In this document: piece by piece, positions 1-48,666 of the stretch
Layout: each line of letters begins with the position of its first letter
Numbering within the stretch: position 1 is the stretch's first letter
DNA from: Bacillota bacterium
Lineage (GTDB): Bacteria; Bacillota; Sulfobacillia; JAJZYS01; JAILZS01
DNA: 48,666 bases
Direction of reading: 5' to 3'
Assembly: GCA_023512375.1 (NCBI GenBank)
Contig: JAILZS010000017.1
Coordinates: 1 to 48,666 of the forward strand
Made by a program: the position numbers and the translations under genes
The notes under the pieces: generated by a model
What the model was told of the DNA's origin: nothing
Database searches by the model: none
What the model saw: only the letters and a program-made list of their open reading frames with translations

Positions 1-636
1 CCAATAGCGCGATCAGGTCATCGCCATCCGACGGCATGCCGTAACCTTCAACGCCGTCCGCCAAACTCCTGGTTCTGTGCGCCGTGAAAGCTGACTGTAC
101 AGAGTAGGTGCAATTCCTACCGCCGAAGGGCCAGCCACCCACGGCGAAGCGAGCCTTGCACGACCAACCGTGAGGGAGGCCGTGAAGCGTAGGCAGCGCG
201 ACGACCAGGCCGCAACCCGCAAGGGTGAAGTGATTGAGCCTCGTGAGGAAATTGTCCGAGGGCCGACGGCGTGAAACCACCGGAAGGCAATAACGAGCGC
301 CCGTAACTGGCGAGGGCGTGGAGACCTCGGCGGGGTCTAAGAGCGCGGCATGGTCGGAAATCCGGGCAGTCGGAACACGGGAGATCTCCCGGCGTCGCGA
401 AAGCGTATGTCCCACCCGAAAGGCCAGTCCGAAGGGCGGCAAATGCGCCGGGAGAAGTCGGAGGGCGGAATAGTACTCCGAGCGCGCGAGGGGCGCGTAC
501 ATGGGGAAGGCCGCCCACGGTTTCACGCGATTCAGCCCAGCAGATCCCCTCACGCAGAGGAGGAACCGGAACGTCCGCGGGACTGGACCGCATCGCCCAG
601 AAGGCCAAGGAGGCGCCGCGTGAGCGGTTCACCGCC

Positions 637-1854
637 TTGAGCCATCACTTGACGGTGGAGTACCTCAAGGAGACCTTCTCCCTGATGAACCGACGCGGTG
701 CCCCAGGCGTCGACCGAGTCAGCATGACGGGGTACGGCCGAAACCTGGACGACAATGTGGCGGACTTGGTGGACCGCATGAAGCGCCGGGCGTACGACGC
801 GCCACCCGTGCGTCGGGTGTATATACCCAAGACGGGATCCGACAAACTTCGGCCGCTTGGCATCCCGGCTGTCGAAGACCGCCTCCTCCAGGCGGCGGTC
901 GCTCGGCTGCTCAGTGCCATCTACGAGCCGATCTTTCGGGACTCGTCCTTTGGGTTTCGCCCGGGCAGGAGTGCGCACGACGCCCTGCGCAGGGTGCGCG
1001 AGGCCGTCATGGGCGGTCGGGTCCAGTACGTCTACGAGGCCGACATCCGTGGCTTCTTCAACCACCTGGACCACGACTGGCTCATGCGCATGCTGGAGCT
1101 CAAGGTCGGCGACCCGTGGATCCTCCGCCTTGTGCGCAAGTGGCTCAAGGCGGGGATTGCTGACAACGGCACCGTGACGCACCCGGAGGAGGGAACGCCG
1201 CAGGGCGGCCCCCTCTCTCCGATTCTCGCCAACGTGTACCTGCACTACGTCCTCGACCTGTGGTTCGACAAGGTGGTCCGGCCAGAGTTGCGCGGGAAGG
1301 CTGAGTGGGTGCGCTACGCCGACGATGTTCTCGCGTTGTTCGAGAACGAGACGGACGCACAACGTTTCGCGCAGATGCTGCCGGAGAGGCTGGCTAAGTT
1401 CGGGTTGGAGGTGGCCCCGGAGAAGACACGGCTGATCCCGTTCGGCGCCAAGTTCTGGCGTCAGGGAAAGGGTGTGGCCGGGACCTTCGACTTCCTTGGA
1501 TTCAGCCACCATCTCGGAACGAGTCGCAAGGGACAGATGACGCTAGTGCGCAAGCCGACGGCGAAGAGCGTGCACCGGTTCTTCACGGCGATCAAGCAGT
1601 GGCTGCGGCGTAACATGCACATACCTCCTCGCGACCAGCAGCGGATCCTCACTGCTAAACTGCGAGGGTACTTCCAGTACTGCGGGCTGTGGTTCTGTGC
1701 TCCCACTCTGAAGAAGCTCCAATACCAGGTCACCTGGACTTGGTGGAGGACCTTGCGGCGTAGGAGTCAGGCACACAAACCGACCTGGGAATGGTTCGTG
1801 CAGCGCCCGTGGACCAAACTGCCGGCTCCCAGGCTGTGCCACCCGAGGGTGTAG
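637..1854 (+). CDS. ltrA: Group II intron reverse transcriptase/maturase
   Basis: Reverse transcriptase and maturase that helps the surrounding intron splice and copy itself into DNA. Visible reverse-transcriptase blocks are the GVDRVS region, RVYIPK...RPLGIP, FGFRPGRSAHDAL, the EADIRGFF block with a catalytic Asp, QGGPLSPILANVYL, and the catalytic YADD box near residues 227-230, then the FLGF block. A basic maturase/thumb region follows. No HNH endonuclease domain is present, so the protein ends soon after the maturase domain, as in endonuclease-lacking group II intron proteins. The first usable start in this frame is TTG at 637. The homologous N-terminus clearly continues upstream in frame (GLDRIAQKAKEAPRERFTAL, 580-639), pointing to a real beginning near 571 (codon ACG) behind an AGGAGG at 557-562. 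Confidence 0.9.
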   Translation: MSHHLTVEYLKETFSLMNRRGAPGVDRVSMTGYGRNLDDNVADLVDRMKRRAYDAPPVRRVYIPKTGSDKLRPLGIPAVEDRLLQAAVARLLSAIYEPIFRDSSFGFRPGRSAHDALRRVREAVMGGRVQYVYEADIRGFFNHLDHDWLMRMLELKVGDPWILRLVRKWLKAGIADNGTVTHPEEGTPQGGPLSPILANVYLHYVLDLWFDKVVRPELRGKAEWVRYADDVLALFENETDAQRFAQMLPERLAKFGLEVAPEKTRLIPFGAKFWRQGKGVAGTFDFLGFSHHLGTSRKGQMTLVRKPTAKSVHRFFTAIKQWLRRNMHIPPRDQQRILTAKLRGYFQYCGLWFCAPTLKKLQYQVTWTWWRTLRRRSQAHKPTWEWFVQRPWTKLPAPRLCHPRV

Positions 1855-1868
1855 GGCGAGAAACCGGG

Positions 1869-1901
1869 GAGCCCGGTGCGTAAATTGCGCACGCCGGGTT
1901 C
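1869..1901 (+). ncRNA. Group II intron domain V catalytic hairpin
   Basis: A 33-base hairpin 15 bases after the maturase stop codon. GAGCCCGG at 1869-1876 pairs with CCGGGTTC at 1894-1901, including the usual G-U pair. It holds the catalytic AGC triad in the lower stem, a two-base CG bulge at 1892-1893, and an upper stem TGCG/CGCA. This is the most conserved part of group II introns and binds the catalytic metal ions. Its presence shows that the intron core is intact. Confidence 0.85.
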
Positions 1902-1902
1902 T

Positions 1903-2323
1903 GAAGGGGGCGGCGGCACAAGACGCCATGCCGGTTCAGCAAGGACACTCGGCTGAAAGGCCGAGAAACGGGCACTGCTGCTATGGCTACAGCGTCGAGG
2001 CCACTGTCTACCTACCGACGGTTGCTGACTAATTAATTCGCGCCCGGGTGTCCCAGGGGTGGTGAAGGTGGGACATGTTGCAGAGATTCGTCATTATCGA
2101 TACTCCATGGCATGATCGTGTGCCTACGCGGTACCTTCCGTGCCTCCTCTAGGTCCCAAAAATCGCTCTCCTACGCCATCACCCCTAGAGCATCCCGAAG
2201 TGTCTCTGACTGAGCGGCAGTGTCAGATGCCTACGATGGCTACAAAAATGCCACCGCTTGTTGAGACGGAACCTACACAGTAATCATCAATTTGTGGGTC
2301 AAGCTCGATCGAATCTCCATTCA
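1903..2323. other. Intergenic stretch: intron 3' end and downstream exon, no gene seen
   Basis: This holds the unresolved 3' end of the group II intron, with short hairpin-forming repeats around 1906-1940 and 1950-1995. About 300 bases of moderate-GC sequence follow, in which I see no gene on either strand. The cytochrome biogenesis operon on the minus strand ends at 2324, so its transcription terminator would lie here, but no convincing stem followed by a T run was found. Confidence 0.5.
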
Positions 2324-3025
2324 TCATAAGGCGGTTCCCGAAAGCAGGCCACTGGGACCGGCTAGCCAGTACCACAACAAGTAGGCGCCGGAAACCAGCA
2401 CGAGAACACTCCCAAATCGCTCCACGTACGGTGTCACCCGCCGAATCCACAAGTGCGCCGCGTAGCGTGCCGTGACCGTGAGCACTGTGAGAACATTCAC
2501 CACGATCGCAAGTCCCAGTCCGTACGCGAGGAGCACGAGCCCGGCCTGAGCTACCGACCGTGAAGCGAGGGACTGGACGACCAGGGATAGAAAGAGCGGC
2601 AGGCTGCAGCTCAGGCACGCGACGCCATAGGCCACGCCGTAGCCAAAGAGACCGCCGCGACCCTCGCCGGGCGAATACCCGAACAGGCGGATGCCACGCA
2701 GTTCCACGCCTCCAAGGTGCCCGCGAACCAGACCGACCGTGCCCCAGACCAGGAGGAACGCCCCGACAGCCACCGCAAACCACGGAATGAGGCGGATCAC
2801 CGATGAGGCCGCCAGCATGATGGCTACCGCGGTGGTAAGAAATAAGGAAAGAAAACCCGCGCTCACAGTCAGTCCCGCCCCGACACCGCGGAGCGCACGC
2901 ACCTCCCCCTTGTCGGTACCAACCAGGAGGCCAACGTACGATGGAAGCATGCCAACGCCGCAGGGGCTCAGACCTGCTGCGGCCCCTGTGCTAAGTGCCA
3001 ATGCATAGAGTCCGAATCCCGTCAT
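2324..3025 (-). CDS. ccdA: CcdA/DsbD-type thiol-disulfide electron-transfer membrane protein
   Basis: Multi-span membrane protein, 233 residues, that would carry reducing equivalents from cytoplasmic thioredoxin across the membrane for cytochrome c maturation. The six-helix pattern and the two cysteine sites fit CcdA/DsbD: SPCGVGMLP in the first helix (about residues 17-25) and ACLSCSLP midway. The start at 3025 (MTGFGLYALA) is chosen because its ATG overlaps the TGA of the upstream gene (ATGA) and matches the family length; the open frame continues upstream but is not expected to be translated. It is the last gene of a three-gene block (3944 to 2324) with the same overlap at both junctions. 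Its likely partners are the thioredoxin-like proteins at 8221-10048 on the other side of the IS110 remnant. Confidence 0.85.
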   Translation of the reverse strand: MTGFGLYALALSTGAAAGLSPCGVGMLPSYVGLLVGTDKGEVRALRGVGAGLTVSAGFLSLFLTTAVAIMLAASSVIRLIPWFAVAVGAFLLVWGTVGLVRGHLGGVELRGIRLFGYSPGEGRGGLFGYGVAYGVACLSCSLPLFLSLVVQSLASRSVAQAGLVLLAYGLGLAIVVNVLTVLTVTARYAAHLWIRRVTPYVERFGSVLVLVSGAYLLWYWLAGPSGLLSGTAL

Positions 3026-3708
3026 GCGCCCCCAGCCTCCGTGTCGCTCAGGTGGCTGCCCGTTTGTCGCCCCGCCCACACGACGGCGAAGGCGAGCGCG
3101 GCAAGACCTAATAGGAGAAGGCCCGCCCGTGCCCAGCCCCGATAGACTTGCGCCGGGTCGCCGAGGGCCATCGGTATGAAGATGGATGTTCCGGCAGGCA
3201 CGGCTGCGGCCTGAAACTCCCGGAGATTCTGGCCCGCGAGGTGGACCACCCCGCGGTAGGTGAATGTCCCCAACGCGGATCCGGACGGGTAGGCACCACC
3301 GCCCACAAGCAAGGTCGCCGATGCGATGGGAGCGGCGGTGGTCTCTGACCATACGAGGGGCGATGTTCGGGGAAGCAAGATGTCGAACTGCACCGACTTG
3401 GGCCTGCCGGATAGCCACACGCCCGAGGCTGTCGCCTGGAAAGGCGCCGTGGTGCCGATCACCCGCAACAAGGTGAACCCGCCGGGCAAGGGGACGAATT
3501 CCTTAGGCCCGACCGGGAGTCGATCCCAGTCGACGTTGACAAGGACACGTACGCCGGCCGCCTGCGGCACGAACACCCAGGTCTCCGACCCGACAACACC
3601 TGAGGAACCGCTTGCGGCAGCGGCCACGCCTGGCGCCCGCCCAACCGCCACAAGCGCGGCCGCGCACAGGGACAGGAGCAAGCCGCGCATCCGTCCCGTG
3701 CGCCTCAT
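3022..3708 (-). CDS. Exported, membrane-anchored protein of unknown function
   Basis: 228 residues with an N-terminal signal peptide (about residues 8-32), a beta-rich extracellular part, and a C-terminal membrane helix (about 195-214) with a short charged tail, so it should sit outside the cell anchored by its C-terminus. I do not recognise the family. The gene at 7559-8224 has the same architecture and size, and both lie next to cytochrome c maturation genes, so they may be related or have parallel roles. Translation is probably coupled on both sides: its ATG overlaps the stop of the small membrane protein upstream, and its stop overlaps the ccdA start. No cysteine pair or haem motif was seen. 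A structural role in a haem-delivery complex is only a guess. Confidence 0.7.
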   Translation of the reverse strand: MRRTGRMRGLLLSLCAAALVAVGRAPGVAAAASGSSGVVGSETWVFVPQAAGVRVLVNVDWDRLPVGPKEFVPLPGGFTLLRVIGTTAPFQATASGVWLSGRPKSVQFDILLPRTSPLVWSETTAAPIASATLLVGGGAYPSGSALGTFTYRGVVHLAGQNLREFQAAAVPAGTSIFIPMALGDPAQVYRGWARAGLLLLGLAALAFAVVWAGRQTGSHLSDTEAGGA

Positions 3709-3944
3709 CTGCCTGTCCCCTTGGCGCTTGAAGCGTCGTCTCGCGGCTTACCCGTCCTGAGGTCCTCTTCCGCGTCCCAGACAAGGGTGCCGGGTTTGCG
3801 CGTGACCGTTTCTCCGTCCGGTCGGTTCGGGTACCAACGCTCAAGCTCGTTTGTGATCCACTCGGGCGAAAGACGCCATGTCCACGGCGATAGAACTAAG
3901 ACGAGCGTGGCGGCCGCGAAGAGCAGGCCCACGGTGATGTCCAT
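3705..3944 (-). CDS. Small membrane protein of the cytochrome c maturation cluster, possibly CcmI-like
   Basis: 79 residues with one N-terminal membrane helix (about residues 4-24), then a hydrophilic tail ending in a Lys/Asp-rich segment. The tail contains VWDAEEDLRTGK, reminiscent of the short motif after the membrane helix in CcmI-like proteins. That resemblance is weak and is offered as inference only. It is the first gene of the ATGA-coupled trio with the exported protein at 3022-3708 and ccdA. It probably once followed ccmF directly, before IS110 inserted between them. Confidence 0.6.
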   Translation of the reverse strand: MDITVGLLFAAATLVLVLSPWTWRLSPEWITNELERWYPNRPDGETVTRKPGTLVWDAEEDLRTGKPRDDASSAKGTGR

Positions 3945-4181
3945 CGCCTATCCCCCCTTCGATCTCACGCTTTGGGTTCCTTATCCTCAGCGAGTGTTGA
4001 AGGTCGCAGGCACCGCCCTTGGGAGAGGGGCGCGGGGGGAACCCTAATGCGCGGCTGTGGATACATTGACAAGCCTTGAACCTTTCGGACTTGGTGGCCT
4101 TGTGCTGTCACCCCGGCTGCACCGCCGCGCGGTTGCCCCCTTCAGCAAGGGGCTAGCACACTGCCGCGCCGGCGAGCGCTC
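3945..4181. other. IS110 left flank, possible bridge-RNA region
   Basis: Non-coding stretch between the small membrane protein and the IS110 transposase remnant. It should contain the left end of the insertion sequence. A short stem-loop, CCCCTT-CAGC-AAGGGG, lies at about 4137-4152, with further GC-rich self-complementary text around 4110-4180. IS110-group elements carry their guide (bridge) RNA in the non-coding DNA upstream of the transposase, so this is where one would be expected. The element end was not located, because IS110 elements lack terminal inverted repeats. Confidence 0.3.
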
Positions 4182-5429
4182 ATGCGCGAGACTGCGCCCA
4201 CCGCCCCCGCGGAAACCCCAACGCCTTTGGTCCGCAATTCCATGCCGGAAGGGGTGAATCTCATCCCCAACGACACCCTGTTTGTCGGCATCGATATCGG
4301 CCTCGAGAACAACGCCCACTTCCTGGCCCCGAACGGCGACTCTCTCGGCCGCCTTACCTTCCCCAACGATATCGACGGCGTCGGACAGCTCTCGTCGACC
4401 GCTTCGTGAAGACCTGCTCGGATCACAACCTGTCGGTTCTTCGCATCGGCATGGAAGCCACCGGAACTCGAGCCCTACGATCTCCAAGTCGCCGTACTCA
4501 ACCCCAAGAGCGTGGAGGGCTTCAAGGCCGTCTACACCGACATCCCCAAGACCGATCTCAAGGGCGCCTGGGTGATCGCCGACTGCTTGCGCTTCGGCCG
4601 GGTCCACTTCCATCCCCCGACCGACCCGCGCTACGCATCCCTGCAGCGGCTCACGCGCTTGCGCTTCCAATTGGTTCACCACATGACATGCGAGAAGAAC
4701 CGCACATTGTCCCTGCGGTTTCTCCGCTTCGGCACCTTGGCCCATGACGCCCCGTTCTCCAACGTGTTCGCCAAGGCATCGACAACCATCTTCACCGAGA
4801 TGACCGTCGAAGAGATCGCCCAGACCCCCCTTGGGGATGTGGTCATCCGCATCTCCCAGCACTCCGGTAGCCGCCTGGGAAACGGCAACCCCGAAGCTCT
4901 CGCCCGTGAGGTCCAGGCCACGGCTCGCAGGTCCTTTCGCGTCACCCCGAAGATGGATAGCGCCGTCGGCGTTGCCCTTTCCATGTCCGTCGCCACGATC
5001 CGCCTTCTCGAGGACCAATTGAGGCGGCTCGACAAGGCGATGGCGCAGGAACTCAAGGGCATCGCCGCCGTAGACGGCGCCGGCCTCGTCGCCGAGATCG
5101 GCGACATTCCCCGCTTTCCCAACCACGACGCCCTTGCCAAGTACGGGGGTTTCACTTGGCGCCAGCATCAGTCGGGCGTCTTCGCCGCCGAGGACCTTCC
5201 CCTGCCGCGCTCGGGCAATGTCTACCTGCGCTACTACCTGATCGAGGCCACGAACTCCGTCCGGGTGCGGGACCAAGAGTTCGCCGCCTTCTCCGAGCGC
5301 AAGCATCGGGAGGCACGCCATCATCACCACAAGCGGTCCTTGGTCCTGACCGCAAGGAATCTGGTGCGAATGGTCTACGCCTTGCTGAGCGAAGGCCAGC
5401 TCTACGTTCGGATGAGAAGGATCTCCTAG
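4182..5429 (+). pseudogene. IS110-family transposase, broken by frameshifts
   Basis: DEDD-type recombinase of an IS110 element, in three frames. The first piece (4182-4390) has the N-terminal Asp motif FVGIDIGLENN. A CT duplication at about 4389-4393 shifts the frame: CAGCTCTCGTC should read CAG CTC GTC. The second piece (to about 4470) gives LVDRFVKTCSDHNLSVLRIG then MEATG. A further shift, with loss of several residues, follows before YDLQVAVLNPKSVEGF, and the third piece (about 4476-5429) carries the rest. The C-terminal transposase domain is well kept, with AEIGDIPRFPNHDALAKYGG, the serine-containing QSG, and GNVYLRYYLIEATNS. The element lies between ccmF and the ccdA trio and is unlikely to make active enzyme. 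Confidence 0.9.
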
Positions 5430-5513
5430 ACCCCGTCCCGCGACCGACGACCTGTCAAACCGGCCGGAATGCTGGCCGGAGCATTGTGTTGCCGTCACGC
5501 CGTGGTCACCTCC

Positions 5514-7556
5514 TCAACGGGCCCATCCTTGGGAGTTGCCATCAAACCCTCGGTCTTTGACGAGGTACGCGCCGTGCACCGTGTTGCCCAGCCCACGTGC
5601 CTCCCGTTCCGCTTCGGTCTTCTCTCTCGGGTTGGTAACGAGCAAAAGGACCATGCATCCGATCATTAGAAGCGCGCCGCCCCAGAACCATGTCACCAAC
5701 GGGTTCACAAAGAATTCGAGCACGGCTGTGCCGCTCTTCACCCCAGCCAAGACGACATACAGATCGCCGGAGATGCCGTGCATGATGGCCACCCGGGCGA
5801 GCGGCGCCGGGTCACCGGGATAGATGATGAACTCGGGGGTGAGGACACCTCCGGTGGCGCGGTTTCGCAAGATGGCGGTTTCTACGACATTGACGCCCAG
5901 CATGCGCTGGGAAAGCCCCTGAAAAGTCATCGGTACCCCGCCGATCGTGACGTTTTGCCCATTGGTCACGGAGAGCGTCGTCCTCTGCTGAAACAACCAC
6001 GATCCAGCGATGCCGATGAACATCAGGGCAAACGCGATGTGCACAACGTATCCCAGGTATCGGTGTGGATGACGGGTAAACAGATCGTTAGCAGCCGCTG
6101 TCAGGCTGTGCCCGGCAACCAGCCGCGCACGGATGGCCCTGCCGAATTCCCCAACATGTGCGGTGATGGCGAAGGCGGCGGCACCGAACCCCGCCACAGC
6201 TCGCCAGTCAAGGTGATGGACCAACGGAGGCTCCAGGAGACCCGTAGCGAGTGCGGCCGCACACCCCACACTAACCGGCCACACGAGAAGTCGCACGGCG
6301 TGCCGCCAAGAGGTCCTCCGCCAACCGACCGCTGTCGCCGCACCCATGGCGACCAGGAGAAGTACAGCAAACGGGCCCACCGCGTTCGTGAAGAAGGACT
6401 CGGTGACCGTCATCTCCTGGCCCAGGAAGTCACGGGAGATGATCGGGTACAGGGTTCCCCAGAGGACGGAGAACGCGGCGCCCATCAAGAGTACGTTATT
6501 GAGCAGAAAGGCAAATTCCTTGGATAAATAGCTCTCCCATCGGCTCGCGTCCTGAAGCAGATCGCGGTTCCAGACAATCGTGATCACCGAGAATGCCAGA
6601 GTTCCTGCGAAGAACAGGCTGAGCGGCAGGCTTACGGGCGACTGGCTGAATGTGTGAATCGACGGCAGAAAGCCGCTTCGGGTAAGGAACGTGCCAAACA
6701 CCGCAAGTCCAAACGCCGCCGTCAAGAGCAACATGTTCCATACGCGGAAGGTGCCCCGGCGCTCCTGCACCATGCCCGAGTGGATGAGGGCAGTGGCCAC
6801 GATCCAGGGCATGAAGGCGGCATTCTCGACGGGATCCCACGCCCAGTAACCGCCCCACCCGAGTTCCGTGTAGGCCCAGTAGCCGCCGAGGACGAGAGCG
6901 GCGGTAAGGAACGTCCATGCTACGAGCAGCCAGCGTCGGCTGAGCCGGACCCAGAGATCCCCGCCCCTTCGGGCCCAGAGGGCTCCCATACCCCATGCGA
7001 ACGGGACAGTCAGCCCGATGAAACCCATATACATGGCCGGCGGGTGCACGGCCATCCAGACGTTCTGCAGAAGCGGATCGAGACCGTTCCCGTCGTAAGG
7101 CGGCGAGGTCGTGGTGGTGAACGGGGGGACCACTGCCGTCACCATGGCGAGATAGAAGACGCTCACGCCGCTCAGGATGAGCCCGGCATAAGGAACGATG
7201 GGCGCTTCGTCATGCGCACTGCGCCCGACCACGTACGCGGCATAGAGTGACAAGACCCACACCCAAAACAGAAGGGATCCAGCGCTGCCTGACCAGAGGG
7301 CGGTGAGCTTGAGGAATAGAGAAAGGTTGCGGCTCGTGTTCTCGGCTACGTCGACGACCGAAAAGTTGCTCGTCACGAGTTCGTACTCTAGGACGCCCAC
7401 AGCGCCGGTTACCAGCATCGCCACCGCGACCACGGCACCGCGTGCGCTGTGCCACGCCCGTACAGACCTTGCGCGCAAGCCATAGATCGTGAGGGCCATG
7501 GAAAGGAGTGACATGCTGAGGGCGCCCCATAGGAGGAGGTCGCCAACACGTGCCAT
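5514..7556 (-). CDS. ccmF: Cytochrome c-type biogenesis protein CcmF (haem lyase)
   Basis: Membrane enzyme that attaches haem to the CXXCH cysteines of c-type cytochromes outside the membrane. The 680-residue length and about 15 predicted helices fit CcmF. The tryptophan-rich haem-handling motif WGGYWAWDPVEN is at residues 234-245 and the conserved His in VHPPAMYMGF is at residue 171. The start at 7556 (MARVGDLLLW) was chosen over an in-frame start 78 bases upstream, because AAGGAG lies eight bases before it and it begins two bases after the upstream stop. The genes before it encode thiol-redox proteins, and the genes after it (beyond the IS110 remnant) include ccdA. No CcmE, CcmG-H or CcmABC gene is visible in the window. 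Confidence 0.95.
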   Translation of the reverse strand: MARVGDLLLWGALSMSLLSMALTIYGLRARSVRAWHSARGAVVAVAMLVTGAVGVLEYELVTSNFSVVDVAENTSRNLSLFLKLTALWSGSAGSLLFWVWVLSLYAAYVVGRSAHDEAPIVPYAGLILSGVSVFYLAMVTAVVPPFTTTTSPPYDGNGLDPLLQNVWMAVHPPAMYMGFIGLTVPFAWGMGALWARRGGDLWVRLSRRWLLVAWTFLTAALVLGGYWAYTELGWGGYWAWDPVENAAFMPWIVATALIHSGMVQERRGTFRVWNMLLLTAAFGLAVFGTFLTRSGFLPSIHTFSQSPVSLPLSLFFAGTLAFSVITIVWNRDLLQDASRWESYLSKEFAFLLNNVLLMGAAFSVLWGTLYPIISRDFLGQEMTVTESFFTNAVGPFAVLLLVAMGAATAVGWRRTSWRHAVRLLVWPVSVGCAAALATGLLEPPLVHHLDWRAVAGFGAAAFAITAHVGEFGRAIRARLVAGHSLTAAANDLFTRHPHRYLGYVVHIAFALMFIGIAGSWLFQQRTTLSVTNGQNVTIGGVPMTFQGLSQRMLGVNVVETAILRNRATGGVLTPEFIIYPGDPAPLARVAIMHGISGDLYVVLAGVKSGTAVLEFFVNPLVTWFWGGALLMIGCMVLLLVTNPREKTEAEREARGLGNTVHGAYLVKDRGFDGNSQGWAR

Positions 7557-7558
7557 CC

Positions 7559-8224
7559 TCAGTTCTCCTTCCCGTTCGCAACGCCGTCGTGAGGCAACGG
7601 GGCCTCGGCGTCGGCCGCCGGTCGGCGCCACCACCAGACCAGGAAGACCCCGATCACCACAGCAGTCAGCATCTCGGCGTACCCGTAGTAGAAGACCGGT
7701 GGAGCAGGCGGGGTGAACTCGAAATTGAGCCGCATCGGTCCCCCTGAGAGATGCCGAGCAATCGAGACAATGGCCGCATCGCCACTTCCGCCCGTACCCT
7801 GCGGGTAAAACGCCTGGTTGAGTTCGATCGGAAAGGATACGCCCGGTCCCGTCTCAACCACGAATTCCTGGGTGGGGCCGGGAAGCCACCAGGCGACGGA
7901 GAGCCCTTGGCTCGGCAGCGCCGTGCCGTAGCGAAGCGTGACCGAGTCTGCCCCGGACCGAATCGCGACCGAGTCCATGCCCGCAGGCGAAAAGCCAGCG
8001 CCGTGAACGCCTCTCGCACCAGGCAGGAGCGGGATGCGGACCGGTGAGGCAACGCGGGCCGAGAACGTCACGGTGTTGACGACCACAAGACCACCGTCGG
8101 CAAGTCGGACAGACAGCACCTCTCGACGTATGGTCGGGACGTGAGGTGCCGCCGCGCCCGACGGCGAGACCCACAAGGCGAGGGTCAGGAGCAGCGTTAC
8201 GGTGGCCAGCGCCTTAGCCCTCAC
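7559..8224 (-). CDS. Exported, membrane-anchored protein of unknown function (cytochrome maturation cluster)
   Basis: 221 residues with a signal peptide (about residues 5-25), a beta-rich extracellular domain, and a C-terminal membrane helix (about 183-202) followed by a charged tail. I do not recognise the family. Architecture and length match the exported protein at 3022-3708, so the cluster encodes two similar-looking anchored proteins. Its ATG overlaps the stop of the thioredoxin-like gene upstream (ATGA at 8221-8224), and its stop lies two bases from the ccmF start, so the three are almost certainly co-translated. The position directly before ccmF suggests a role in haem or apocytochrome handling. 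That is context-based inference, as no metal or haem motif is visible. Confidence 0.75.
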   Translation of the reverse strand: MRAKALATVTLLLTLALWVSPSGAAAPHVPTIRREVLSVRLADGGLVVVNTVTFSARVASPVRIPLLPGARGVHGAGFSPAGMDSVAIRSGADSVTLRYGTALPSQGLSVAWWLPGPTQEFVVETGPGVSFPIELNQAFYPQGTGGSGDAAIVSIARHLSGGPMRLNFEFTPPAPPVFYYGYAEMLTAVVIGVFLVWWWRRPAADAEAPLPHDGVANGKEN

Positions 8225-8790
8225 GGATTCACCGGGACGTAGGGCAGGATCCCCGACGCGAGCTGGCTGTAACTCAAGTCGCCCGATGCCGTGCCACGGA
8301 TGACACCGTCCCGGTCCAAAAACATTACCGTGGGAATGGTCTGCACCTGGTACGTATCGGAAACCTGCCCGGTTCGGTCGAGCAGGATTGGAAATGTGAT
8401 GCCGTAGGTCTGGGCAAAGAGGTCCACCGCTCCTATATCAGGTTCCGAGATGGTCATATCGATTCCGACCACCGCCACCTGCCCGCGCGCCTGTCGGTAC
8501 AGCGCCTCAAGGGACGGCGCCTCGTCCCGACAGGCCTGACACCAGGAGGTGAAGAAATCAAGGAGCACCGGGTGGCCACGGAAGGTTTGCAACGAAACCC
8601 TACCGCCCGGGAGAGCGGAGAGCGAAAAGCCAGGTGCACGCGCACCGACCTGCACCCCGACGCCCTGCGCCCCCGAACCGCGCGCCGTATAGAGAAGCAG
8701 CGCCAAAACCGTCACAGCTGCGATAGGTAGTGCCACGATTGCCCAAGGCGGCGTTCTCCTACCAGTATTGTGCTTACCCAACGGTGTCAC
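8221..8790 (-). CDS. resA: TlpA/ResA-like membrane-anchored thioredoxin
   Basis: Extracytoplasmic thiol-disulfide oxidoreductase, 189 residues. A positively charged N-terminus is followed by a single membrane anchor (about residues 15-36). A thioredoxin fold of the TlpA/ResA type follows, with FFTSWCQACRDE giving active-site cysteines C84 and C87 and a cis-proline segment VQTIPTVMFLDRDG. In cytochrome c maturation such proteins reduce the CXXCH cysteines of the apocytochrome before CcmF adds haem, and CcdA re-reduces them. It overlaps the next gene by four bases and lies 88 bases after the SCO1-TlpA fusion, in the same direction. The symbol resA is by role; TlpA or CcmG would be equally fair. 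Confidence 0.85.
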   Translation of the reverse strand: MTPLGKHNTGRRTPPWAIVALPIAAVTVLALLLYTARGSGAQGVGVQVGARAPGFSLSALPGGRVSLQTFRGHPVLLDFFTSWCQACRDEAPSLEALYRQARGQVAVVGIDMTISEPDIGAVDLFAQTYGITFPILLDRTGQVSDTYQVQTIPTVMFLDRDGVIRGTASGDLSYSQLASGILPYVPVNP

Positions 8791-8878
8791 TTCCCAAGTA
8801 CGCGACGTGCCGTTCCTGACGTAGGGTGAGAATGGCCGTCATGGACCGATTCTGGCAGTCACACGAGAGACCGCTCTC

Positions 8879-10048
8879 CTAGGACGAGCCAGAGGTGTCT
8901 CCTTTAGACCTGTGCGACAACGCGTTCGCGACCAGCGACTTAACCGATAAGACACCGGCATGCTCCCAGAGCATCCTGCCCTGAGGGGAAACAAGGGCTA
9001 TGGTCGGAAGCTCCGTCACCCCGAACCGGTCGAATACGGCGCCGCTGTTGTCGAGGGCAACCGGGTAGTCGATCTTGTGGGATACGAGATACGAACGGAC
9101 GTATGCCGTGGATGGCTCCGTCAGCCTGAGGTCGACGGCGACGAGCGGCGGCAAGCTTGGATCGGCCTGCTGATGCCGGACGTAGGCCTGGAGTGTCGGG
9201 ATCTCCTCCTGGCACGCGTGACACCAGGTGGCGAAAAAGTCGACCAGGGTCGCCTTGCCCCCGGGGACCGCCACCCGCGTGGAACTCCCGTTCAGGAGAC
9301 CGCCCAGATGAAACGCCACATTCTGGAGCGGCGTATTGCTCGGATGCGCGTTGACAAGGTTGGTGTAGGGATCGGGTAGGCGAGCCGGGGTCTGTAGCGA
9401 CCGTGAGACGTACTCCGCGAGGACGTACGCTTGGTCGGGGATGTTGCGCCGGACCCCACTGTTGAGGAAGACCCGAACCTCTCGCCCACGCGGGTCGATG
9501 ACATAGATAGCCGGGGTGTGGGTCACCTGCCCGCGAATCGCTCGCGCCTCGATGGCGTACGCGTGCCAGATCGGCCGAAGCTGCGCCACCGTTCCGGTGA
9601 GAAAGAGCCACTTGTGCAACATGCCATGTTGGATCGACCACTGACGAACGTCGGTGACAGATGTGGCGATCGGGTTCGAGTTGACGGCTACCAGTTGAAC
9701 CCGGCCGGCGGATGGTCCCAGAAGGCGCATCGCATCTAGCAGGGTCTGGACGGTGAGCGGGCACACCGTTGTGCAGCGGCTATCGATGAAGGACAGAACC
9801 ACCGTCTTGCCACGCAGGCTGCTCAGGGTGATCTGGCGGCCGAATTGATCCCATAGCCGGAAGTTCGGTGCGGCGCGGTTGCCGAGCGGAGCCCCCGGGT
9901 CGACTCCGTACCGGGCCCCGGGCACCTTGATCGGACCCTGGCCAAGAATGTCGGTGCTGTGCCATAGACCGATGCCGGCTGTAACGGTCAGCGTGAGGGC
10001 AACGGCACCAAGGGCCCATCGGCGATCCCACCTTGGCCCTGGATTCAC
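8879..10048 (-). CDS. SCO1/SenC-TlpA two-domain fusion protein
   Basis: 389 residues with a GTG start preceded by GGGGGAG five bases away. An N-terminal membrane anchor (about 12-30) leads to a SCO1/SenC domain with its copper-binding CTTVC (C92 and C96) and the distant His in THTPAIYVID (H177). After a linker comes a second, TlpA/ResA-type thioredoxin domain with WCHAC (C276 and C279) and the VTELPTIALVSPQG cis-proline region. SCO proteins deliver copper to the CuA centre of cytochrome oxidase, and TlpA-type partners reduce the copper-site cysteines, so the fusion would combine metallochaperone and reductant in one chain. It is the first gene of the minus-strand cluster leading to ccmF. Domain identities are secure; the joint function is inferred. 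Confidence 0.88.
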   Translation of the reverse strand: MNPGPRWDRRWALGAVALTLTVTAGIGLWHSTDILGQGPIKVPGARYGVDPGAPLGNRAAPNFRLWDQFGRQITLSSLRGKTVVLSFIDSRCTTVCPLTVQTLLDAMRLLGPSAGRVQLVAVNSNPIATSVTDVRQWSIQHGMLHKWLFLTGTVAQLRPIWHAYAIEARAIRGQVTHTPAIYVIDPRGREVRVFLNSGVRRNIPDQAYVLAEYVSRSLQTPARLPDPYTNLVNAHPSNTPLQNVAFHLGGLLNGSSTRVAVPGGKATLVDFFATWCHACQEEIPTLQAYVRHQQADPSLPPLVAVDLRLTEPSTAYVRSYLVSHKIDYPVALDNSGAVFDRFGVTELPTIALVSPQGRMLWEHAGVLSVKSLVANALSHRSKGDTSGSS

Positions 10049-10127
10049 GAAGCTCCCCCCTGTCCTTGAAAGTCGGGGCGTAGGTCATGGCGCGGAGCGT
10101 TGGGATAGCCGCCCGACTCCGCTGACG

Positions 10128-10930
10128 CGGTAGCTGCTCAAGGACATTGCCGATCTTGGGGTTTCAGCATCGCTGCTCGTCGGCCTGGAGCCGGACGTCG
10201 CCAAGTGCGCCCCGGATCCCCAGGAGGCCGTTCCCGATCACCAGCCGCGGCATCATCATCCGGCGGTCCTGCAGGTCCCGTGGCAGCTCCGACCAGCTCC
10301 CACGGACCCGCTAGCCGGGGACCACGGCCCCCACACCTCCTTGCGGCCGTTCACTAGGCCTGCCACCGCCACCAACTGCGCCGCCTGCTTCCGCTCCAGT
10401 CCCGCCTTCACGTACAGCCCGTCCACCCATAGGTAGGCGAACTCCAGATCGTCCAGTCGCTTGCTCTGCCAGCTCTCCCATTCCGCCCGCCGCCGCTCTT
10501 TCAGCTCGCCACCTTGCTTGCCGACGAGGGCGCCTGTTTGCCGAGCAGGCCGGCAGGGCCAGGCCGAAGTCCCCCTCTGCCAGCCCGTGCAGGTACAGCT
10601 CCGGCAAGAGGTTTGAGACCTCTCGGGTGCGCCGCACGAACAGGGGCAAGAATCTCGGACCGCTCCTGCAGGCCCCGCACCCGGGGGACGGCGCTCGGTG
10701 CCCGTCCCCGGGGGTGTCGTCAGCTTGCGAGGCTTACCGTAGCCGTTTGATTAGCTGGCCAAGGATGCGCCGAGGACCGGCGCCGGTGGCGGACCCGGCC
10801 CAGCCATGCGCTCACCTCCTCTCTCCTGCTGGATCATCCGGGGGACGTGGTTCCTAAGCCACCCCTCCTCCCCAGTCGGGGCTTGAGGAGAGGTTCGCCG
10901 ACGTGGACCGCTCCTTCATGGCGACGGCTC
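10128..10930 (-). pseudogene. IS256/Mutator-family transposase remnant
   Basis: Read on the minus strand in shifting frames, this stretch preserves pieces of an IS256-type transposase in the correct order. They are a GYGKPRKLTT piece and a VRGLQERSE piece (about 10650-10760), FVRRTREVSNLLPELYLHG then LAEGDF (about 10560-10640), an FAYLWVDGLYVKAGLERKQA block holding a catalytic Asp (about 10390-10450), a VIGNGLLGIRGAL-like block (about 10195-10240) and EQRCWNPKIGNVLEQL (about 10130-10180). Several frameshifts and stops separate them, so nothing functional is made. The limits are approximate and no terminal inverted repeats were identified. It lies between the cytochrome cluster and the copper operon. 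Confidence 0.8.
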
Positions 10931-11132
10931 TCCTCCCTTGGCTTCCAAGCCGTGTGGTATCTCTCCAGGAGGCGGTGACACCGTCATCAGCATTTGCGCA
11001 CCGTTTTTCAGGCTACCTCCTGAGCGCCACGAGCCAGGGCCAGGTCGCAAGTGCCGTCGACATAGGCCCTGCGCCTCCTCGGCTCCCGGCCAAGACGCAG
11101 AGGGTGCTGCATAGTTCCTGTGGCACCGCCCC

Positions 11133-11282
11133 TCAGCTGTTGCGCTTCAGGTACCGTTCCGGATCGTTCAGGAAGCGATCCTTGCAGCCCTGCGCGCAGA
11201 AGTAGTACGTCTGTCCGTCGTGCTCGGCCTTGATGGCCTTGGTCTCGTCCACGTTCATCTGGCACACTGGATCCTTCGCCAT
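11133..11282 (-). CDS. Small YHS-domain metal-binding protein
   Basis: 49-residue protein made of a single YHS domain. It starts MAKDPVCQMNV (DPVC motif), continues with a DGQTYYFCAQGCKDRF segment (FC-X3-C motif) and ends with DPERYL. YHS domains bind copper or other soft metals through these cysteines and are found in copper-transporting ATPases and mercury or copper resistance loci. The ATG at 11282 has AGGAGG nine bases upstream. It is the third gene of the csoR-copA operon (63 bases after copA) and closely resembles the two YHS repeats at the CopA C-terminus, so it may have arisen from them. A copper-chaperone role is inferred. It is short enough to be missed by automatic gene finding. 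Confidence 0.85.
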   Translation of the reverse strand: MAKDPVCQMNVDETKAIKAEHDGQTYYFCAQGCKDRFLNDPERYLKRNS

Positions 11283-11344
11283 GGGGGTTCCTCCTTAGAG
11301 GTGTGTTCGTGGGCGCCGGACGACTGCCACGTCCGGCGCGGATC

Positions 11345-14194
11345 CTACGTCATCGTCCGGCCCGCGGCGTTCGTGAGATACTGCTCGGGATGCGCCTCGA
11401 AGTCCTCGCGGCAGGCGGTGTTGCAGAAGAAATAGGTGTGACCCTGGTAGTCCAGTCGGTCGGCTTCCTGGCCGATCGTGACGGTCATTCCGCATACCGG
11501 ATCGACCGCGGTCACATACCGTGCCGGGTCCGCATCGAACTCCTCCTTGCAGGCCAGGTTGCAGAACAGGTAGCGAACGCCGTCGTACGTCGATGAACCC
11601 GCTTCGCTGCCTGCCGTTACCCGCATGCCGCAGACGGGATCCACGGACTCGTAGGACTTGGGTTCCCCAGCGTCCTCTCCCTCCGGCCGTTGCCCACCGC
11701 CACCGTCCTGCGCGACCTCGGACCTCGCCTCCTCCTCCGCCCACCGCTCCTCGGTCCGCGTCAGGCCGCGCATCGGGTTGTAGCGGTTGAGCAGCGCCGA
11801 GTTGGTCGTCACGAACACGGACGAGAAGGCCATGGCCGCCCCTGAAAGGACAGGCATGAGGAGGTTGAGCCCCGCGACAGGGATGAGCACCACGTTGTAG
11901 ATGAACGCCCAGAACAGGTTCTGGCGGATCTTGCCGAGGGTCGCCTTGCTGAGCCTGAGGGCGGCCGGCAGCCCCCGCAGATCGCCGCTCATCAGCGTGA
12001 TGCCCGATGCCGCGATGGCCACGTCGGTACCCGTCCCGATCGCCACGCCGACGTCCGCCGTGGCGAGTGCCGGGGCATCGTTGATGCCGTCGCCGGTCAT
12101 GGCCACGACATGGCCTTCCTGGCGCAGGCGGGCGACGACCGTCGCCTTGTCCGCCGGCAGCACCTCGGCGATGACGCGCTCGCGCGAGATTCCCACCTGG
12201 TCGGCCACCGCCTCGGCCACGCGGCGGCTGTCGCCGGTCAGGAGATAGACGGCGTACCCAGCAGCCGTCAGGGCGTCGATCGCTTCTTGCGCGGTGTCCT
12301 TGACGGTGTCTGCGACGGCGATCACGCCCGCCGCCCGGCCGTCGACCGCGACGTATAGGGGCGTCTTGCCTGCCTCCTCCAGGGCGCGGCCCGCCGCCTC
12401 CAGCGCGGCGCCGTCCACGCCGGCCTGGGCGAGAAAGCTCAGGCGCCCGACCAGCACCTCCCCGTTGGGCGTACGCCCGCGCACGCCGCGACCGGGAACC
12501 GCCTCGAAGGCCTCGACCCTCGGCAGCTCCAGCCGGCGCTCCCGCGCTGCGGCCACGACCGCGCGCCCAAGTGGGTGCTCCGAAAACGTCTCCACCGCCG
12601 CGGCCAGGGCGAGGAGCTCGTCCTCGGTCGCTCCAGCCACCGCAAGCACATCCGTGACGGCGGGCCGCCCCCGCGTCACCGTGCCGGTCTTGTCCAGCAC
12701 CACGGTGTCCACGCGCGCCGCCCGCTCCAGATGCTCACCGCCGCGGATCAGGATGCCGCGCCGTGCGCCCACGCCCGTACCCGCAACGAGGGCCGTCGGC
12801 GTCGCCAGCCCAAGGGCGCACGGGCACGCCACCACCAGCACCGCCACTGCAGGCACCAGGGCCGTTCCCACCTGGCCGGTGATGGCAAGCCAGGCGACGA
12901 ACACCACGGCCGCCACGGCGATGACGATGGGTACGAAGATGCTCGAGATGCGGTCGACGAGGTGTTCGACCGGCGCCTTCTCGGCCTGGGCCGCCTCGAC
13001 GATCGACACGATCTGCGCCAGGACGGTATCCCGGCCCACCTTCGTGGCCCGCATGCGCAGCGTGCCGGTCTGGTTGAGGGTCGCTCCCACGACCCCGTCG
13101 CCGGGCCGCTTGGTCACCGGCAACGGCTCGCCGGTGAGCATCGACTCGTCCACGCTGCTCTGGCCGGCGAGGATCACGCCGTCGGTGGGGATGCTCTCGC
13201 CCGGGCGCACTACCAGCTCCATGCCAACCTCGACGTCCTCGATCGGCACGTCGCGCTCGCCCGCCGCAGTGACGGCGTGCGCCAAGCGCGGGCTGAGCCC
13301 CATGAGCTGGCGGATGGCCGAGGACGTGGCTCCCTTGGCGCGCGCCTCCACGAACTTTCCGAGCGATACCAGGGTGAGGACGATGGCGCTCGAGTCGAAG
13401 TAGGTGGCAGCGCCGGTTCCCAACAGGACGGCGGCCGCGCTGTACACGTACGCGGCGCTCGTGCCCAGGGCCACCAGCACCGACATGTTGGCGTTGCGGT
13501 TCTTGAGGTTGTGGTAGGAGTCGACGTAGTACGACCAGCCGACGTACCCCTGGACGATCGTGGCGAGAGCCAGCTGCAGCCACCTGTCGGATAGCACCTG
13601 CACCAGCGTCCCGCGTGCGCCGACGAGGGTCACCACGAGCCACGCGGCGAGGGGGAGGGAGAAGATCGCGCCTAGCCAGAACCGCCGTGCCCACTTCGCG
13701 ATCTCGGCCTCTCGCGCTCGCTGCCCGGCGTCGTGCTGGGGAGCGAGTTCGCGCGTGGCGATGCCCCAGCTTCGAAGCGTGCGCCGCAGGTCGGCCGCCG
13801 ACACGCTGTCCGGCAGGTAGGTTACCGCCAGGGCGTTGGCCGTCCCGTCGTAGCGCACCCTGACCACACCCGCGATGGCGCCGACGCGACCCAGGAGGGA
13901 ACCTGCATCGGCCGGAGGTTCCTCCAGCTCGAGGCGGGTGGCATCGGTCACGGCGCGGTAACCGATGTCCTGGATCTTGCCGAGGATTCCTTCCAGGTCC
14001 GCCCGCCCCGGGTCGAGCCGCACCACGGCCTTCTCGGTCCCGAAGTTGACGCTGGCCGCTTCGACGCCCTCCATGCCCCTGACGCCACGTTCGATGCGCA
14101 GGGCGCACGAGGCGCAGGTCATGCCGGCGATGCCGATCTGGACTTCCAGCGCCCCAGGCTGGGTCTTGCTGTCCGCTTCCTTGCGCGTTGCCAT
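11345..14194 (-). CDS. copA: Copper-exporting P1B-type ATPase with two C-terminal YHS domains
   Basis: ATP-driven copper(I) efflux pump, 949 residues. In order it has an HMA domain with GMTCASC (C27 and C30), a second HMA-like fold lacking its cysteines (about 100-145), paired membrane helices, TGE at 354-356, the CPC metal site at 457-459, the phosphorylation motif DKTGT (D501), [14 protein letters not shown], and the last helices. Two YHS domains then follow in about the last 100 residues, each with DPVCGM and FCN-X2-C, separated by an acidic linker. YHS domains more often sit at the N-terminus of such ATPases. The ATG at 14194 is chosen because the HMA domain follows at the normal distance; its ribosome binding site is only a G run. 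It lies 49 bases after csoR, and copper induction through CsoR is expected. Confidence 0.95.
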
Positions 14195-14243
14195 GCAAAC
14201 GGTCCCCCCCGCCGGAATCCCTGCGCGCCGGCCCGCCGGGCAT

Positions 14244-14609
14244 TCAGGCCGGCACGTGCGGTGCAGGCGCGTGACACGTGCACAGCGGTCCGCCGGTGGC
14301 GGCCGGTTTGTCGAGGCTGGCCGGCCCGCCGTGCCCGTTGACGAGGCTCTTCTCATAGCGCAGGGCACCGAGGAGCTCGTCGATGATCTCCTTGCCCATG
14401 CCGCGCCGGATCGCGTCGGAGACGCAGGTCGAAAGGTGGTTGCGTAGGAGGATGAGCTGAATGCCTTCGAGGGCGCCCTGGACGGCCGCCACCTGCTTCA
14501 TGAGATCGACGCAGTACACGTCCTGTTCGACCATGCGCTCCACGCTCTCCAGATGGCCGACGGCGCTCCTCAGACGGAGAAGCGTTTCGCGTTTCAGGTC
14601 GGGGAGCAT
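14244..14609 (-). CDS. csoR: CsoR-family copper-sensing repressor
   Basis: Cytoplasmic, all-helical repressor of 121 residues that should release DNA when it binds Cu(I). The CsoR/DUF156 pattern is clear: [19 protein letters not shown] followed by YC (first Cys ligand), a second helix with AAVQGAL, and the [10 protein letters not shown] segment supplying the His and second Cys ligands. The tail is longer than usual and ends in a Cys/His-containing segment ([11 protein letters not shown]) that could bind more metal. The ATG at 14609 has AAGGAGG eight bases upstream. It is first in the csoR-copA-YHS operon, with a strong promoter (14653-14681) and a GC-rich operator candidate (14624-14646) just upstream, so autoregulation is likely. 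Confidence 0.93.
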
Positions 14610-14623
14610 CTGTCTGCCTCCTT

Positions 14624-14646
14624 CCACCCCAGGGGGGGTGGGGTCC
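14624..14646 (-). promoter_or_regulatory. Putative CsoR operator
   Basis: The sequence CCACCCCAGGGGGGGTGGGG at 14624-14643, continuing TCC, is a near-palindrome of C and G runs flanked by A/T-containing steps. This is the form described for CsoR-type operators. It lies between the -10 element and the csoR start codon, over the likely transcription start, so a bound repressor would block the promoter of csoR-copA. Identified by pattern only. Confidence 0.6.
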
Positions 14647-14652
14647 GGAGAG

Positions 14653-14681
14653 ACGTTAACCCACCACCGGCATCTTGTCAA
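14653..14681 (-). promoter_or_regulatory. Promoter of the csoR-copA operon
   Basis: On the minus strand TTGACA (14681-14676) is followed after exactly 17 bases by TAACGT (14658-14653). The -35 matches the housekeeping consensus perfectly and the -10 matches at most positions. Transcription would start near 14646, inside the putative CsoR operator, giving a leader of about 37 bases before the csoR ATG. Confidence 0.75.
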
Positions 14682-15032
14682 ACGCGGAGGCGGGCCCACC
14701 AGGCGCCCGGTCACCAACCCCGACTTCCCGGGGGGGCGGGGGAAAGCGCGTGCAAGGTGCTGGTGGAGGCGCGCATGAAGCAGGCCCGCAGGCCCGGGCA
14801 CCGTCTGGGCAGCCAGGCGGTCGGAACGCTCAGGGCGCGGCACCGTTCGGGCGAGTGGGCCAACGCTTGGGTCACCGCGCCTCGCCGGTGCCGTCCGCCC
14901 GCACGTTGCCCGGACCGACCCCGGGCTGCGTGACCCCCCGATGGTGGGGCGCCCCCCCTGGCGAACCGGCGTTGACGTGGGGTGGCTCGACGGTCAACGT
15001 GGTCTGTGTGGTCTCGGGAAGAAGGGGATCTT
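14682..15032. other. Intergenic region, no gene seen
   Basis: About 350 bases between the copper operon promoter and the antitoxin gene. Open frames exist on both strands, but their translations are Arg/Pro/Gly-rich and resemble no protein family. The start chosen for the antitoxin (GTG 15033) is preceded by GAAGGGG. Nothing else was recognised. Confidence 0.5.
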
Positions 15033-15320
15033 GTGGTGCGGAAAGTGGGAATCCGGGAAGCCAAGGCCAGGCTGAGCGAACTCCTCCGCGATGTGCGGCA
15101 GGGCGGGGAGTGGATCCTGACCGAGCGCGGCAAGCCCATCGCGCGCCTCGCGCCCGTGCGTCGAGACGACCTCACCCTGGCCGACCGTGTGCGGCGGCTG
15201 GAAGAACGCGGCTTGGTGGCGCCGCTGGGCCATGAACAGCGCCCCCTTCCCCCGCCTCTGCCCCTCGAGTCCGGTCTTGCCACCCGGTGGCTGGAGGAGG
15301 AGCGCCGGCATGGCCGGTGA
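15033..15320 (+). CDS. Phd/YefM-family antitoxin
   Basis: 95-residue antitoxin and DNA-binding repressor. The N-terminal Phd/YefM fold is recognisable as VGIREAKARLSELLRDVRQG, then WILTERGKPIARLAPV. The remaining hydrophilic C-terminus would wrap the toxin. GTG at 15033 is chosen because GAAGGGG lies five to eleven bases upstream; GTG at 15036 is an alternative. The gene overlaps the PIN toxin by 11 bases, the usual arrangement of VapBC-like pairs with a Phd-type antitoxin. The antitoxin looks intact although the toxin does not. Confidence 0.85.
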   Translation: MVRKVGIREAKARLSELLRDVRQGGEWILTERGKPIARLAPVRRDDLTLADRVRRLEERGLVAPLGHEQRPLPPPLPLESGLATRWLEEERRHGR

Positions 15321-15675
15321 GCGGGCGGTGTATTGGGCCGCCTCGGCGGTCCTCGCACGGCTGTTCCTCGACGAGCACAGCTCGGAGGCGGAGCGTTGGG
15401 CGCAAAGGCCCGCGTACCATTTCCTATCGGGTCTGGCGTATGCGGAGGTTCAGGCCGTCATCGCGCGCGTGAGGCGGGAGCGGCGCCTGGCCGACGTCCT
15501 GGTCGAGGCCGCCCAGGAGGCGGTGCGGACGGGGACGTGGCGGGCGATGTTCGCGTCGGCGCCATGGGGATGGATCGAAGCCCTGGCGCGGCGCCATCCT
15601 CCGCGGGGGGCGGGTCTCTGGCACCTTGCCGTAGCTTGTGCCCTGCGGGAGGAACTGGGCGAGGTCGCTCTCTGA
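15310..15675 (+). CDS. PIN-domain toxin (VapC-like), probably defective
   Basis: 121-residue partner of the Phd antitoxin, a PIN-type ribonuclease by fold. Active PIN domains need about four acidic residues. Here the first (usual YLDTSA) is replaced in VYWAASAVLARLFLDE, the glutamate in LAYAEVQAVIARV remains, and the third (usual GAxD near the LA helix) is replaced in RGAGLWHLAVACAL. The protein stops early at VAL. Just beyond, in another frame, SDQALHQAAR (15671-15700) looks like the missing C-terminal segment with the fourth Asp and ends at a stop at 15722. Loss of a CT dinucleotide in the CTCTCT-like run at about 15668-15673 would explain this. I read it as an inactivated toxin; an RNA-binding remnant is possible. 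Confidence 0.75.
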   Translation: MAGERAVYWAASAVLARLFLDEHSSEAERWAQRPAYHFLSGLAYAEVQAVIARVRRERRLADVLVEAAQEAVRTGTWRAMFASAPWGWIEALARRHPPRGAGLWHLAVACALREELGEVAL

Positions 15676-15988
15676 CCAAGCGCTCCACCAGGCCGCGCGC
15701 GGTGAGGGAGCGGCCGCGACGTAGCGGCTGCCAAGAGACGGCGGCGCCCCCTGCCCGGGTCGGCGATCCAACCCCTGCGGGCGTTTGGGCGGCGAGGCAC
15801 GGTACGGCGTTTGCCAGCCGGTGGAGGCGACGCGTCCCATGGGAGGCGACGGTGAGGGGCGTGGGGGACGGCCGAGGCGAAGGGAGGGGACAGAGCCGGT
15901 GCATGCGACGGACCGCCGCGCGCATCGCCTGGATCGGAATCGGAACGCTACGCCGGTAGGCCGGCGGCTTGCCCGGCGGGGGGAAGAG
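15676..15988. other. Frameshifted PIN tail, then no recognisable gene
   Basis: The first ~50 bases (to the stop at 15722-15724) appear to be the displaced C-terminus of the PIN toxin. The rest is GC-rich sequence in which no gene could be supported. An upstream extension of the nucleotidyltransferase frame to 15785 is open, but its sequence is low-complexity Arg/Gly-rich text without family resemblance. Confidence 0.45.
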
Positions 15989-16294
15989 ATGCTCGCGGCG
16001 GCGCGCGTCCTGGCTGCCGCGCTGCGGCGCCGCGGAGCCACCCGCACTCTCCTGTTCGGCTCCCTGGCGCGAGGGCCGGACGCGGTCGGCCCGACGAGCG
16101 ACGTCGACCTTGTCGTCGTCATGCCGGGTGTCGGGGGAGAGCGCATGCATCGGCGGCTCGTGGATCTTCCTGAGGTGGTCGGGTTTCCCTATGCCCTCGA
16201 CCTGTTCGTCTACACTCCCGAAGAATGGGAGCGTGTGGTGAAGACGGCATTCGTCGAGCGGGAGATCCTGACCCGGGGGGTGGTGCTCACGTGA
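15989..16294 (+). CDS. MNT-type minimal nucleotidyltransferase (antitoxin of an HEPN/MNT pair)
   Basis: 101-residue nucleotidyltransferase of the minimal (MNT) class. The signature is intact: LLFGSLARG followed ten residues later by SDVDLVVV, giving the GS motif and the two metal-binding aspartates, and a third acidic position in YALDLFVYT. In HEPN/MNT toxin-antitoxin pairs this protein neutralises the HEPN ribonuclease, in studied cases by adding AMP to it. The ATG at 15989 follows GGGGGGAAG. Its stop overlaps the start of the HEPN gene (GTGA at 16291-16294). The antitoxin looks intact while its partner is truncated. Confidence 0.85.
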   Translation: MLAAARVLAAALRRRGATRTLLFGSLARGPDAVGPTSDVDLVVVMPGVGGERMHRRLVDLPEVVGFPYALDLFVYTPEEWERVVKTAFVEREILTRGVVLT

Positions 16295-16479
16295 GCGGCG
16301 AGCGGGAGGCGCGGCTGTGGTTCGCGCAGGCACTGGCCGACCTCGACACCGCGAGGGACAACGCGCGTTCCCATCCCGACGCCGCCTGCCTCATGGCCCA
16401 GCAGGCGGCCGAAAAGGCCCTCAAGGCGTTGGAGGCGCCCGGTCCGAACCACGGCCGGTGCCGGCCGCAGGCGCCGTAG
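16291..16479 (+). CDS. HEPN-domain protein, truncated
   Basis: Only 62 residues, against roughly 120-140 for a typical HEPN toxin. The N-terminal half matches HEPN well: REARLWFAQALADLDTARDN, then CLMAQQAAEKALKAL. It then runs into an unrelated tail (APGPNHGRCRPQAP) and a stop at 16479. Downstream, in another frame, VRFRHADSDVALAHIRKTA then SILAWAE (about 16560-16655) resembles the usual HEPN C-terminal part, so a frameshift near 16430-16490 with decay seems likely. The catalytic RX4-6H motif, normally in the second half, is not readable. The GTG start overlaps the MNT stop. Probably inactive. Confidence 0.7.
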   Translation: MSGEREARLWFAQALADLDTARDNARSHPDAACLMAQQAAEKALKALEAPGPNHGRCRPQAP

Positions 16480-17100
16480 GGGAGGGGACGCCGAACGCAT
16501 GCCCCGACAGAGTGCACTCGCGCTGGACGCGAGACTCAGCCGGGGCGCCGCGGTTGTGTCGGTACGGTTCCGCCACGCCGACAGCGACGTGGCGCTCGCC
16601 CATATCCGCAAGACGGCCGTCCACATCCGTTCCATCCTCGCCTGGGCGGAGGTGCGCGCTGTCACGGCGAGGCACCTCCGGACGGATCCGGCCCGCTCCG
16701 CGGTCACTCGAAGTCGCCGGCGCGCGCCACCTGAGGACCGGCCCGTCGCTTGCGCGCGTGCGCGCCTTGGCCCGACGCCGGCCCCTGCGGTGAGCTGACA
16801 CGTGGCACCCTGCGACGGCACGGACCGTCGCTGATGAGGTGGGGACCGTCCGACTCACCCTCGGCCGGGCGGTGGGAGAAGCGGCGGACGGAGAGGGGCT
16901 CGGACCCGGGGGCTATCGCGCGCGTGGACACGTGCGCCGCATGGGACCGCCGCTTGTCGGGTGAGGAAGAATCGCGGCGCCCTACGGCGGTGCGCCTTCG
17001 CCGGGCGGCCGTTCGGCCCTTGCCTCCCGCCCGGGAGACAGGGGCGATGTGCGCGCCCGGCGACGTCCCGCCGGGCGGCAGGCGGGCGCCCGGCACCGCC
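16480..17100. other. HEPN C-terminal remnant, then gene-free stretch at a compositional boundary
   Basis: About 16560-16655 appears to be the displaced C-terminus of the HEPN gene. From about 16660 to 17100 no gene is supported on either strand; open frames there give Arg/Pro-rich sequence without family features. To the left lie mobile elements and lower-GC genes, to the right very GC-rich genes. No tRNA or direct repeat that could serve as an integration site was found. Confidence 0.5.
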
Positions 17101-17682
17101 TCACACGCGCGCCGGCCGGGGCGTACGCAGGGCGCGAAGCGCCTCCTCCCACCGCGCAAGTTCGTCCAGCATGGCCGTGGCGGCGGCGCGGAGCGTCTCG
17201 TTCGGGCGGAATTCCCCCTGTTCGTCGATGAACTCCCGCACGAACGGGATGTGCACGGCCTCGGGGAGCGGCACCACCTTCAGGGTGGTGACCACCTCCT
17301 TCACCTGCTGCACCGCCCGCGTTCCGGCGCTGACGCCGCCGTAGCTCACGAACCCGAGCGGCTTGTAGGCCCACTCCTGGTGCAGGTAGTCGATGGCGTT
17401 CTTCAGCGGGGCGCTCATGCCGTAGTTGTACTCGGGGATCACCCAGGCGAAGGCGTCCGCCGCCTCCACGCGCGCGCTCCAGGCGCGGGTGTGATCGTGG
17501 ACGTAGCGCCGAAGGCGGGGGTGGTGGGGCTCGTCCATGAACGGCAGACGGAGCTCCGCAAGGTCCACCACGTCGAGGTCGAAATGGCCGTGTCGCCGCG
17601 CCTCGGCCTCGAACCACCGGGCTACGGGCAGGCCGGCGCGGCCCGGCCGGACGCTGGCGATGAGGATCTGCAACGTCGGCAA
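17101..17682 (-). CDS. NADPH-dependent FMN reductase family protein
   Basis: 193-residue flavodoxin-fold oxidoreductase, likely reducing quinones, azo compounds, chromate or free FMN with NAD(P)H. The FMN phosphate loop is IASVRPGRAGLPVARWF near the N-terminus, and the second flavin-binding motif is PEYNYGMSAPLKNAIDYL near residues 85-102. The TTG start at 17682 is preceded by GGAGGG and is the only start that keeps the first beta-strand. A promoter candidate lies at 17707-17736. The gene diverges from the carbonic anhydrase and is monocistronic. The actual substrate cannot be told from sequence. Confidence 0.88.
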   Translation of the reverse strand: MPTLQILIASVRPGRAGLPVARWFEAEARRHGHFDLDVVDLAELRLPFMDEPHHPRLRRYVHDHTRAWSARVEAADAFAWVIPEYNYGMSAPLKNAIDYLHQEWAYKPLGFVSYGGVSAGTRAVQQVKEVVTTLKVVPLPEAVHIPFVREFIDEQGEFRPNETLRAAATAMLDELARWEEALRALRTPRPARV

Positions 17683-17706
17683 ACCTCTCCCTCCTCAACT
17701 TCGGAA

Positions 17707-17736
17707 AGTATAGCGATTGATCAGGCGGGGCAGCAA
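17707..17736 (-). promoter_or_regulatory. Promoter candidate for the FMN reductase gene
   Basis: On the minus strand TTGCTG (17736-17731) is followed after 18 bases by TATACT (17712-17707). The -10 is very close to consensus; the -35 keeps TTG only. Transcription would begin about 18 bases before the TTG start codon. Confidence 0.45.
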
Positions 17737-17820
17737 GCCGGGGACAAGGCAGGGATCGAAACATAGGTCAAGAAAGTAGATATGGATTCGGGAATATGCA
17801 GACCGAAGGAGGCCTCCGCC

Positions 17821-18315
17821 GTGGCGATCGCCGACGAGCTCCTGGCCGCCAACGCCCGCTACGCCCAAGGATTCACCCTGGGAGGTCTCGCCACGCCGCC
17901 TTCGCGCCGCCTGGCCGTGGTGGCGTGCATGGACGCCCGCCTCAACGTGTACGCCCTCCTGGGCCTGCGCGAGGGGGAGGCGCACGTCCTGCGCAACGCC
18001 GGCGGCGCCGTCACCGACGACGTCGTGCGCTCGCTGGTGATCTCCCAACGCCTGTTGGGCACGCGCTCCATCGTCCTCGTGCACCACACCGACTGCGGCA
18101 TGCTCACGTTCACCGACGACGCCCTGAGGGCCGACGTCGAACGCGACGTGGGCATCCGCCCCCCCTTCGCCTTTGAGGCCTTCTCCGACCTCGAGGGGGA
18201 CGTGCGCCAGTCGATCGCCCGCCTGCGCGCCTCTCCCTTCCTCCCCCACCGCGACGACATCCACGGCTTCGTGTACGACGTGCGCACCGGCCGGCTCTCC
18301 GAGGTACCCGTCTGA
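17821..18315 (+). CDS. Beta-class carbonic anhydrase
   Basis: Zinc enzyme interconverting CO2 and bicarbonate in the cytoplasm, 164 residues from GTG 17821. Zinc ligands are C36 in ACMDAR, H89 in HTDCG and C92, with the Asp38-Arg40 dyad that controls access to the metal. RNAGGAVTDD provides the usual active-site loop. The length is that of the compact bacterial beta class. GTG is chosen over ATG 17782 because AAGGAGG lies eight bases upstream and the family begins there. The gene appears to stand alone, diverging from the FMN reductase. Confidence 0.93.
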   Translation: MAIADELLAANARYAQGFTLGGLATPPSRRLAVVACMDARLNVYALLGLREGEAHVLRNAGGAVTDDVVRSLVISQRLLGTRSIVLVHHTDCGMLTFTDDALRADVERDVGIRPPFAFEAFSDLEGDVRQSIARLRASPFLPHRDDIHGFVYDVRTGRLSEVPV

Positions 18316-18399
18316 CGGCGTCTCGCGATCCGGGATCTCCGGCTGCCGACAGCTCTGCTTTCCATTGGCAGAAATCCTGTCCTCGGCACGCGGGAAGGA

Positions 18400-19704
18400 A
18401 TGTCGACGCGTGTCGTGGAAGCCCTCTGGGAATCCGTCCCACGGGGTGGTGCGAGGCCGATGGCGAGCGTGGGCCGGGGGGACCGCTCCGCCCGAGATCT
18501 GACCCTGGAACCCGTCTTCCAGCCCATCGTCGACCTCCGGACCGGGCGGGTGGTCGCCTACGAAGCCCTCAGCCGGCCGCGCGCCCCCGACGGCACGCTG
18601 CTTCGTGCGGCCGACGTCTTCCAGGCGGCGGAGGCGGGCGGCTACGCCCCCGACCTCGACCGTATGGCCATCGACGCCGTGGCTCGCCGGGCGGAGGACC
18701 TCCCGCCCGGCTGCCGCCTGTTCGTCAACGTCTCGCCCGCCACCCTCCTCTCCGGACCCGGCGCCTTGGCGCCGCTCGTTCCCCTGGCGGGGCGGGTGGT
18801 GCTCGAGCTCACGGAGCGCCGCCCGGTCGCCTCCGCCGAGGAGCCGCTCTTCCGCCGCCGCCTCGCCCGCCTGCGCCGGGCGGGGTTCGCCCTCGCCCTC
18901 GACGACCTAGGCGACGGCTACGCCGGCCTGGGGCGGGTGCTCACCGTCGAGCCCGAGTACATCAAGCTCGGCATGTCGATCGTGCACGGCGTGCACGCCG
19001 ACCGGCGGCGCGCCGCCATGGTGGGGGCGATGGTGCACTTCGCCCGCCGCGCCGGGGCCCTCTTGGTGGCGGAGGGGATCGAGACCGAGGTGGGGCGCGC
19101 CACGCTGCGGGAACTCGGCGTCGACCTGGGGCAGGGGTTCCTCTTCGCCCCGCCCCAGGCCGCCTTCGTCCGCCCCTCGACCCCGCTACCGGCGGCGGCC
19201 GACGACGTCCACCCCTGGCTGGAGGAGGCCCTCGCCGCCCTGTCGCCCCTCATGGCCGAGGTGCGCCGCCGCCCGGCCCGGCCAGAGGCGCTCACCCGCG
19301 CCACCCTCGGCACCTTGCGCCGCCTCGTGCCGGCCGACGCCTACGGCGTGCGCCGCCTGGGGTCCACGGGCCTCACCCTCCTCGTGCTGGAGGGCGACCT
19401 TGCCCTTCCCGCCCGCGTCGACCCGGGGTCGGACCACCCTGCCGCCCGCGCCTTGCGTGCCGGCCGCGCCCTAGCGGCGGAGGGAGGTGGCGGCGCGGCG
19501 GATCCCACCGCCGTCGCCGCCGCCCCGGTGTACGCGGCGGGCAGGCCTTGGGGCACGGTGGAGGTGGCCTTCGCCCGACCCGACCGGATGCGGCCGCAGG
19601 GGGTGGACGCGGTCGCGGCCATCGCCCTCCTCCTGGGGCTTTTGGTGACGGCGGCGCCGCCACGCCTCCGCCCCCCGACGGTCGCCGGGGGCGAGGAGGC
19701 GTGA
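18400..19704 (+). CDS. EAL-domain protein (cyclic-di-GMP phosphodiesterase) with C-terminal GAF-like region
   Basis: 434 residues. The EAL domain (about 35-270) keeps the signature residues: EALSR (E55), NVSP, ELTER, DDLGDG in place of the more common DDFGTG, the Lys of YIKLG, VAEGIET and DLGQGFLF. It should therefore hydrolyse c-di-GMP to pGpG. The C-terminal ~150 residues look like a degenerate GAF-type sensor. No membrane segment is seen, so it is cytoplasmic. The start is uncertain: ATG 18400 has GGAAGGA only a base or two upstream, and ATG 18460 is an alternative. It overlaps the DUF2442 gene (GTGA), and a second EAL gene faces it on the other strand. Confidence 0.85.
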   Translation: MSTRVVEALWESVPRGGARPMASVGRGDRSARDLTLEPVFQPIVDLRTGRVVAYEALSRPRAPDGTLLRAADVFQAAEAGGYAPDLDRMAIDAVARRAEDLPPGCRLFVNVSPATLLSGPGALAPLVPLAGRVVLELTERRPVASAEEPLFRRRLARLRRAGFALALDDLGDGYAGLGRVLTVEPEYIKLGMSIVHGVHADRRRAAMVGAMVHFARRAGALLVAEGIETEVGRATLRELGVDLGQGFLFAPPQAAFVRPSTPLPAAADDVHPWLEEALAALSPLMAEVRRRPARPEALTRATLGTLRRLVPADAYGVRRLGSTGLTLLVLEGDLALPARVDPGSDHPAARALRAGRALAAEGGGGAADPTAVAAAPVYAAGRPWGTVEVAFARPDRMRPQGVDAVAAIALLLGLLVTAAPPRLRPPTVAGGEEA

Positions 19705-19994
19705 CGCCGCCTGCCGGCTCCGCCGCCTTCCATCGCCTGCGGGACGTCTCCGCCCGGGCGCCCTTCACCCTCCACCTGGTGTTCGCCGACGGCGCCCACC
19801 GCCTGGTCGACCTGGAGCCGTACATCCTGGCCACCGACCGGCCGGCCGTCGCCGCCCTGCGGGAGTGGGCGGCGTTCTCCCAGGCAAGGGTGGGGGACGA
19901 CGGCATGACCGTCGTCTGGCCGAGCGGCTGGGACCTCGACGCCGCCGTCCTGTACGGGCGGGGGACGCCCTGCACCTGCCGCATGCGGCCGTAG
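19701..19994 (+). CDS. DUF2442-family small protein
   Basis: 97 residues starting at GTG 19701, which overlaps the TGA of the EAL gene, with GAGGAGG directly upstream. The pattern FTLHLVFADGAHRLVDLEPY, later VVWPSGWDLDAAVLY, matches the DUF2442 fold, a small beta-rich domain often coupled to toxin-antitoxin-like or regulatory loci. Its molecular function is unknown. The C-terminus holds a CTC motif. Overlap with the phosphodiesterase suggests joint production and perhaps direct interaction. The next gene converges 12 bases downstream. Confidence 0.75.
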   Translation: MTPPAGSAAFHRLRDVSARAPFTLHLVFADGAHRLVDLEPYILATDRPAVAALREWAAFSQARVGDDGMTVVWPSGWDLDAAVLYGRGTPCTCRMRP

Positions 19995-20006
19995 CGCTCC
20001 CGCGGG

Positions 20007-21107
20007 TCACCCCGCCGGGGGGGAGGGGACGGGGGCCGGGCGACCCCAACGGTACCCCTGGGCGGCGGTCAGCCCGAGAGATCGCACGAGCGCCTCCTCC
20101 TCGGCCGTCTCCACCCCTTCCGCCACCACGGTGACGCCGCACTCCCGCCCCCACGCCGCCAGGTGGCCCAGCAGGCGGCCGGCGACGGCGCTCTCCCGCG
20201 CCGCCCACAGCCAGGTGCGGTCCACCTTCACCCACTCGGGTCGAAGGCCCGTGAGGCGGCCGATGTCGTGCCAGCCTGCGCCCCAGTCGTCCACGGCGAA
20301 GGCCACGTCCGGATAGCGCCGCCGGAGATCGGCCCAGTCCTCGGGCAGGCCGCAGGCGAAGTCCGCCTCGGAGAGCTCGATCACCACCTGCTCCGGCGCA
20401 AGCGGCAACCGCGTGAGCCAACGGCGAAACCACGCCGGACGGGCGAGGGTGGGGCGGCGCACGTTCACCGACAGGCGGACGCCCTCGGGCCAAGCGGGAA
20501 GGCGGCCCAGGGAGCGGCCGAGGGCGGTGAGGCACCGCCGGTCGCCTGCCCCCAGCGCCGCCGGACCCGCCGCCTCCAGGGCGGCGAAGAAGGCGTCGGG
20601 CATGAGCGCCTCCTCCCCCAGGCGCAGGCGGGAGAGGGCCTCGTAGGCGATGGTACGCCCGTCCGCGAGCGAGATCACCGGTTGGAAGACCGGCGTCACC
20701 TCGAGGCCGTCGAGATCGGGGACGGCGGCGGGGGAGGGGGCGAGGGCGTCGCGCACCCACGTCCAGACGCCGGCCTGGCCCCCTGCGATCGGCACGACCT
20801 CCTCCAGCGCCCACCACCCTTCGCCGTCCGGGCGGCGCGCCCGCACCAGGCGCCGCCGCCTGCGGGCCGGTGCGGGCGGCGGCAGGCCCGGGGCGCCGGG
20901 GGCGGCGCGAGCCAGATCCTCGCGCCGCCAGCCGGTGAGGCGGACGTACGCGCGGTTGACGGCCACCACCTCGCCCCGGCCGTCGGCGACAACGGCCGCC
21001 TCTCCCCACCGCGCCACCAGACGCGCGGGGTCCGAGGGCGGGCGGCGGGGACCGGGCGGAGGCTCCCCCTTCGGAGGCGTCGGGCGGCGCGGCGCGGAGG
21101 CGATCAC
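20007..21107 (-). CDS. PAS-EAL protein (cyclic-di-GMP phosphodiesterase)
   Basis: 366 residues. A Pro/Arg-rich N-terminus is followed by a PAS-type sensor (about 28-120, VVADGRGEVVAVNRAYVRLT) and an EAL domain (about 135-362). The EAL residues are EALSR (E156), SVNVRR, ELSE, DDWGAG, VKVD, VAEGVET and AQGYRWGRP, all consistent with activity. No membrane segment is seen. It converges with the EAL-DUF2442 pair across a 12-base gap. The sequences are similar in plan but differ in the sensor, so they are not recent duplicates. PAS ligand unknown. Confidence 0.88.
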   Translation of the reverse strand: MIASAPRRPTPPKGEPPPGPRRPPSDPARLVARWGEAAVVADGRGEVVAVNRAYVRLTGWRREDLARAAPGAPGLPPPAPARRRRRLVRARRPDGEGWWALEEVVPIAGGQAGVWTWVRDALAPSPAAVPDLDGLEVTPVFQPVISLADGRTIAYEALSRLRLGEEALMPDAFFAALEAAGPAALGAGDRRCLTALGRSLGRLPAWPEGVRLSVNVRRPTLARPAWFRRWLTRLPLAPEQVVIELSEADFACGLPEDWADLRRRYPDVAFAVDDWGAGWHDIGRLTGLRPEWVKVDRTWLWAARESAVAGRLLGHLAAWGRECGVTVVAEGVETAEEEALVRSLGLTAAQGYRWGRPAPVPSPPAG

Positions 21108-21275
21108 GGGCGTACCCTCCCTTCCCCAGCGCGCCTGGGGGCGGAGGGGGGACGGGAGGGGGCGCGCTGTCCTCGTCCAGGGTGCCGTCCGGGCATAGGG
21201 CGGTCCACGGGCGAAGGAGGCAAGGCGGGGGGACGAAGGGCCCGCGCCCGCGCGCCCTTCGTCCCCCCGCGCCGC

Positions 21276-22502
21276 CTACTCGTAGCGCAGCGCCTGCATG
21301 GGCATGAGGCGGCTGGCGCGCACGGCGGGGTAGGCGCCGAAGACCACGCCCACCGCCACCGAGAAGGCGAGGGCCACCAGGTCGGAGGAGGCGGACGGGG
21401 AGGCGGCCACCCCCAGCGCCCGCCCGCCCAGGAGCGTGATGAGGCTTCCCACCGCCACCCCCAGCACCCCGCCGGCGAGGGAGAGGAGGACCGCCTCGAG
21501 CACGAACTGGGAGAGGATGTCGGCCCGCCGCGCCCCCACCGCCTTGCGGATGCCGATCTCGCGCGTGCGCTCGGTGACGGACACAAGCATGATGTTCATG
21601 ATCCCGATGCCGCCCACCAAAAGCGAGATGCCGGCGATGGCGCCCAGGAAGGTGGTGAGCTCGGCGGTCACGGTGTTCAGGGTGGACAGGACCTGGGTCT
21701 GGCTCGTGACCGTGAAGTCGGGCGCGCTCCCCGGGGCGAGGCCCTGGATGGCTGTGAGAGCGGCGTCGATCTCCGCCGTGGCCAGGGCCATCTCCCCGGC
21801 GGAGCGAGCCGAGGCGTAGATCGCGCTCAGGTCGGCCGGGCCGGTGAGCTCGCCCATGGCGGTGGTGATGGGCACGAAGGCGCTCAGGTCTTGGTTCGTG
21901 GCGCCGCTCTGGCCGAGCGGCGCGAGCACGCCCACGACCGTGAAGGGAAGCCCGTTCACCTCCACCGTGGCGCCCACCGCCCCGGGCGGGTCGGAGCTGC
22001 CGAACAGGTCGGCCGCCGCCTGCGCGCCCAGGACGATGTCCGCCGCCCCCGCCGCCTGCGCCGCGGGGGAGAAGAAGCTCCCCTCCGCCAGGCGCAGGTT
22101 GCGCACGCGCGCGATGTCCACGGTGGTGGCCTCGGTGGGCACGGTGGCGCTGGTCGACCCGTAGGCGAGGGTGGCGGCGGTGGTGATGACGGGCGCCATG
22201 GCGTCCACCGCTGGCACCGCCGCCTGGAGCGCCTGCTCCTGGGCGAGGGTGATGGGCGCCTGCTGCGGGCTCACGAAGCCCGTGGCGGTGGCGGCGCCGG
22301 GCGAGACCACCAGGAGGTTTGTCCCCAGGCCCTCCACGGTGCTCTCCACGCGCGAGGTGGTGGCCCGCCCCAGGGAGGTGAGGGCGATCACCGCCGCCAC
22401 GCCGATCACCACCCCGAGGATCGTGAGAAGCGACCGGAGGCGGTTGACGAGAACGGCCCGAAGGGCCATGCCCAGGCCGGCCGCGCTAACCACCGCCCGC
22501 AC
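21276..22502 (-). CDS. MacB-like ABC transporter permease
   Basis: 408 residues of the MacB/FtsX permease class. The first membrane helix is at about residues 20-42 (LLTILGVVIGVAAVIAL). A large extracellular domain follows (about 50-280), then three helices and the C-terminal MQALRYE motif typical of the family. The GTG at 22502 overlaps the ATPase gene by 17 bases; GTG 22493 or ATG 22469 (MALRAVL) are alternatives. Together with the ATPase and the giant adaptor it forms a tripartite-type exporter or mechanotransmission system. In a cell without a recognisable outer membrane it would push peptides, lipids or antibiotics from the outer leaflet. The substrate is unknown. Confidence 0.88.
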   Translation of the reverse strand: MRAVVSAAGLGMALRAVLVNRLRSLLTILGVVIGVAAVIALTSLGRATTSRVESTVEGLGTNLLVVSPGAATATGFVSPQQAPITLAQEQALQAAVPAVDAMAPVITTAATLAYGSTSATVPTEATTVDIARVRNLRLAEGSFFSPAAQAAGAADIVLGAQAAADLFGSSDPPGAVGATVEVNGLPFTVVGVLAPLGQSGATNQDLSAFVPITTAMGELTGPADLSAIYASARSAGEMALATAEIDAALTAIQGLAPGSAPDFTVTSQTQVLSTLNTVTAELTTFLGAIAGISLLVGGIGIMNIMLVSVTERTREIGIRKAVGARRADILSQFVLEAVLLSLAGGVLGVAVGSLITLLGGRALGVAASPSASSDLVALAFSVAVGVVFGAYPAVRASRLMPMQALRYE

Positions 22503-23208
22503 CCCCCGCGGCGGACGGGGCGTCCGGCCGCCGCCGGTCCCACTCCACCCGGCCGTCGAAGATGTGCACCTCGCGCCGGGCGCGCGCCGCCACCGTCGGG
22601 TCGTGCGTGACGAGGACGACCGTCCTCCCCTCCGCGTTCAGGCCGGCCAGCTGGTCGAGCACCACCCGGCCCGAGTGGCTGTCCAGGTTGCCCGTGGGCT
22701 CGTCCGCCAGGATGAGGGGCGGGTCGAGGGCGAGGGCGCGGCAGATGGCGACGCGCTGCTGCTCGCCGCCGGACATCTGGACGGGGCGCTGGCGGGCGTG
22801 CTCGCCGATGCCCGCCCACTCGAGCAGGGCCTGCGCCCGCCGGCGGCGCTCGGCGGGGGGGACGCGGGCGTACACCATGGGCAGCTCCACGTTCTCCAGG
22901 GCGGTGAGGGTGGGTACGAGGTGGAAGCCCTGGAAGACGAAGCCGATCGTGCGGCTGCGCAGGCGCGCCATCGCGTCCTCGCTCAGGCCGGCCACCTCCA
23001 CCCCCTCCAGGCGGTAGCGCCCGCCCGTGGGGCGGTCGAGGACGCCGATGATGCTCATGAGGGTGGACTTGCCGTGGCCGCTGGGGCCGGTGACGGCCAC
23101 GAACTCGCCCCGCTCCACGGCGAGGTCGATGCCCCGCAGGGCGGGGTAGACGCCGCCCCCCACCGGGAACCCCTTCGTCACGCCCTCGAGCTCGATGAAG
23201 GCGCTCAC
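22486..23208 (-). CDS. MacB/LolD-like ABC transporter ATPase
   Basis: 240-residue nucleotide-binding subunit. Walker A is GPSGHGKST, with His where most have Ser or Cys. The Q-loop is VFQGFHLVPTL, the signature MSGGEQQR, Walker B LILADEPTGNLDS, and the switch His lies in VTHDP. The length and the LDRPTGG element place it with the MacB/LolD/YknY group. The C-terminus has a Gly/Pro-rich tail. Its ATG overlaps the adaptor stop (ATGA at 23205-23208), and the permease starts before it ends, so adaptor-ATPase-permease form one operon read right to left. Confidence 0.93.
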   Translation of the reverse strand: MSAFIELEGVTKGFPVGGGVYPALRGIDLAVERGEFVAVTGPSGHGKSTLMSIIGVLDRPTGGRYRLEGVEVAGLSEDAMARLRSRTIGFVFQGFHLVPTLTALENVELPMVYARVPPAERRRRAQALLEWAGIGEHARQRPVQMSGGEQQRVAICRALALDPPLILADEPTGNLDSHSGRVVLDQLAGLNAEGRTVVLVTHDPTVAARARREVHIFDGRVEWDRRRPDAPSAAGGAGGG

Positions 23209-26200
23209 GACCCTGCGCCCGCCGCGCCCGCGGCGCCTGCGCCCGCACCGCCGCCGCCGAAGTCGCGCCGGCCGGCGAAGCCGCCCCCGAAGCCGCCGCC
23301 GAACCCGAGGCCGCCCAGGCCGCCCCCGATCCGGACGCCCCCCGCCTGCGTGCCGGAGGCGGCGGCCGCGGCGGCGATCTCCTGCGGGGTGTAAGGGTAG
23401 ATGCGTTCGCCCACGCTCAGGCCGCGCAGCACCTGCACCTGGGTGGCGGTCTCGAGCCCGGTCACCACGGGCACGAACTCGACGCCTGGGGCGACGGCGA
23501 AGGCGAAGGCGCTACCGCCGGCGAAGGGGAGGCGGAAGTTCGACGCGCCGCCCTGCCCGCGGCCGCCGGTGCCGAACCCCCGCCCGGCGCCTGCACCCCC
23601 GCCCCGGCCGCCTGCGCCGCCGGGGGCGAAGGCGCCGGTGCGGGCGCCGCCCGCCCGCCGCCCCGACAGGGAGAGGACGCGCGTCCCCTTGGGGAGGGGC
23701 CCGGCCACGTACACGCCGGTGAGGCGGCCCAGCGTCTGGAGGGCGTAGCTGGGGATGACGATGGCGTTTCGCACGGTTTGGGTGGTGATCGTCACGTCGG
23801 CCGTGGCGCCGGGGAGGAGGGCTTGGGAGGCGTTCGCCGGCGGGTCGACGGCGATGGTCACCGGCCATTCGGGCACGCCGGAGGAGGTGACCGCCTGGGG
23901 CTGGACGGCGGTGACTCGACCGGCCAGGGTGAGGCCGGAAGAGGTGACGGCGACGCTCGCCGCCTGGCCCGGCCGCACCTCGAACACCTGGTTTTGGGGC
24001 ACGGCGGCGCTCACCTCCATCGCCCCCGCCCCCCCTGCCGCCAGGGTGAAGGCGGCGCTCCCGGGCGAGGCCTCCTGCCCGGGGGAGACGTCGACGGCCG
24101 TCACCAGGCCGGCGACGGGGGCGCGCAGGGTGAGGGCGGCGGCCACCTGCTCCTCCGCGGCCAGCTGATCCTGGGCCTGGGCGACCGCCGCCTGGTCGGC
24201 CGCCACCTCGGCTGCGGGCGGGGGAGCGACGGCGGCCTTCGCCGCCGCCTCCGCCGCCGCCAGGGAGGCGCGGGCGCTCGCCACCTGCTCCTCCGCCTGG
24301 CGCACGCTGTAGGGGCTGGGGGAGGCGCTCGCCTTCGCCTGGGCGATCGTCCCCTGCAGGGAGGCTTGGGCCTCGGCCACGCCGATGCGGGCCTGGACGA
24401 GGGAGGAGGGCGCCGGCTGGACGGAGGCCCGGATGGAGGCCTGGGTGGAGGCGAGGGAGGCCTCCGCCTGGATGAGGTTCTCCTCGTCCGCCTGGACGGC
24501 CAGCTCCGCCTGCCGGGTGCCGGCCGCCGCCGCCGTCTGGGCGAGGCGGTAGGCGGCCTGGTCGTTCGCCACCGTCTGCTCCGCCTGCGTGAGCTGGTCC
24601 TGCGCCGCCTGCACGGCGTCTTGGTCCTGGGTGAGGGTGGCGGAGGCCACCGGCGCCTCGGCCTGGCGCAGGGCGTCCTGGGCCGCCTTGACCGCCAGCT
24701 GGTCCTGCGCCACCTGGGCCTGGAGCTGATCCAGGGTGGCCCGGTTCTGGGGCGTGTTCACCCCGTCGGTCTGGGCCTGGGCGAGGTTGGCCTGGGCCGC
24801 TGCGGCGTTCGCCTGCGCCACCTGGAGGTTGCTCTCCGCCTGGGCCAGGTTGGCCTGGTCGGCGGCCAGGACGGTGCCGCTGGCGGCGGCGGGCGCCTGG
24901 GCCTGGGCGAGGTTGGCCTGGGCCGCCTCAAGGTTGGCCTGGTCGGTGGCGATCGCCGTCTGGTCGCGCGTCACCGCCGCCTGGGCCTGGGCCACCTGGG
25001 CCTCGGCCTGGGGGCAGGAGAGGGTGGAGCCCGACGAGGAGACCGAACCGGAGCCGCTGCAGGCCGCGTCCTCCACCTGGATGTCGGCGGAGAGGCTGCT
25101 CTCGTCCGCCGTCAGGGCGGCCTCGGCGTCGCTCAGGTTGCCCTGCGCCTGGGTGAGCGACGCCTGGGCGGCGAGGACCTGGGCGCTGGTGGCAGAGGGG
25201 TCGGCCTGGTCGGCCGCGAGCTGCTCCTGCGCCCGGGTGACGGCGGCGCTGTCGGCGTTCACCTGCGCCTGGGCCTGGGCGAGGGCGCTCTGGTCGCTGG
25301 CGAGCTGGCTCTGGAAGTCGGCCTGGACGACGGCCTGTTCGTCGGCCAGGGCGGCCTGGGCCTGGGTGAGGGCGAGCTGGGCCTTCTGCAGGTTGTCCTC
25401 GTCCGCCGCCAGGGCGAGGGCGGTCGGGGGGGCGACGTCGGCCGCCAGCTTGGCCTTGGCGCTGGCCAGGGAGAGCTGGTCTTGACGCACGGCGGTTTGC
25501 GCCTGCGTCAGGGTGGCCTGGGCCGACAAGAGGCTTTGCTGGGCGGAGGTGTCGTTCTTCAGGTTCTCCTCCGCCTGGGCGAGGGCGATGCGGGCGGAGA
25601 CCACCTGGGCCTGGGCCTTCTTCAGGTTGGCGGTGTTCGCCTCCACGGTGGCCGGCGTCGGCGGCGCCGTCAGGGCCTCGAGGCTAGCGCGCGCCGCCGC
25701 CAGGGCGTCGCGCGCCTTGGCGATCGTGGCCTGGTTGTTCTCCACCTGGGCCGGGGTGAGGGGATGGCGGGTGGCGGCGAGCTGCGTTTCGGCCTGCTGC
25801 AGGGCGACCACCGCCTTGGCGATGCTGGCCCGGTTGCTCGCCAAGGTGGTGGCGGGGGGCGGCGCGGTGAGCTGGCGCAGCTTGTCCACCGCCTGCGCCA
25901 GGTTGGCGCGGTCGATGGCGAGCTGCTGGGCGAGGCCCGGCTGGGTGAGGACGGCAAGGACCTGGCCCGCCCGCACCGTCTGGCCCGGACGCACGAGGAC
26001 TTGGGCCACCGTCCCCGCCTGGGCGGGGACGACGGCGTAGGCGCTCTGGGGTTGGACCGTGCCGGTGACGCTCACCGTCTGGGTGAGGTCGGCCCGCTCC
26101 ACCGTGAAGGTGGGAAGCCCCGCCCACGGGTTGGGGGCGGGGCGGGTCTTCACGTACGCGACGGCGCCGCCCGCCACCAGCGCGGCGGCGAGGGCGGCGC

Positions 26201-26261
26201 CGAGCCAGCGCGCCCCGGATCGGAAGGGGCGGACGGCTGGCGTGGCGACCGTCGCGGCCAT
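23205..26261 (-). CDS. Giant MacA/HlyD-type adaptor with a very long helical stretch
   Basis: 1,018 residues, against roughly 350-450 for ordinary adaptors of MacAB-like exporters. An N-terminal anchor (about 18-36) is followed by the first half of a lipoyl-like domain (VSVTGTVQP...VRPGQTVRAGQVLAVL, about 63-108). About 590 residues of Ala/Gln/Asp-rich heptad-like sequence follow (about 112-705), broken at intervals by APP-type linkers. The second lipoyl half (LRAPVAGLVTAVDVSPGQ, from 711), beta-barrel regions, a Gly-rich insert (about 870-908) and a Gly/Ala tail complete it. Two cysteines (C401 and C416) flank a Ser/Gly loop exactly midway through the helical part. In Gram-negatives the hairpin contacts TolC; here its partner is unknown and could be in the thick wall or S-layer. 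Confidence 0.85.
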   Translation of the reverse strand: MAATVATPAVRPFRSGARWLGAALAAALVAGGAVAYVKTRPAPNPWAGLPTFTVERADLTQTVSVTGTVQPQSAYAVVPAQAGTVAQVLVRPGQTVRAGQVLAVLTQPGLAQQLAIDRANLAQAVDKLRQLTAPPPATTLASNRASIAKAVVALQQAETQLAATRHPLTPAQVENNQATIAKARDALAAARASLEALTAPPTPATVEANTANLKKAQAQVVSARIALAQAEENLKNDTSAQQSLLSAQATLTQAQTAVRQDQLSLASAKAKLAADVAPPTALALAADEDNLQKAQLALTQAQAALADEQAVVQADFQSQLASDQSALAQAQAQVNADSAAVTRAQEQLAADQADPSATSAQVLAAQASLTQAQGNLSDAEAALTADESSLSADIQVEDAACSGSGSVSSSGSTLSCPQAEAQVAQAQAAVTRDQTAIATDQANLEAAQANLAQAQAPAAASGTVLAADQANLAQAESNLQVAQANAAAAQANLAQAQTDGVNTPQNRATLDQLQAQVAQDQLAVKAAQDALRQAEAPVASATLTQDQDAVQAAQDQLTQAEQTVANDQAAYRLAQTAAAAGTRQAELAVQADEENLIQAEASLASTQASIRASVQPAPSSLVQARIGVAEAQASLQGTIAQAKASASPSPYSVRQAEEQVASARASLAAAEAAAKAAVAPPPAAEVAADQAAVAQAQDQLAAEEQVAAALTLRAPVAGLVTAVDVSPGQEASPGSAAFTLAAGGAGAMEVSAAVPQNQVFEVRPGQAASVAVTSSGLTLAGRVTAVQPQAVTSSGVPEWPVTIAVDPPANASQALLPGATADVTITTQTVRNAIVIPSYALQTLGRLTGVYVAGPLPKGTRVLSLSGRRAGGARTGAFAPGGAGGRGGGAGAGRGFGTGGRGQGGASNFRLPFAGGSAFAFAVAPGVEFVPVVTGLETATQVQVLRGLSVGERIYPYTPQEIAAAAAASGTQAGGVRIGGGLGGLGFGGGFGGGFAGRRDFGGGGAGAGAAGAAGAGS

Positions 26262-26529
26262 CTCTCTTCTCTCCTCCGCTGCCCGGCGTCCTGGAAGCCC
26301 GTTCCGGGCCCACGCTAGCAGGGAGGCGGGGGCGACGGGTTAACGCACGCTTAGAGCTGCCTTGGCATTGGCTTGGAACCGTTGCCCGGGGAGCAAATGC
26401 CAACCAGGATCGCGCTCACGAGCCGCCGAGCGATACAGCCTTGACATGTGAGGAAAGACCAGTTCGTCGCGGCGGCAGGAACGGGGATGGGGAGGAAGAA
26501 CCAGGCGACGTTGGCAAGGAGGTCCAAGC

Positions 26530-29500
26530 ATGCCGGAGGCTCGCCGCCCCCGCCCGATCCCGGGCGCCCTGCTGGCGGTCGGGCTGGCGCTTTCCGTGGC
26601 GGCGGCCCCGCCCGCCGCTCGCTCGGCGCCGCCGCCCCTGCGCCTTCCCGCCCTCGCCCCGCCGCGCGCCCCCGCCCGGCCGGGGCACTCGCCCCCGCCC
26701 GGGCGCACCCGCGGCCAGACCGCGCCGGCGCCGGCCCCCTCCCCCGCCTGGCAGCCCATCGGCCCCTCCCCCCTCCTGGGCTTCGGGCCCGGGCCGGTGA
26801 GCGGGCGGGTCACCGCCATCGTCCCTGCCTCCGACGGCGTCCTGTACGTCGGCAGCGCCGGAGGGGGGGTGTGGGCCTCGAAGGACGGCGGCGCCACCTG
26901 GACGCCGCTCACCGACGGCCAGCCCGATCTGGCCATCGGCGCCCTCGCCGTCGACCCCGCCGACCCCCAGGTGGTGTACGCCGGCACGGGCGAGGACGAC
27001 CAGGCGGTGGACAGCTTCTACGGCGCCGGCCTGCTCAAGAGCGCCGACGGCGGCCAGACGTGGACGCTCCTCGGGCAGGACGTGTTCGGCGGCGGCCACT
27101 TCTCCGCCCTCGCCGTCGACCCCGCCGACCCGGCCGTCGTGTACGCGGCCGGGGACTTCGGCCTTTGGCGCTCCCAGGACGGCGGCGTCACATGGAGCCG
27201 GCTTGCGGTGGCGACATCCGGGGGAGGGGCGCCCAACGTCACCTCCCTGCTCCTCGACCCGGCCGACCCCCAGACCCTGTACGCGGGCGTGGAAGGCGTG
27301 GGGGTGGAGCGGTCGCAGGACGGCGGCGCCACCTGGCAGGTCCTCTCCGGCGGCCTGCCGACGGGGGCGGGGGTGGGGCGCGTCGCCCTCGCCCTGGCGC
27401 CGCCCTCCCCCTCGGGCCCGGGCCCCCTGTACGCCGCTTTCTCCTCCGACGCCCAGGCCACCTCGGGCGACCTCTTGGGCCTGTACGAGAGCGTCGACGG
27501 CGGCGACGCTTGGAGCCAGCTCACCGTCCCGGACTACATGGGCTACGCCTACGCCTACGGCAGCGGCGCCACCGGCCAGGGCTACTACGACAACGCCCTG
27601 GCCGTCGACCCCCTCGACCCCCGGGTGGTGTACGCCGGCGGCATCGCGCTGATGACCAGCGCCGACGGCGGCCTCTCCTGGACGGACGTCGGGCAGGCGG
27701 ACGGCATCCACGTCGACGTCCACGCCCTCGCCTTCGACGCCCAGGGCGACCTGTACGTCGGCACGGACGGCGGGGTGTGGGAGATCCCCGCCCAGGGGGC
27801 GGTGCGGGACCTCAACGCGGGCCTCGACATCACGCAGTTCTACCCCGGCCTGGCCGCCGTCGGCCCCGGGCCCGGACTCCTCGCCGGATCGCAGGACAAC
27901 GGCACGGACGTGTACACCGGGTCGCCCGCCTGGTCGGCGGCGCCCAACGCCTGCGGCGACGGGTCGGGCAACGCGGTCGACCCCCTGGACGCCGGCGTAT
28001 GGTTTGCCGCCTGCGCCGGCGGCGGCCTGCAGGTGACGACCGACGCGGGTCAGAGCTGGCGCACGATCACGCCCCCCACCGCCCACGCGGCGCCGTGGCT
28101 CTCCCCCCTCGCCGTCGCCCCCGCCCCCCAGACGCCCGCCGACCCCGCGCTGTACGTGGGGGAGACGAACGTATGGCGGACGACCGACGACGGCGCCACC
28201 TGGACGCGCCTCACCGACTTCCCCGACGCCGCTTCCGGCGCCGTCGTCTCCGCCCTGGCCGTCGCCCCCTCCGACCCCTCCGTCGTCTACGCCGGCCTGG
28301 GCGACGGCGCCCTGTACATGAGCGAGGACGCGGGCGCCACCTGGTCGCAGGTGCCCCTCCCGGACGGGGCGGGCGGCAGGGGAGGGGGGCGGTGGATCAC
28401 CCACGTCGCCGTCTCCCCCCAGGACCCCTACCGGGTGGGCGTCACGTTCAGCGGCCACGCCTTCCCCCAGTCCTCGCCCTCGGGACCGCACGTCCTGGTG
28501 ACCCAGGACATCTCGGCCCCCAATCCCGCCTGGCAGGACGTGACGGGCGACCTGCCGCCCTCCCCGACGAACGCCCTCCTCATGCTGGGGGCGGGGGGCG
28601 ACACGTTGGTGGTGGCCGCCGACGCCGGCGTCTTCGTCTCCACCCGGCCGGGGGTGTGGCGCCCGTTGGGGAGCGGTCTTCCCGCCGCCCAGGTGGTGGA
28701 CGTGGGGGTGGTGGGCGCGGACCTCGTGGCCCTGACGCACGGCCGGGGGGCGTGGGAGCTCCCCCTGGCCAGCCTCACGCAGGTGGAGGTGGCGCTGTCG
28801 GCCGATACGGTCACGGCCGGCACCCCGGTGGCGATCGCGCTGTCGGCGCTGGACGCGGCGGGAAACCCCCTGGCCGGCCTCACCCTGCAGCTCGCGGTCA
28901 CCGGCACCCTCCGCCCCGGCGGCCTTTCCGCCCAGACGGTCACCACCGACGCCCAGGGCCAGGCCCAGGCCACCTATACGGACACGCGAGCGGGCGACGC
29001 CGGCACGGTGGAGGCCGTCGGTCCCGCCGGCGCCGTGGTGGCGGCAAGCTCCCAGCTCACGGTGACGCCGGCGGCGCCCGCCGCCGTCCGCCCCGTGGGC
29101 GCGGCGCCGACGGCCCCGGCGGGCCGGGCGGTCACCCTGGCCTTCCTCGTCACCGACGCCTACGGCAACCCCGTCCCCGGCGTGCCGGTGACCTTCTCCG
29201 TCACCGGCAGCCTGAAGGCGGCCGACCTGCGGGCGGCGTCCGCCGCCACCGACGCGTCCGGCCTGGCGCGGGTCACGTACGCCGACCCCACGCCGGGCGA
29301 CCGGGGGAGCGTGGTGGCCTCTCTCCCCGGGGGAGAGAGCGCCCAGGCACCCCTGGCCGTCGCCGCCCTGCCCCCGGCGGTGCTCGCCCTCACGATGGAC
29401 GGGCGCCCGCTGCGCCTCGTCCTGTCGCCCTCGCCGCCCCTGGGTCGGGCGGTGACGGTTCGCCTTCGGGCCGAGGTGGGCGGCTATCTCCTCGCCCTGC

Positions 29501-29838
29501 CCCCGCTCCGCGTCCTGGTCGCATCGCCGGGCAAGGCGCGGGTGCTCGACCCGGCGGCGGGCCGTGCACGCCGGGCGGCGGCCGGGTCTTCAGCCGCCTA
29601 CCTCCTCCTGCCGCTGGTGGTCGCCCCCCCGGCCGGGCCGCCCCAGGCCATCGTCCTCGACCTGGAGCGCGGGCGGCGGCCGGCGGCGGTGTGGGCGTTG
29701 CCGACGGCCGCCTACGGGCGGCGCGCAGTGCGGGTGGCCGGACCCTACCTGCCGCGCCGGGAGCGGGGGACGGTGCTCGTCGCCGTCCTGGCCTGGCCGG
29801 GAGGGCGCCTCGTCACCACCGTGCCCCGCCCCCGGTGA
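26530..29838 (+). CDS. Exported BNR/sortilin-like propeller protein with Ig-like domains
   Basis: 1,102 residues. A signal peptide (about 10-32) and a Pro-rich linker precede a long series of BNR/Asp-box repeats, S-x-D-G-G-x-T-W, for example SKDGGATWTP, SADGGQTWT, SQDGGVTWS and SEDAGATWS, alternating with VDPADPxVVYAG strands. This fold is shared with sortilin (VPS10), photosystem assembly factors and xyloglucanases. From about residue 755 there are two bacterial Ig-like (Big_1/invasin) repeats, each with the YGNPVPGVPVTFSVTG or AAGNPLAGL pattern, then a C-terminal module. AAGGAGG lies seven bases before the ATG. Binding of polysaccharide or protein at the cell surface is likely; catalytic residues could not be assigned. 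Confidence 0.85.
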   Translation: MPEARRPRPIPGALLAVGLALSVAAAPPAARSAPPPLRLPALAPPRAPARPGHSPPPGRTRGQTAPAPAPSPAWQPIGPSPLLGFGPGPVSGRVTAIVPASDGVLYVGSAGGGVWASKDGGATWTPLTDGQPDLAIGALAVDPADPQVVYAGTGEDDQAVDSFYGAGLLKSADGGQTWTLLGQDVFGGGHFSALAVDPADPAVVYAAGDFGLWRSQDGGVTWSRLAVATSGGGAPNVTSLLLDPADPQTLYAGVEGVGVERSQDGGATWQVLSGGLPTGAGVGRVALALAPPSPSGPGPLYAAFSSDAQATSGDLLGLYESVDGGDAWSQLTVPDYMGYAYAYGSGATGQGYYDNALAVDPLDPRVVYAGGIALMTSADGGLSWTDVGQADGIHVDVHALAFDAQGDLYVGTDGGVWEIPAQGAVRDLNAGLDITQFYPGLAAVGPGPGLLAGSQDNGTDVYTGSPAWSAAPNACGDGSGNAVDPLDAGVWFAACAGGGLQVTTDAGQSWRTITPPTAHAAPWLSPLAVAPAPQTPADPALYVGETNVWRTTDDGATWTRLTDFPDAASGAVVSALAVAPSDPSVVYAGLGDGALYMSEDAGATWSQVPLPDGAGGRGGGRWITHVAVSPQDPYRVGVTFSGHAFPQSSPSGPHVLVTQDISAPNPAWQDVTGDLPPSPTNALLMLGAGGDTLVVAADAGVFVSTRPGVWRPLGSGLPAAQVVDVGVVGADLVALTHGRGAWELPLASLTQVEVALSADTVTAGTPVAIALSALDAAGNPLAGLTLQLAVTGTLRPGGLSAQTVTTDAQGQAQATYTDTRAGDAGTVEAVGPAGAVVAASSQLTVTPAAPAAVRPVGAAPTAPAGRAVTLAFLVTDAYGNPVPGVPVTFSVTGSLKAADLRAASAATDASGLARVTYADPTPGDRGSVVASLPGGESAQAPLAVAALPPAVLALTMDGRPLRLVLSPSPPLGRAVTVRLRAEVGGYLLALPPLRVLVASPGKARVLDPAAGRARRAAAGSSAAYLLLPLVVAPPAGPPQAIVLDLERGRRPAAVWALPTAAYGRRAVRVAGPYLPRRERGTVLVAVLAWPGGRLVTTVPRPR

Positions 29839-29844
29839 GCGGCC

Positions 29845-30432
29845 CTAGCCGCTCGAGCCGGCGCTCGGCTTGGCCGCCCCCGTGCCGGAGCGGGGCGGCC
29901 AGCCGTGCTGGATGAAGGCGTCGATCTCCTGCGTCGCCTGCGCCATCATGGCCGCACGGAGGCCGCTTACGCTCTTGCCGCGGGCGGTGGCGATCTGGGC
30001 CGGCGTGCGCCCGCTCCGGAGCTCGGTCCAAAGCGCCCTCGGAGTCATCCCCAGGTAGGAGGCCATCGCACGCAGCATGGCGCGGCGCGGCCCCATGCCC
30101 GCCCAGCGCGGCCCCGGCGCCGGGGGCGCGCCGGGCGCCCCCGTGCGAGGGGCGGTGGGCGGGAGCGCGCCCATGGGCCGCCCCGCCATACCTGCCCGCA
30201 TGCCCACCGCCGGCGCACGGCCCGTGCCCAGCGGCGCCGGCGCCCGCCGCATGGGTCCGGGGACGGCCGGCGCCCGCCGGGCGGGCGCCCCGGGCGCCGG
30301 GCGCTGCAAGGGCCGCCCCGTGCCGCCCGGCCCGCACCCCGTCAACCCGACGCCGACGAGAACCGCGCCTGACGCCAAGACCGCGGCGAGCGCGCGCCGG
30401 CGCCGGTGTCCCCCATCACCTCGTGTCGCCAC
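29845..30432 (-). CDS. Lipoprotein with Pro/Met-rich linker and C-terminal helical domain
   Basis: 195 residues from GTG 30432, which has GGAGGGGAGG about eight bases upstream. RRRR and a hydrophobic stretch lead to a lipobox, GVGLTGC, so the mature protein should begin at a lipid-modified Cys near residue 32. A low-complexity Pro/Ala/Arg/Met/Gly linker follows (about 40-125). The helical C-terminus (LGMTPRALWTELRSGRTPAQ, then ARGKSVSGLRAAMM) resembles short domains in YckD/DUF2680-type exported proteins. It converges with the BNR protein with six bases between stops. Function unknown; the methionine-rich linker could bind copper, which is speculation. Confidence 0.7.
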   Translation of the reverse strand: MATRGDGGHRRRRALAAVLASGAVLVGVGLTGCGPGGTGRPLQRPAPGAPARRAPAVPGPMRRAPAPLGTGRAPAVGMRAGMAGRPMGALPPTAPRTGAPGAPPAPGPRWAGMGPRRAMLRAMASYLGMTPRALWTELRSGRTPAQIATARGKSVSGLRAAMMAQATQEIDAFIQHGWPPRSGTGAAKPSAGSSG

Positions 30433-30589
30433 CCGATCGACCTCCCCTCCGTCGTCGCCATCGTCCGTAGTGTCCCCGCCCCGGGCGCGAACGTCGGCCC
30501 CGGTCGCCGGCAATGCCTGGCACGGCCGCCAGCGCCGCCTTGCCGCGGCGATGCCCGCGGCGCATGCTGACGCCGGGAGGGATTGGTCG

Positions 30590-30940
30590 ATGGCGCTCAC
30601 GGTGTGCGTGCCGGTGACGGAGGCGGGGGAGGTGGACGCGCGCTGGGGGAGGGCGGCGCGCGTCGCCTTGGCCACGGTGGAGGCGGGGGAGGTCGCCGCC
30701 TGGCGCGAGGTGGAGGTGGGCTGGGACGTCCGCCACGACCTGGCGGGGGAGGGGCGCCACCACGCCGAGGTGGCGCGCTTCCTCACCCAGCACGGCGTGG
30801 GGGCGGTGGTCGCCGCCGGCATGGGCGAACCCATGCGGCACATGCTCGGGCGGCTGGGGGTCGAGGTGCATCTGGGGGCGGCGGGAGACGCCCGCGCCGC
30901 CGTGGCGGCGTACGCGCGCTCCTTGGCCGAGGGGAGCTGA
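30590..30940 (+). CDS. NifX/NafY-type (dinitrogenase cofactor) domain protein, orphan
   Basis: 116-residue cytoplasmic protein of the Nitro_FeMo-Co family (NifX, NafY, NifB C-terminus, MTH1175). The fold is visible in an N-terminal VPVTEAGEVDARWGRAARVAL block, VEVGWDVRHDLAGEGRHH, and the Rossmann-like end FLTQHGVGAVVAAGMGEPM. In nitrogen fixers these proteins carry iron-molybdenum precursors, but many members occur in non-fixers with unknown roles. No nif gene is nearby. The ATG at 30590 has GGGAGG nine bases upstream. The following deacetylase homologue starts 65 bases later. Confidence 0.85.
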   Translation: MALTVCVPVTEAGEVDARWGRAARVALATVEAGEVAAWREVEVGWDVRHDLAGEGRHHAEVARFLTQHGVGAVVAAGMGEPMRHMLGRLGVEVHLGAAGDARAAVAAYARSLAEGS

Positions 30941-31005
30941 CCTCCCCCGTTCCCGGCAGGAGGGCGCGTGCGGGAGGCGAATGGCCTCGACCGGAGGTCG
31001 TCTGG

Positions 31006-31944
31006 TTGGCGTTTCCGGCCTGGAGGTCCGCCCCGGTGGTCCTCGCCCTCTCCCTCGCCCTGACGGCGGCGCCTGCGCTGGGCGGATCGCGCCCCGTCCT
31101 GCCGGCCGCCGCGGGAGCGGGCCCACCGCCGCCGCCCCCGGTCCTGGTCTACGTCTGGCACCAGGTGGCGCCCCCCGGCTGGCCCCTCACGCACGGGTGG
31201 GAGACGGTGACCCCGGCGCACTTCGCGCGCGACTGCGCCTGGATCGCCTCCCACCACCTGGCCACCCTCACGGCGAAGGAGTTCCTGCGCTATCTCGAGG
31301 GCCGCTACCGCCCGTCGGGCCCAGCCCTCTATCTCACGTTCGACAACGGCCTGGAGGGCGTCTACCGCTTCGCCTTCCCCATCCTCGAGCGCTACCGCCT
31401 GCACGCCACCCTGTTCGTCATCGCTCACCGCACGTTGAAGAGCCACGCCGGCGGTCGCGACCGCGCCTACCTCACCTGGCCGCAGCTCAGGGCCATGCTG
31501 CGCTCGGGCCTGGTGGACGTGCAGGCGGAGGCGAGCGGCTTGCACGGCTGGCAGCGCGTCCTCGGTCAGCCCGAGCCGCTCGTCGACCCGGGCGCAGGGG
31601 AGACGCTGGCCCGCTACCGCGACCGCCTGGCGTCCGACTTCGCCGCCCAGCGCAGGGCCTTCCTCACCCACCTGGGGTACGCGCCCACGCTCCTCGTGTG
31701 GCCGTTCTCCGCCCGCACGCCGCTTGCCGCCGCGGTGGCCCGGCGCTACGGCATCCGGGCCTCCTTCCTGGTCGGGGTGGGGTTCGCCGTGCCGGGCGAG
31801 ACCGACGCGGTGCCGCGCAACAGCGTGAGCCAGGGGTGGGAGAACCTCCCCTTGTCCGTGCTGCGGCTGGAGCGCGTGTGGCGCACGGGCGACGGCGGGG
31901 TTTCCGTCCACTACCTCCTGGGGGGCCGTGCCCGGGGGAGGTAG
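31006..31944 (+). CDS. Exported polysaccharide deacetylase homologue with altered metal ligands
   Basis: 312 residues. A signal-peptide-like N-terminus (about 8-25) and a Pro run lead to a NodB/PgaB-like deacetylase domain: YVWHQVAP, ALYLTFDNGLEGVYRFAFP, then HATLFVIAHR. In active enzymes the TFDDG motif supplies the catalytic and a metal-binding Asp; here the second Asp is Asn (TFDN). The usual metal-binding SHTxxxH element is VQAEASGLHG, keeping one His only. Loss of activity or altered chemistry is therefore likely. TTG 31006 (GGAGG seven bases upstream) is preferred because it keeps a basic residue before the hydrophobic stretch; GTG 31036 is possible. An exported unknown protein follows 31 bases later. 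Confidence 0.75.
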   Translation: MAFPAWRSAPVVLALSLALTAAPALGGSRPVLPAAAGAGPPPPPPVLVYVWHQVAPPGWPLTHGWETVTPAHFARDCAWIASHHLATLTAKEFLRYLEGRYRPSGPALYLTFDNGLEGVYRFAFPILERYRLHATLFVIAHRTLKSHAGGRDRAYLTWPQLRAMLRSGLVDVQAEASGLHGWQRVLGQPEPLVDPGAGETLARYRDRLASDFAAQRRAFLTHLGYAPTLLVWPFSARTPLAAAVARRYGIRASFLVGVGFAVPGETDAVPRNSVSQGWENLPLSVLRLERVWRTGDGGVSVHYLLGGRARGR

Positions 31945-31975
31945 GCGTCCAAGGCGTAAGGAAGGGGGCGGAGGC

Positions 31976-33025
31976 GTGGCGCGATGGCGGGCGGCGGTCC
32001 TGGCGGCCGTGTTGGTCGCGGCGGGGGCGGACGCCTGGCGGGTGGTGGCGCGGGGCAACCTGGCCGGCCCGTTCTGGGCGGCGGAGAGCCCCGACGGCCT
32101 GGTGACCCTGGGCCACACCGCCGTGCCGGCGTGGGAGCTGGGCTACACGGGGGGCGGGGTGGTGGAGGTGCCCACCTCCCTCGAACTCGTGGCCACGGGC
32201 GCCGTCCTCTTCCGCACCCCCCCGGGGTGGGCGATCCTCAACGTGGCGGCGTCGACCGACGGCGTGGTGCTCACCGAGGGGCCGGTGTCCGAGGTGGGCG
32301 AGGGCGTCCTCGCCGCGGCGGTCTGGCACCTCGTGGCCATCCCTTGGTTTGGGCGCGCGCGCGTGGCCGTAAGCTCGGCCGCACACGGGGCGCGAAGCGG
32401 CGTCACCGACCTGGCGGCGGCGGGCGAGTACTTCGGGGCGACGATTCTCTACACCCCGCCGGGGGGGCGCACGCCCACCGCCACCTTTCTGGCCGAGGGA
32501 CGCTTCGACCGCCCCGGGGGGGTGGCGATGCACTACACGGCGGGCGGCTACTTACCCACCACGCTGGCCTTGGATGTACAGGGGAGGGCGGTGGTGGGGT
32601 CGCTCGCCTACTTCGGCACGGGCGGCGGCGACGTGCCCTTTCCCGCCGGCGCCCACGTCCTGGCCGTGTGGCTGCACGGCGGCGTCCTCTTGCCCGGGCC
32701 GGGGGGCGTGTACGCCGTCGGCGCCCACGCCGTCGAGCGCGTCGCGGCCCACGGCCGCTCCGCCACGGTGCGCCGCTTCCCGGCGGGCGAGACGGTGGCC
32801 TGGGCGGCGGGGAGCGAGAACGGCCTCGCCGTCGCCCTCACCGGGCCGGGCGGGCGCATCGCCACCTGGACGCTGGGGGGCGTGCCGCGGGGGTTCGGCC
32901 TGGCCGGCGCCCAGGGGCTGGAGGTGATCACCCTCACCGGCAACGGCGCCGCCGCCGTCGCCCTCGCCTTCACCCGCTCGGGCCTGGAGCTGCGCGTGCG
33001 CGGCTGGCCGATGGGAGGCGCCTGA
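31976..33025 (+). CDS. Exported protein of unknown function, beta-rich
   Basis: 349 residues from GTG 31976, with GGAGG just upstream. A hydrophobic N-terminal segment (about 5-20) indicates export or anchoring. The rest is a run of short beta-strands with Gly-rich turns and repeated VxxVxxH and VGSLAYFGTGGG-like elements, as in beta-propellers, but no named family is recognisable. It lies 31 bases after the deacetylase homologue in the same direction, so they are probably co-transcribed and may act together on a cell-surface polymer. No catalytic motif is seen. Confidence 0.65.
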   Translation: MARWRAAVLAAVLVAAGADAWRVVARGNLAGPFWAAESPDGLVTLGHTAVPAWELGYTGGGVVEVPTSLELVATGAVLFRTPPGWAILNVAASTDGVVLTEGPVSEVGEGVLAAAVWHLVAIPWFGRARVAVSSAAHGARSGVTDLAAAGEYFGATILYTPPGGRTPTATFLAEGRFDRPGGVAMHYTAGGYLPTTLALDVQGRAVVGSLAYFGTGGGDVPFPAGAHVLAVWLHGGVLLPGPGGVYAVGAHAVERVAAHGRSATVRRFPAGETVAWAAGSENGLAVALTGPGGRIATWTLGGVPRGFGLAGAQGLEVITLTGNGAAAVALAFTRSGLELRVRGWPMGGA

Positions 33026-33158
33026 CCCCCCCGCCGGGCCGGCCCCGGGTCGGCGGGCACCGGCCGGCGGCGTGCAGGGATGGGGCCCGGCGCCGCCCAA
33101 CCCTTCCCCCAGGGCGCGCTGCGCCCGAGGCACCAGGTGCGGGCGGGAGGCGTGGACG

Positions 33159-34109
33159 ATGATCATCGTAGGCAGCTCCAACGCGCGCGTCGGGCTCCCG
33201 TTGGGGATGGCGGTGCTGCGCCGGGGCGGTTCGGCCCTGGACGCGGTGGAGGCGGCGATCCGGGCGGTGGAGAGCAACCCGGACGACCACACGGTGGGGC
33301 TTGGGGGCCTACCCAACCTCCTGGGCGTGGTGGAGCTGGACGCCAGCATCATGGACGGGCGCACGCGGGCGGCGGGGGCGGTGGCGGCCGTACGCGGCTT
33401 CGAACACCCCATCTCCATCGCCCGCCGGGTGATGGAGGAGCTCCCCCACGCCTTCCTCGTGGGGGAGGGGGCGGAGCGGTTCGCGCGCGAGTGCGGCTTT
33501 CCCCCCGCCGAGCTGCTCACACCGGAGGCACAGGCCATCTACCAGCGCGGCATCCGGGGCGAGGGTACGGGGGAGGTGCGCTACGGCGAGGCCATCCTGC
33601 GCGCCATGGCGTCGCGCCTGGCCATGCAGCCGGAGCGGGCGTCGGGGCGGGACGCCGGCACGGTGAACGTGATCGCCCTGGACGGCGAGGGCCACCTGGC
33701 GTCGGGCGTGAGCACCAGCGGCTTCGCCTGGAAGTACCCCGGGCGGGTGGGCGACTCGGCCGTCATCGGCGCCGGCAACTACTGCGACGACCGTTACGGC
33801 GCCGCCGCCTGCACGGGGCGGGGCGAGATCGCCATCCGCGCCGCCACCGCCCACACGGTGGTGGAGCACCTCTCCCGCGGCGACTCCCCCGAGGAGGCCG
33901 GCCGCAAGGCGATGGAGGCCCTGAACGAGCTGGCCGACCCGTTCTTCAGCGCCATGAACGTGGTGGTGCTCGCCCCCGACGGCCGCCACGCCGCCTTCTC
34001 CAGCCTTACGGCGGCGACGTACGCGGTCATGGACGAGCGCTCGCCCGAGGTGCGGGAGATCCCGCGCACGTTCGTGCCCGTACGCGCCGACGGCGCCGGC
34101 CGGGCGTAG
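33159..34109 (+). CDS. N4-(beta-N-acetylglucosaminyl)-L-asparaginase / isoaspartyl peptidase family
   Basis: 316-residue N-terminal-nucleophile hydrolase that should cleave itself before the catalytic Thr. The family signature is the AGTVNVIALDGEGHLASGVS region with the likely nucleophile near T168, then TSGFAWKYPGRVGDS, IGAGNYCDDRYGAAACTGRGE and HAAFSSL. The N-terminal part (ALDAVEAAIRAVESNPDDHT, then GLGGLPN) matches glycosylasparaginases. The substrate may be Asn-linked glycan fragments or isoaspartyl peptides. No signal peptide is seen. The ATG at 33159 has GGGAGG eight bases upstream. It converges with the TPR gene 15 bases downstream. Confidence 0.9.
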   Translation: MIIVGSSNARVGLPLGMAVLRRGGSALDAVEAAIRAVESNPDDHTVGLGGLPNLLGVVELDASIMDGRTRAAGAVAAVRGFEHPISIARRVMEELPHAFLVGEGAERFARECGFPPAELLTPEAQAIYQRGIRGEGTGEVRYGEAILRAMASRLAMQPERASGRDAGTVNVIALDGEGHLASGVSTSGFAWKYPGRVGDSAVIGAGNYCDDRYGAAACTGRGEIAIRAATAHTVVEHLSRGDSPEEAGRKAMEALNELADPFFSAMNVVVLAPDGRHAAFSSLTAATYAVMDERSPEVREIPRTFVPVRADGAGRA

Positions 34110-34124
34110 GCCGACCGCGAGCCG

Positions 34125-34784
34125 TCACCGCCCGCGCGCCACCTTCTCGAGGTAGGGGCGCGACGGGTCGCCCTTGGGCAAGGCCTTGAGGGCCTGGCGC
34201 GCGTAGCGCTGCGCCAGGGCGTGCTCCTTGTCGGCCACGTACAGGCCCACGAGGGCGTCCCACGTGCCGTCATACCCGGGGTCGTGGCGCGCGGCGGCCA
34301 GGTACGCCTGGGCGGCGCGGGCGTCCTGGTGCCGGCTCTGGTAGACGAAGCCGAGGTTGAGCCAGCCGAAGGGGTAGCCGGGGTTCACCTGGGTGGCCTT
34401 GAGGTAGTACGCCAGCGCCGCCTTCGTGTTCCCCAGCGACTCCCGGTACACGTTGCCGATGTCGTTGTACGCCTCGGCGAACGAGGGGTCGAGGCGCACG
34501 CACGCCAGGTAGTAGGCGATGGCCTGGCGCGGCCGCGCGTTCTGGAAGGAGGCCACGGCGGCCTCGAATTGGTCGGTGAGGTTCTTGGGGTGGGCGCGGG
34601 CGAGGGCGACGAAGTGGCGCAGGTGGGCCGCCCCCTGGTAGGCGGAGGCGGGGTAGAGCGGCGGGCTGGGGGGCGGTGTGGAAGCGGCGGATGCGCCTGC
34701 ACCGGCGGCGAACGACGCCACCAGGGCGGCCAGGGCGAGGGCCGGGCCGCGCCGGGTGCGGTGGCGGCTGGGCATGCTGGGCAT
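34125..34784 (-). CDS. Exported TPR-repeat protein
   Basis: 219 residues. A signal peptide (about 8-36, ending in an Ala/Ser-rich region) precedes three to four tetratricopeptide repeats (about 75-190), for example YYLACVRLDPSFAEAYNDIG, YYLKATQVNPGYPFGWLNLG and YLAAARHDPGYDGTWDALV. TPR arrays bind other proteins, so an assembly or chaperone role outside the membrane is likely. GAGGGGGG lies about six bases before the ATG. It diverges from the small HTH gene. Its partner is not evident; the surface proteins in this window are candidates only by proximity. Confidence 0.85.
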   Translation of the reverse strand: MPSMPSRHRTRRGPALALAALVASFAAGAGASAASTPPPSPPLYPASAYQGAAHLRHFVALARAHPKNLTDQFEAAVASFQNARPRQAIAYYLACVRLDPSFAEAYNDIGNVYRESLGNTKAALAYYLKATQVNPGYPFGWLNLGFVYQSRHQDARAAQAYLAAARHDPGYDGTWDALVGLYVADKEHALAQRYARQALKALPKGDPSRPYLEKVARGR

Positions 34785-34980
34785 GGGATCCCCCCTCGGG
34801 TTTCTGGCTTGGGCCTACGGCCGGGCGGCGGCGCGGCGCGCCCCGCCTCTCCCGACCCTCATTCGCATCGGGCCCGTCCCCTGTGAGGGTGCGCCGACCC
34901 GCCCCTTGGGGAGGGAAGGCCGGGTGCAACAGTTTTGACACACCCGGCGCGTACCCTTGGGGCGACGGGGGGCGTGGGCG

Positions 34981-35247
34981 ATGGCGGCGGGGACGGGCGG
35001 ACTGGGCGGGACAGGCCCCTGGACGCTTACGGAGGTGGCGGACGCGGTGGGGCTTTCCTACGACACGGTGTGCCGGGACGTGCGCCGGGGCGTGCTGCCG
35101 GCGCGGCGGCGCTCGCACGCGGGCGGGGGGGCCCGCTACCTCGTGACGGCGGAGGATCTGGCCCGGGCGGGGCGGGCGGCGTACCGCGCCGCCGCCTCCG
35201 CCCTCGCCCCGCCCGCCGCGCCGCTGTCGGGGCGAAGCGGCGTCTAG
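34981..35247 (+). CDS. Small excisionase/MerR-type helix-turn-helix protein
   Basis: 88 residues from ATG 34981. A single winged-helix module is recognisable: WTLTEVADAVGLSYDTVCRD, RRGVLPARRR and ARYLVTAEDLARAGRAAY, the excisionase/HTH_17 form of the MerR fold. The Ala/Pro-rich tail has no effector domain. TTG 34957 is an alternative start. TTGACA at 34935-34940 would be a good -35, but no matching -10 was found. No integrase or phage gene is near, so it is more likely a chromosomal regulator than an excisionase. Confidence 0.75.
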   Translation: MAAGTGGLGGTGPWTLTEVADAVGLSYDTVCRDVRRGVLPARRRSHAGGGARYLVTAEDLARAGRAAYRAAASALAPPAAPLSGRSGV

Positions 35248-35287
35248 CGCGCCGGGGGGCGGGGGCCCTAGCGGACGCCCCCGCGCG

Positions 35288-35521
35288 TCAGTCGGACTCG
35301 TCGTCGGGGGCGGCGGGGCCCTCGTCCTCGAGCGTCCGCCCGCCCAGGCGGGCGATGTGGTCGGGGCGGAGGGTCACCTCGGAGGCGATGCTCAGGCGCC
35401 ACGCCCGCCCGCCCCGCACCGGGCGCAGGTGCCATTCGCCCGTGACGGCCATCGCCTCGAGCTCGGTGGTGGCCGCCCTCGCCGCCTGGGCGTCGGCAAA
35501 CTCCAGCTCCACGTACGTCAC
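35288..35521 (-). CDS. Small conserved-looking protein of unknown function
   Basis: 77 residues from GTG 35521 with GGGAGG about eight bases upstream. Longer in-frame extensions upstream are low-complexity and overlap a promoter, so they were not used. The sequence (TYVELEFADAQAARAATTEL, then WHLRPVRGGRAWRLSIASE) looks like a compact alpha/beta domain with an acidic tail (DEGPAAPDDESD), possibly a ferredoxin-like fold. No family is recognised. It diverges from the exported Ig-type protein and converges with the HTH gene. Confidence 0.6.
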   Translation of the reverse strand: MTYVELEFADAQAARAATTELEAMAVTGEWHLRPVRGGRAWRLSIASEVTLRPDHIARLGGRTLEDEGPAAPDDESD

Positions 35522-35596
35522 GCCCACACCTCCCGTCGCCCCGAGTATAGCCTCCCGCCGCGGCGCCGTCGCCGCCGCGGCGGGCGCCAGCATGAC

Positions 35597-35625
35597 TTGA
35601 CAGGCATCGATCCCCAATCGACAAT
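35597..35625 (+). promoter_or_regulatory. Promoter giving a probably leaderless transcript
   Basis: TTGACA at 35597-35602, a 17-base spacer, and GACAAT at 35620-35625. The -35 is perfect and the -10 matches consensus in most positions. Transcription would start about seven bases later, at or beside the ATG at 35632. The seven bases between -10 and ATG contain no ribosome binding site, so the mRNA of the next gene probably begins with its start codon. Confidence 0.65.
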
Positions 35626-35631
35626 TCCGGC

Positions 35632-37554
35632 ATGAACCGACAGATCTTGGATGGAAGGCGATTCCCTGCCTGGCGGGGAGGGGCGGCCGCGGCGGCGGCC
35701 CTCCTCCTCATTGCCCCCACGCCCGCGCCGGAGCCGCCGGCGCCCGACCGCCTCGCGCTCGTGGCTGCCCTTGCCGGCCTCCTCCGCCTGGGGACGGCGG
35801 CGGCGCCGCCGGCGCCGTACGCCGACGTCGCCCCCAACTCTGCGGCGGGGCGTCTCGTCGCCCGCGCCGCCCGGGCGGGGCTCCTCGCCCACCTGCCGGG
35901 CGTGGGACGCGACTTCGGCCCCCGCGCCCCGGCCACGTATCTCTTCGCCGCCGCGTTGGCCGGCGCCGCCCTGGGAGAGGACCTGCCGCCGCCTCCCCCA
36001 GCCCTCGTCGCCCGGCTGGGGCGGGCCGGCGCGGGAGCGGCGGCGGCGCGCCTGGCGGCGCGGGCCGCGGCGGCCGACCTTCTCCCGCCGCCGCCGGCGG
36101 GCGGCTGGTCGGCGCCCCTCTCCCCGGCCGCCTTCCACGCCCTGTTCGCCCGCCTCTCCCGCCGCCTGGACGCCGACCGCCCCTTCGCCCTCGCCCTCAG
36201 GGCGCGCGCCGGCGCCGTGGCGGTGGACGTCCTCGACCCGCTCGCCGTCGCCGTGCGGGGGGCGGGCGGCCGGGCGGCCGGCGTGGTGGCGGGCGAGCGC
36301 CTCGCCTTCCGGGTCCTGTCCCCGAAAGGCGGGCGGGGGGCGGTGGCGGGCGGCGACTTCCTCGCCTCGAGGCCCGGCGTGTACCGCGTGCGCGCCGTCC
36401 TGTCGGGCGGCCTGGCGGGGCGGGGGGTGGCCTCGCCCTGGATCGCCCTCACGGTGTACGGCCGCGCCGTGCGCCTCTCCCTCGCCCTGTCCGGCCCTGT
36501 CCTGGTGGCGGATGGGGAGGACGCCGTCCTCGCCACCGTCTCCCTGCGCGACGCCCGGGGCGATGTCTCCCCCAGCGCCTGCGCCGGCACCGCTTTCACC
36601 CTGTCCGCGCCGCCGCCGCTGCGTCTGAGGTCGCCGCACACGGGTCTCGCCGACCTTGGGGCCCTCACCCTGCCGTGTGCGGCCGGGCAGGCGAGCTTCA
36701 CCCTCGTCGCCCCTGTGGGCGCGGCCCCGGGCCAGGCCCTCCTCACGGCGCGGGCGGCGGGGGCGGCGGTGCGGGCCGACGGCGGACCCATCGCCCCCGC
36801 CCGAGCCGTGCTCGCCGTGGCCGCGCCCGTGCCCACCCGCCTTGCCCTCCGCATCTCCCCCAGCCGGGTGGCGGCCGGGGGTGAGGTGGCGGTGACGGCC
36901 GCCGTCCTCGACCAGGCGGGCGATCCCATGCCGCAGGGCGCCTACGCGCTCCGCCTCACGTCCTCGCCCGCCGTCCTCTCCCCCGCCGCCGAGACGCTCA
37001 CCTACCGGGGCGGGGAGGGGCTTGGCGCCTCGGCCACCCTGGCGGTGGCGGCCGCCGCCCCGCCCGGCCCGGTCACCCTCACCCTTGCCGCCCCCGGCCT
37101 GGACCAGGCGCGGGCGGTCGTACGGGTGGCGGCGGCGGGGGCGGCGGTGCGCCTCGTGGCGAAGGCGCTGGCGTCCGCCGTGCCCCTCGCCGCCGCCCAG
37201 GCGTCGCTCCCCTCCGATCCGGTGGACACGGTGACCGTCACCGCCGTCGACGCCGCCGGCGCTCCCGTGCCGGTGGCCGGCGGCCTGGCCGTACGGGCCT
37301 CGTGGGACGGCAGGGCGCTCGGGCCGGGGGGGCTGGGCTGGGCCGTGGCGCCTGCGCCCGGCCCGGAGGCCGGCTTCACCCTCTCCCTGTTCGGGGGCCC
37401 CGGGCGGGAGGTCCGACCCGGCCTGTACGCCTTCACCCTCTCCTTGCCGGACGAGCCGCAGGTGCCGCCCGTGACGGTCGAGGTGCGGGTGGTGTCGCCT
37501 CCCGCCCCCGCCGCCCCGGCGGGGGCGTCGAAGGGGCGTGGGCGGGCGTGGTAA
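35632..37554 (+). CDS. Exported Ig-repeat protein with degenerate SLH-like N-terminus
   Basis: 640 residues. A signal peptide (about 14-33) is followed by a region (about 38-180) spaced like SLH repeats (PYADVAPNSAAGRLVARAAR, GLLAHLPGVGRDFGPRAPAT) but lacking the classical motifs. Several Ig-like (invasin/Big) beta-domains follow (about 220-610), with phrases such as VSLRDARGD, VTAAVLDQAGDPMPQG and VTAVDAAGAPVPVAGG. The layout and phrases parallel the 1,491-residue SLH protein at 42831-47306, so the two are probably distant paralogues. A cell-surface or S-layer role is likely. Translation seems to start without a leader. The quinone reductase follows 32 bases after the stop. Confidence 0.7.
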   Translation: MNRQILDGRRFPAWRGGAAAAAALLLIAPTPAPEPPAPDRLALVAALAGLLRLGTAAAPPAPYADVAPNSAAGRLVARAARAGLLAHLPGVGRDFGPRAPATYLFAAALAGAALGEDLPPPPPALVARLGRAGAGAAAARLAARAAAADLLPPPPAGGWSAPLSPAAFHALFARLSRRLDADRPFALALRARAGAVAVDVLDPLAVAVRGAGGRAAGVVAGERLAFRVLSPKGGRGAVAGGDFLASRPGVYRVRAVLSGGLAGRGVASPWIALTVYGRAVRLSLALSGPVLVADGEDAVLATVSLRDARGDVSPSACAGTAFTLSAPPPLRLRSPHTGLADLGALTLPCAAGQASFTLVAPVGAAPGQALLTARAAGAAVRADGGPIAPARAVLAVAAPVPTRLALRISPSRVAAGGEVAVTAAVLDQAGDPMPQGAYALRLTSSPAVLSPAAETLTYRGGEGLGASATLAVAAAAPPGPVTLTLAAPGLDQARAVVRVAAAGAAVRLVAKALASAVPLAAAQASLPSDPVDTVTVTAVDAAGAPVPVAGGLAVRASWDGRALGPGGLGWAVAPAPGPEAGFTLSLFGGPGREVRPGLYAFTLSLPDEPQVPPVTVEVRVVSPPAPAAPAGASKGRGRAW

Positions 37555-37586
37555 GGTGAAGGTGTCGTCAAGGGGGAGGGAACGGC

Positions 37587-38549
37587 ATGCGGGCCATCGT
37601 GGTGCGGCGGTTTGGCGATCCCGACGTGCTCGGGTTGGAGGAGTGGCCCCAACCCGCAGCGGGGCCGGGGGAGGTGGTGGTCCGCCTACGGGCCGTGGGC
37701 GTCAACCCCGTGGAGGCGTACATCCGCTCCGGCGGCTACGCCATCCTGCCCACCCTGCCCTACGTCCCCGGCACGGACGGCGCCGGCACGGTGGAGGCGG
37801 TGGGCGAGGGCGTGCGTCGCCTGAAGGTGGGCGATCGCGTATACGTCCACGCCCCCGGCGGCACGTACGCCCAGGCCGTGGCCGTGCCCGAGGGGCGGGC
37901 TTGGCCGCTGCCAGAGACGCTCACCTACGAACAGGGAGCGGCGGTGGGCGTTCCCTATCTCACGGCCCACCGCGCCCTGTTCACGGTGGGCGGGGCGAAG
38001 AGCGGCGAGTGGTGCCTGGTGCACGGCGCCAGCGGCGCCGTGGGCGTGGCCGCGGTGCAGATGGCGGTGGCCGCGGGCATGCGTGTCCTGGCCACCGCCT
38101 CCACGCCCGCCGGCCGCCGCCAGGCCCTGGCCGACGGCGCCGAGGCGGCCTTCGACCACGGCGAGGCGGAGGCCATCCGGGCCGCCACCGACGGCCGGGG
38201 CGTGGACCTCGTGCTGGAGATGGCCGCCCACCGCAGCCTGGGCATGGACCTGGGGTTGCTCGCCCCGGGAGGGCGGGTGGTGGTCGTCGGGTCGCGCGCC
38301 CCGGTGGAGATCGTGCCCCGCGCCCTCATGCAGGTGGAGGGGAGCGTGCGCGCCGTCCTCCTCCACCGCGCCACGCCGGCCGAGTACGAGGCCGCCCACC
38401 GGGCGGTGACGGCCGGCCTGAGGGGCGGCGTGCTCCGCCCTGCCGTCGACCGCGTCCTCCCCCTGGCGCGCGCCCCCGAGGCGCACGCCGCCGTCCTGGC
38501 GGACGGCAAGGTGGGGAAGATCGTCCTCGACCCGGACGCCGACGCCTAG
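37587..38549 (+). CDS. NADPH:quinone oxidoreductase, zinc-less MDR family
   Basis: 320-residue cytoplasmic enzyme of the zeta-crystallin/QOR branch of medium-chain dehydrogenases. The N-terminal GroES-like fold is seen in GVNPVEAYIRSGGY, VPGTDGAGTVEAVG and VGDRVYV. The Rossmann nucleotide loop is VHGASGAVGVAAVQMA near residues 148-163. The structural and catalytic zinc cysteines of alcohol dehydrogenases are absent, as expected for this branch. GGGGGAGGG lies about six bases before the ATG. Its stop shares the bases CTAG with the stop of the converging AbrB gene. Probably detoxifies quinones or other electrophiles. Confidence 0.92.
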   Translation: MRAIVVRRFGDPDVLGLEEWPQPAAGPGEVVVRLRAVGVNPVEAYIRSGGYAILPTLPYVPGTDGAGTVEAVGEGVRRLKVGDRVYVHAPGGTYAQAVAVPEGRAWPLPETLTYEQGAAVGVPYLTAHRALFTVGGAKSGEWCLVHGASGAVGVAAVQMAVAAGMRVLATASTPAGRRQALADGAEAAFDHGEAEAIRAATDGRGVDLVLEMAAHRSLGMDLGLLAPGGRVVVVGSRAPVEIVPRALMQVEGSVRAVLLHRATPAEYEAAHRAVTAGLRGGVLRPAVDRVLPLARAPEAHAAVLADGKVGKIVLDPDADA

Positions 38550-38848
38550 CCGGAGTGGGCGCCCTCCGAGTCGAGGCGCACCAGCTCCTCGGCGCACGAG
38601 CGGCACAGGGGCTTGCCGCGGAAGCGCCCGAAGTCCAGGTCGCCGCCGCAGAACAGGCACCCCTCCCGGTAGGGGGCGAGGTAGATGGCGTCGCCGTCCA
38701 CGAACATCTCCAGCGGGCTTCCGTCCGTCAGCCCGAGCCGCCGGCGGAACTCGACCGGCACGACCACGCGCCCGAGCTCGTCGATGGTGCGGATGAAGTG
38801 ATCGGGGGGCAGGTCCGGCGGGTGGTCCCCGCTCCGTCGTCGAGGCAT
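38546..38848 (-). CDS. AbrB/SpoVT-family regulator with C-terminal zinc ribbon
   Basis: 100 residues. The AbrB swapped-hairpin DNA-binding domain (about 18-62) reads RTIDELGRVVVPVEFRRRLG then EMFVDGDAIYLAPY. A C-terminal zinc ribbon follows with CLFCGG and CRSC, a combination common in Clostridia and relatives, where such proteins act as transition-state or antitoxin-like regulators. ATG 38848 is chosen because GGGAGG lies nine bases upstream; ATG 38854 would leave only three bases. It diverges from the pyrophosphatase gene (147 bases between), which it might regulate. The stop codon overlaps that of the quinone reductase. Confidence 0.9.
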   Translation of the reverse strand: MPRRRSGDHPPDLPPDHFIRTIDELGRVVVPVEFRRRLGLTDGSPLEMFVDGDAIYLAPYREGCLFCGGDLDFGRFRGKPLCRSCAEELVRLDSEGAHSG

Positions 38849-38995
38849 GCGCATCGTCCTCCCAGCGCCGCCCCCATGGGCGGCGGCCGCGATGATCTCT
38901 CCTTTGCCTTCGCCGTCCGCCTGACGCTTCCTGCCATGGCACCGCGCGGCAGGCCTGCCTTTCGTCCCCACCCCCCCGCAGGATAGGATAGGGCC

Positions 38996-39466
38996 ATGGA
39001 GCCGATGTCGCAGGCGCAGGCGTGGGCGGTGCTCGAGTGCGCGCGCGGCCAGGGCGTGCGCACCCGCCTCGACGGCCGGGGCGGAAGCGTGGTCGTGCGG
39101 TCGCTTCCCGCCGGCGTCGTCTACCCGTACAACTACGGCTACGTAGAGGGCACGCGGGCGGAGGACGGGGAGGAGCTCGACGTCTTCGTCCTCGGGCCCT
39201 CCCGTCCGCCCGCCACCCGCCTCCGGGTGGAGGTGGTGGGGGCGGTGGCCTTCGCCGACCGGCGCGGCGACGACCCCAAGCTCCTGGCCGTGCCGGCCGG
39301 GTGGGCGGGGCGCGAGCCGGTGGCGGCCGCGGCCGCGCGCGTGGCGGAGTTCCTCCGGCGCTACAAGGACGACGCCGAGCCGCGCTGGGTGGGCGGCGCC
39401 GTGGGCCAGGAGGCGGCGCTCTCCCTTCTCGCCGCCGCCCGCCGCCGGGGCGGGGGAGAGGCGTGA
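38996..39466 (+). CDS. Divergent family I inorganic pyrophosphatase
   Basis: 156 residues, slightly short of the usual ~175. Landmark residues of soluble pyrophosphatases are in place: the Arg before YPYNYGYVEGT, EDGEELDVFVLG (usual form DGDPLDV), the metal-binding aspartates in FADRRGDDPKLLAVP, and RYKDD near the end. The N-terminal Glu/Lys strand is abbreviated and DGD has become DGE, so activity or metal preference may differ. It would hydrolyse PPi to phosphate in the cytoplasm. It overlaps the dGTPase gene by four bases (GTGA), coupling PPi and nucleotide metabolism. Confidence 0.82.
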   Translation: MEPMSQAQAWAVLECARGQGVRTRLDGRGGSVVVRSLPAGVVYPYNYGYVEGTRAEDGEELDVFVLGPSRPPATRLRVEVVGAVAFADRRGDDPKLLAVPAGWAGREPVAAAAARVAEFLRRYKDDAEPRWVGGAVGQEAALSLLAAARRRGGGEA

Positions 39467-40776
39467 GCGGCCCCGATGCGAGCGCGCTTGCCGCCCGCCG
39501 CCGCCCCTCCCCCCGGCGGGCGGGCGAGGTGCGCGGCCCCTTCGAGCGCGACCGCGCCCGCCTCGTCCACAGCGCCGCCTTCCGCCGCCTGCAGGCCAAG
39601 ACCCAGGTGCTCGGCATCGGCGGCGGGGACTTCCACCGCACGCGCCTCACCCACTCCATGGAGGCGGCCCAGATCGGCGCCGGCGTGCGCCGGGTGCTGC
39701 TCGCCCGCCACCCCGAGCGGGCGGCGCTGCTGCCCGACCGGGACCTGGTGGAGAGCCTTGGGCTGGCCCACGACCTGGGCCATCCCCCCTTCGGCCACGA
39801 GGGCGAGTGTGCCCTGAACTACTGCGTGGTGCGGGCCACCTCGGGTCGGCTGGGGTTCGAGGGCAACGGCCAGACGTTGCGCCTCGTCGCCCGCCTGGAG
39901 TCGCACACCCCGGGGTTCGGCCTCAACCTCACGCGCCGCACCCTCCTGGGGTTGCTCAAGTACCCCGTCCCCTTCTCCCGCCTGGCGCCTGCGCGCTGGC
40001 CGCCGGCCGAGCCCCGCCCCCTCCACCTGGCGCCCTGGTACCCGCCCAAGTGCTACCACGACGAAGAGAGCGACGTCGTGGACTGGATCCTCTCCCCCTT
40101 CGACCCCGACACGCGCGCCTACCTGGAAGAGGTGGTCGCCGTCGAATCCCCCGAGGGCCGCGGCCGGGCCGCCCACCGCGGCCTGGACGCCAGCATCCTC
40201 GAGCTGGCCGACGACATCGCCTACGGCACCCACGACCTGGAGGACGGCGTGGCGCTGGGCCTCATCCGGCGCGAGCACGCCCAGGACCTGGAGCGGGCCG
40301 CGCGTACCCCCTGGGCCCGGCGCCACGGCCTGGGGCGGGCGGTGGCGGAGATGTTCTCCCCCGCCTCCCGCAAGCAGGCGGTGGGGGCGTTGGTGCACGC
40401 CCTGGTCACCGCCTGCCGCCTGACGACGGTGGAGGACGGCGTCCACCCCCTGGCGGGGGTGAACGCCGTCCTCCTGCCGGAGGCGCAGGAGTTTCTCTCC
40501 CTCCTCAAGGCGCTGGTGACGCGCCACATGATCGAGATCCCGGCCGTGCGCACCATGCGCTTCCGCGCCCAGCAGATGCTCATCGCCGTGTTCGAGGCCC
40601 TCCTGTCCGACCCCGAGCACCTCCTGCCGGCCGATTTCGCCCGCCGCTGCGCCCGGGGCGAGGAGGCGGCGCGGGTGACCGCCGACTACGTCTCGGGCAT
40701 GACGGACGCCTTCGCCACCCGCACCTACGAGCGCCTCTACCTGCCCGAGGCGTCCACCGTGTTCGAGCGGACCTGA
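39463..40776 (+). CDS. dgt: dGTPase-like HD-domain triphosphohydrolase
   Basis: 437-residue cytoplasmic enzyme that should convert dNTPs, typically dGTP, to the nucleoside and tripolyphosphate. The motif series fits: FRRLQAKTQVLG, FHRTRLTHSMEAAQIG (first His), LAHDLGHPPFGHEGE (the HD pair), NGQTLRLVARLE, LDASILELADDIAYGTHDLED (last Asp), and YVSGMTDAFATRTY near the C-terminus. The GTG start overlaps the pyrophosphatase stop (GTGA) with GGGGGAGAG upstream. It converges with the beta-propeller gene across seven bases. Substrate range cannot be read from sequence. Confidence 0.92.
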   Translation: MSGPDASALAARRRPSPRRAGEVRGPFERDRARLVHSAAFRRLQAKTQVLGIGGGDFHRTRLTHSMEAAQIGAGVRRVLLARHPERAALLPDRDLVESLGLAHDLGHPPFGHEGECALNYCVVRATSGRLGFEGNGQTLRLVARLESHTPGFGLNLTRRTLLGLLKYPVPFSRLAPARWPPAEPRPLHLAPWYPPKCYHDEESDVVDWILSPFDPDTRAYLEEVVAVESPEGRGRAAHRGLDASILELADDIAYGTHDLEDGVALGLIRREHAQDLERAARTPWARRHGLGRAVAEMFSPASRKQAVGALVHALVTACRLTTVEDGVHPLAGVNAVLLPEAQEFLSLLKALVTRHMIEIPAVRTMRFRAQQMLIAVFEALLSDPEHLLPADFARRCARGEEAARVTADYVSGMTDAFATRTYERLYLPEASTVFERT

Positions 40777-40783
40777 CGTCGTA

Positions 40784-42829
40784 TCACCCCCCGGCGCCGG
40801 CCGCGAGCGGGAAGGCGAGCTCTTCGACGTGGGTGCCGCCGTCGCCCACCAGGTAGATGCGCCCGTCGGCGGCCACCATGACGTCTTGCACGCCCGATGG
40901 CACGAGCACCGTCGCCTGGAGCGTGGCGGGGCTGGCCTCGAAGGCGCGCCCGTCCACGCACCCGTACAGGTTGCCGTCCGGGCCGAAGGCGAGGGCCGAG
41001 TCGGCGCCCCAGTCGAAGCTGCCGTAGCCGACGCCCGTCGTCCAGGGCAGGGCGGCGCTGGCCACCACGGCGTTGAGGCTCGGGTCGTAGGCGAAGATCT
41101 CCGTGTGGGTGAGGCCGTACACCCAGCCGTTCGGCCCCAAGGTGAGGGCGCTGATGACCGGGGTGTCGGGGAAGGGGGAGAGCGTGGCCACCAGCTTTCC
41201 CGTGGCCGGGTTCCAGGCGAAGATCTGGGCCGTCGTCTGGGTGACGTGCGCCCCCACCCCGCCGAAGACGGTGGTGGACCCCACCACGAGGCCGTCGTCC
41301 CACACCAGGGAGATGGGGCTCTGACCCGGGATGAGGTTGCGGTAGACGCGCACCTTGCCGTCGGGGGAGACGGCCGAGAGCGCCCCGCCCAGAGCGCCGG
41401 CGATGGGAACGGTGGCCACGTACAGGGTGCCGTCCGGGCCCACCGCCATGGACATGGGGCGGTCCTGCCCCTGGCCGATCACCGCAAGGCGGCGCGGGTT
41501 CTCCGTCCCGGTGGCGTACGGCCCCCAGTTCCACGGCCGGGTGGGGTCGTACAGCCATAACGCCGCCCCCGGGTAGACGCCGAACACCACGTCGCCGCCG
41601 TCGTCGGCGATCGACTCCGCCTGTCCGGGGCCGGGGACGACCGTGAGCGCGTTCGTGCTCGGGTCGAGGATGAGGGTGGAGCCGCTCAGGTAGCTCGAGG
41701 CGTACACGTCGCCGCCGGCCGAGGCGTGGGCGGACTCGATCGTGCCTACGGAGGCGTGGATGGCGACGGGGCCGGTGGCCAGGTAGCCGCGCTCCGGGTT
41801 GTCGAGCCAGTACGTGCCCTTCGACACCATGCCGGCCACCGACCAGCCCGGGAAGTCCGGACCCGCGTCTTGGACCAGAGCGACGGCGTCGGAGGAGGTG
41901 CCGGCCAGGTACTGGGCCTGGTAGCCGGGCAGGTTGCCGCTCACCCGGGTAGAGGCGCGCGTGCGCAGGTTGAACTCGTACACGCCGCCGCCCGCCAGGT
42001 AGGCGACGTGCAGGCCGTCCGTCTGGGGGCTGACGCCCGGGCTGGACACGTCGTCGATGTGGGCCACCACCCGGTAGGAGGGGACCGACAGGACCACCTC
42101 GTTGCCGTTCGTGAGGTGGACGAAGAGGAGCCCGCGCACCGCCTGCAGCGCGTCCACCGACTCCGCCCCGGCGTAGGCGGGGGGGAGGATCTCGCGCCCC
42201 GTGCCGGTCGAGGGGTCGTAGGCCACGAGGCCCGCGCCCCCGCCCAGGCCGGCGTACACGACGCCGTCGTACACGGCCAGGGAGCGCACGAAGGCGTGGC
42301 CGGGGGCGACGGGGCCGAGGTCGGTGAAGCGGCCGGTGGCGGTGTCGTAGGCGAACAGGGCGGCGTCGCGCCCCAGGCCGCCGTACAGGGTGCGGGTGGC
42401 GGCGTCGTAGGCGAGGCACCAGATCACGAGGCCCGCCGGGTCGGGGCTCCCCAGGGCGCGCACCGTGCCGGAGCCGGGGACGTAGGCGTACAGCTGCGCC
42501 CCCGGCGAACCCCCCAGGTAGACCGTGCCCGCCGCCATGGCGTAGCCGTAGACGGCGTGCGCCCCCGCCACGCGGGCGGTGTCGACCACCTCGCCCGTGC
42601 CCGCCTGCACCTCCCCCAGCATGGCCGGGTAGCCCGCCGCCACCGCCACCCACGCCGGCCCCTGGGGCGAGTGCACCAACAGGGCGGAGGCGGAGACGAA
42701 GTTCCAGAACGGCGGGCCCAGGTCGACGACGCTGGGGCGCGCCGCCGCCGCCGGCCCGAGGGCTAGCGCGGCGAGGGCGGCCGCGGCGGCGGCGGCCAGG
42801 GTGCGGGCAGGTGTGCGGCGCCGGGTCAT
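40784..42829 (-). CDS. Exported beta-propeller (PQQ/YVTN-like) protein
   Basis: 681 residues. A twin-arginine-like start (MTRRRTPARTLA) and a hydrophobic segment (about 10-30) indicate export. The mature part is a chain of four-stranded blades of the PQQ/YVTN kind, for example LYAYVPGSGTVRAL, LFAYDTATGRFTDLG, LVAYDPSTGTGREI, IFAWNPATGKLVATL and IFAYDPSLNAVVA. No catalytic or metal motif is seen, so binding or structural roles are likelier. The ATG lies one base after the stop of the SLH protein gene, so the two are translationally coupled. The propeller is presumably secreted to the SLH protein's compartment. Confidence 0.82.
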   Translation of the reverse strand: MTRRRTPARTLAAAAAAALAALALGPAAAARPSVVDLGPPFWNFVSASALLVHSPQGPAWVAVAAGYPAMLGEVQAGTGEVVDTARVAGAHAVYGYAMAAGTVYLGGSPGAQLYAYVPGSGTVRALGSPDPAGLVIWCLAYDAATRTLYGGLGRDAALFAYDTATGRFTDLGPVAPGHAFVRSLAVYDGVVYAGLGGGAGLVAYDPSTGTGREILPPAYAGAESVDALQAVRGLLFVHLTNGNEVVLSVPSYRVVAHIDDVSSPGVSPQTDGLHVAYLAGGGVYEFNLRTRASTRVSGNLPGYQAQYLAGTSSDAVALVQDAGPDFPGWSVAGMVSKGTYWLDNPERGYLATGPVAIHASVGTIESAHASAGGDVYASSYLSGSTLILDPSTNALTVVPGPGQAESIADDGGDVVFGVYPGAALWLYDPTRPWNWGPYATGTENPRRLAVIGQGQDRPMSMAVGPDGTLYVATVPIAGALGGALSAVSPDGKVRVYRNLIPGQSPISLVWDDGLVVGSTTVFGGVGAHVTQTTAQIFAWNPATGKLVATLSPFPDTPVISALTLGPNGWVYGLTHTEIFAYDPSLNAVVASAALPWTTGVGYGSFDWGADSALAFGPDGNLYGCVDGRAFEASPATLQATVLVPSGVQDVMVAADGRIYLVGDGGTHVEELAFPLAAGAGG

Positions 42830-42830
42830 C

Positions 42831-45800
42831 CTAGTACCCCCCCGTGACGGCTTGGGTCTGGTTTCCGGTGTAGGCGAGCGTGAGGTCGATGGCGTCGCCC
42901 TGTGCCGGCGCTTTCTCGCCCGTCCCCGGGCCGGCCGTGTACAGGAAGGTGGCGCGGCCGTCGGCGTCCGTGGTGAGGGTGGCGCTCCCCGCGCTGCCCC
43001 CGCCCGCCTGGGGGAGGACGGCCACGTCCACCTCCATGCCGGAGGCGGGGGTGGGGTTGCCATAGGCGTCGGTCACCTGCACCTGGGCGGTGTAGCCGGT
43101 GCGCGGGGTGGGGGCGGGCAGGCGCTCCGAGAGGGGCGACTGCCAGGGGCCGGGGGCGCTCTGGGCGGAGAGCGAAGGGCCGGAGGCGGGGACGAGGGCG
43201 GTGAGGACGGCGAAGGCGGCCGGGCCCGGGGCCACGTCGAGCGTCCCCGGCACGGGCACGGGCGCAAGGCCGGCGACGGAGACGGTGAGCGTGGCTCCCG
43301 TCTGGGCCAGGACCGGCTCCACGAGGATGGGCTTGAGCGGCGCCCCGGCGTGGAAGGCGACCGATTGCAGGGTCTGGGGGGCGCTAGCGCCGTTGGGGGA
43401 GGGGGCGACGGCGCTCCCGGCCAGGCGGACGGGGTAGGTGCCGGTCACGGGGTTGCCGAAGGCGTCGGTGGCGGTGACCTCCAGGCCCACCACCCCTCCC
43501 GCCTGGGTGGAGGCGGTGGGCACGGGCTGGACCGTCACGTGCGCCGGCGCGCCGGGCACCACGGTCAGGGGAAGGGTGGCGGAGAGGCCTGGCACCTGGG
43601 GGTCGGTGACGGTGAGGGTGCTCTCCCCCACCGTCCCGGCCGGGTCGGTGAGGGTGACGGCGGCCGCGCCGGCGCCGTCGGTGGTGGCCGCCGCCGTGCC
43701 GCCGGCCGGCGCCAGGGGGCCGGTGGCGGACAAGGCGAGGGGCGTGGGCCCGGGGATGGGGTTGCCGTAGCGGTCCTCCAGCACGACGGACAGGGCCACG
43801 CCGCGCGCCGCCTGGTCGGCGGAGACGGCGTCGCCGGGCGGCAGGCTGGCGGCCAGGGCGGCCGGGGCGCCGGGGGTGACGGAGATCGGACCCGTGGTCA
43901 CCGACGCCCCTCCCGCCCCCGGCAGGGAGGCCACCACCGCCCCCTGGGCGGAGGTGGTGAAGCCGCGCACCCGCACCACCGCCAGGCCCTGGCGGTTCGT
44001 CGTGGCGTGGGTGGCGGAGAGGCTCAGACCCGTGGAACCGACGGCGAGGGAGAAGGCGACGGTCACCCCCGCCGCCGGCGCGCCGCCGGCGGCCGTGACC
44101 CGGAAGACGAGCGGCTCGCCCCCCTGGTCGGCGGTGAACTGCGTGGCGCCCAGCTCCGTGGGCGGGGCGCTGATCGTCTCCACGCCGCCGGCCGACACCA
44201 CCTGCACCGCCGTGGTCACCGCCGGCAGGGCGGGTTCCGCCGGCAGGGTGGCCGACAACGTGGCCACGTCCGGCACGCGGTCGCCGTACACCGTCACGGC
44301 CGCCGTGCCGCTCGGGCCGGTGGTCACGGTGAGGAGGGTGGTCTCGCCCCCGGGGGAGAGGGAGAGGGCGGCGCCGGCGGCGTTCGTCAGCACCACCTGC
44401 ACGCGCGCCCCCGCCACCGGCTTGCCGGAGGCGTCCACCACGCGGTAGGTGAGGGTGGCCTGGCCGGGGTCGGCCGGCACGTCGAGGGAGGCGGCGGAGG
44501 CGGAGAGCGTCTCGGCGTAGGCGGGGGCGGGGGGCGGCCCGAGAGGCACCTCGACCGGTCCGGCGGGCGCCTGGCCGGCGATCTCGGCGTACAGGGAGGC
44601 GGCGGGCGGGGGCGTGTTCCCGGGCCAGGGGACGACGGCCGTGTAGCCGCCGCCGGGGGCGGGCGAGACTTGCTCGCCCGCCGGCACGGCGGCGAGGCGG
44701 TCGCTCGCCACCGCCAGGGCGGAGGCGAAGTCGCCCAGCACGTCGTCCGGCGCCAGTCCTACGGCGGCGAGGGAGAGGGCGTAGGCGGCGGGGGAGGCGC
44801 CGGCCCCGCCGGGCGCCGGCGGCGTCAGTCCCGACCGCCCCAGGTCGAGCACCTCCGCCTCCAGGGTGTAGGTGCCGGGGTCGGCGTTCGTGTACGCCAC
44901 CACCTCGCTGGCGCTGCCGGCGGGGATGACCACCACCTGGGTGGGGGCCGAGCCGTCGAGGCGGAAGGCGCCTCCGGGCGACATGGCATTGGCCGGCACG
45001 CGCGCGCCGTCGGGGGCGGCGACCACCCCCTGGTCGGAGAGGAGCACCACCTCCGCCTGGGGGGCGAAGACGCTCTGGCCGTTCGTGCCCACGAGGGTGA
45101 GGGTGACGGCGACGGGCTGGCCCGGGGCGGCGATCGTCACCGGCACCCCGGCGTCGGTGCCGGCCTCGCCCACGACGGCCGTGGCGCCGCCGGCGCTCAG
45201 GGCGACGCCGGCCACGGGGTTGGTGGCCGGGCCGGAGACGGTCACCGGCAGCGTGGCGGCGAGCGCCGTCGGGGAGGTGGCGCCGGGCGGGGTCAGGCTG
45301 GCGGTGGCGGTGACGCTCACGCTTCCCGCCGCCACGCCCACGAGGCCGAACTCCACGCTCGCCGTGCCCGCCGGCAGGGTGACGACGGCGGAGGCGCCGC
45401 CGGCGGCGGCCACGGCGCCGGGCGGCAGGTCGGTGAACGCCACCTGGCCGCCGTTCGTCGAGGCGGCGGAGAGGGTGACGGCGATGGCGGCCGGGGTGGG
45501 CACGGGCGTGGCGCCGGCGCCCGTGTAGGAGAGGCTGTACAGCTCGGCCCCGCCCACGCTCAGGGCGTTGGAGGCGCCGGCCAGGGGGGTGAGGGAGAGG
45601 CCGTCGACGCTCCCCGGCGGGCCGGGGGGCGTGCCGCCCACGATGGTGACCGTGACGCTCCCCGGACGCACGCCGGCGGCGGTGGTGGAGACCTCCACCG
45701 TGACGGCGCCCGCCCCCGCCCCCGTGGCCACGAGGGAGACGGTGGGGGGGACGGAGCTTCCGCCCGTGAAGGTGGCGGTCACGGGCCCCGCCCCCCGCCG

Positions 45801-47306
45801 GTCGAGGCTGGCCAGGGGGGTGGGGGAAGGCGTGGGGGCGAGGCGGAAGGCGATGGGGTAGGTGCCGGCGGCCATGGGGAAGCCCGCCTGGTCGACGACC
45901 GCCGCCGTCACCAGGTCGCTCGCCCCGGCCTTGTCCGCCAAGGCCGGCGCCGCCGCCTCGACGGCCACGCGCGTGGCCACCTGGGCCACGGCCGTCACCT
46001 GCGCCTGGCCGGCCACCCCGTCGCCCGCCCGGGCGTCGATGACCGCCTGGGCCCCGGGCTCCGACCCGGCGCGCAGGGAGACGCGGGCGACGCCGGCCTG
46101 GGCCACGACCGTGAGGGGAGCGGTGGCGACCGCCCCCTGGGGGCCGACCACGCCCACGGCGGCGGGGTCGCTCGAGGCCACGGTCACCGTGCCGTCGAAG
46201 TCGGCCACTGTCCGCCCGCCCGCGTCCACCACCGTGAGGGTGGCGGTGGCCGTGTCCAGCCCGTCGGCCGTGAGGGTGGAGGGGGCGGAGACGGTGACGG
46301 CCGCGGGCGGGCCGTACACCACCACCGGCGCCGCCAAGGAGGCGCCCAGGGCGTGGTCGAGGTAGCCTCCCGAGAGCTCCACCGCCACCCCGTAGACGCC
46401 CGGCCGGGCGGCCGTGAGGGCGCCGGCGCGCACGGCGGCCTGAGCGGCGCTCGCCCCTTGGCCGGCGCTCACCTGGTAGGTGAGGCGGTAGGCGCTGAGC
46501 GCCCCGGCCGGCACGGGCCGGCCGGCGCCGTCCAGGACGGTGACGGTCAGGGGGTCGGGGGCGCCCGCCGCCACGGTGGCGGCGGTAGCGGCCAGGCGCA
46601 CGGCGGCGGGCAGGTCGGCGACGAGCAGGCGGTCGAGGCGCCACAGGGTGACGGCCATCTGGGCGCGGGTGACGGCGCCCCCGGGATCCCAGGCGCCCCG
46701 GCCGGCCGGCGGCACGAGGCCGAGGGAGGTGGCGGTGAGGATCGCCGCCCGGGCGGCGGGGGAGAGACCGCCCAGGTCGCGGTACGGGTCGGCCAGGCCC
46801 GGGCGCGCCGGCCACAGGGAGGCGGCCAGGGTCCAGGCGGCGAGGTCGGCGCGGCGCAGGAGGGCGGTGGGGAGGAAGCGCGCCGGGCCGGCAGCCGGGC
46901 GGGGGAGGAGGCCGAGCCGGAGGGCGGCGGCGATGGCCGGGTCGTACGGGGAGGAGGGGGAGACGTCGGCGAAGGGCAGGGGGGCGGGAGCGGTGGGCAT
47001 GGCGGGGAGCGCCCCCGCCGCGACGAGGGTGCGCACGAGCATGCGCACCGCCTGGGCGCGGGTGACCGTCCCCGCGGGGTCGAAGCGCCCGGGGGCGGTG
47101 GGGGCCATGAGGCCGAGGCGCAGGTCGGCGAGGATGGCAGCTTCGGCCTGAGGCCCCACCCCGGCGAGGTCGTGCACGGGCGGGGGCGGCGCGGGCCTGG
47201 GGGCGGCGAGCGCCGCCGGGGCGAGGGCGGCCCAGGCGGCCAGGCCGGCGGCGCCCAGGCGCCGCGCCAGGGCGGCCGAAGGGCGCGGGGCCACCGTGTG
47301 CGGCAT
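42831..47306 (-). CDS. Large SLH-domain surface protein with multiple Ig-like repeats
   Basis: 1,491 residues. A signal peptide (about 14-35) precedes three SLH repeats (about 45-245). The first holds FDPAGTVTRAQAVRMLVRTL, the second PFADVSPSSPYDPAIAAALR, and the third DPGGAVTRAQMAVTLWRLDR. They anchor proteins to pyruvylated secondary wall polymers. About ten bacterial Ig-like (Big/invasin) beta-domains follow, with recurring phrases such as VVDASGKPVAGARVQV, VLEDRYGNPIPG and VTDAYGNPTPAS, ending in TQAVTGGY. GGAGGGAGG lies eight bases before the ATG. A hairpin (47323-47342) sits in the leader. This is probably an S-layer or adhesin-like stalk, encoded ahead of the coupled beta-propeller. 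Ig domain count is approximate. Confidence 0.88.
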   Translation of the reverse strand: MPHTVAPRPSAALARRLGAAGLAAWAALAPAALAAPRPAPPPPVHDLAGVGPQAEAAILADLRLGLMAPTAPGRFDPAGTVTRAQAVRMLVRTLVAAGALPAMPTAPAPLPFADVSPSSPYDPAIAAALRLGLLPRPAAGPARFLPTALLRRADLAAWTLAASLWPARPGLADPYRDLGGLSPAARAAILTATSLGLVPPAGRGAWDPGGAVTRAQMAVTLWRLDRLLVADLPAAVRLAATAATVAAGAPDPLTVTVLDGAGRPVPAGALSAYRLTYQVSAGQGASAAQAAVRAGALTAARPGVYGVAVELSGGYLDHALGASLAAPVVVYGPPAAVTVSAPSTLTADGLDTATATLTVVDAGGRTVADFDGTVTVASSDPAAVGVVGPQGAVATAPLTVVAQAGVARVSLRAGSEPGAQAVIDARAGDGVAGQAQVTAVAQVATRVAVEAAAPALADKAGASDLVTAAVVDQAGFPMAAGTYPIAFRLAPTPSPTPLASLDRRGAGPVTATFTGGSSVPPTVSLVATGAGAGAVTVEVSTTAAGVRPGSVTVTIVGGTPPGPPGSVDGLSLTPLAGASNALSVGGAELYSLSYTGAGATPVPTPAAIAVTLSAASTNGGQVAFTDLPPGAVAAAGGASAVVTLPAGTASVEFGLVGVAAGSVSVTATASLTPPGATSPTALAATLPVTVSGPATNPVAGVALSAGGATAVVGEAGTDAGVPVTIAAPGQPVAVTLTLVGTNGQSVFAPQAEVVLLSDQGVVAAPDGARVPANAMSPGGAFRLDGSAPTQVVVIPAGSASEVVAYTNADPGTYTLEAEVLDLGRSGLTPPAPGGAGASPAAYALSLAAVGLAPDDVLGDFASALAVASDRLAAVPAGEQVSPAPGGGYTAVVPWPGNTPPPAASLYAEIAGQAPAGPVEVPLGPPPAPAYAETLSASAASLDVPADPGQATLTYRVVDASGKPVAGARVQVVLTNAAGAALSLSPGGETTLLTVTTGPSGTAAVTVYGDRVPDVATLSATLPAEPALPAVTTAVQVVSAGGVETISAPPTELGATQFTADQGGEPLVFRVTAAGGAPAAGVTVAFSLAVGSTGLSLSATHATTNRQGLAVVRVRGFTTSAQGAVVASLPGAGGASVTTGPISVTPGAPAALAASLPPGDAVSADQAARGVALSVVLEDRYGNPIPGPTPLALSATGPLAPAGGTAAATTDGAGAAAVTLTDPAGTVGESTLTVTDPQVPGLSATLPLTVVPGAPAHVTVQPVPTASTQAGGVVGLEVTATDAFGNPVTGTYPVRLAGSAVAPSPNGASAPQTLQSVAFHAGAPLKPILVEPVLAQTGATLTVSVAGLAPVPVPGTLDVAPGPAAFAVLTALVPASGPSLSAQSAPGPWQSPLSERLPAPTPRTGYTAQVQVTDAYGNPTPASGMEVDVAVLPQAGGGSAGSATLTTDADGRATFLYTAGPGTGEKAPAQGDAIDLTLAYTGNQTQAVTGGY

Positions 47307-47322
47307 GGCGGAACCTCCCTCC

Positions 47323-47342
47323 GGGGCGGCGCCCGCCGCCCC
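47323..47342. repeat. Perfect inverted repeat in the SLH gene leader
   Basis: GGGGCGGC-GCCC-GCCGCCCC, an eight-base stem with a four-base loop, lies 17 bases upstream of the SLH protein ATG, just before its ribosome binding site. It could be an operator or an RNA hairpin affecting translation. In sequence this GC-rich, such a palindrome can also arise by chance. Confidence 0.4.
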
Positions 47343-47498
47343 GCTGGATGCCGTTCCCTACCGCCTTCGCGTCGTACCCCCGGAATGTGTCCGTGGCGAG
47401 CCCCCCGCGGCGGGTGGAGGAACCTGGGAACGGCTGGCGAACTCTCGCCCGTGAGGCGCCGACGGGGGCGGCCCGCGGGCGGGAACGGAGGGAGCGGC

Positions 47499-48563
47499 GT
47501 GGACGAGACGGCGCTCGTACGCCAGTTCCGGGCCTACCTGCACGCCTCCGAGCGGCTCATGACCGTGCACTCCCTCCTGGACAAGCTCGACGTGGTCGCC
47601 CAGGGGGTGGTGGAGAGCGGCCTCTTCCAGCGCTGCGTGGTGCGCGTCTACCGGCGGCGCTTCTCCTCCCGCCGGGTGCTGGGCGCCGCCGGCCTGACGC
47701 CGGCCGAGCGCCGCATCCTCATGGACGGGCCCGAGGCCTCCCCCGAGCGCTACCTGAGCCTGACCGAGGGGGCGCGCCACCTGGGCGGCGACTGCTTCTA
47801 CGTGCGCGGCGCCGAGGCGCAGGGGGACGGCGCCTTCGCCACCGTGCCCTCCCGGCGCGAGGCCCAGACCTTCCGCACCTGGCACCCGGAGGACTCCTTC
47901 CTCGCCCACCTCTACAGTTCCCGCCGCGTCCTCCTCGGTCACCTGGTGGCCGACGACCCCCCGGACGGCGAGGTGCCCGACGAGGAGAGCTGCCGCTCCT
48001 TCGTGCTCTTCGCCTCCCTCGCCGCCCGCCTGCTCGAGCAGGAGCTCCGGTTGCGCACCGACCCCATGACCGACGCCTTCAACGGCCTCTACCTCGACCG
48101 GGAGCTGGAGCGCCTGGGGGCGTCCGGCCGGCCGTTCACCGCCGTCTTCGCCGACATGGACGGCCTCAAGGAAGTGAACGACAACTGCGGCCACCGCATG
48201 GGCGACGAGTACATCCGCGCCGCCCACGACATCCTGTTGCGCCACCTGCCCGAGGACGGCCTTCTCTATCGTCCCTACGGGGACGAGTTTGTCTACCTGC
48301 GGGAGGACGACGACCCGGCGCCGGTGGCCGACGCCGTGGCCCGCATCCCCCAGGCGGTGGCAATCTGGAACGAGGAGGTGCGCCCGCGCCTTGTGGCCGT
48401 GGCCGGCAGCCAAGAGTGCCGCGGCCCGCTGCCGCTCCTGGACATGTCGGTGGGCATGGCGCACGGCGTCCGCGCCGACGCGGACGCCCTGGTGCGGCGG
48501 GCGGAGGAAGCGATGTTCGCGGAGAAGGGGCTCCACCGCGCCCGCCGCTCCCCCATTTCGTGA
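47499..48563 (+). CDS. GAF-like/GGDEF diguanylate cyclase with YGDEF active site
   Basis: 354 residues from GTG 47499, with GGAGGGAG about eight bases upstream. The first ~180 residues look like a GAF-type sensor. The GGDEF domain (about 185-350) has TDAFNGLYLDRELERL, VFADMDGLKEVNDNCGHRMG (the metal-binding Asp and guanine-contacting residues are present) and RPYGDEF at 258-264. The first Gly of GGDEF is Tyr, so activity is uncertain although the Gly-Asp-Glu-Phe core is kept. No RxxD inhibitory site lies at the usual place. It would make c-di-GMP for which the two EAL proteins are the opposing enzymes. It diverges from the SLH operon across a 192-base gap. Confidence 0.87.
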   Translation: MDETALVRQFRAYLHASERLMTVHSLLDKLDVVAQGVVESGLFQRCVVRVYRRRFSSRRVLGAAGLTPAERRILMDGPEASPERYLSLTEGARHLGGDCFYVRGAEAQGDGAFATVPSRREAQTFRTWHPEDSFLAHLYSSRRVLLGHLVADDPPDGEVPDEESCRSFVLFASLAARLLEQELRLRTDPMTDAFNGLYLDRELERLGASGRPFTAVFADMDGLKEVNDNCGHRMGDEYIRAAHDILLRHLPEDGLLYRPYGDEFVYLREDDDPAPVADAVARIPQAVAIWNEEVRPRLVAVAGSQECRGPLPLLDMSVGMAHGVRADADALVRRAEEAMFAEKGLHRARRSPIS

Positions 48564-48593
48564 CGGCGCCGCGGGGGGCCCCGGGGGCCCCGC

Positions 48594-48660
48594 GGGGGGG
48601 GGGGGGGGGGGCGCGCCCCCCGGGCCCCCCCCGCGGCGGGGGTGGGGGGGGGGGTGTTTT
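48594..48660 (+). terminator. Possible terminator within a homopolymer-rich contig end
   Basis: After the GGDEF gene come a run of 18 G (48594-48611), C-rich blocks, then G-rich blocks followed by TGTTTTT. The C block could pair with the last G block to form a stem ahead of the T run, as in an intrinsic terminator. The runs are, however, typical of assembly or sequencing error at a contig end, so the exact sequence should not be trusted. Confidence 0.25.
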
Positions 48661-48666
48661 TGACAA

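Follow-up and report, generated by a model that had tools for sequence, protein, structure and literature searches.

A conserved SCO–TlpA/ResA fusion protein of Sulfobacillia occurs in three active-site states and may combine copper delivery with thiol reduction

Introduction

The copper chaperones SCO1, SenC, ScoI and YpmQ and the thiol reductases ResA, StoA and TlpA are the described proteins closest to the one reported here. With the chaperones it has in common an SCO1-SenC domain, a CxxxC motif with a distal histidine and a probable membrane anchor, but it carries an additional C-terminal TlpA/ResA-like domain, and one set of its relatives (class III, below) has no copper cysteines. With the reductases it has in common a thioredoxin-like domain with a CxxC motif and, in many relatives, an adjoining CcdA gene, but the domain is joined behind SCO and a second set of relatives (class II) lacks the CxxC. 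The pair that works most like the fusion is found in B. japonicum where, according to two sources (PMC9145763, PMC6696091), TlpA reduces both ScoI and oxidase subunit II; there two proteins are involved, here a single chain. PMC9145763 also states that the electrons of ResA and StoA in B. subtilis come from CcdA, which 'might also reduce Sco', and that in bacteria without TlpA other oxidoreductases 'presumably' reduce the Sco/CuA cysteines, or the demand varies.

Two gene arrangements also resemble it. A plasmid of Haloarcula sp. GH36 carries SCO, TlpA and CcdA as three adjacent genes between nos and ba3 oxidase genes; this trio is unfused, archaeal and known from gene order alone. A protein of Frondihabitans annotated as 'redoxin domain-containing protein' (WP_066284294.1) has the same domain order as the fusion, with both active sites intact and CtaG and CcdA genes upstream, but is only 31% identical to it and comes from another phylum. 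Within the literature searched, a scope that leaves out most subscription journals and includes passages of PMC9145763, PMC7558416, PMC6696091 and PMC8945050, neither a SCO–TlpA fusion nor the three states described below is mentioned. The parts are known, and what is added here is their joined form, the reciprocal decay of the two active sites and a correlation with CcdA.

Results and Discussion

The fusion protein

The stretch of 48,666 nt analysed here (the window) carries the fusion gene on the minus strand as one open frame, while the plus strand of 8879–10048 is interrupted by stops; the sequence-only reading of this DNA had named no strand. Features of the gene and its surroundings are listed in Table 1. 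Both halves exceed the Pfam gathering cut-offs, with 55.7 bits against 22.8 for SCO1-SenC, 51.1 against 26.6 for Redoxin, and 43.7 against 27 for Thioredoxin_8 (residues 264–358), and two domains are thus present at scores far above chance. This confirms that an SCO and a TlpA-like domain lie in one protein, as that reading had proposed, and the residues it had named (C92, C96, H177, C276 and C279) are present exactly as it stated. The protein contains no cysteines other than these four, and a pattern scan found no lipobox in its N-terminus.

Table 1. Features of the fusion gene and neighbouring genes, in window coordinates.
Feature	Position	Strand	Basis or remark
CsoR-type metal-sensitive repressor; true start probably inside the ORF	14244..14843	-	PF02583, E 5.6e-22, residues 84–162
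CopA-type copper P-type ATPase, HMA and two YHS stretches	11345..14368	-	TIGR01511, 556.1 bits against cut-off 397; PF04945
SCO–TlpA/ResA fusion, 389 aa, GTG start	8879..10048	-	single open frame
N-terminal hydrophobic segment, residues 11–30, probable membrane anchor	9959..10018	-	read by eye from the sequence
SCO1-SenC domain, residues 62–189	9482..9865	-	Pfam PF02630, E 6.4e-15
SCO CxxxC, C92–C96	9761..9775	-	sequence
SCO distal histidine, H177	9518..9520	-	invariant in class I (17/17) and class II (28/28)
Weakly conserved linker between the domains, about residues 219–267	9248..9394	-	length in the family 38–60 residues
TlpA/ResA-like thioredoxin domain, residues 256–368	8945..9283	-	Pfam Redoxin
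WCHAC active site, W275–C279	9212..9226	-	sequence
Stand-alone ResA-like thiol reductase (WCQAC), downstream and separated from the fusion by 88 bases	8221..8790	-	Pfam; groups apart from fused domains in tree
221-aa protein without family match; overlaps the ends of both neighbours	7559..8224	-	ORF, Pfam
CcmF-type haem lyase (system I cytochrome c maturation)	5514..7634	-	PF16327, PF01578
IS110-family transposase, separating CcmF from the CcdA pair	4512..5429	+	PF02371, PF01548
228-aa protein without family match; overlaps the CcdA start	3022..3708	-	ORF, Pfam
CcdA-like membrane electron carrier; start picked by eye in ORF 2324–3418	2324..3028	-	profile of relatives

The best solved relative of the SCO domain is Blr1131 (4wbj, 4wbr; E 3e-9), which we take to be ScoI of B. 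japonicum. The TlpA/ResA-like domain is nearer to ResA (2f9s, E 2.6e-15) than to TlpA (1jfu, E 7e-4). As the NCBIfam scores are below the curated cut-offs, at 70.2 against 170 for ResA (NF002854) and 35.1 against 230 for TlpA (NF047696), the fusion is not filed here as ResA or TlpA proper; for all nine NCBIfam families listed, its score falls short of the cut-off. An AlphaFold2 model built from three alignment rows (mean pLDDT 45.6, pTM 0.42) was too poor for active-site geometry, and two scans of viral contigs for further alignment rows gave no relatives.

Distribution

Genomes of Sulfobacillia, the taxonomic class of the window genome, were searched with an E limit of 1e-15, and matches spanning from before query residue 110 to beyond residue 340 were counted as full length. 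There are 56 such matches in 41 of 154 genomes, with a partial match at a contig edge in G126 excluded. As G086 and G089 carry an identical fusion, G086 was left out and the counts below refer to 55 distinct proteins from 40 genomes. The shared protein (L092 and L093), a 438-aa fusion of class II, is found in two genera, suggesting either cross-binning or recent transfer. A contig of another assembly, that of Bacillota MAG FK2.bin21 (L036), encodes a protein with this architecture and 80% identity to the window fusion.

Outside Sulfobacillia the architecture was found once. In a phylum sample of 398 genomes, at least 16 of them Sulfobacillia, the full-length fusions among the matches listed are confined to G000, G002, G003, G004 and G020, all of that class, and none lies outside it; at most 4 candidates were scored per genome, the list being ordered by E-value, and a very remote fusion could escape. 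No full-length fusion was seen in 240 genomes of another phylum (that of G536), where at most 8 candidates were scored. A single match covering 80% or more was obtained from 72,556 plasmid records. It comes from a finished plasmid of Frondihabitans sp. PAMC 28766 (Actinomycetota) and has all five active-site residues; the genes there are arranged as CtaG–CcdA–fusion–rhodanese.

The window genome is a draft of 104 contigs, and the sequence-only reading had named a faulty join of two genes as the event that would explain the fusion away. Set against the FK2.bin21 homologue, the 56 matches across the class and the Frondihabitans plasmid, an assembly error is extremely improbable and was rejected. 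The search for the two-domain architecture that the same reading had proposed instead finds a fusion that is conserved in Sulfobacillia.

Three active-site states

When the 55 distinct fusions were aligned and scored at the active-site positions, three classes were evident. In class I, with 17 members including the window protein, both sites are intact. Class II is the largest (28 of 55) and keeps C92, C96 and H177, while C276 and C279 are replaced by L, A, V, M or F. In the 10 members of class III the situation is reversed, with C276 and C279 kept and C92 and C96 replaced by G, S or D; H177 is kept in 6 of these. No member has lost both sites. Sixteen of the 17 class I proteins have four cysteines in the aligned region (one has 6), and all 28 of class II and all 10 of class III have exactly two.

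In a tree built without the active-site columns, a single branch (100/100) separates class II from all other members, and three changes are required for class III. With Frondihabitans as distant outgroup, class II becomes a clade nested among the others and the changes for class III rise to four, though exact placements are unsure because of long branches (L045, L105, L120, L103 and Frondihabitans). The thioredoxin domain of class II has a mean pairwise identity of 41%, compared with 58% for the SCO domain, the corresponding values for class I being 52% and 56%. Despite this faster evolution, W275, D306, E311, D333, G336 and G357 are kept in 28 of 28, and the class II thioredoxin domain is therefore not in free decay.

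The classes are combined in different ways in the 40 genomes. A single class II fusion is present in 12, classes I and II together in 8, a single class III in 7 and a single class I in 6; the remaining sets are two class II (3 genomes), II with III (2), two class I (1) and I with III (the window genome). Six of the 7 genomes whose sole fusion is of class III keep an SCO with CxxxC elsewhere. The stand-alone SCO of G120 (L124) bears CxxxC, while in G119 (96% complete) the single SCO match is the class III fusion itself.

A lipobox-like pattern was seen in 11 of 28 class II proteins (e.g. L040, L043, L093, L107 and L111), in 0 of 10 class III, and in 2 of 17 class I, where both matches are within the hydrophobic stretch. 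On this pattern, some class II fusions may be lipoproteins, like Sco of B. subtilis. One class II fusion (L036:6185-7789, the same as L080:8536-10140) has a third, C-terminal domain of the sulfocyanin (SoxE) family (E 1.6e-10). This chain of SCO, dead thioredoxin and cupredoxin is encoded in tandem with a class I fusion, and IS21-like transposase genes were recognised by eye upstream.

Genes adjacent to the fusion

In the window, the order by transcription is CsoR, CopA, fusion, ResA-like gene, 221-aa protein and CcmF, then, beyond an IS110 transposase gene on the opposite strand, the 228-aa protein and the CcdA-like gene, which is 5.9 kb from the fusion. Pfam and NCBIfam scans gave no DsbD/CcdA match for this last gene, but a CcdA profile (A1) matches 2351–3004 (E 1.8e-56) and both conserved cysteines are visible. 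The segment between CopA and the fusion (10049–11344) contains frame-broken pieces without family match that resemble an IS256-type transposase. G084 has a class II fusion at the corresponding upstream position; that the window keeps a trace of such a copy was considered and rejected, as this segment gave no match. The G084 locus was compared by protein BLAST, tblastx having given noise; in tblastn, the G084 class II protein matches the fusion and the ResA-like gene and otherwise the window only at E 1.5 or worse. Elsewhere in the window, on the plus strand, are a gene for a reverse transcriptase domain protein (637-1854; RVT_1, E 1.5e-37) and a 1102-aa frame (26530-29838) with BNR/sortilin-type repeats and two Big_1 stretches.

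CcdA is the usual electron source of TlpA/ResA-type proteins. Across the family, a CcdA gene is found within 1 kb of the fusion in 11 of 17 class I and 7 of 10 class III cases and in none of the 28 of class II, that is, beside 18 of 27 fusions that bear CxxC and 0 of 28 without it; 9 of the 27 have no CcdA gene at this distance. Within 5 kb the counts are 19 of 27 and 2 of 28 (Fisher p 1.1e-6, a value that ignores relatedness and overstates the evidence, since class II is one clade and thus a single correlated change on the tree). Pfam supports the CcdA label weakly, with DsbD models matching 4 and 1 of 13 members; the label is based on a pair of invariant cysteines and on a profile match, at probability 99.8, to a protein whose annotation is CcdA family.

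Other neighbours are more narrowly distributed. CopA is found within 5 kb of 7 of 17 class I fusions and CsoR within 5 kb of 6 of 17 (one on the other strand), compared with 0 of 38 in the other classes for each, and a DUF4396 gene is near 5 of 17 class I fusions and none of any other class. Seven of the 55 fusions, 2 of class I and 5 of class II, have CtaG within 5 kb, on the other strand in one of the class II cases. A VKOR domain is encoded near two class I fusions and one of class II. At L084 (239-1519) and L087, the VKOR-domain protein (PF07884) is encoded directly 3′ of CtaG paired with a class I fusion, a pair without CcdA in the surrounding 5 kb.

Oxidases and CuA sites

COX1 was detected in 40 of 41 genomes with a fusion, the exception being 61% complete, versus 60 of the 113 others. 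Linkage to oxidase genes, which the sequence-only reading had proposed to check, holds for some members of the family but not for the window copy, which sits between CsoR–CopA and CcmF and not beside oxidase genes. The class III paralogue of the same genome (on C98) is followed by COX2 (Pfam) and a COX1-like gene, recognised by its likeness to COX1 of C78, and CtaG is near 7 of 55 fusions, as given above.

COX2 searches gave 39 matches in 14 genomes. Thirty were inspected, and 20 fit the CuA pattern, 3 fit it with Gln in place of Glu, 5 lack the CuA cysteines and 2 could not be assigned. In the window genome the CuA motif is present in 3 of 3 COX2 genes found. G084, probably the FK2.bin21 genome, carries fusions of both class I and class II; a single COX2 was found there, and its CuA cysteines are missing. 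COX2-like proteins with Ser or Asn in place of these cysteines (L186 of G084, and L191, L193, L196 and L201) occur in fusion-bearing genomes. Another copper protein may therefore be served, and a role for CuA alone is less likely, given that the only COX2 detected in G084 has no CuA cysteines and that the class II protein of this genome has a sulfocyanin-type domain.

Proposed function

On balance, the fusion is probably a membrane-anchored, outward-facing two-domain copper protein that acts as a tethered chaperone and reductant for CuA-type oxidases, perhaps also for other copper proteins. The architecture, the intact residues, the conservation, the reciprocal loss of sites and the linkage to CcdA and copper genes are observed, while topology, electron flow, copper binding, target and regulation are inferred. 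Electrons from the cytoplasm would reach the C276–C279 pair through CcdA, and the TlpA/ResA-like domain would in turn keep copper-site thiols reduced, either C92–C96 of an SCO domain (in its own or an adjacent molecule) or those of its target, the CuA site of oxidase subunit II. The SCO domain, with C92, C96 and H177, would bind copper exported by CopA and hand it on. The linker, weakly conserved and 38–60 residues long, may be a flexible tether that holds both activities at one target. Transfer within the chain could occur in class I but would not be obligatory, since the family has repeatedly ended up with the two activities on separate polypeptides. The partnership of SCO and TlpA that the sequence-only reading had brought forward, with CcdA as the putative electron source, is supported by the conserved fusion, by CcdA within 1 kb of 18 of 27 versus 0 of 28 and by the adjacent haloarchaeal SCO, TlpA and CcdA genes. 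For bacteria without TlpA, a chain of SCO and reductant with CcdA nearby points to a route by which Sco and CuA may be reduced, and the three natural states are ready-made separation-of-function proteins for asking whether Sco acts as chaperone, reductase or both.

The alternative readings are not mutually exclusive, and the confidences placed in them overlap for this reason. One is a dedicated relay, in which each cycle includes reduction of C92–C96 by C276–C279 of the same chain, and the domains were fused for this purpose. It is compatible with the tethered chaperone and reductant as far as class I is concerned, and the two intact sites in 17 of 55 members and the reduction of ScoI by a separate TlpA in B. 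japonicum (PMC6696091, PMC9145763) speak for it. Such a relay is nonetheless unlikely: the linker varies in length and is weakly conserved, the AlphaFold2 model is unusable for geometry, and 38 of 55 members remain joined without one cysteine pair, so that a single-chain relay is not the general reason for the joined domains. Intramolecular electron transfer, which the sequence-only reading took the fusion to suggest, fails as a general explanation on the same count, but could take place in the 17 proteins with both pairs, the window protein among them.

The other two alternatives draw on gene context. With CopA near 7 of 17 and CsoR near 6 of 17 class I fusions, the window copy included, and near 0 of 38 others, the protein could be a CsoR-controlled copper-stress protein that takes copper from CopA and buffers or detoxifies it outside the membrane with the help of the reductant, oxidase assembly being secondary. 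This overlaps with the tethered chaperone and reductant and seems rather unlikely, considering that CcdA, CtaG or COX genes adjoin other members and that COX1 accompanies the fusion in 40 of 41 genomes. The CcmF, ResA-like and CcdA genes of the window cluster would instead suit a role in cytochrome c maturation, with the TlpA/ResA-like domain and CcdA reducing apocytochrome c and the SCO domain as a passenger. In the relative with the 80% identical fusion, CcmF (71% identical) is also on the same strand about 6 kb away, and a 35-residue CcmF-like piece adjoins the fusion. Yet a separate ResA-like protein with an intact CxxC is encoded next door, a CcmF match lies within 5 kb in only 2 of 17 class I cases (the window, and L080 with the 35-residue piece only), and C92, C96 and H177 are kept in 17 of 17, which makes this role quite improbable.

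Domain histories

Trees of the separate domains were made from the SCO domains of 25 of the 55 fusions and the TlpA domains of 14 fusions of classes I and III, to which 14 SCO-only proteins and 12 TlpA-only proteins from the loci were added along with the two plasmid records. The fused TlpA domains are apart from the ResA-like stand-alone proteins (98/96). A stand-alone TlpA on G000:C78, with COX1, COX2 and COX3 within 6 kb, falls among the fused domains (81/83) and is probably a fusion stripped of its SCO half. In the SCO tree, a clade of stand-alone and extended SCOs falls among the fused domains (95/87, with an open fork). A common origin with the Frondihabitans fusion is not claimed, because that protein is on a long branch with the Haloarcula row in the TlpA tree and beside L045 in the SCO tree.

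One tentative reading, at somewhat less than even confidence, is that the fusion is an ancestral bifunctional copper chaperone and reductant that was repeatedly subdivided by reciprocal death of its active sites. The dead thioredoxin of class II might then serve as a docking module for SCO, and the dead SCO of class III as one for the reductase, with full re-splitting, as in the G000:C78 TlpA and the stand-alone SCOs, as the end points. If so, natural variants would separate the chaperone from the reductase function, which are hard to distinguish in Sco proteins.

Several SCO domains with intact CxxxC are joined to other long segments. In L124, L127, L052 and L130 the domain is followed by about 340–370 residues without a Pfam family, and in L122 it is preceded by about 430 such residues.

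Follow-up and report, generated by a model that had tools for sequence, protein, structure and literature searches.

Tandem YHS domains at the C-terminus of a CopA copper pump and a free single-domain YHS protein in a CsoR-type operon of a Bacillota genome

Organisation of the operon

The window, that is the whole stretch of 48,666 nucleotides that was analysed, carries three genes on the minus strand in the order csoR, copA and a gene for a small free YHS protein (mini-YHS), with gaps of 49 bp and 62 bp between them. The following features were recognised:

14624..14641, minus strand: CsoR-operator-like perfect palindrome, CCACCCC-N4-GGGGTGG, directly 5' of csoR
14244..14609, minus strand: csoR, predicted copper-sensing repressor, 121 aa (PF02583, 1.9e-22, 80 bits)
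11345..14194, minus strand: copA, 949 aa, predicted P1B-1 ATPase for Cu(I) export, two YHS in tandem at the C-terminus (TIGR01511, motifs)
13949..14149, minus strand: HMA1 with GMTCASC, CopA residues 16-82 (PF00403, 8.6e-15; AlphaFold2 fold)
13748..13945, minus strand: HMA2-like, cysteine-free ferredoxin fold, residues 84-149 (AlphaFold2, pLDDT 82-89)
11648..11779, minus strand: acidic linker, probably disordered, from the last membrane helix to the YHS tail (pLDDT <50, residues 825-864)
11510..11647, minus strand: tail YHS1, residues 850-895, ligands D852, C855, C878 and C882 (PF04945; AlphaFold2)
11372..11509, minus strand: tail YHS2, residues 896-941, ligands D898, C901, C924 and C928 (PF04945; AlphaFold2)
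11133..11282, minus strand: mini-YHS, a free protein of 49 aa with a single YHS domain (PF04945, 4.9e-18, 65 bits)

Besides its PF02583 match, the product of csoR has the ligands of the CsoR family, a Cys and His-x3-Cys (YC...HLSTC), and these are also present in its relatives. The palindrome 5' of the gene is the only exact match to this pattern in the whole window. Palindromes of a C-tract and a G-tract also precede csoR in the related clusters, with one exception (L192), and in two of them (L188 and L190) the palindrome lies between TTGACC and TATGAT/TATTAT boxes, filling the spacing of the hexamers. Known CsoR operators are G-rich, and from this and its position the palindrome at 14624..14641 is a candidate CsoR operator. 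A search of the operon region for Rfam families and for promoter or terminator consensus sequences found none. The three genes most likely form a CsoR-controlled operon for copper detoxification and export. The first-pass annotation had called it a copper operon with two YHS domains at the CopA C-terminus and a 49-residue YHS gene behind it; the CsoR and CopA family matches, the coordinates and Pfam all agree with that description. It named neither csoR nor the second, decayed copA that the genome carries on another contig.

Several neighbouring genes of the window should be mentioned. Downstream of the operon (8879-10048, minus strand) a SCO1/SenC domain and a thioredoxin/redoxin-like domain form a fusion, and a TlpA-like gene and ccmF come next. 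These are genes of cytochrome maturation and copper chaperones. On the plus strand there is a match to the Phd/YefM antitoxins with an adjoining open reading frame that looks PIN-toxin-like by eye and has no Pfam match (14982-15675), and a nucleotidyltransferase and HEPN pair in which the match to HEPN is incomplete, possibly with a frameshift (15785-16479).

The copper pump and its N-terminal domains

CopA scored 556 bits against TIGR01511 (cut-off 397). It has CPC at residue 457 in TM4, DKTGT at 501, YNVVLIP at 766 (YN(X4)P in TM5) and MAFSS at 788 (MxxSS in TM6), with further P1B-1 motifs at residues 538 and 701. Judged by its sequence, the protein has lost none of the signatures that mark P1B-1 ATPases for Cu(I) export.

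At the N-terminus Pfam recognised one HMA domain only, the one with CASC. A second one became visible in the AlphaFold2 model, where residues 84-149 adopt the beta-alpha-beta-beta-alpha-beta fold and contain no cysteine, which upholds the earlier statement that the second HMA has lost its cysteines. The idea attached to it, that metal loading has moved to the other end of the pump, is weakened. HMA2 lacks CxxC throughout the clade of tailed CopAs, but it also lacks cysteines in CopAs without a tail, namely in one member of the same clade (G105) and in at least three other untailed lineages (G017, G010 and G045). The loss is therefore not tied to the tail, and we rejected it as a consequence of the YHS domains. 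Moreover, HMA1 has kept its CxxC in the tail clade wherever the N-terminus could be seen.

The C-terminal YHS tail

Both YHS modules of CopA follow the last membrane helix, and none precedes the membrane domain. Pfam assigned two YHS stretches to residues 850-941 (PF04945, 1.5e-24, 86 bits; cut-off 30.3 bits). In the AlphaFold2 model of the tandem tail the mean pLDDT was 87.7, with 83-97 over the block of model residues 1-90. Foldseek found no more than weak similarity, to L24e and to multicomponent monooxygenases of bacteria. Values of dN/dS between relatives, for some of which dS is near saturation, were 0.13-0.26 for the tail, 0.07-0.15 for the pump core, 0.11-0.40 for the linker and 0.07-0.16 for mini-YHS. 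The tail modules and mini-YHS are under purifying selection (0.07-0.26 overall) and are therefore not chance open reading frames.

Each module presents one Asp and three Cys, a ligand set (D-C-C-C) that was kept in 92 of the 93 YHS modules scored, the exception being a pseudogene. One might argue that these modules bind another metal such as Zn or Fe, or serve only structural purposes or protein contacts, since the YHS domain of toluene-4-hydroxylase is metal-free in the crystal and Cd is bound to L24e in the crystallised ribosome (PMC4626032). The strict csoR-copA context, the ligand set unbroken outside the pseudogene and the copper-specific response conferred on an adenylyl cyclase of M. 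phlei by its C-terminal YHS domain (PMC4626032) make this explanation very improbable. Linder pointed out that copper binding by YHS domains in ATPases has not been shown (PMC4626032).

Relationship of the three YHS modules

The three modules had been described as near-identical and as the result of a duplication. The first part of this was wrong, as the two tail modules share 57% identity and tail and mini-YHS 42%. In a tree of 93 YHS modules, which has few columns and leaves most forks unresolved, most tail modules came together and mini-YHS fell with the free YHS proteins of its relatives. A clade of the three window modules was rejected by the AU test (p-AU 0.002), whereas all tails as one clade were accepted (p-AU 0.87). 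The module phylogeny thus excludes the three as recent duplicates, and the duplication claim survives for the tail alone, whose two modules look like old duplicates within the gene. Mini-YHS belongs to a lineage of its own and was not recently copied from the tail, because the three-module clade was rejected, because it groups with free YHS proteins and because free YHS genes also stand beside CopAs without a tail.

Distribution of C-terminal YHS domains

Of the 154 genomes examined in the class, 12 from five families encode a CopA with a C-terminal tail of one to three YHS modules (G000, the genome of the window, and G001, G084, G097, G102, G103, with two, G107, G108, G109, G125, G126 and G131), so the architecture is not unique to the window's genome. 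The tailed CopAs form one clade of 13 with support of 100/100; with G105 there are 14, again at 100/100. Since the CopA of G105 lies inside the clade and has no tail, the tail was either lost there or gained twice, and in this genome it is dispensable. The CopA of the window is sister to that of G084, a member of another order, and not to that of G001, a member of its own order. This sisterhood suggests horizontal transfer.

Elsewhere the YHS-fused pumps that were seen are nearly all N-terminal. A sample of the phylum (399 genomes) gave a tail match in the window's genome only; the tandem YHS of G154 and G446, elsewhere in the phylum, proved to be N-terminal. The best 80 loci among 84,980 named species genomes, scanned with patterns from three sequences whose reach is limited, comprised 32 distinct YHS-fused pumps, 31 of them N-terminal and one C-terminal. 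This bears out the view that YHS domains are more often N-terminal in such pumps. The single C-terminal case (JAJZYS010000069.1, a Bacillota MAG) has a copA locus that agrees with that of G001 in coordinates, length and domain positions. Because the patterns missed known members of the clade, C-terminal YHS domains may occur in other phyla. We also considered a mobile plasmid origin and rejected it; of 133 plasmid records with a tandem-YHS match, the two inspected, from Rhizobium and Thioclava, were N-terminal YHS pumps. The 31 N-terminal pumps differ from the tailed ones in a further respect. The CxxC of HMA is absent from 29 of them (CPMHP is present in 23), so that an N-terminal YHS usually replaces HMA, whereas HMA and YHS coexist in the C-terminal clade. 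We found no published description of a copper pump with C-terminal YHS in the literature searched, which was short on subscription journals. By this survey of CopA architectures the C-terminal arrangement is rare, although five families of one class have conserved it.

Free YHS proteins and CopZ

Mini-YHS has an AAGGAGG Shine-Dalgarno sequence and occupies the place in the operon where copZ is often found. It is a YHS protein and does not have the free HMA fold with GMxCxxC of CopZ. In the tail clade, 11 genomes allowed a check of the position behind copA, and 9 of them have mini-YHS there; none was seen beside the tailed copA of G102 and G103. Coordinates show that free YHS genes also adjoin untailed CopAs in the class, e.g. 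in G003, G007, G009, G012 and G017.

These observations bear on a relay of the kind suggested in the first-pass annotation, in which the free YHS protein hands copper to the tail YHS, or takes it from there, and the tail passes it on to the membrane entry site. Mini-YHS and tail are encoded in one operon with the same type of ligands, and circumstantially the lack of CopZ in 7 of 11 tail-clade genomes fits as well. Nevertheless, their modules are old separate lineages, free YHS genes beside untailed CopAs indicate that a free YHS needs no tail to act, HMA1 retains its CxxC, and G102 and G103 have tails with no mini-YHS seen nearby. The relay therefore appears doubtful to us.

The CopZ count covers 11 genomes of the tail clade, G126 being left out. 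A CopZ-like free HMA protein was not seen in seven of them (G000, G097, G102, G103, G107, G108 and G131) and was present in four (G001, G084, G109 and G125). The free HMA proteins of the window's genome lie beside MerA-like genes (two) or a Zn/Cd-type ATPase (one), and none is CopZ-like. Incidentally, this genome contains two near-identical pairs of a MerA-like and an HMA gene on different contigs (L208 and L209; C103 and C43). Untailed controls were mixed; G003, G005, G007 and G049 also lack a CopZ-like HMA, and they have free YHS genes. The association of tail and free YHS with the absence of CopZ is suggestive only, and the four genomes with a CopZ-like protein mean that YHS has not replaced CopZ throughout. 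That copper handling has been rebuilt on YHS, with the free protein replacing CopZ and the C-terminal array taking over sensing or loading from HMA, seems unlikely to us.

A second copA on another contig of the window's genome (L017, contig C82, 7013-8453) has decayed through large internal deletions, frameshifts and a TAG. It has retained its YHS tail, and the mini-YHS gene behind it is intact and has a good ribosome site. At one locus of another genome (L206, G097:C48) csoR and mini-YHS are intact and copA is broken. Intact mini-YHS genes beside decayed copA in two genomes speak for a passive role, in which tail and mini-YHS would simply provide copper sites in the cytosol in the manner of metallothionein and leave the pump unregulated, and the variation from one to three tail modules is what capacity would predict. 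A soluble protein would buffer equally well, however, and the tail is covalently fixed to the pump at one conserved place. We rate such a passive buffer as rather improbable, a shade below the relay.

A possible role for the tail and the free YHS protein

The explanation that we favour over the relay and the passive buffer, giving it roughly even chances, is that the tail is a copper sensor and collector for the pump and the free YHS protein a CopZ-like carrier or buffer. CopA would pump Cu(I) out of the cytosol under the control of CsoR, and its clade would have gained, once, a C-terminal array in which a flexible acidic linker carries one to three YHS modules, each with a site of one Asp and three Cys. 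The array would most likely serve both as a sensor of copper occupancy and as a local collector. Without copper it would hold the pump back; with copper bound it would relieve an inhibitory contact or raise the local copper concentration near the entry platform. The 49-residue protein, made together with the pump, would carry or buffer Cu(I) in solution, as CopZ does elsewhere. Copper binding, regulation and hand-over by the YHS modules are what we infer here. Two published analogies guide this reading: the C-terminal YHS to which the M. phlei adenylyl cyclase owes its response to copper (PMC4626032), and the metal-binding domain of LpCopA, proposed to sense copper in autoinhibition (PMC11970713).

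Support for a sensing and collecting tail with a free carrier comes from the P1B-1 signatures, CsoR with its palindrome, the conservation of the cluster in five families, the single 100/100 clade, the D-C-C-C set, purifying selection, the confident fold of the modules as opposed to the linker, and the lack of a CopZ-like protein in several tail-clade genomes. Against it stand the untailed G105, the four genomes with a CopZ-like protein and the tails of G102 and G103 without mini-YHS.

Comparison with known systems

Whether the terminal metal-binding domains of copper pumps act in delivery or in regulation is debated (PMC11970713). The tail clade offers a natural comparison, having its array at the opposite end, one to three modules, an untailed member (G105) and a matching free YHS, and the layout of tail and free YHS points to a possible mode of copper sensing or hand-over.

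Tandem YHS domains are known from the N-terminus of copper pumps, the rhizobial group VII Cu-ATPases having two TRASH/YHS domains (PMC5552934). The group VII type, seen here as the N-terminal YHS pumps, resembles CopA of the window in combining a P1B-1 pump with one to three YHS domains of the same ligand set. It differs in that its YHS is N-terminal and usually replaces HMA, whereas the pump of the window has C-terminal YHS, has kept HMA and belongs to another part of the pump tree. CsoR-CopA(-CopZ) operons share CsoR, an operator-like palindrome and a CopA with CPC, but the operon described here has mini-YHS in place of copZ and a C-terminal YHS array. The adenylyl cyclase of M. phlei likewise has a C-terminal YHS on a short linker as a proposed copper sensor, on a cyclase instead of a pump (PMC4626032). 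LpCopA (PMC11970713) and AfCopA, the former with a model of sensing and autoinhibition, also carry a terminal metal-binding domain, but it is of the HMA or CXXC type, and in the CopA of the window it is YHS.
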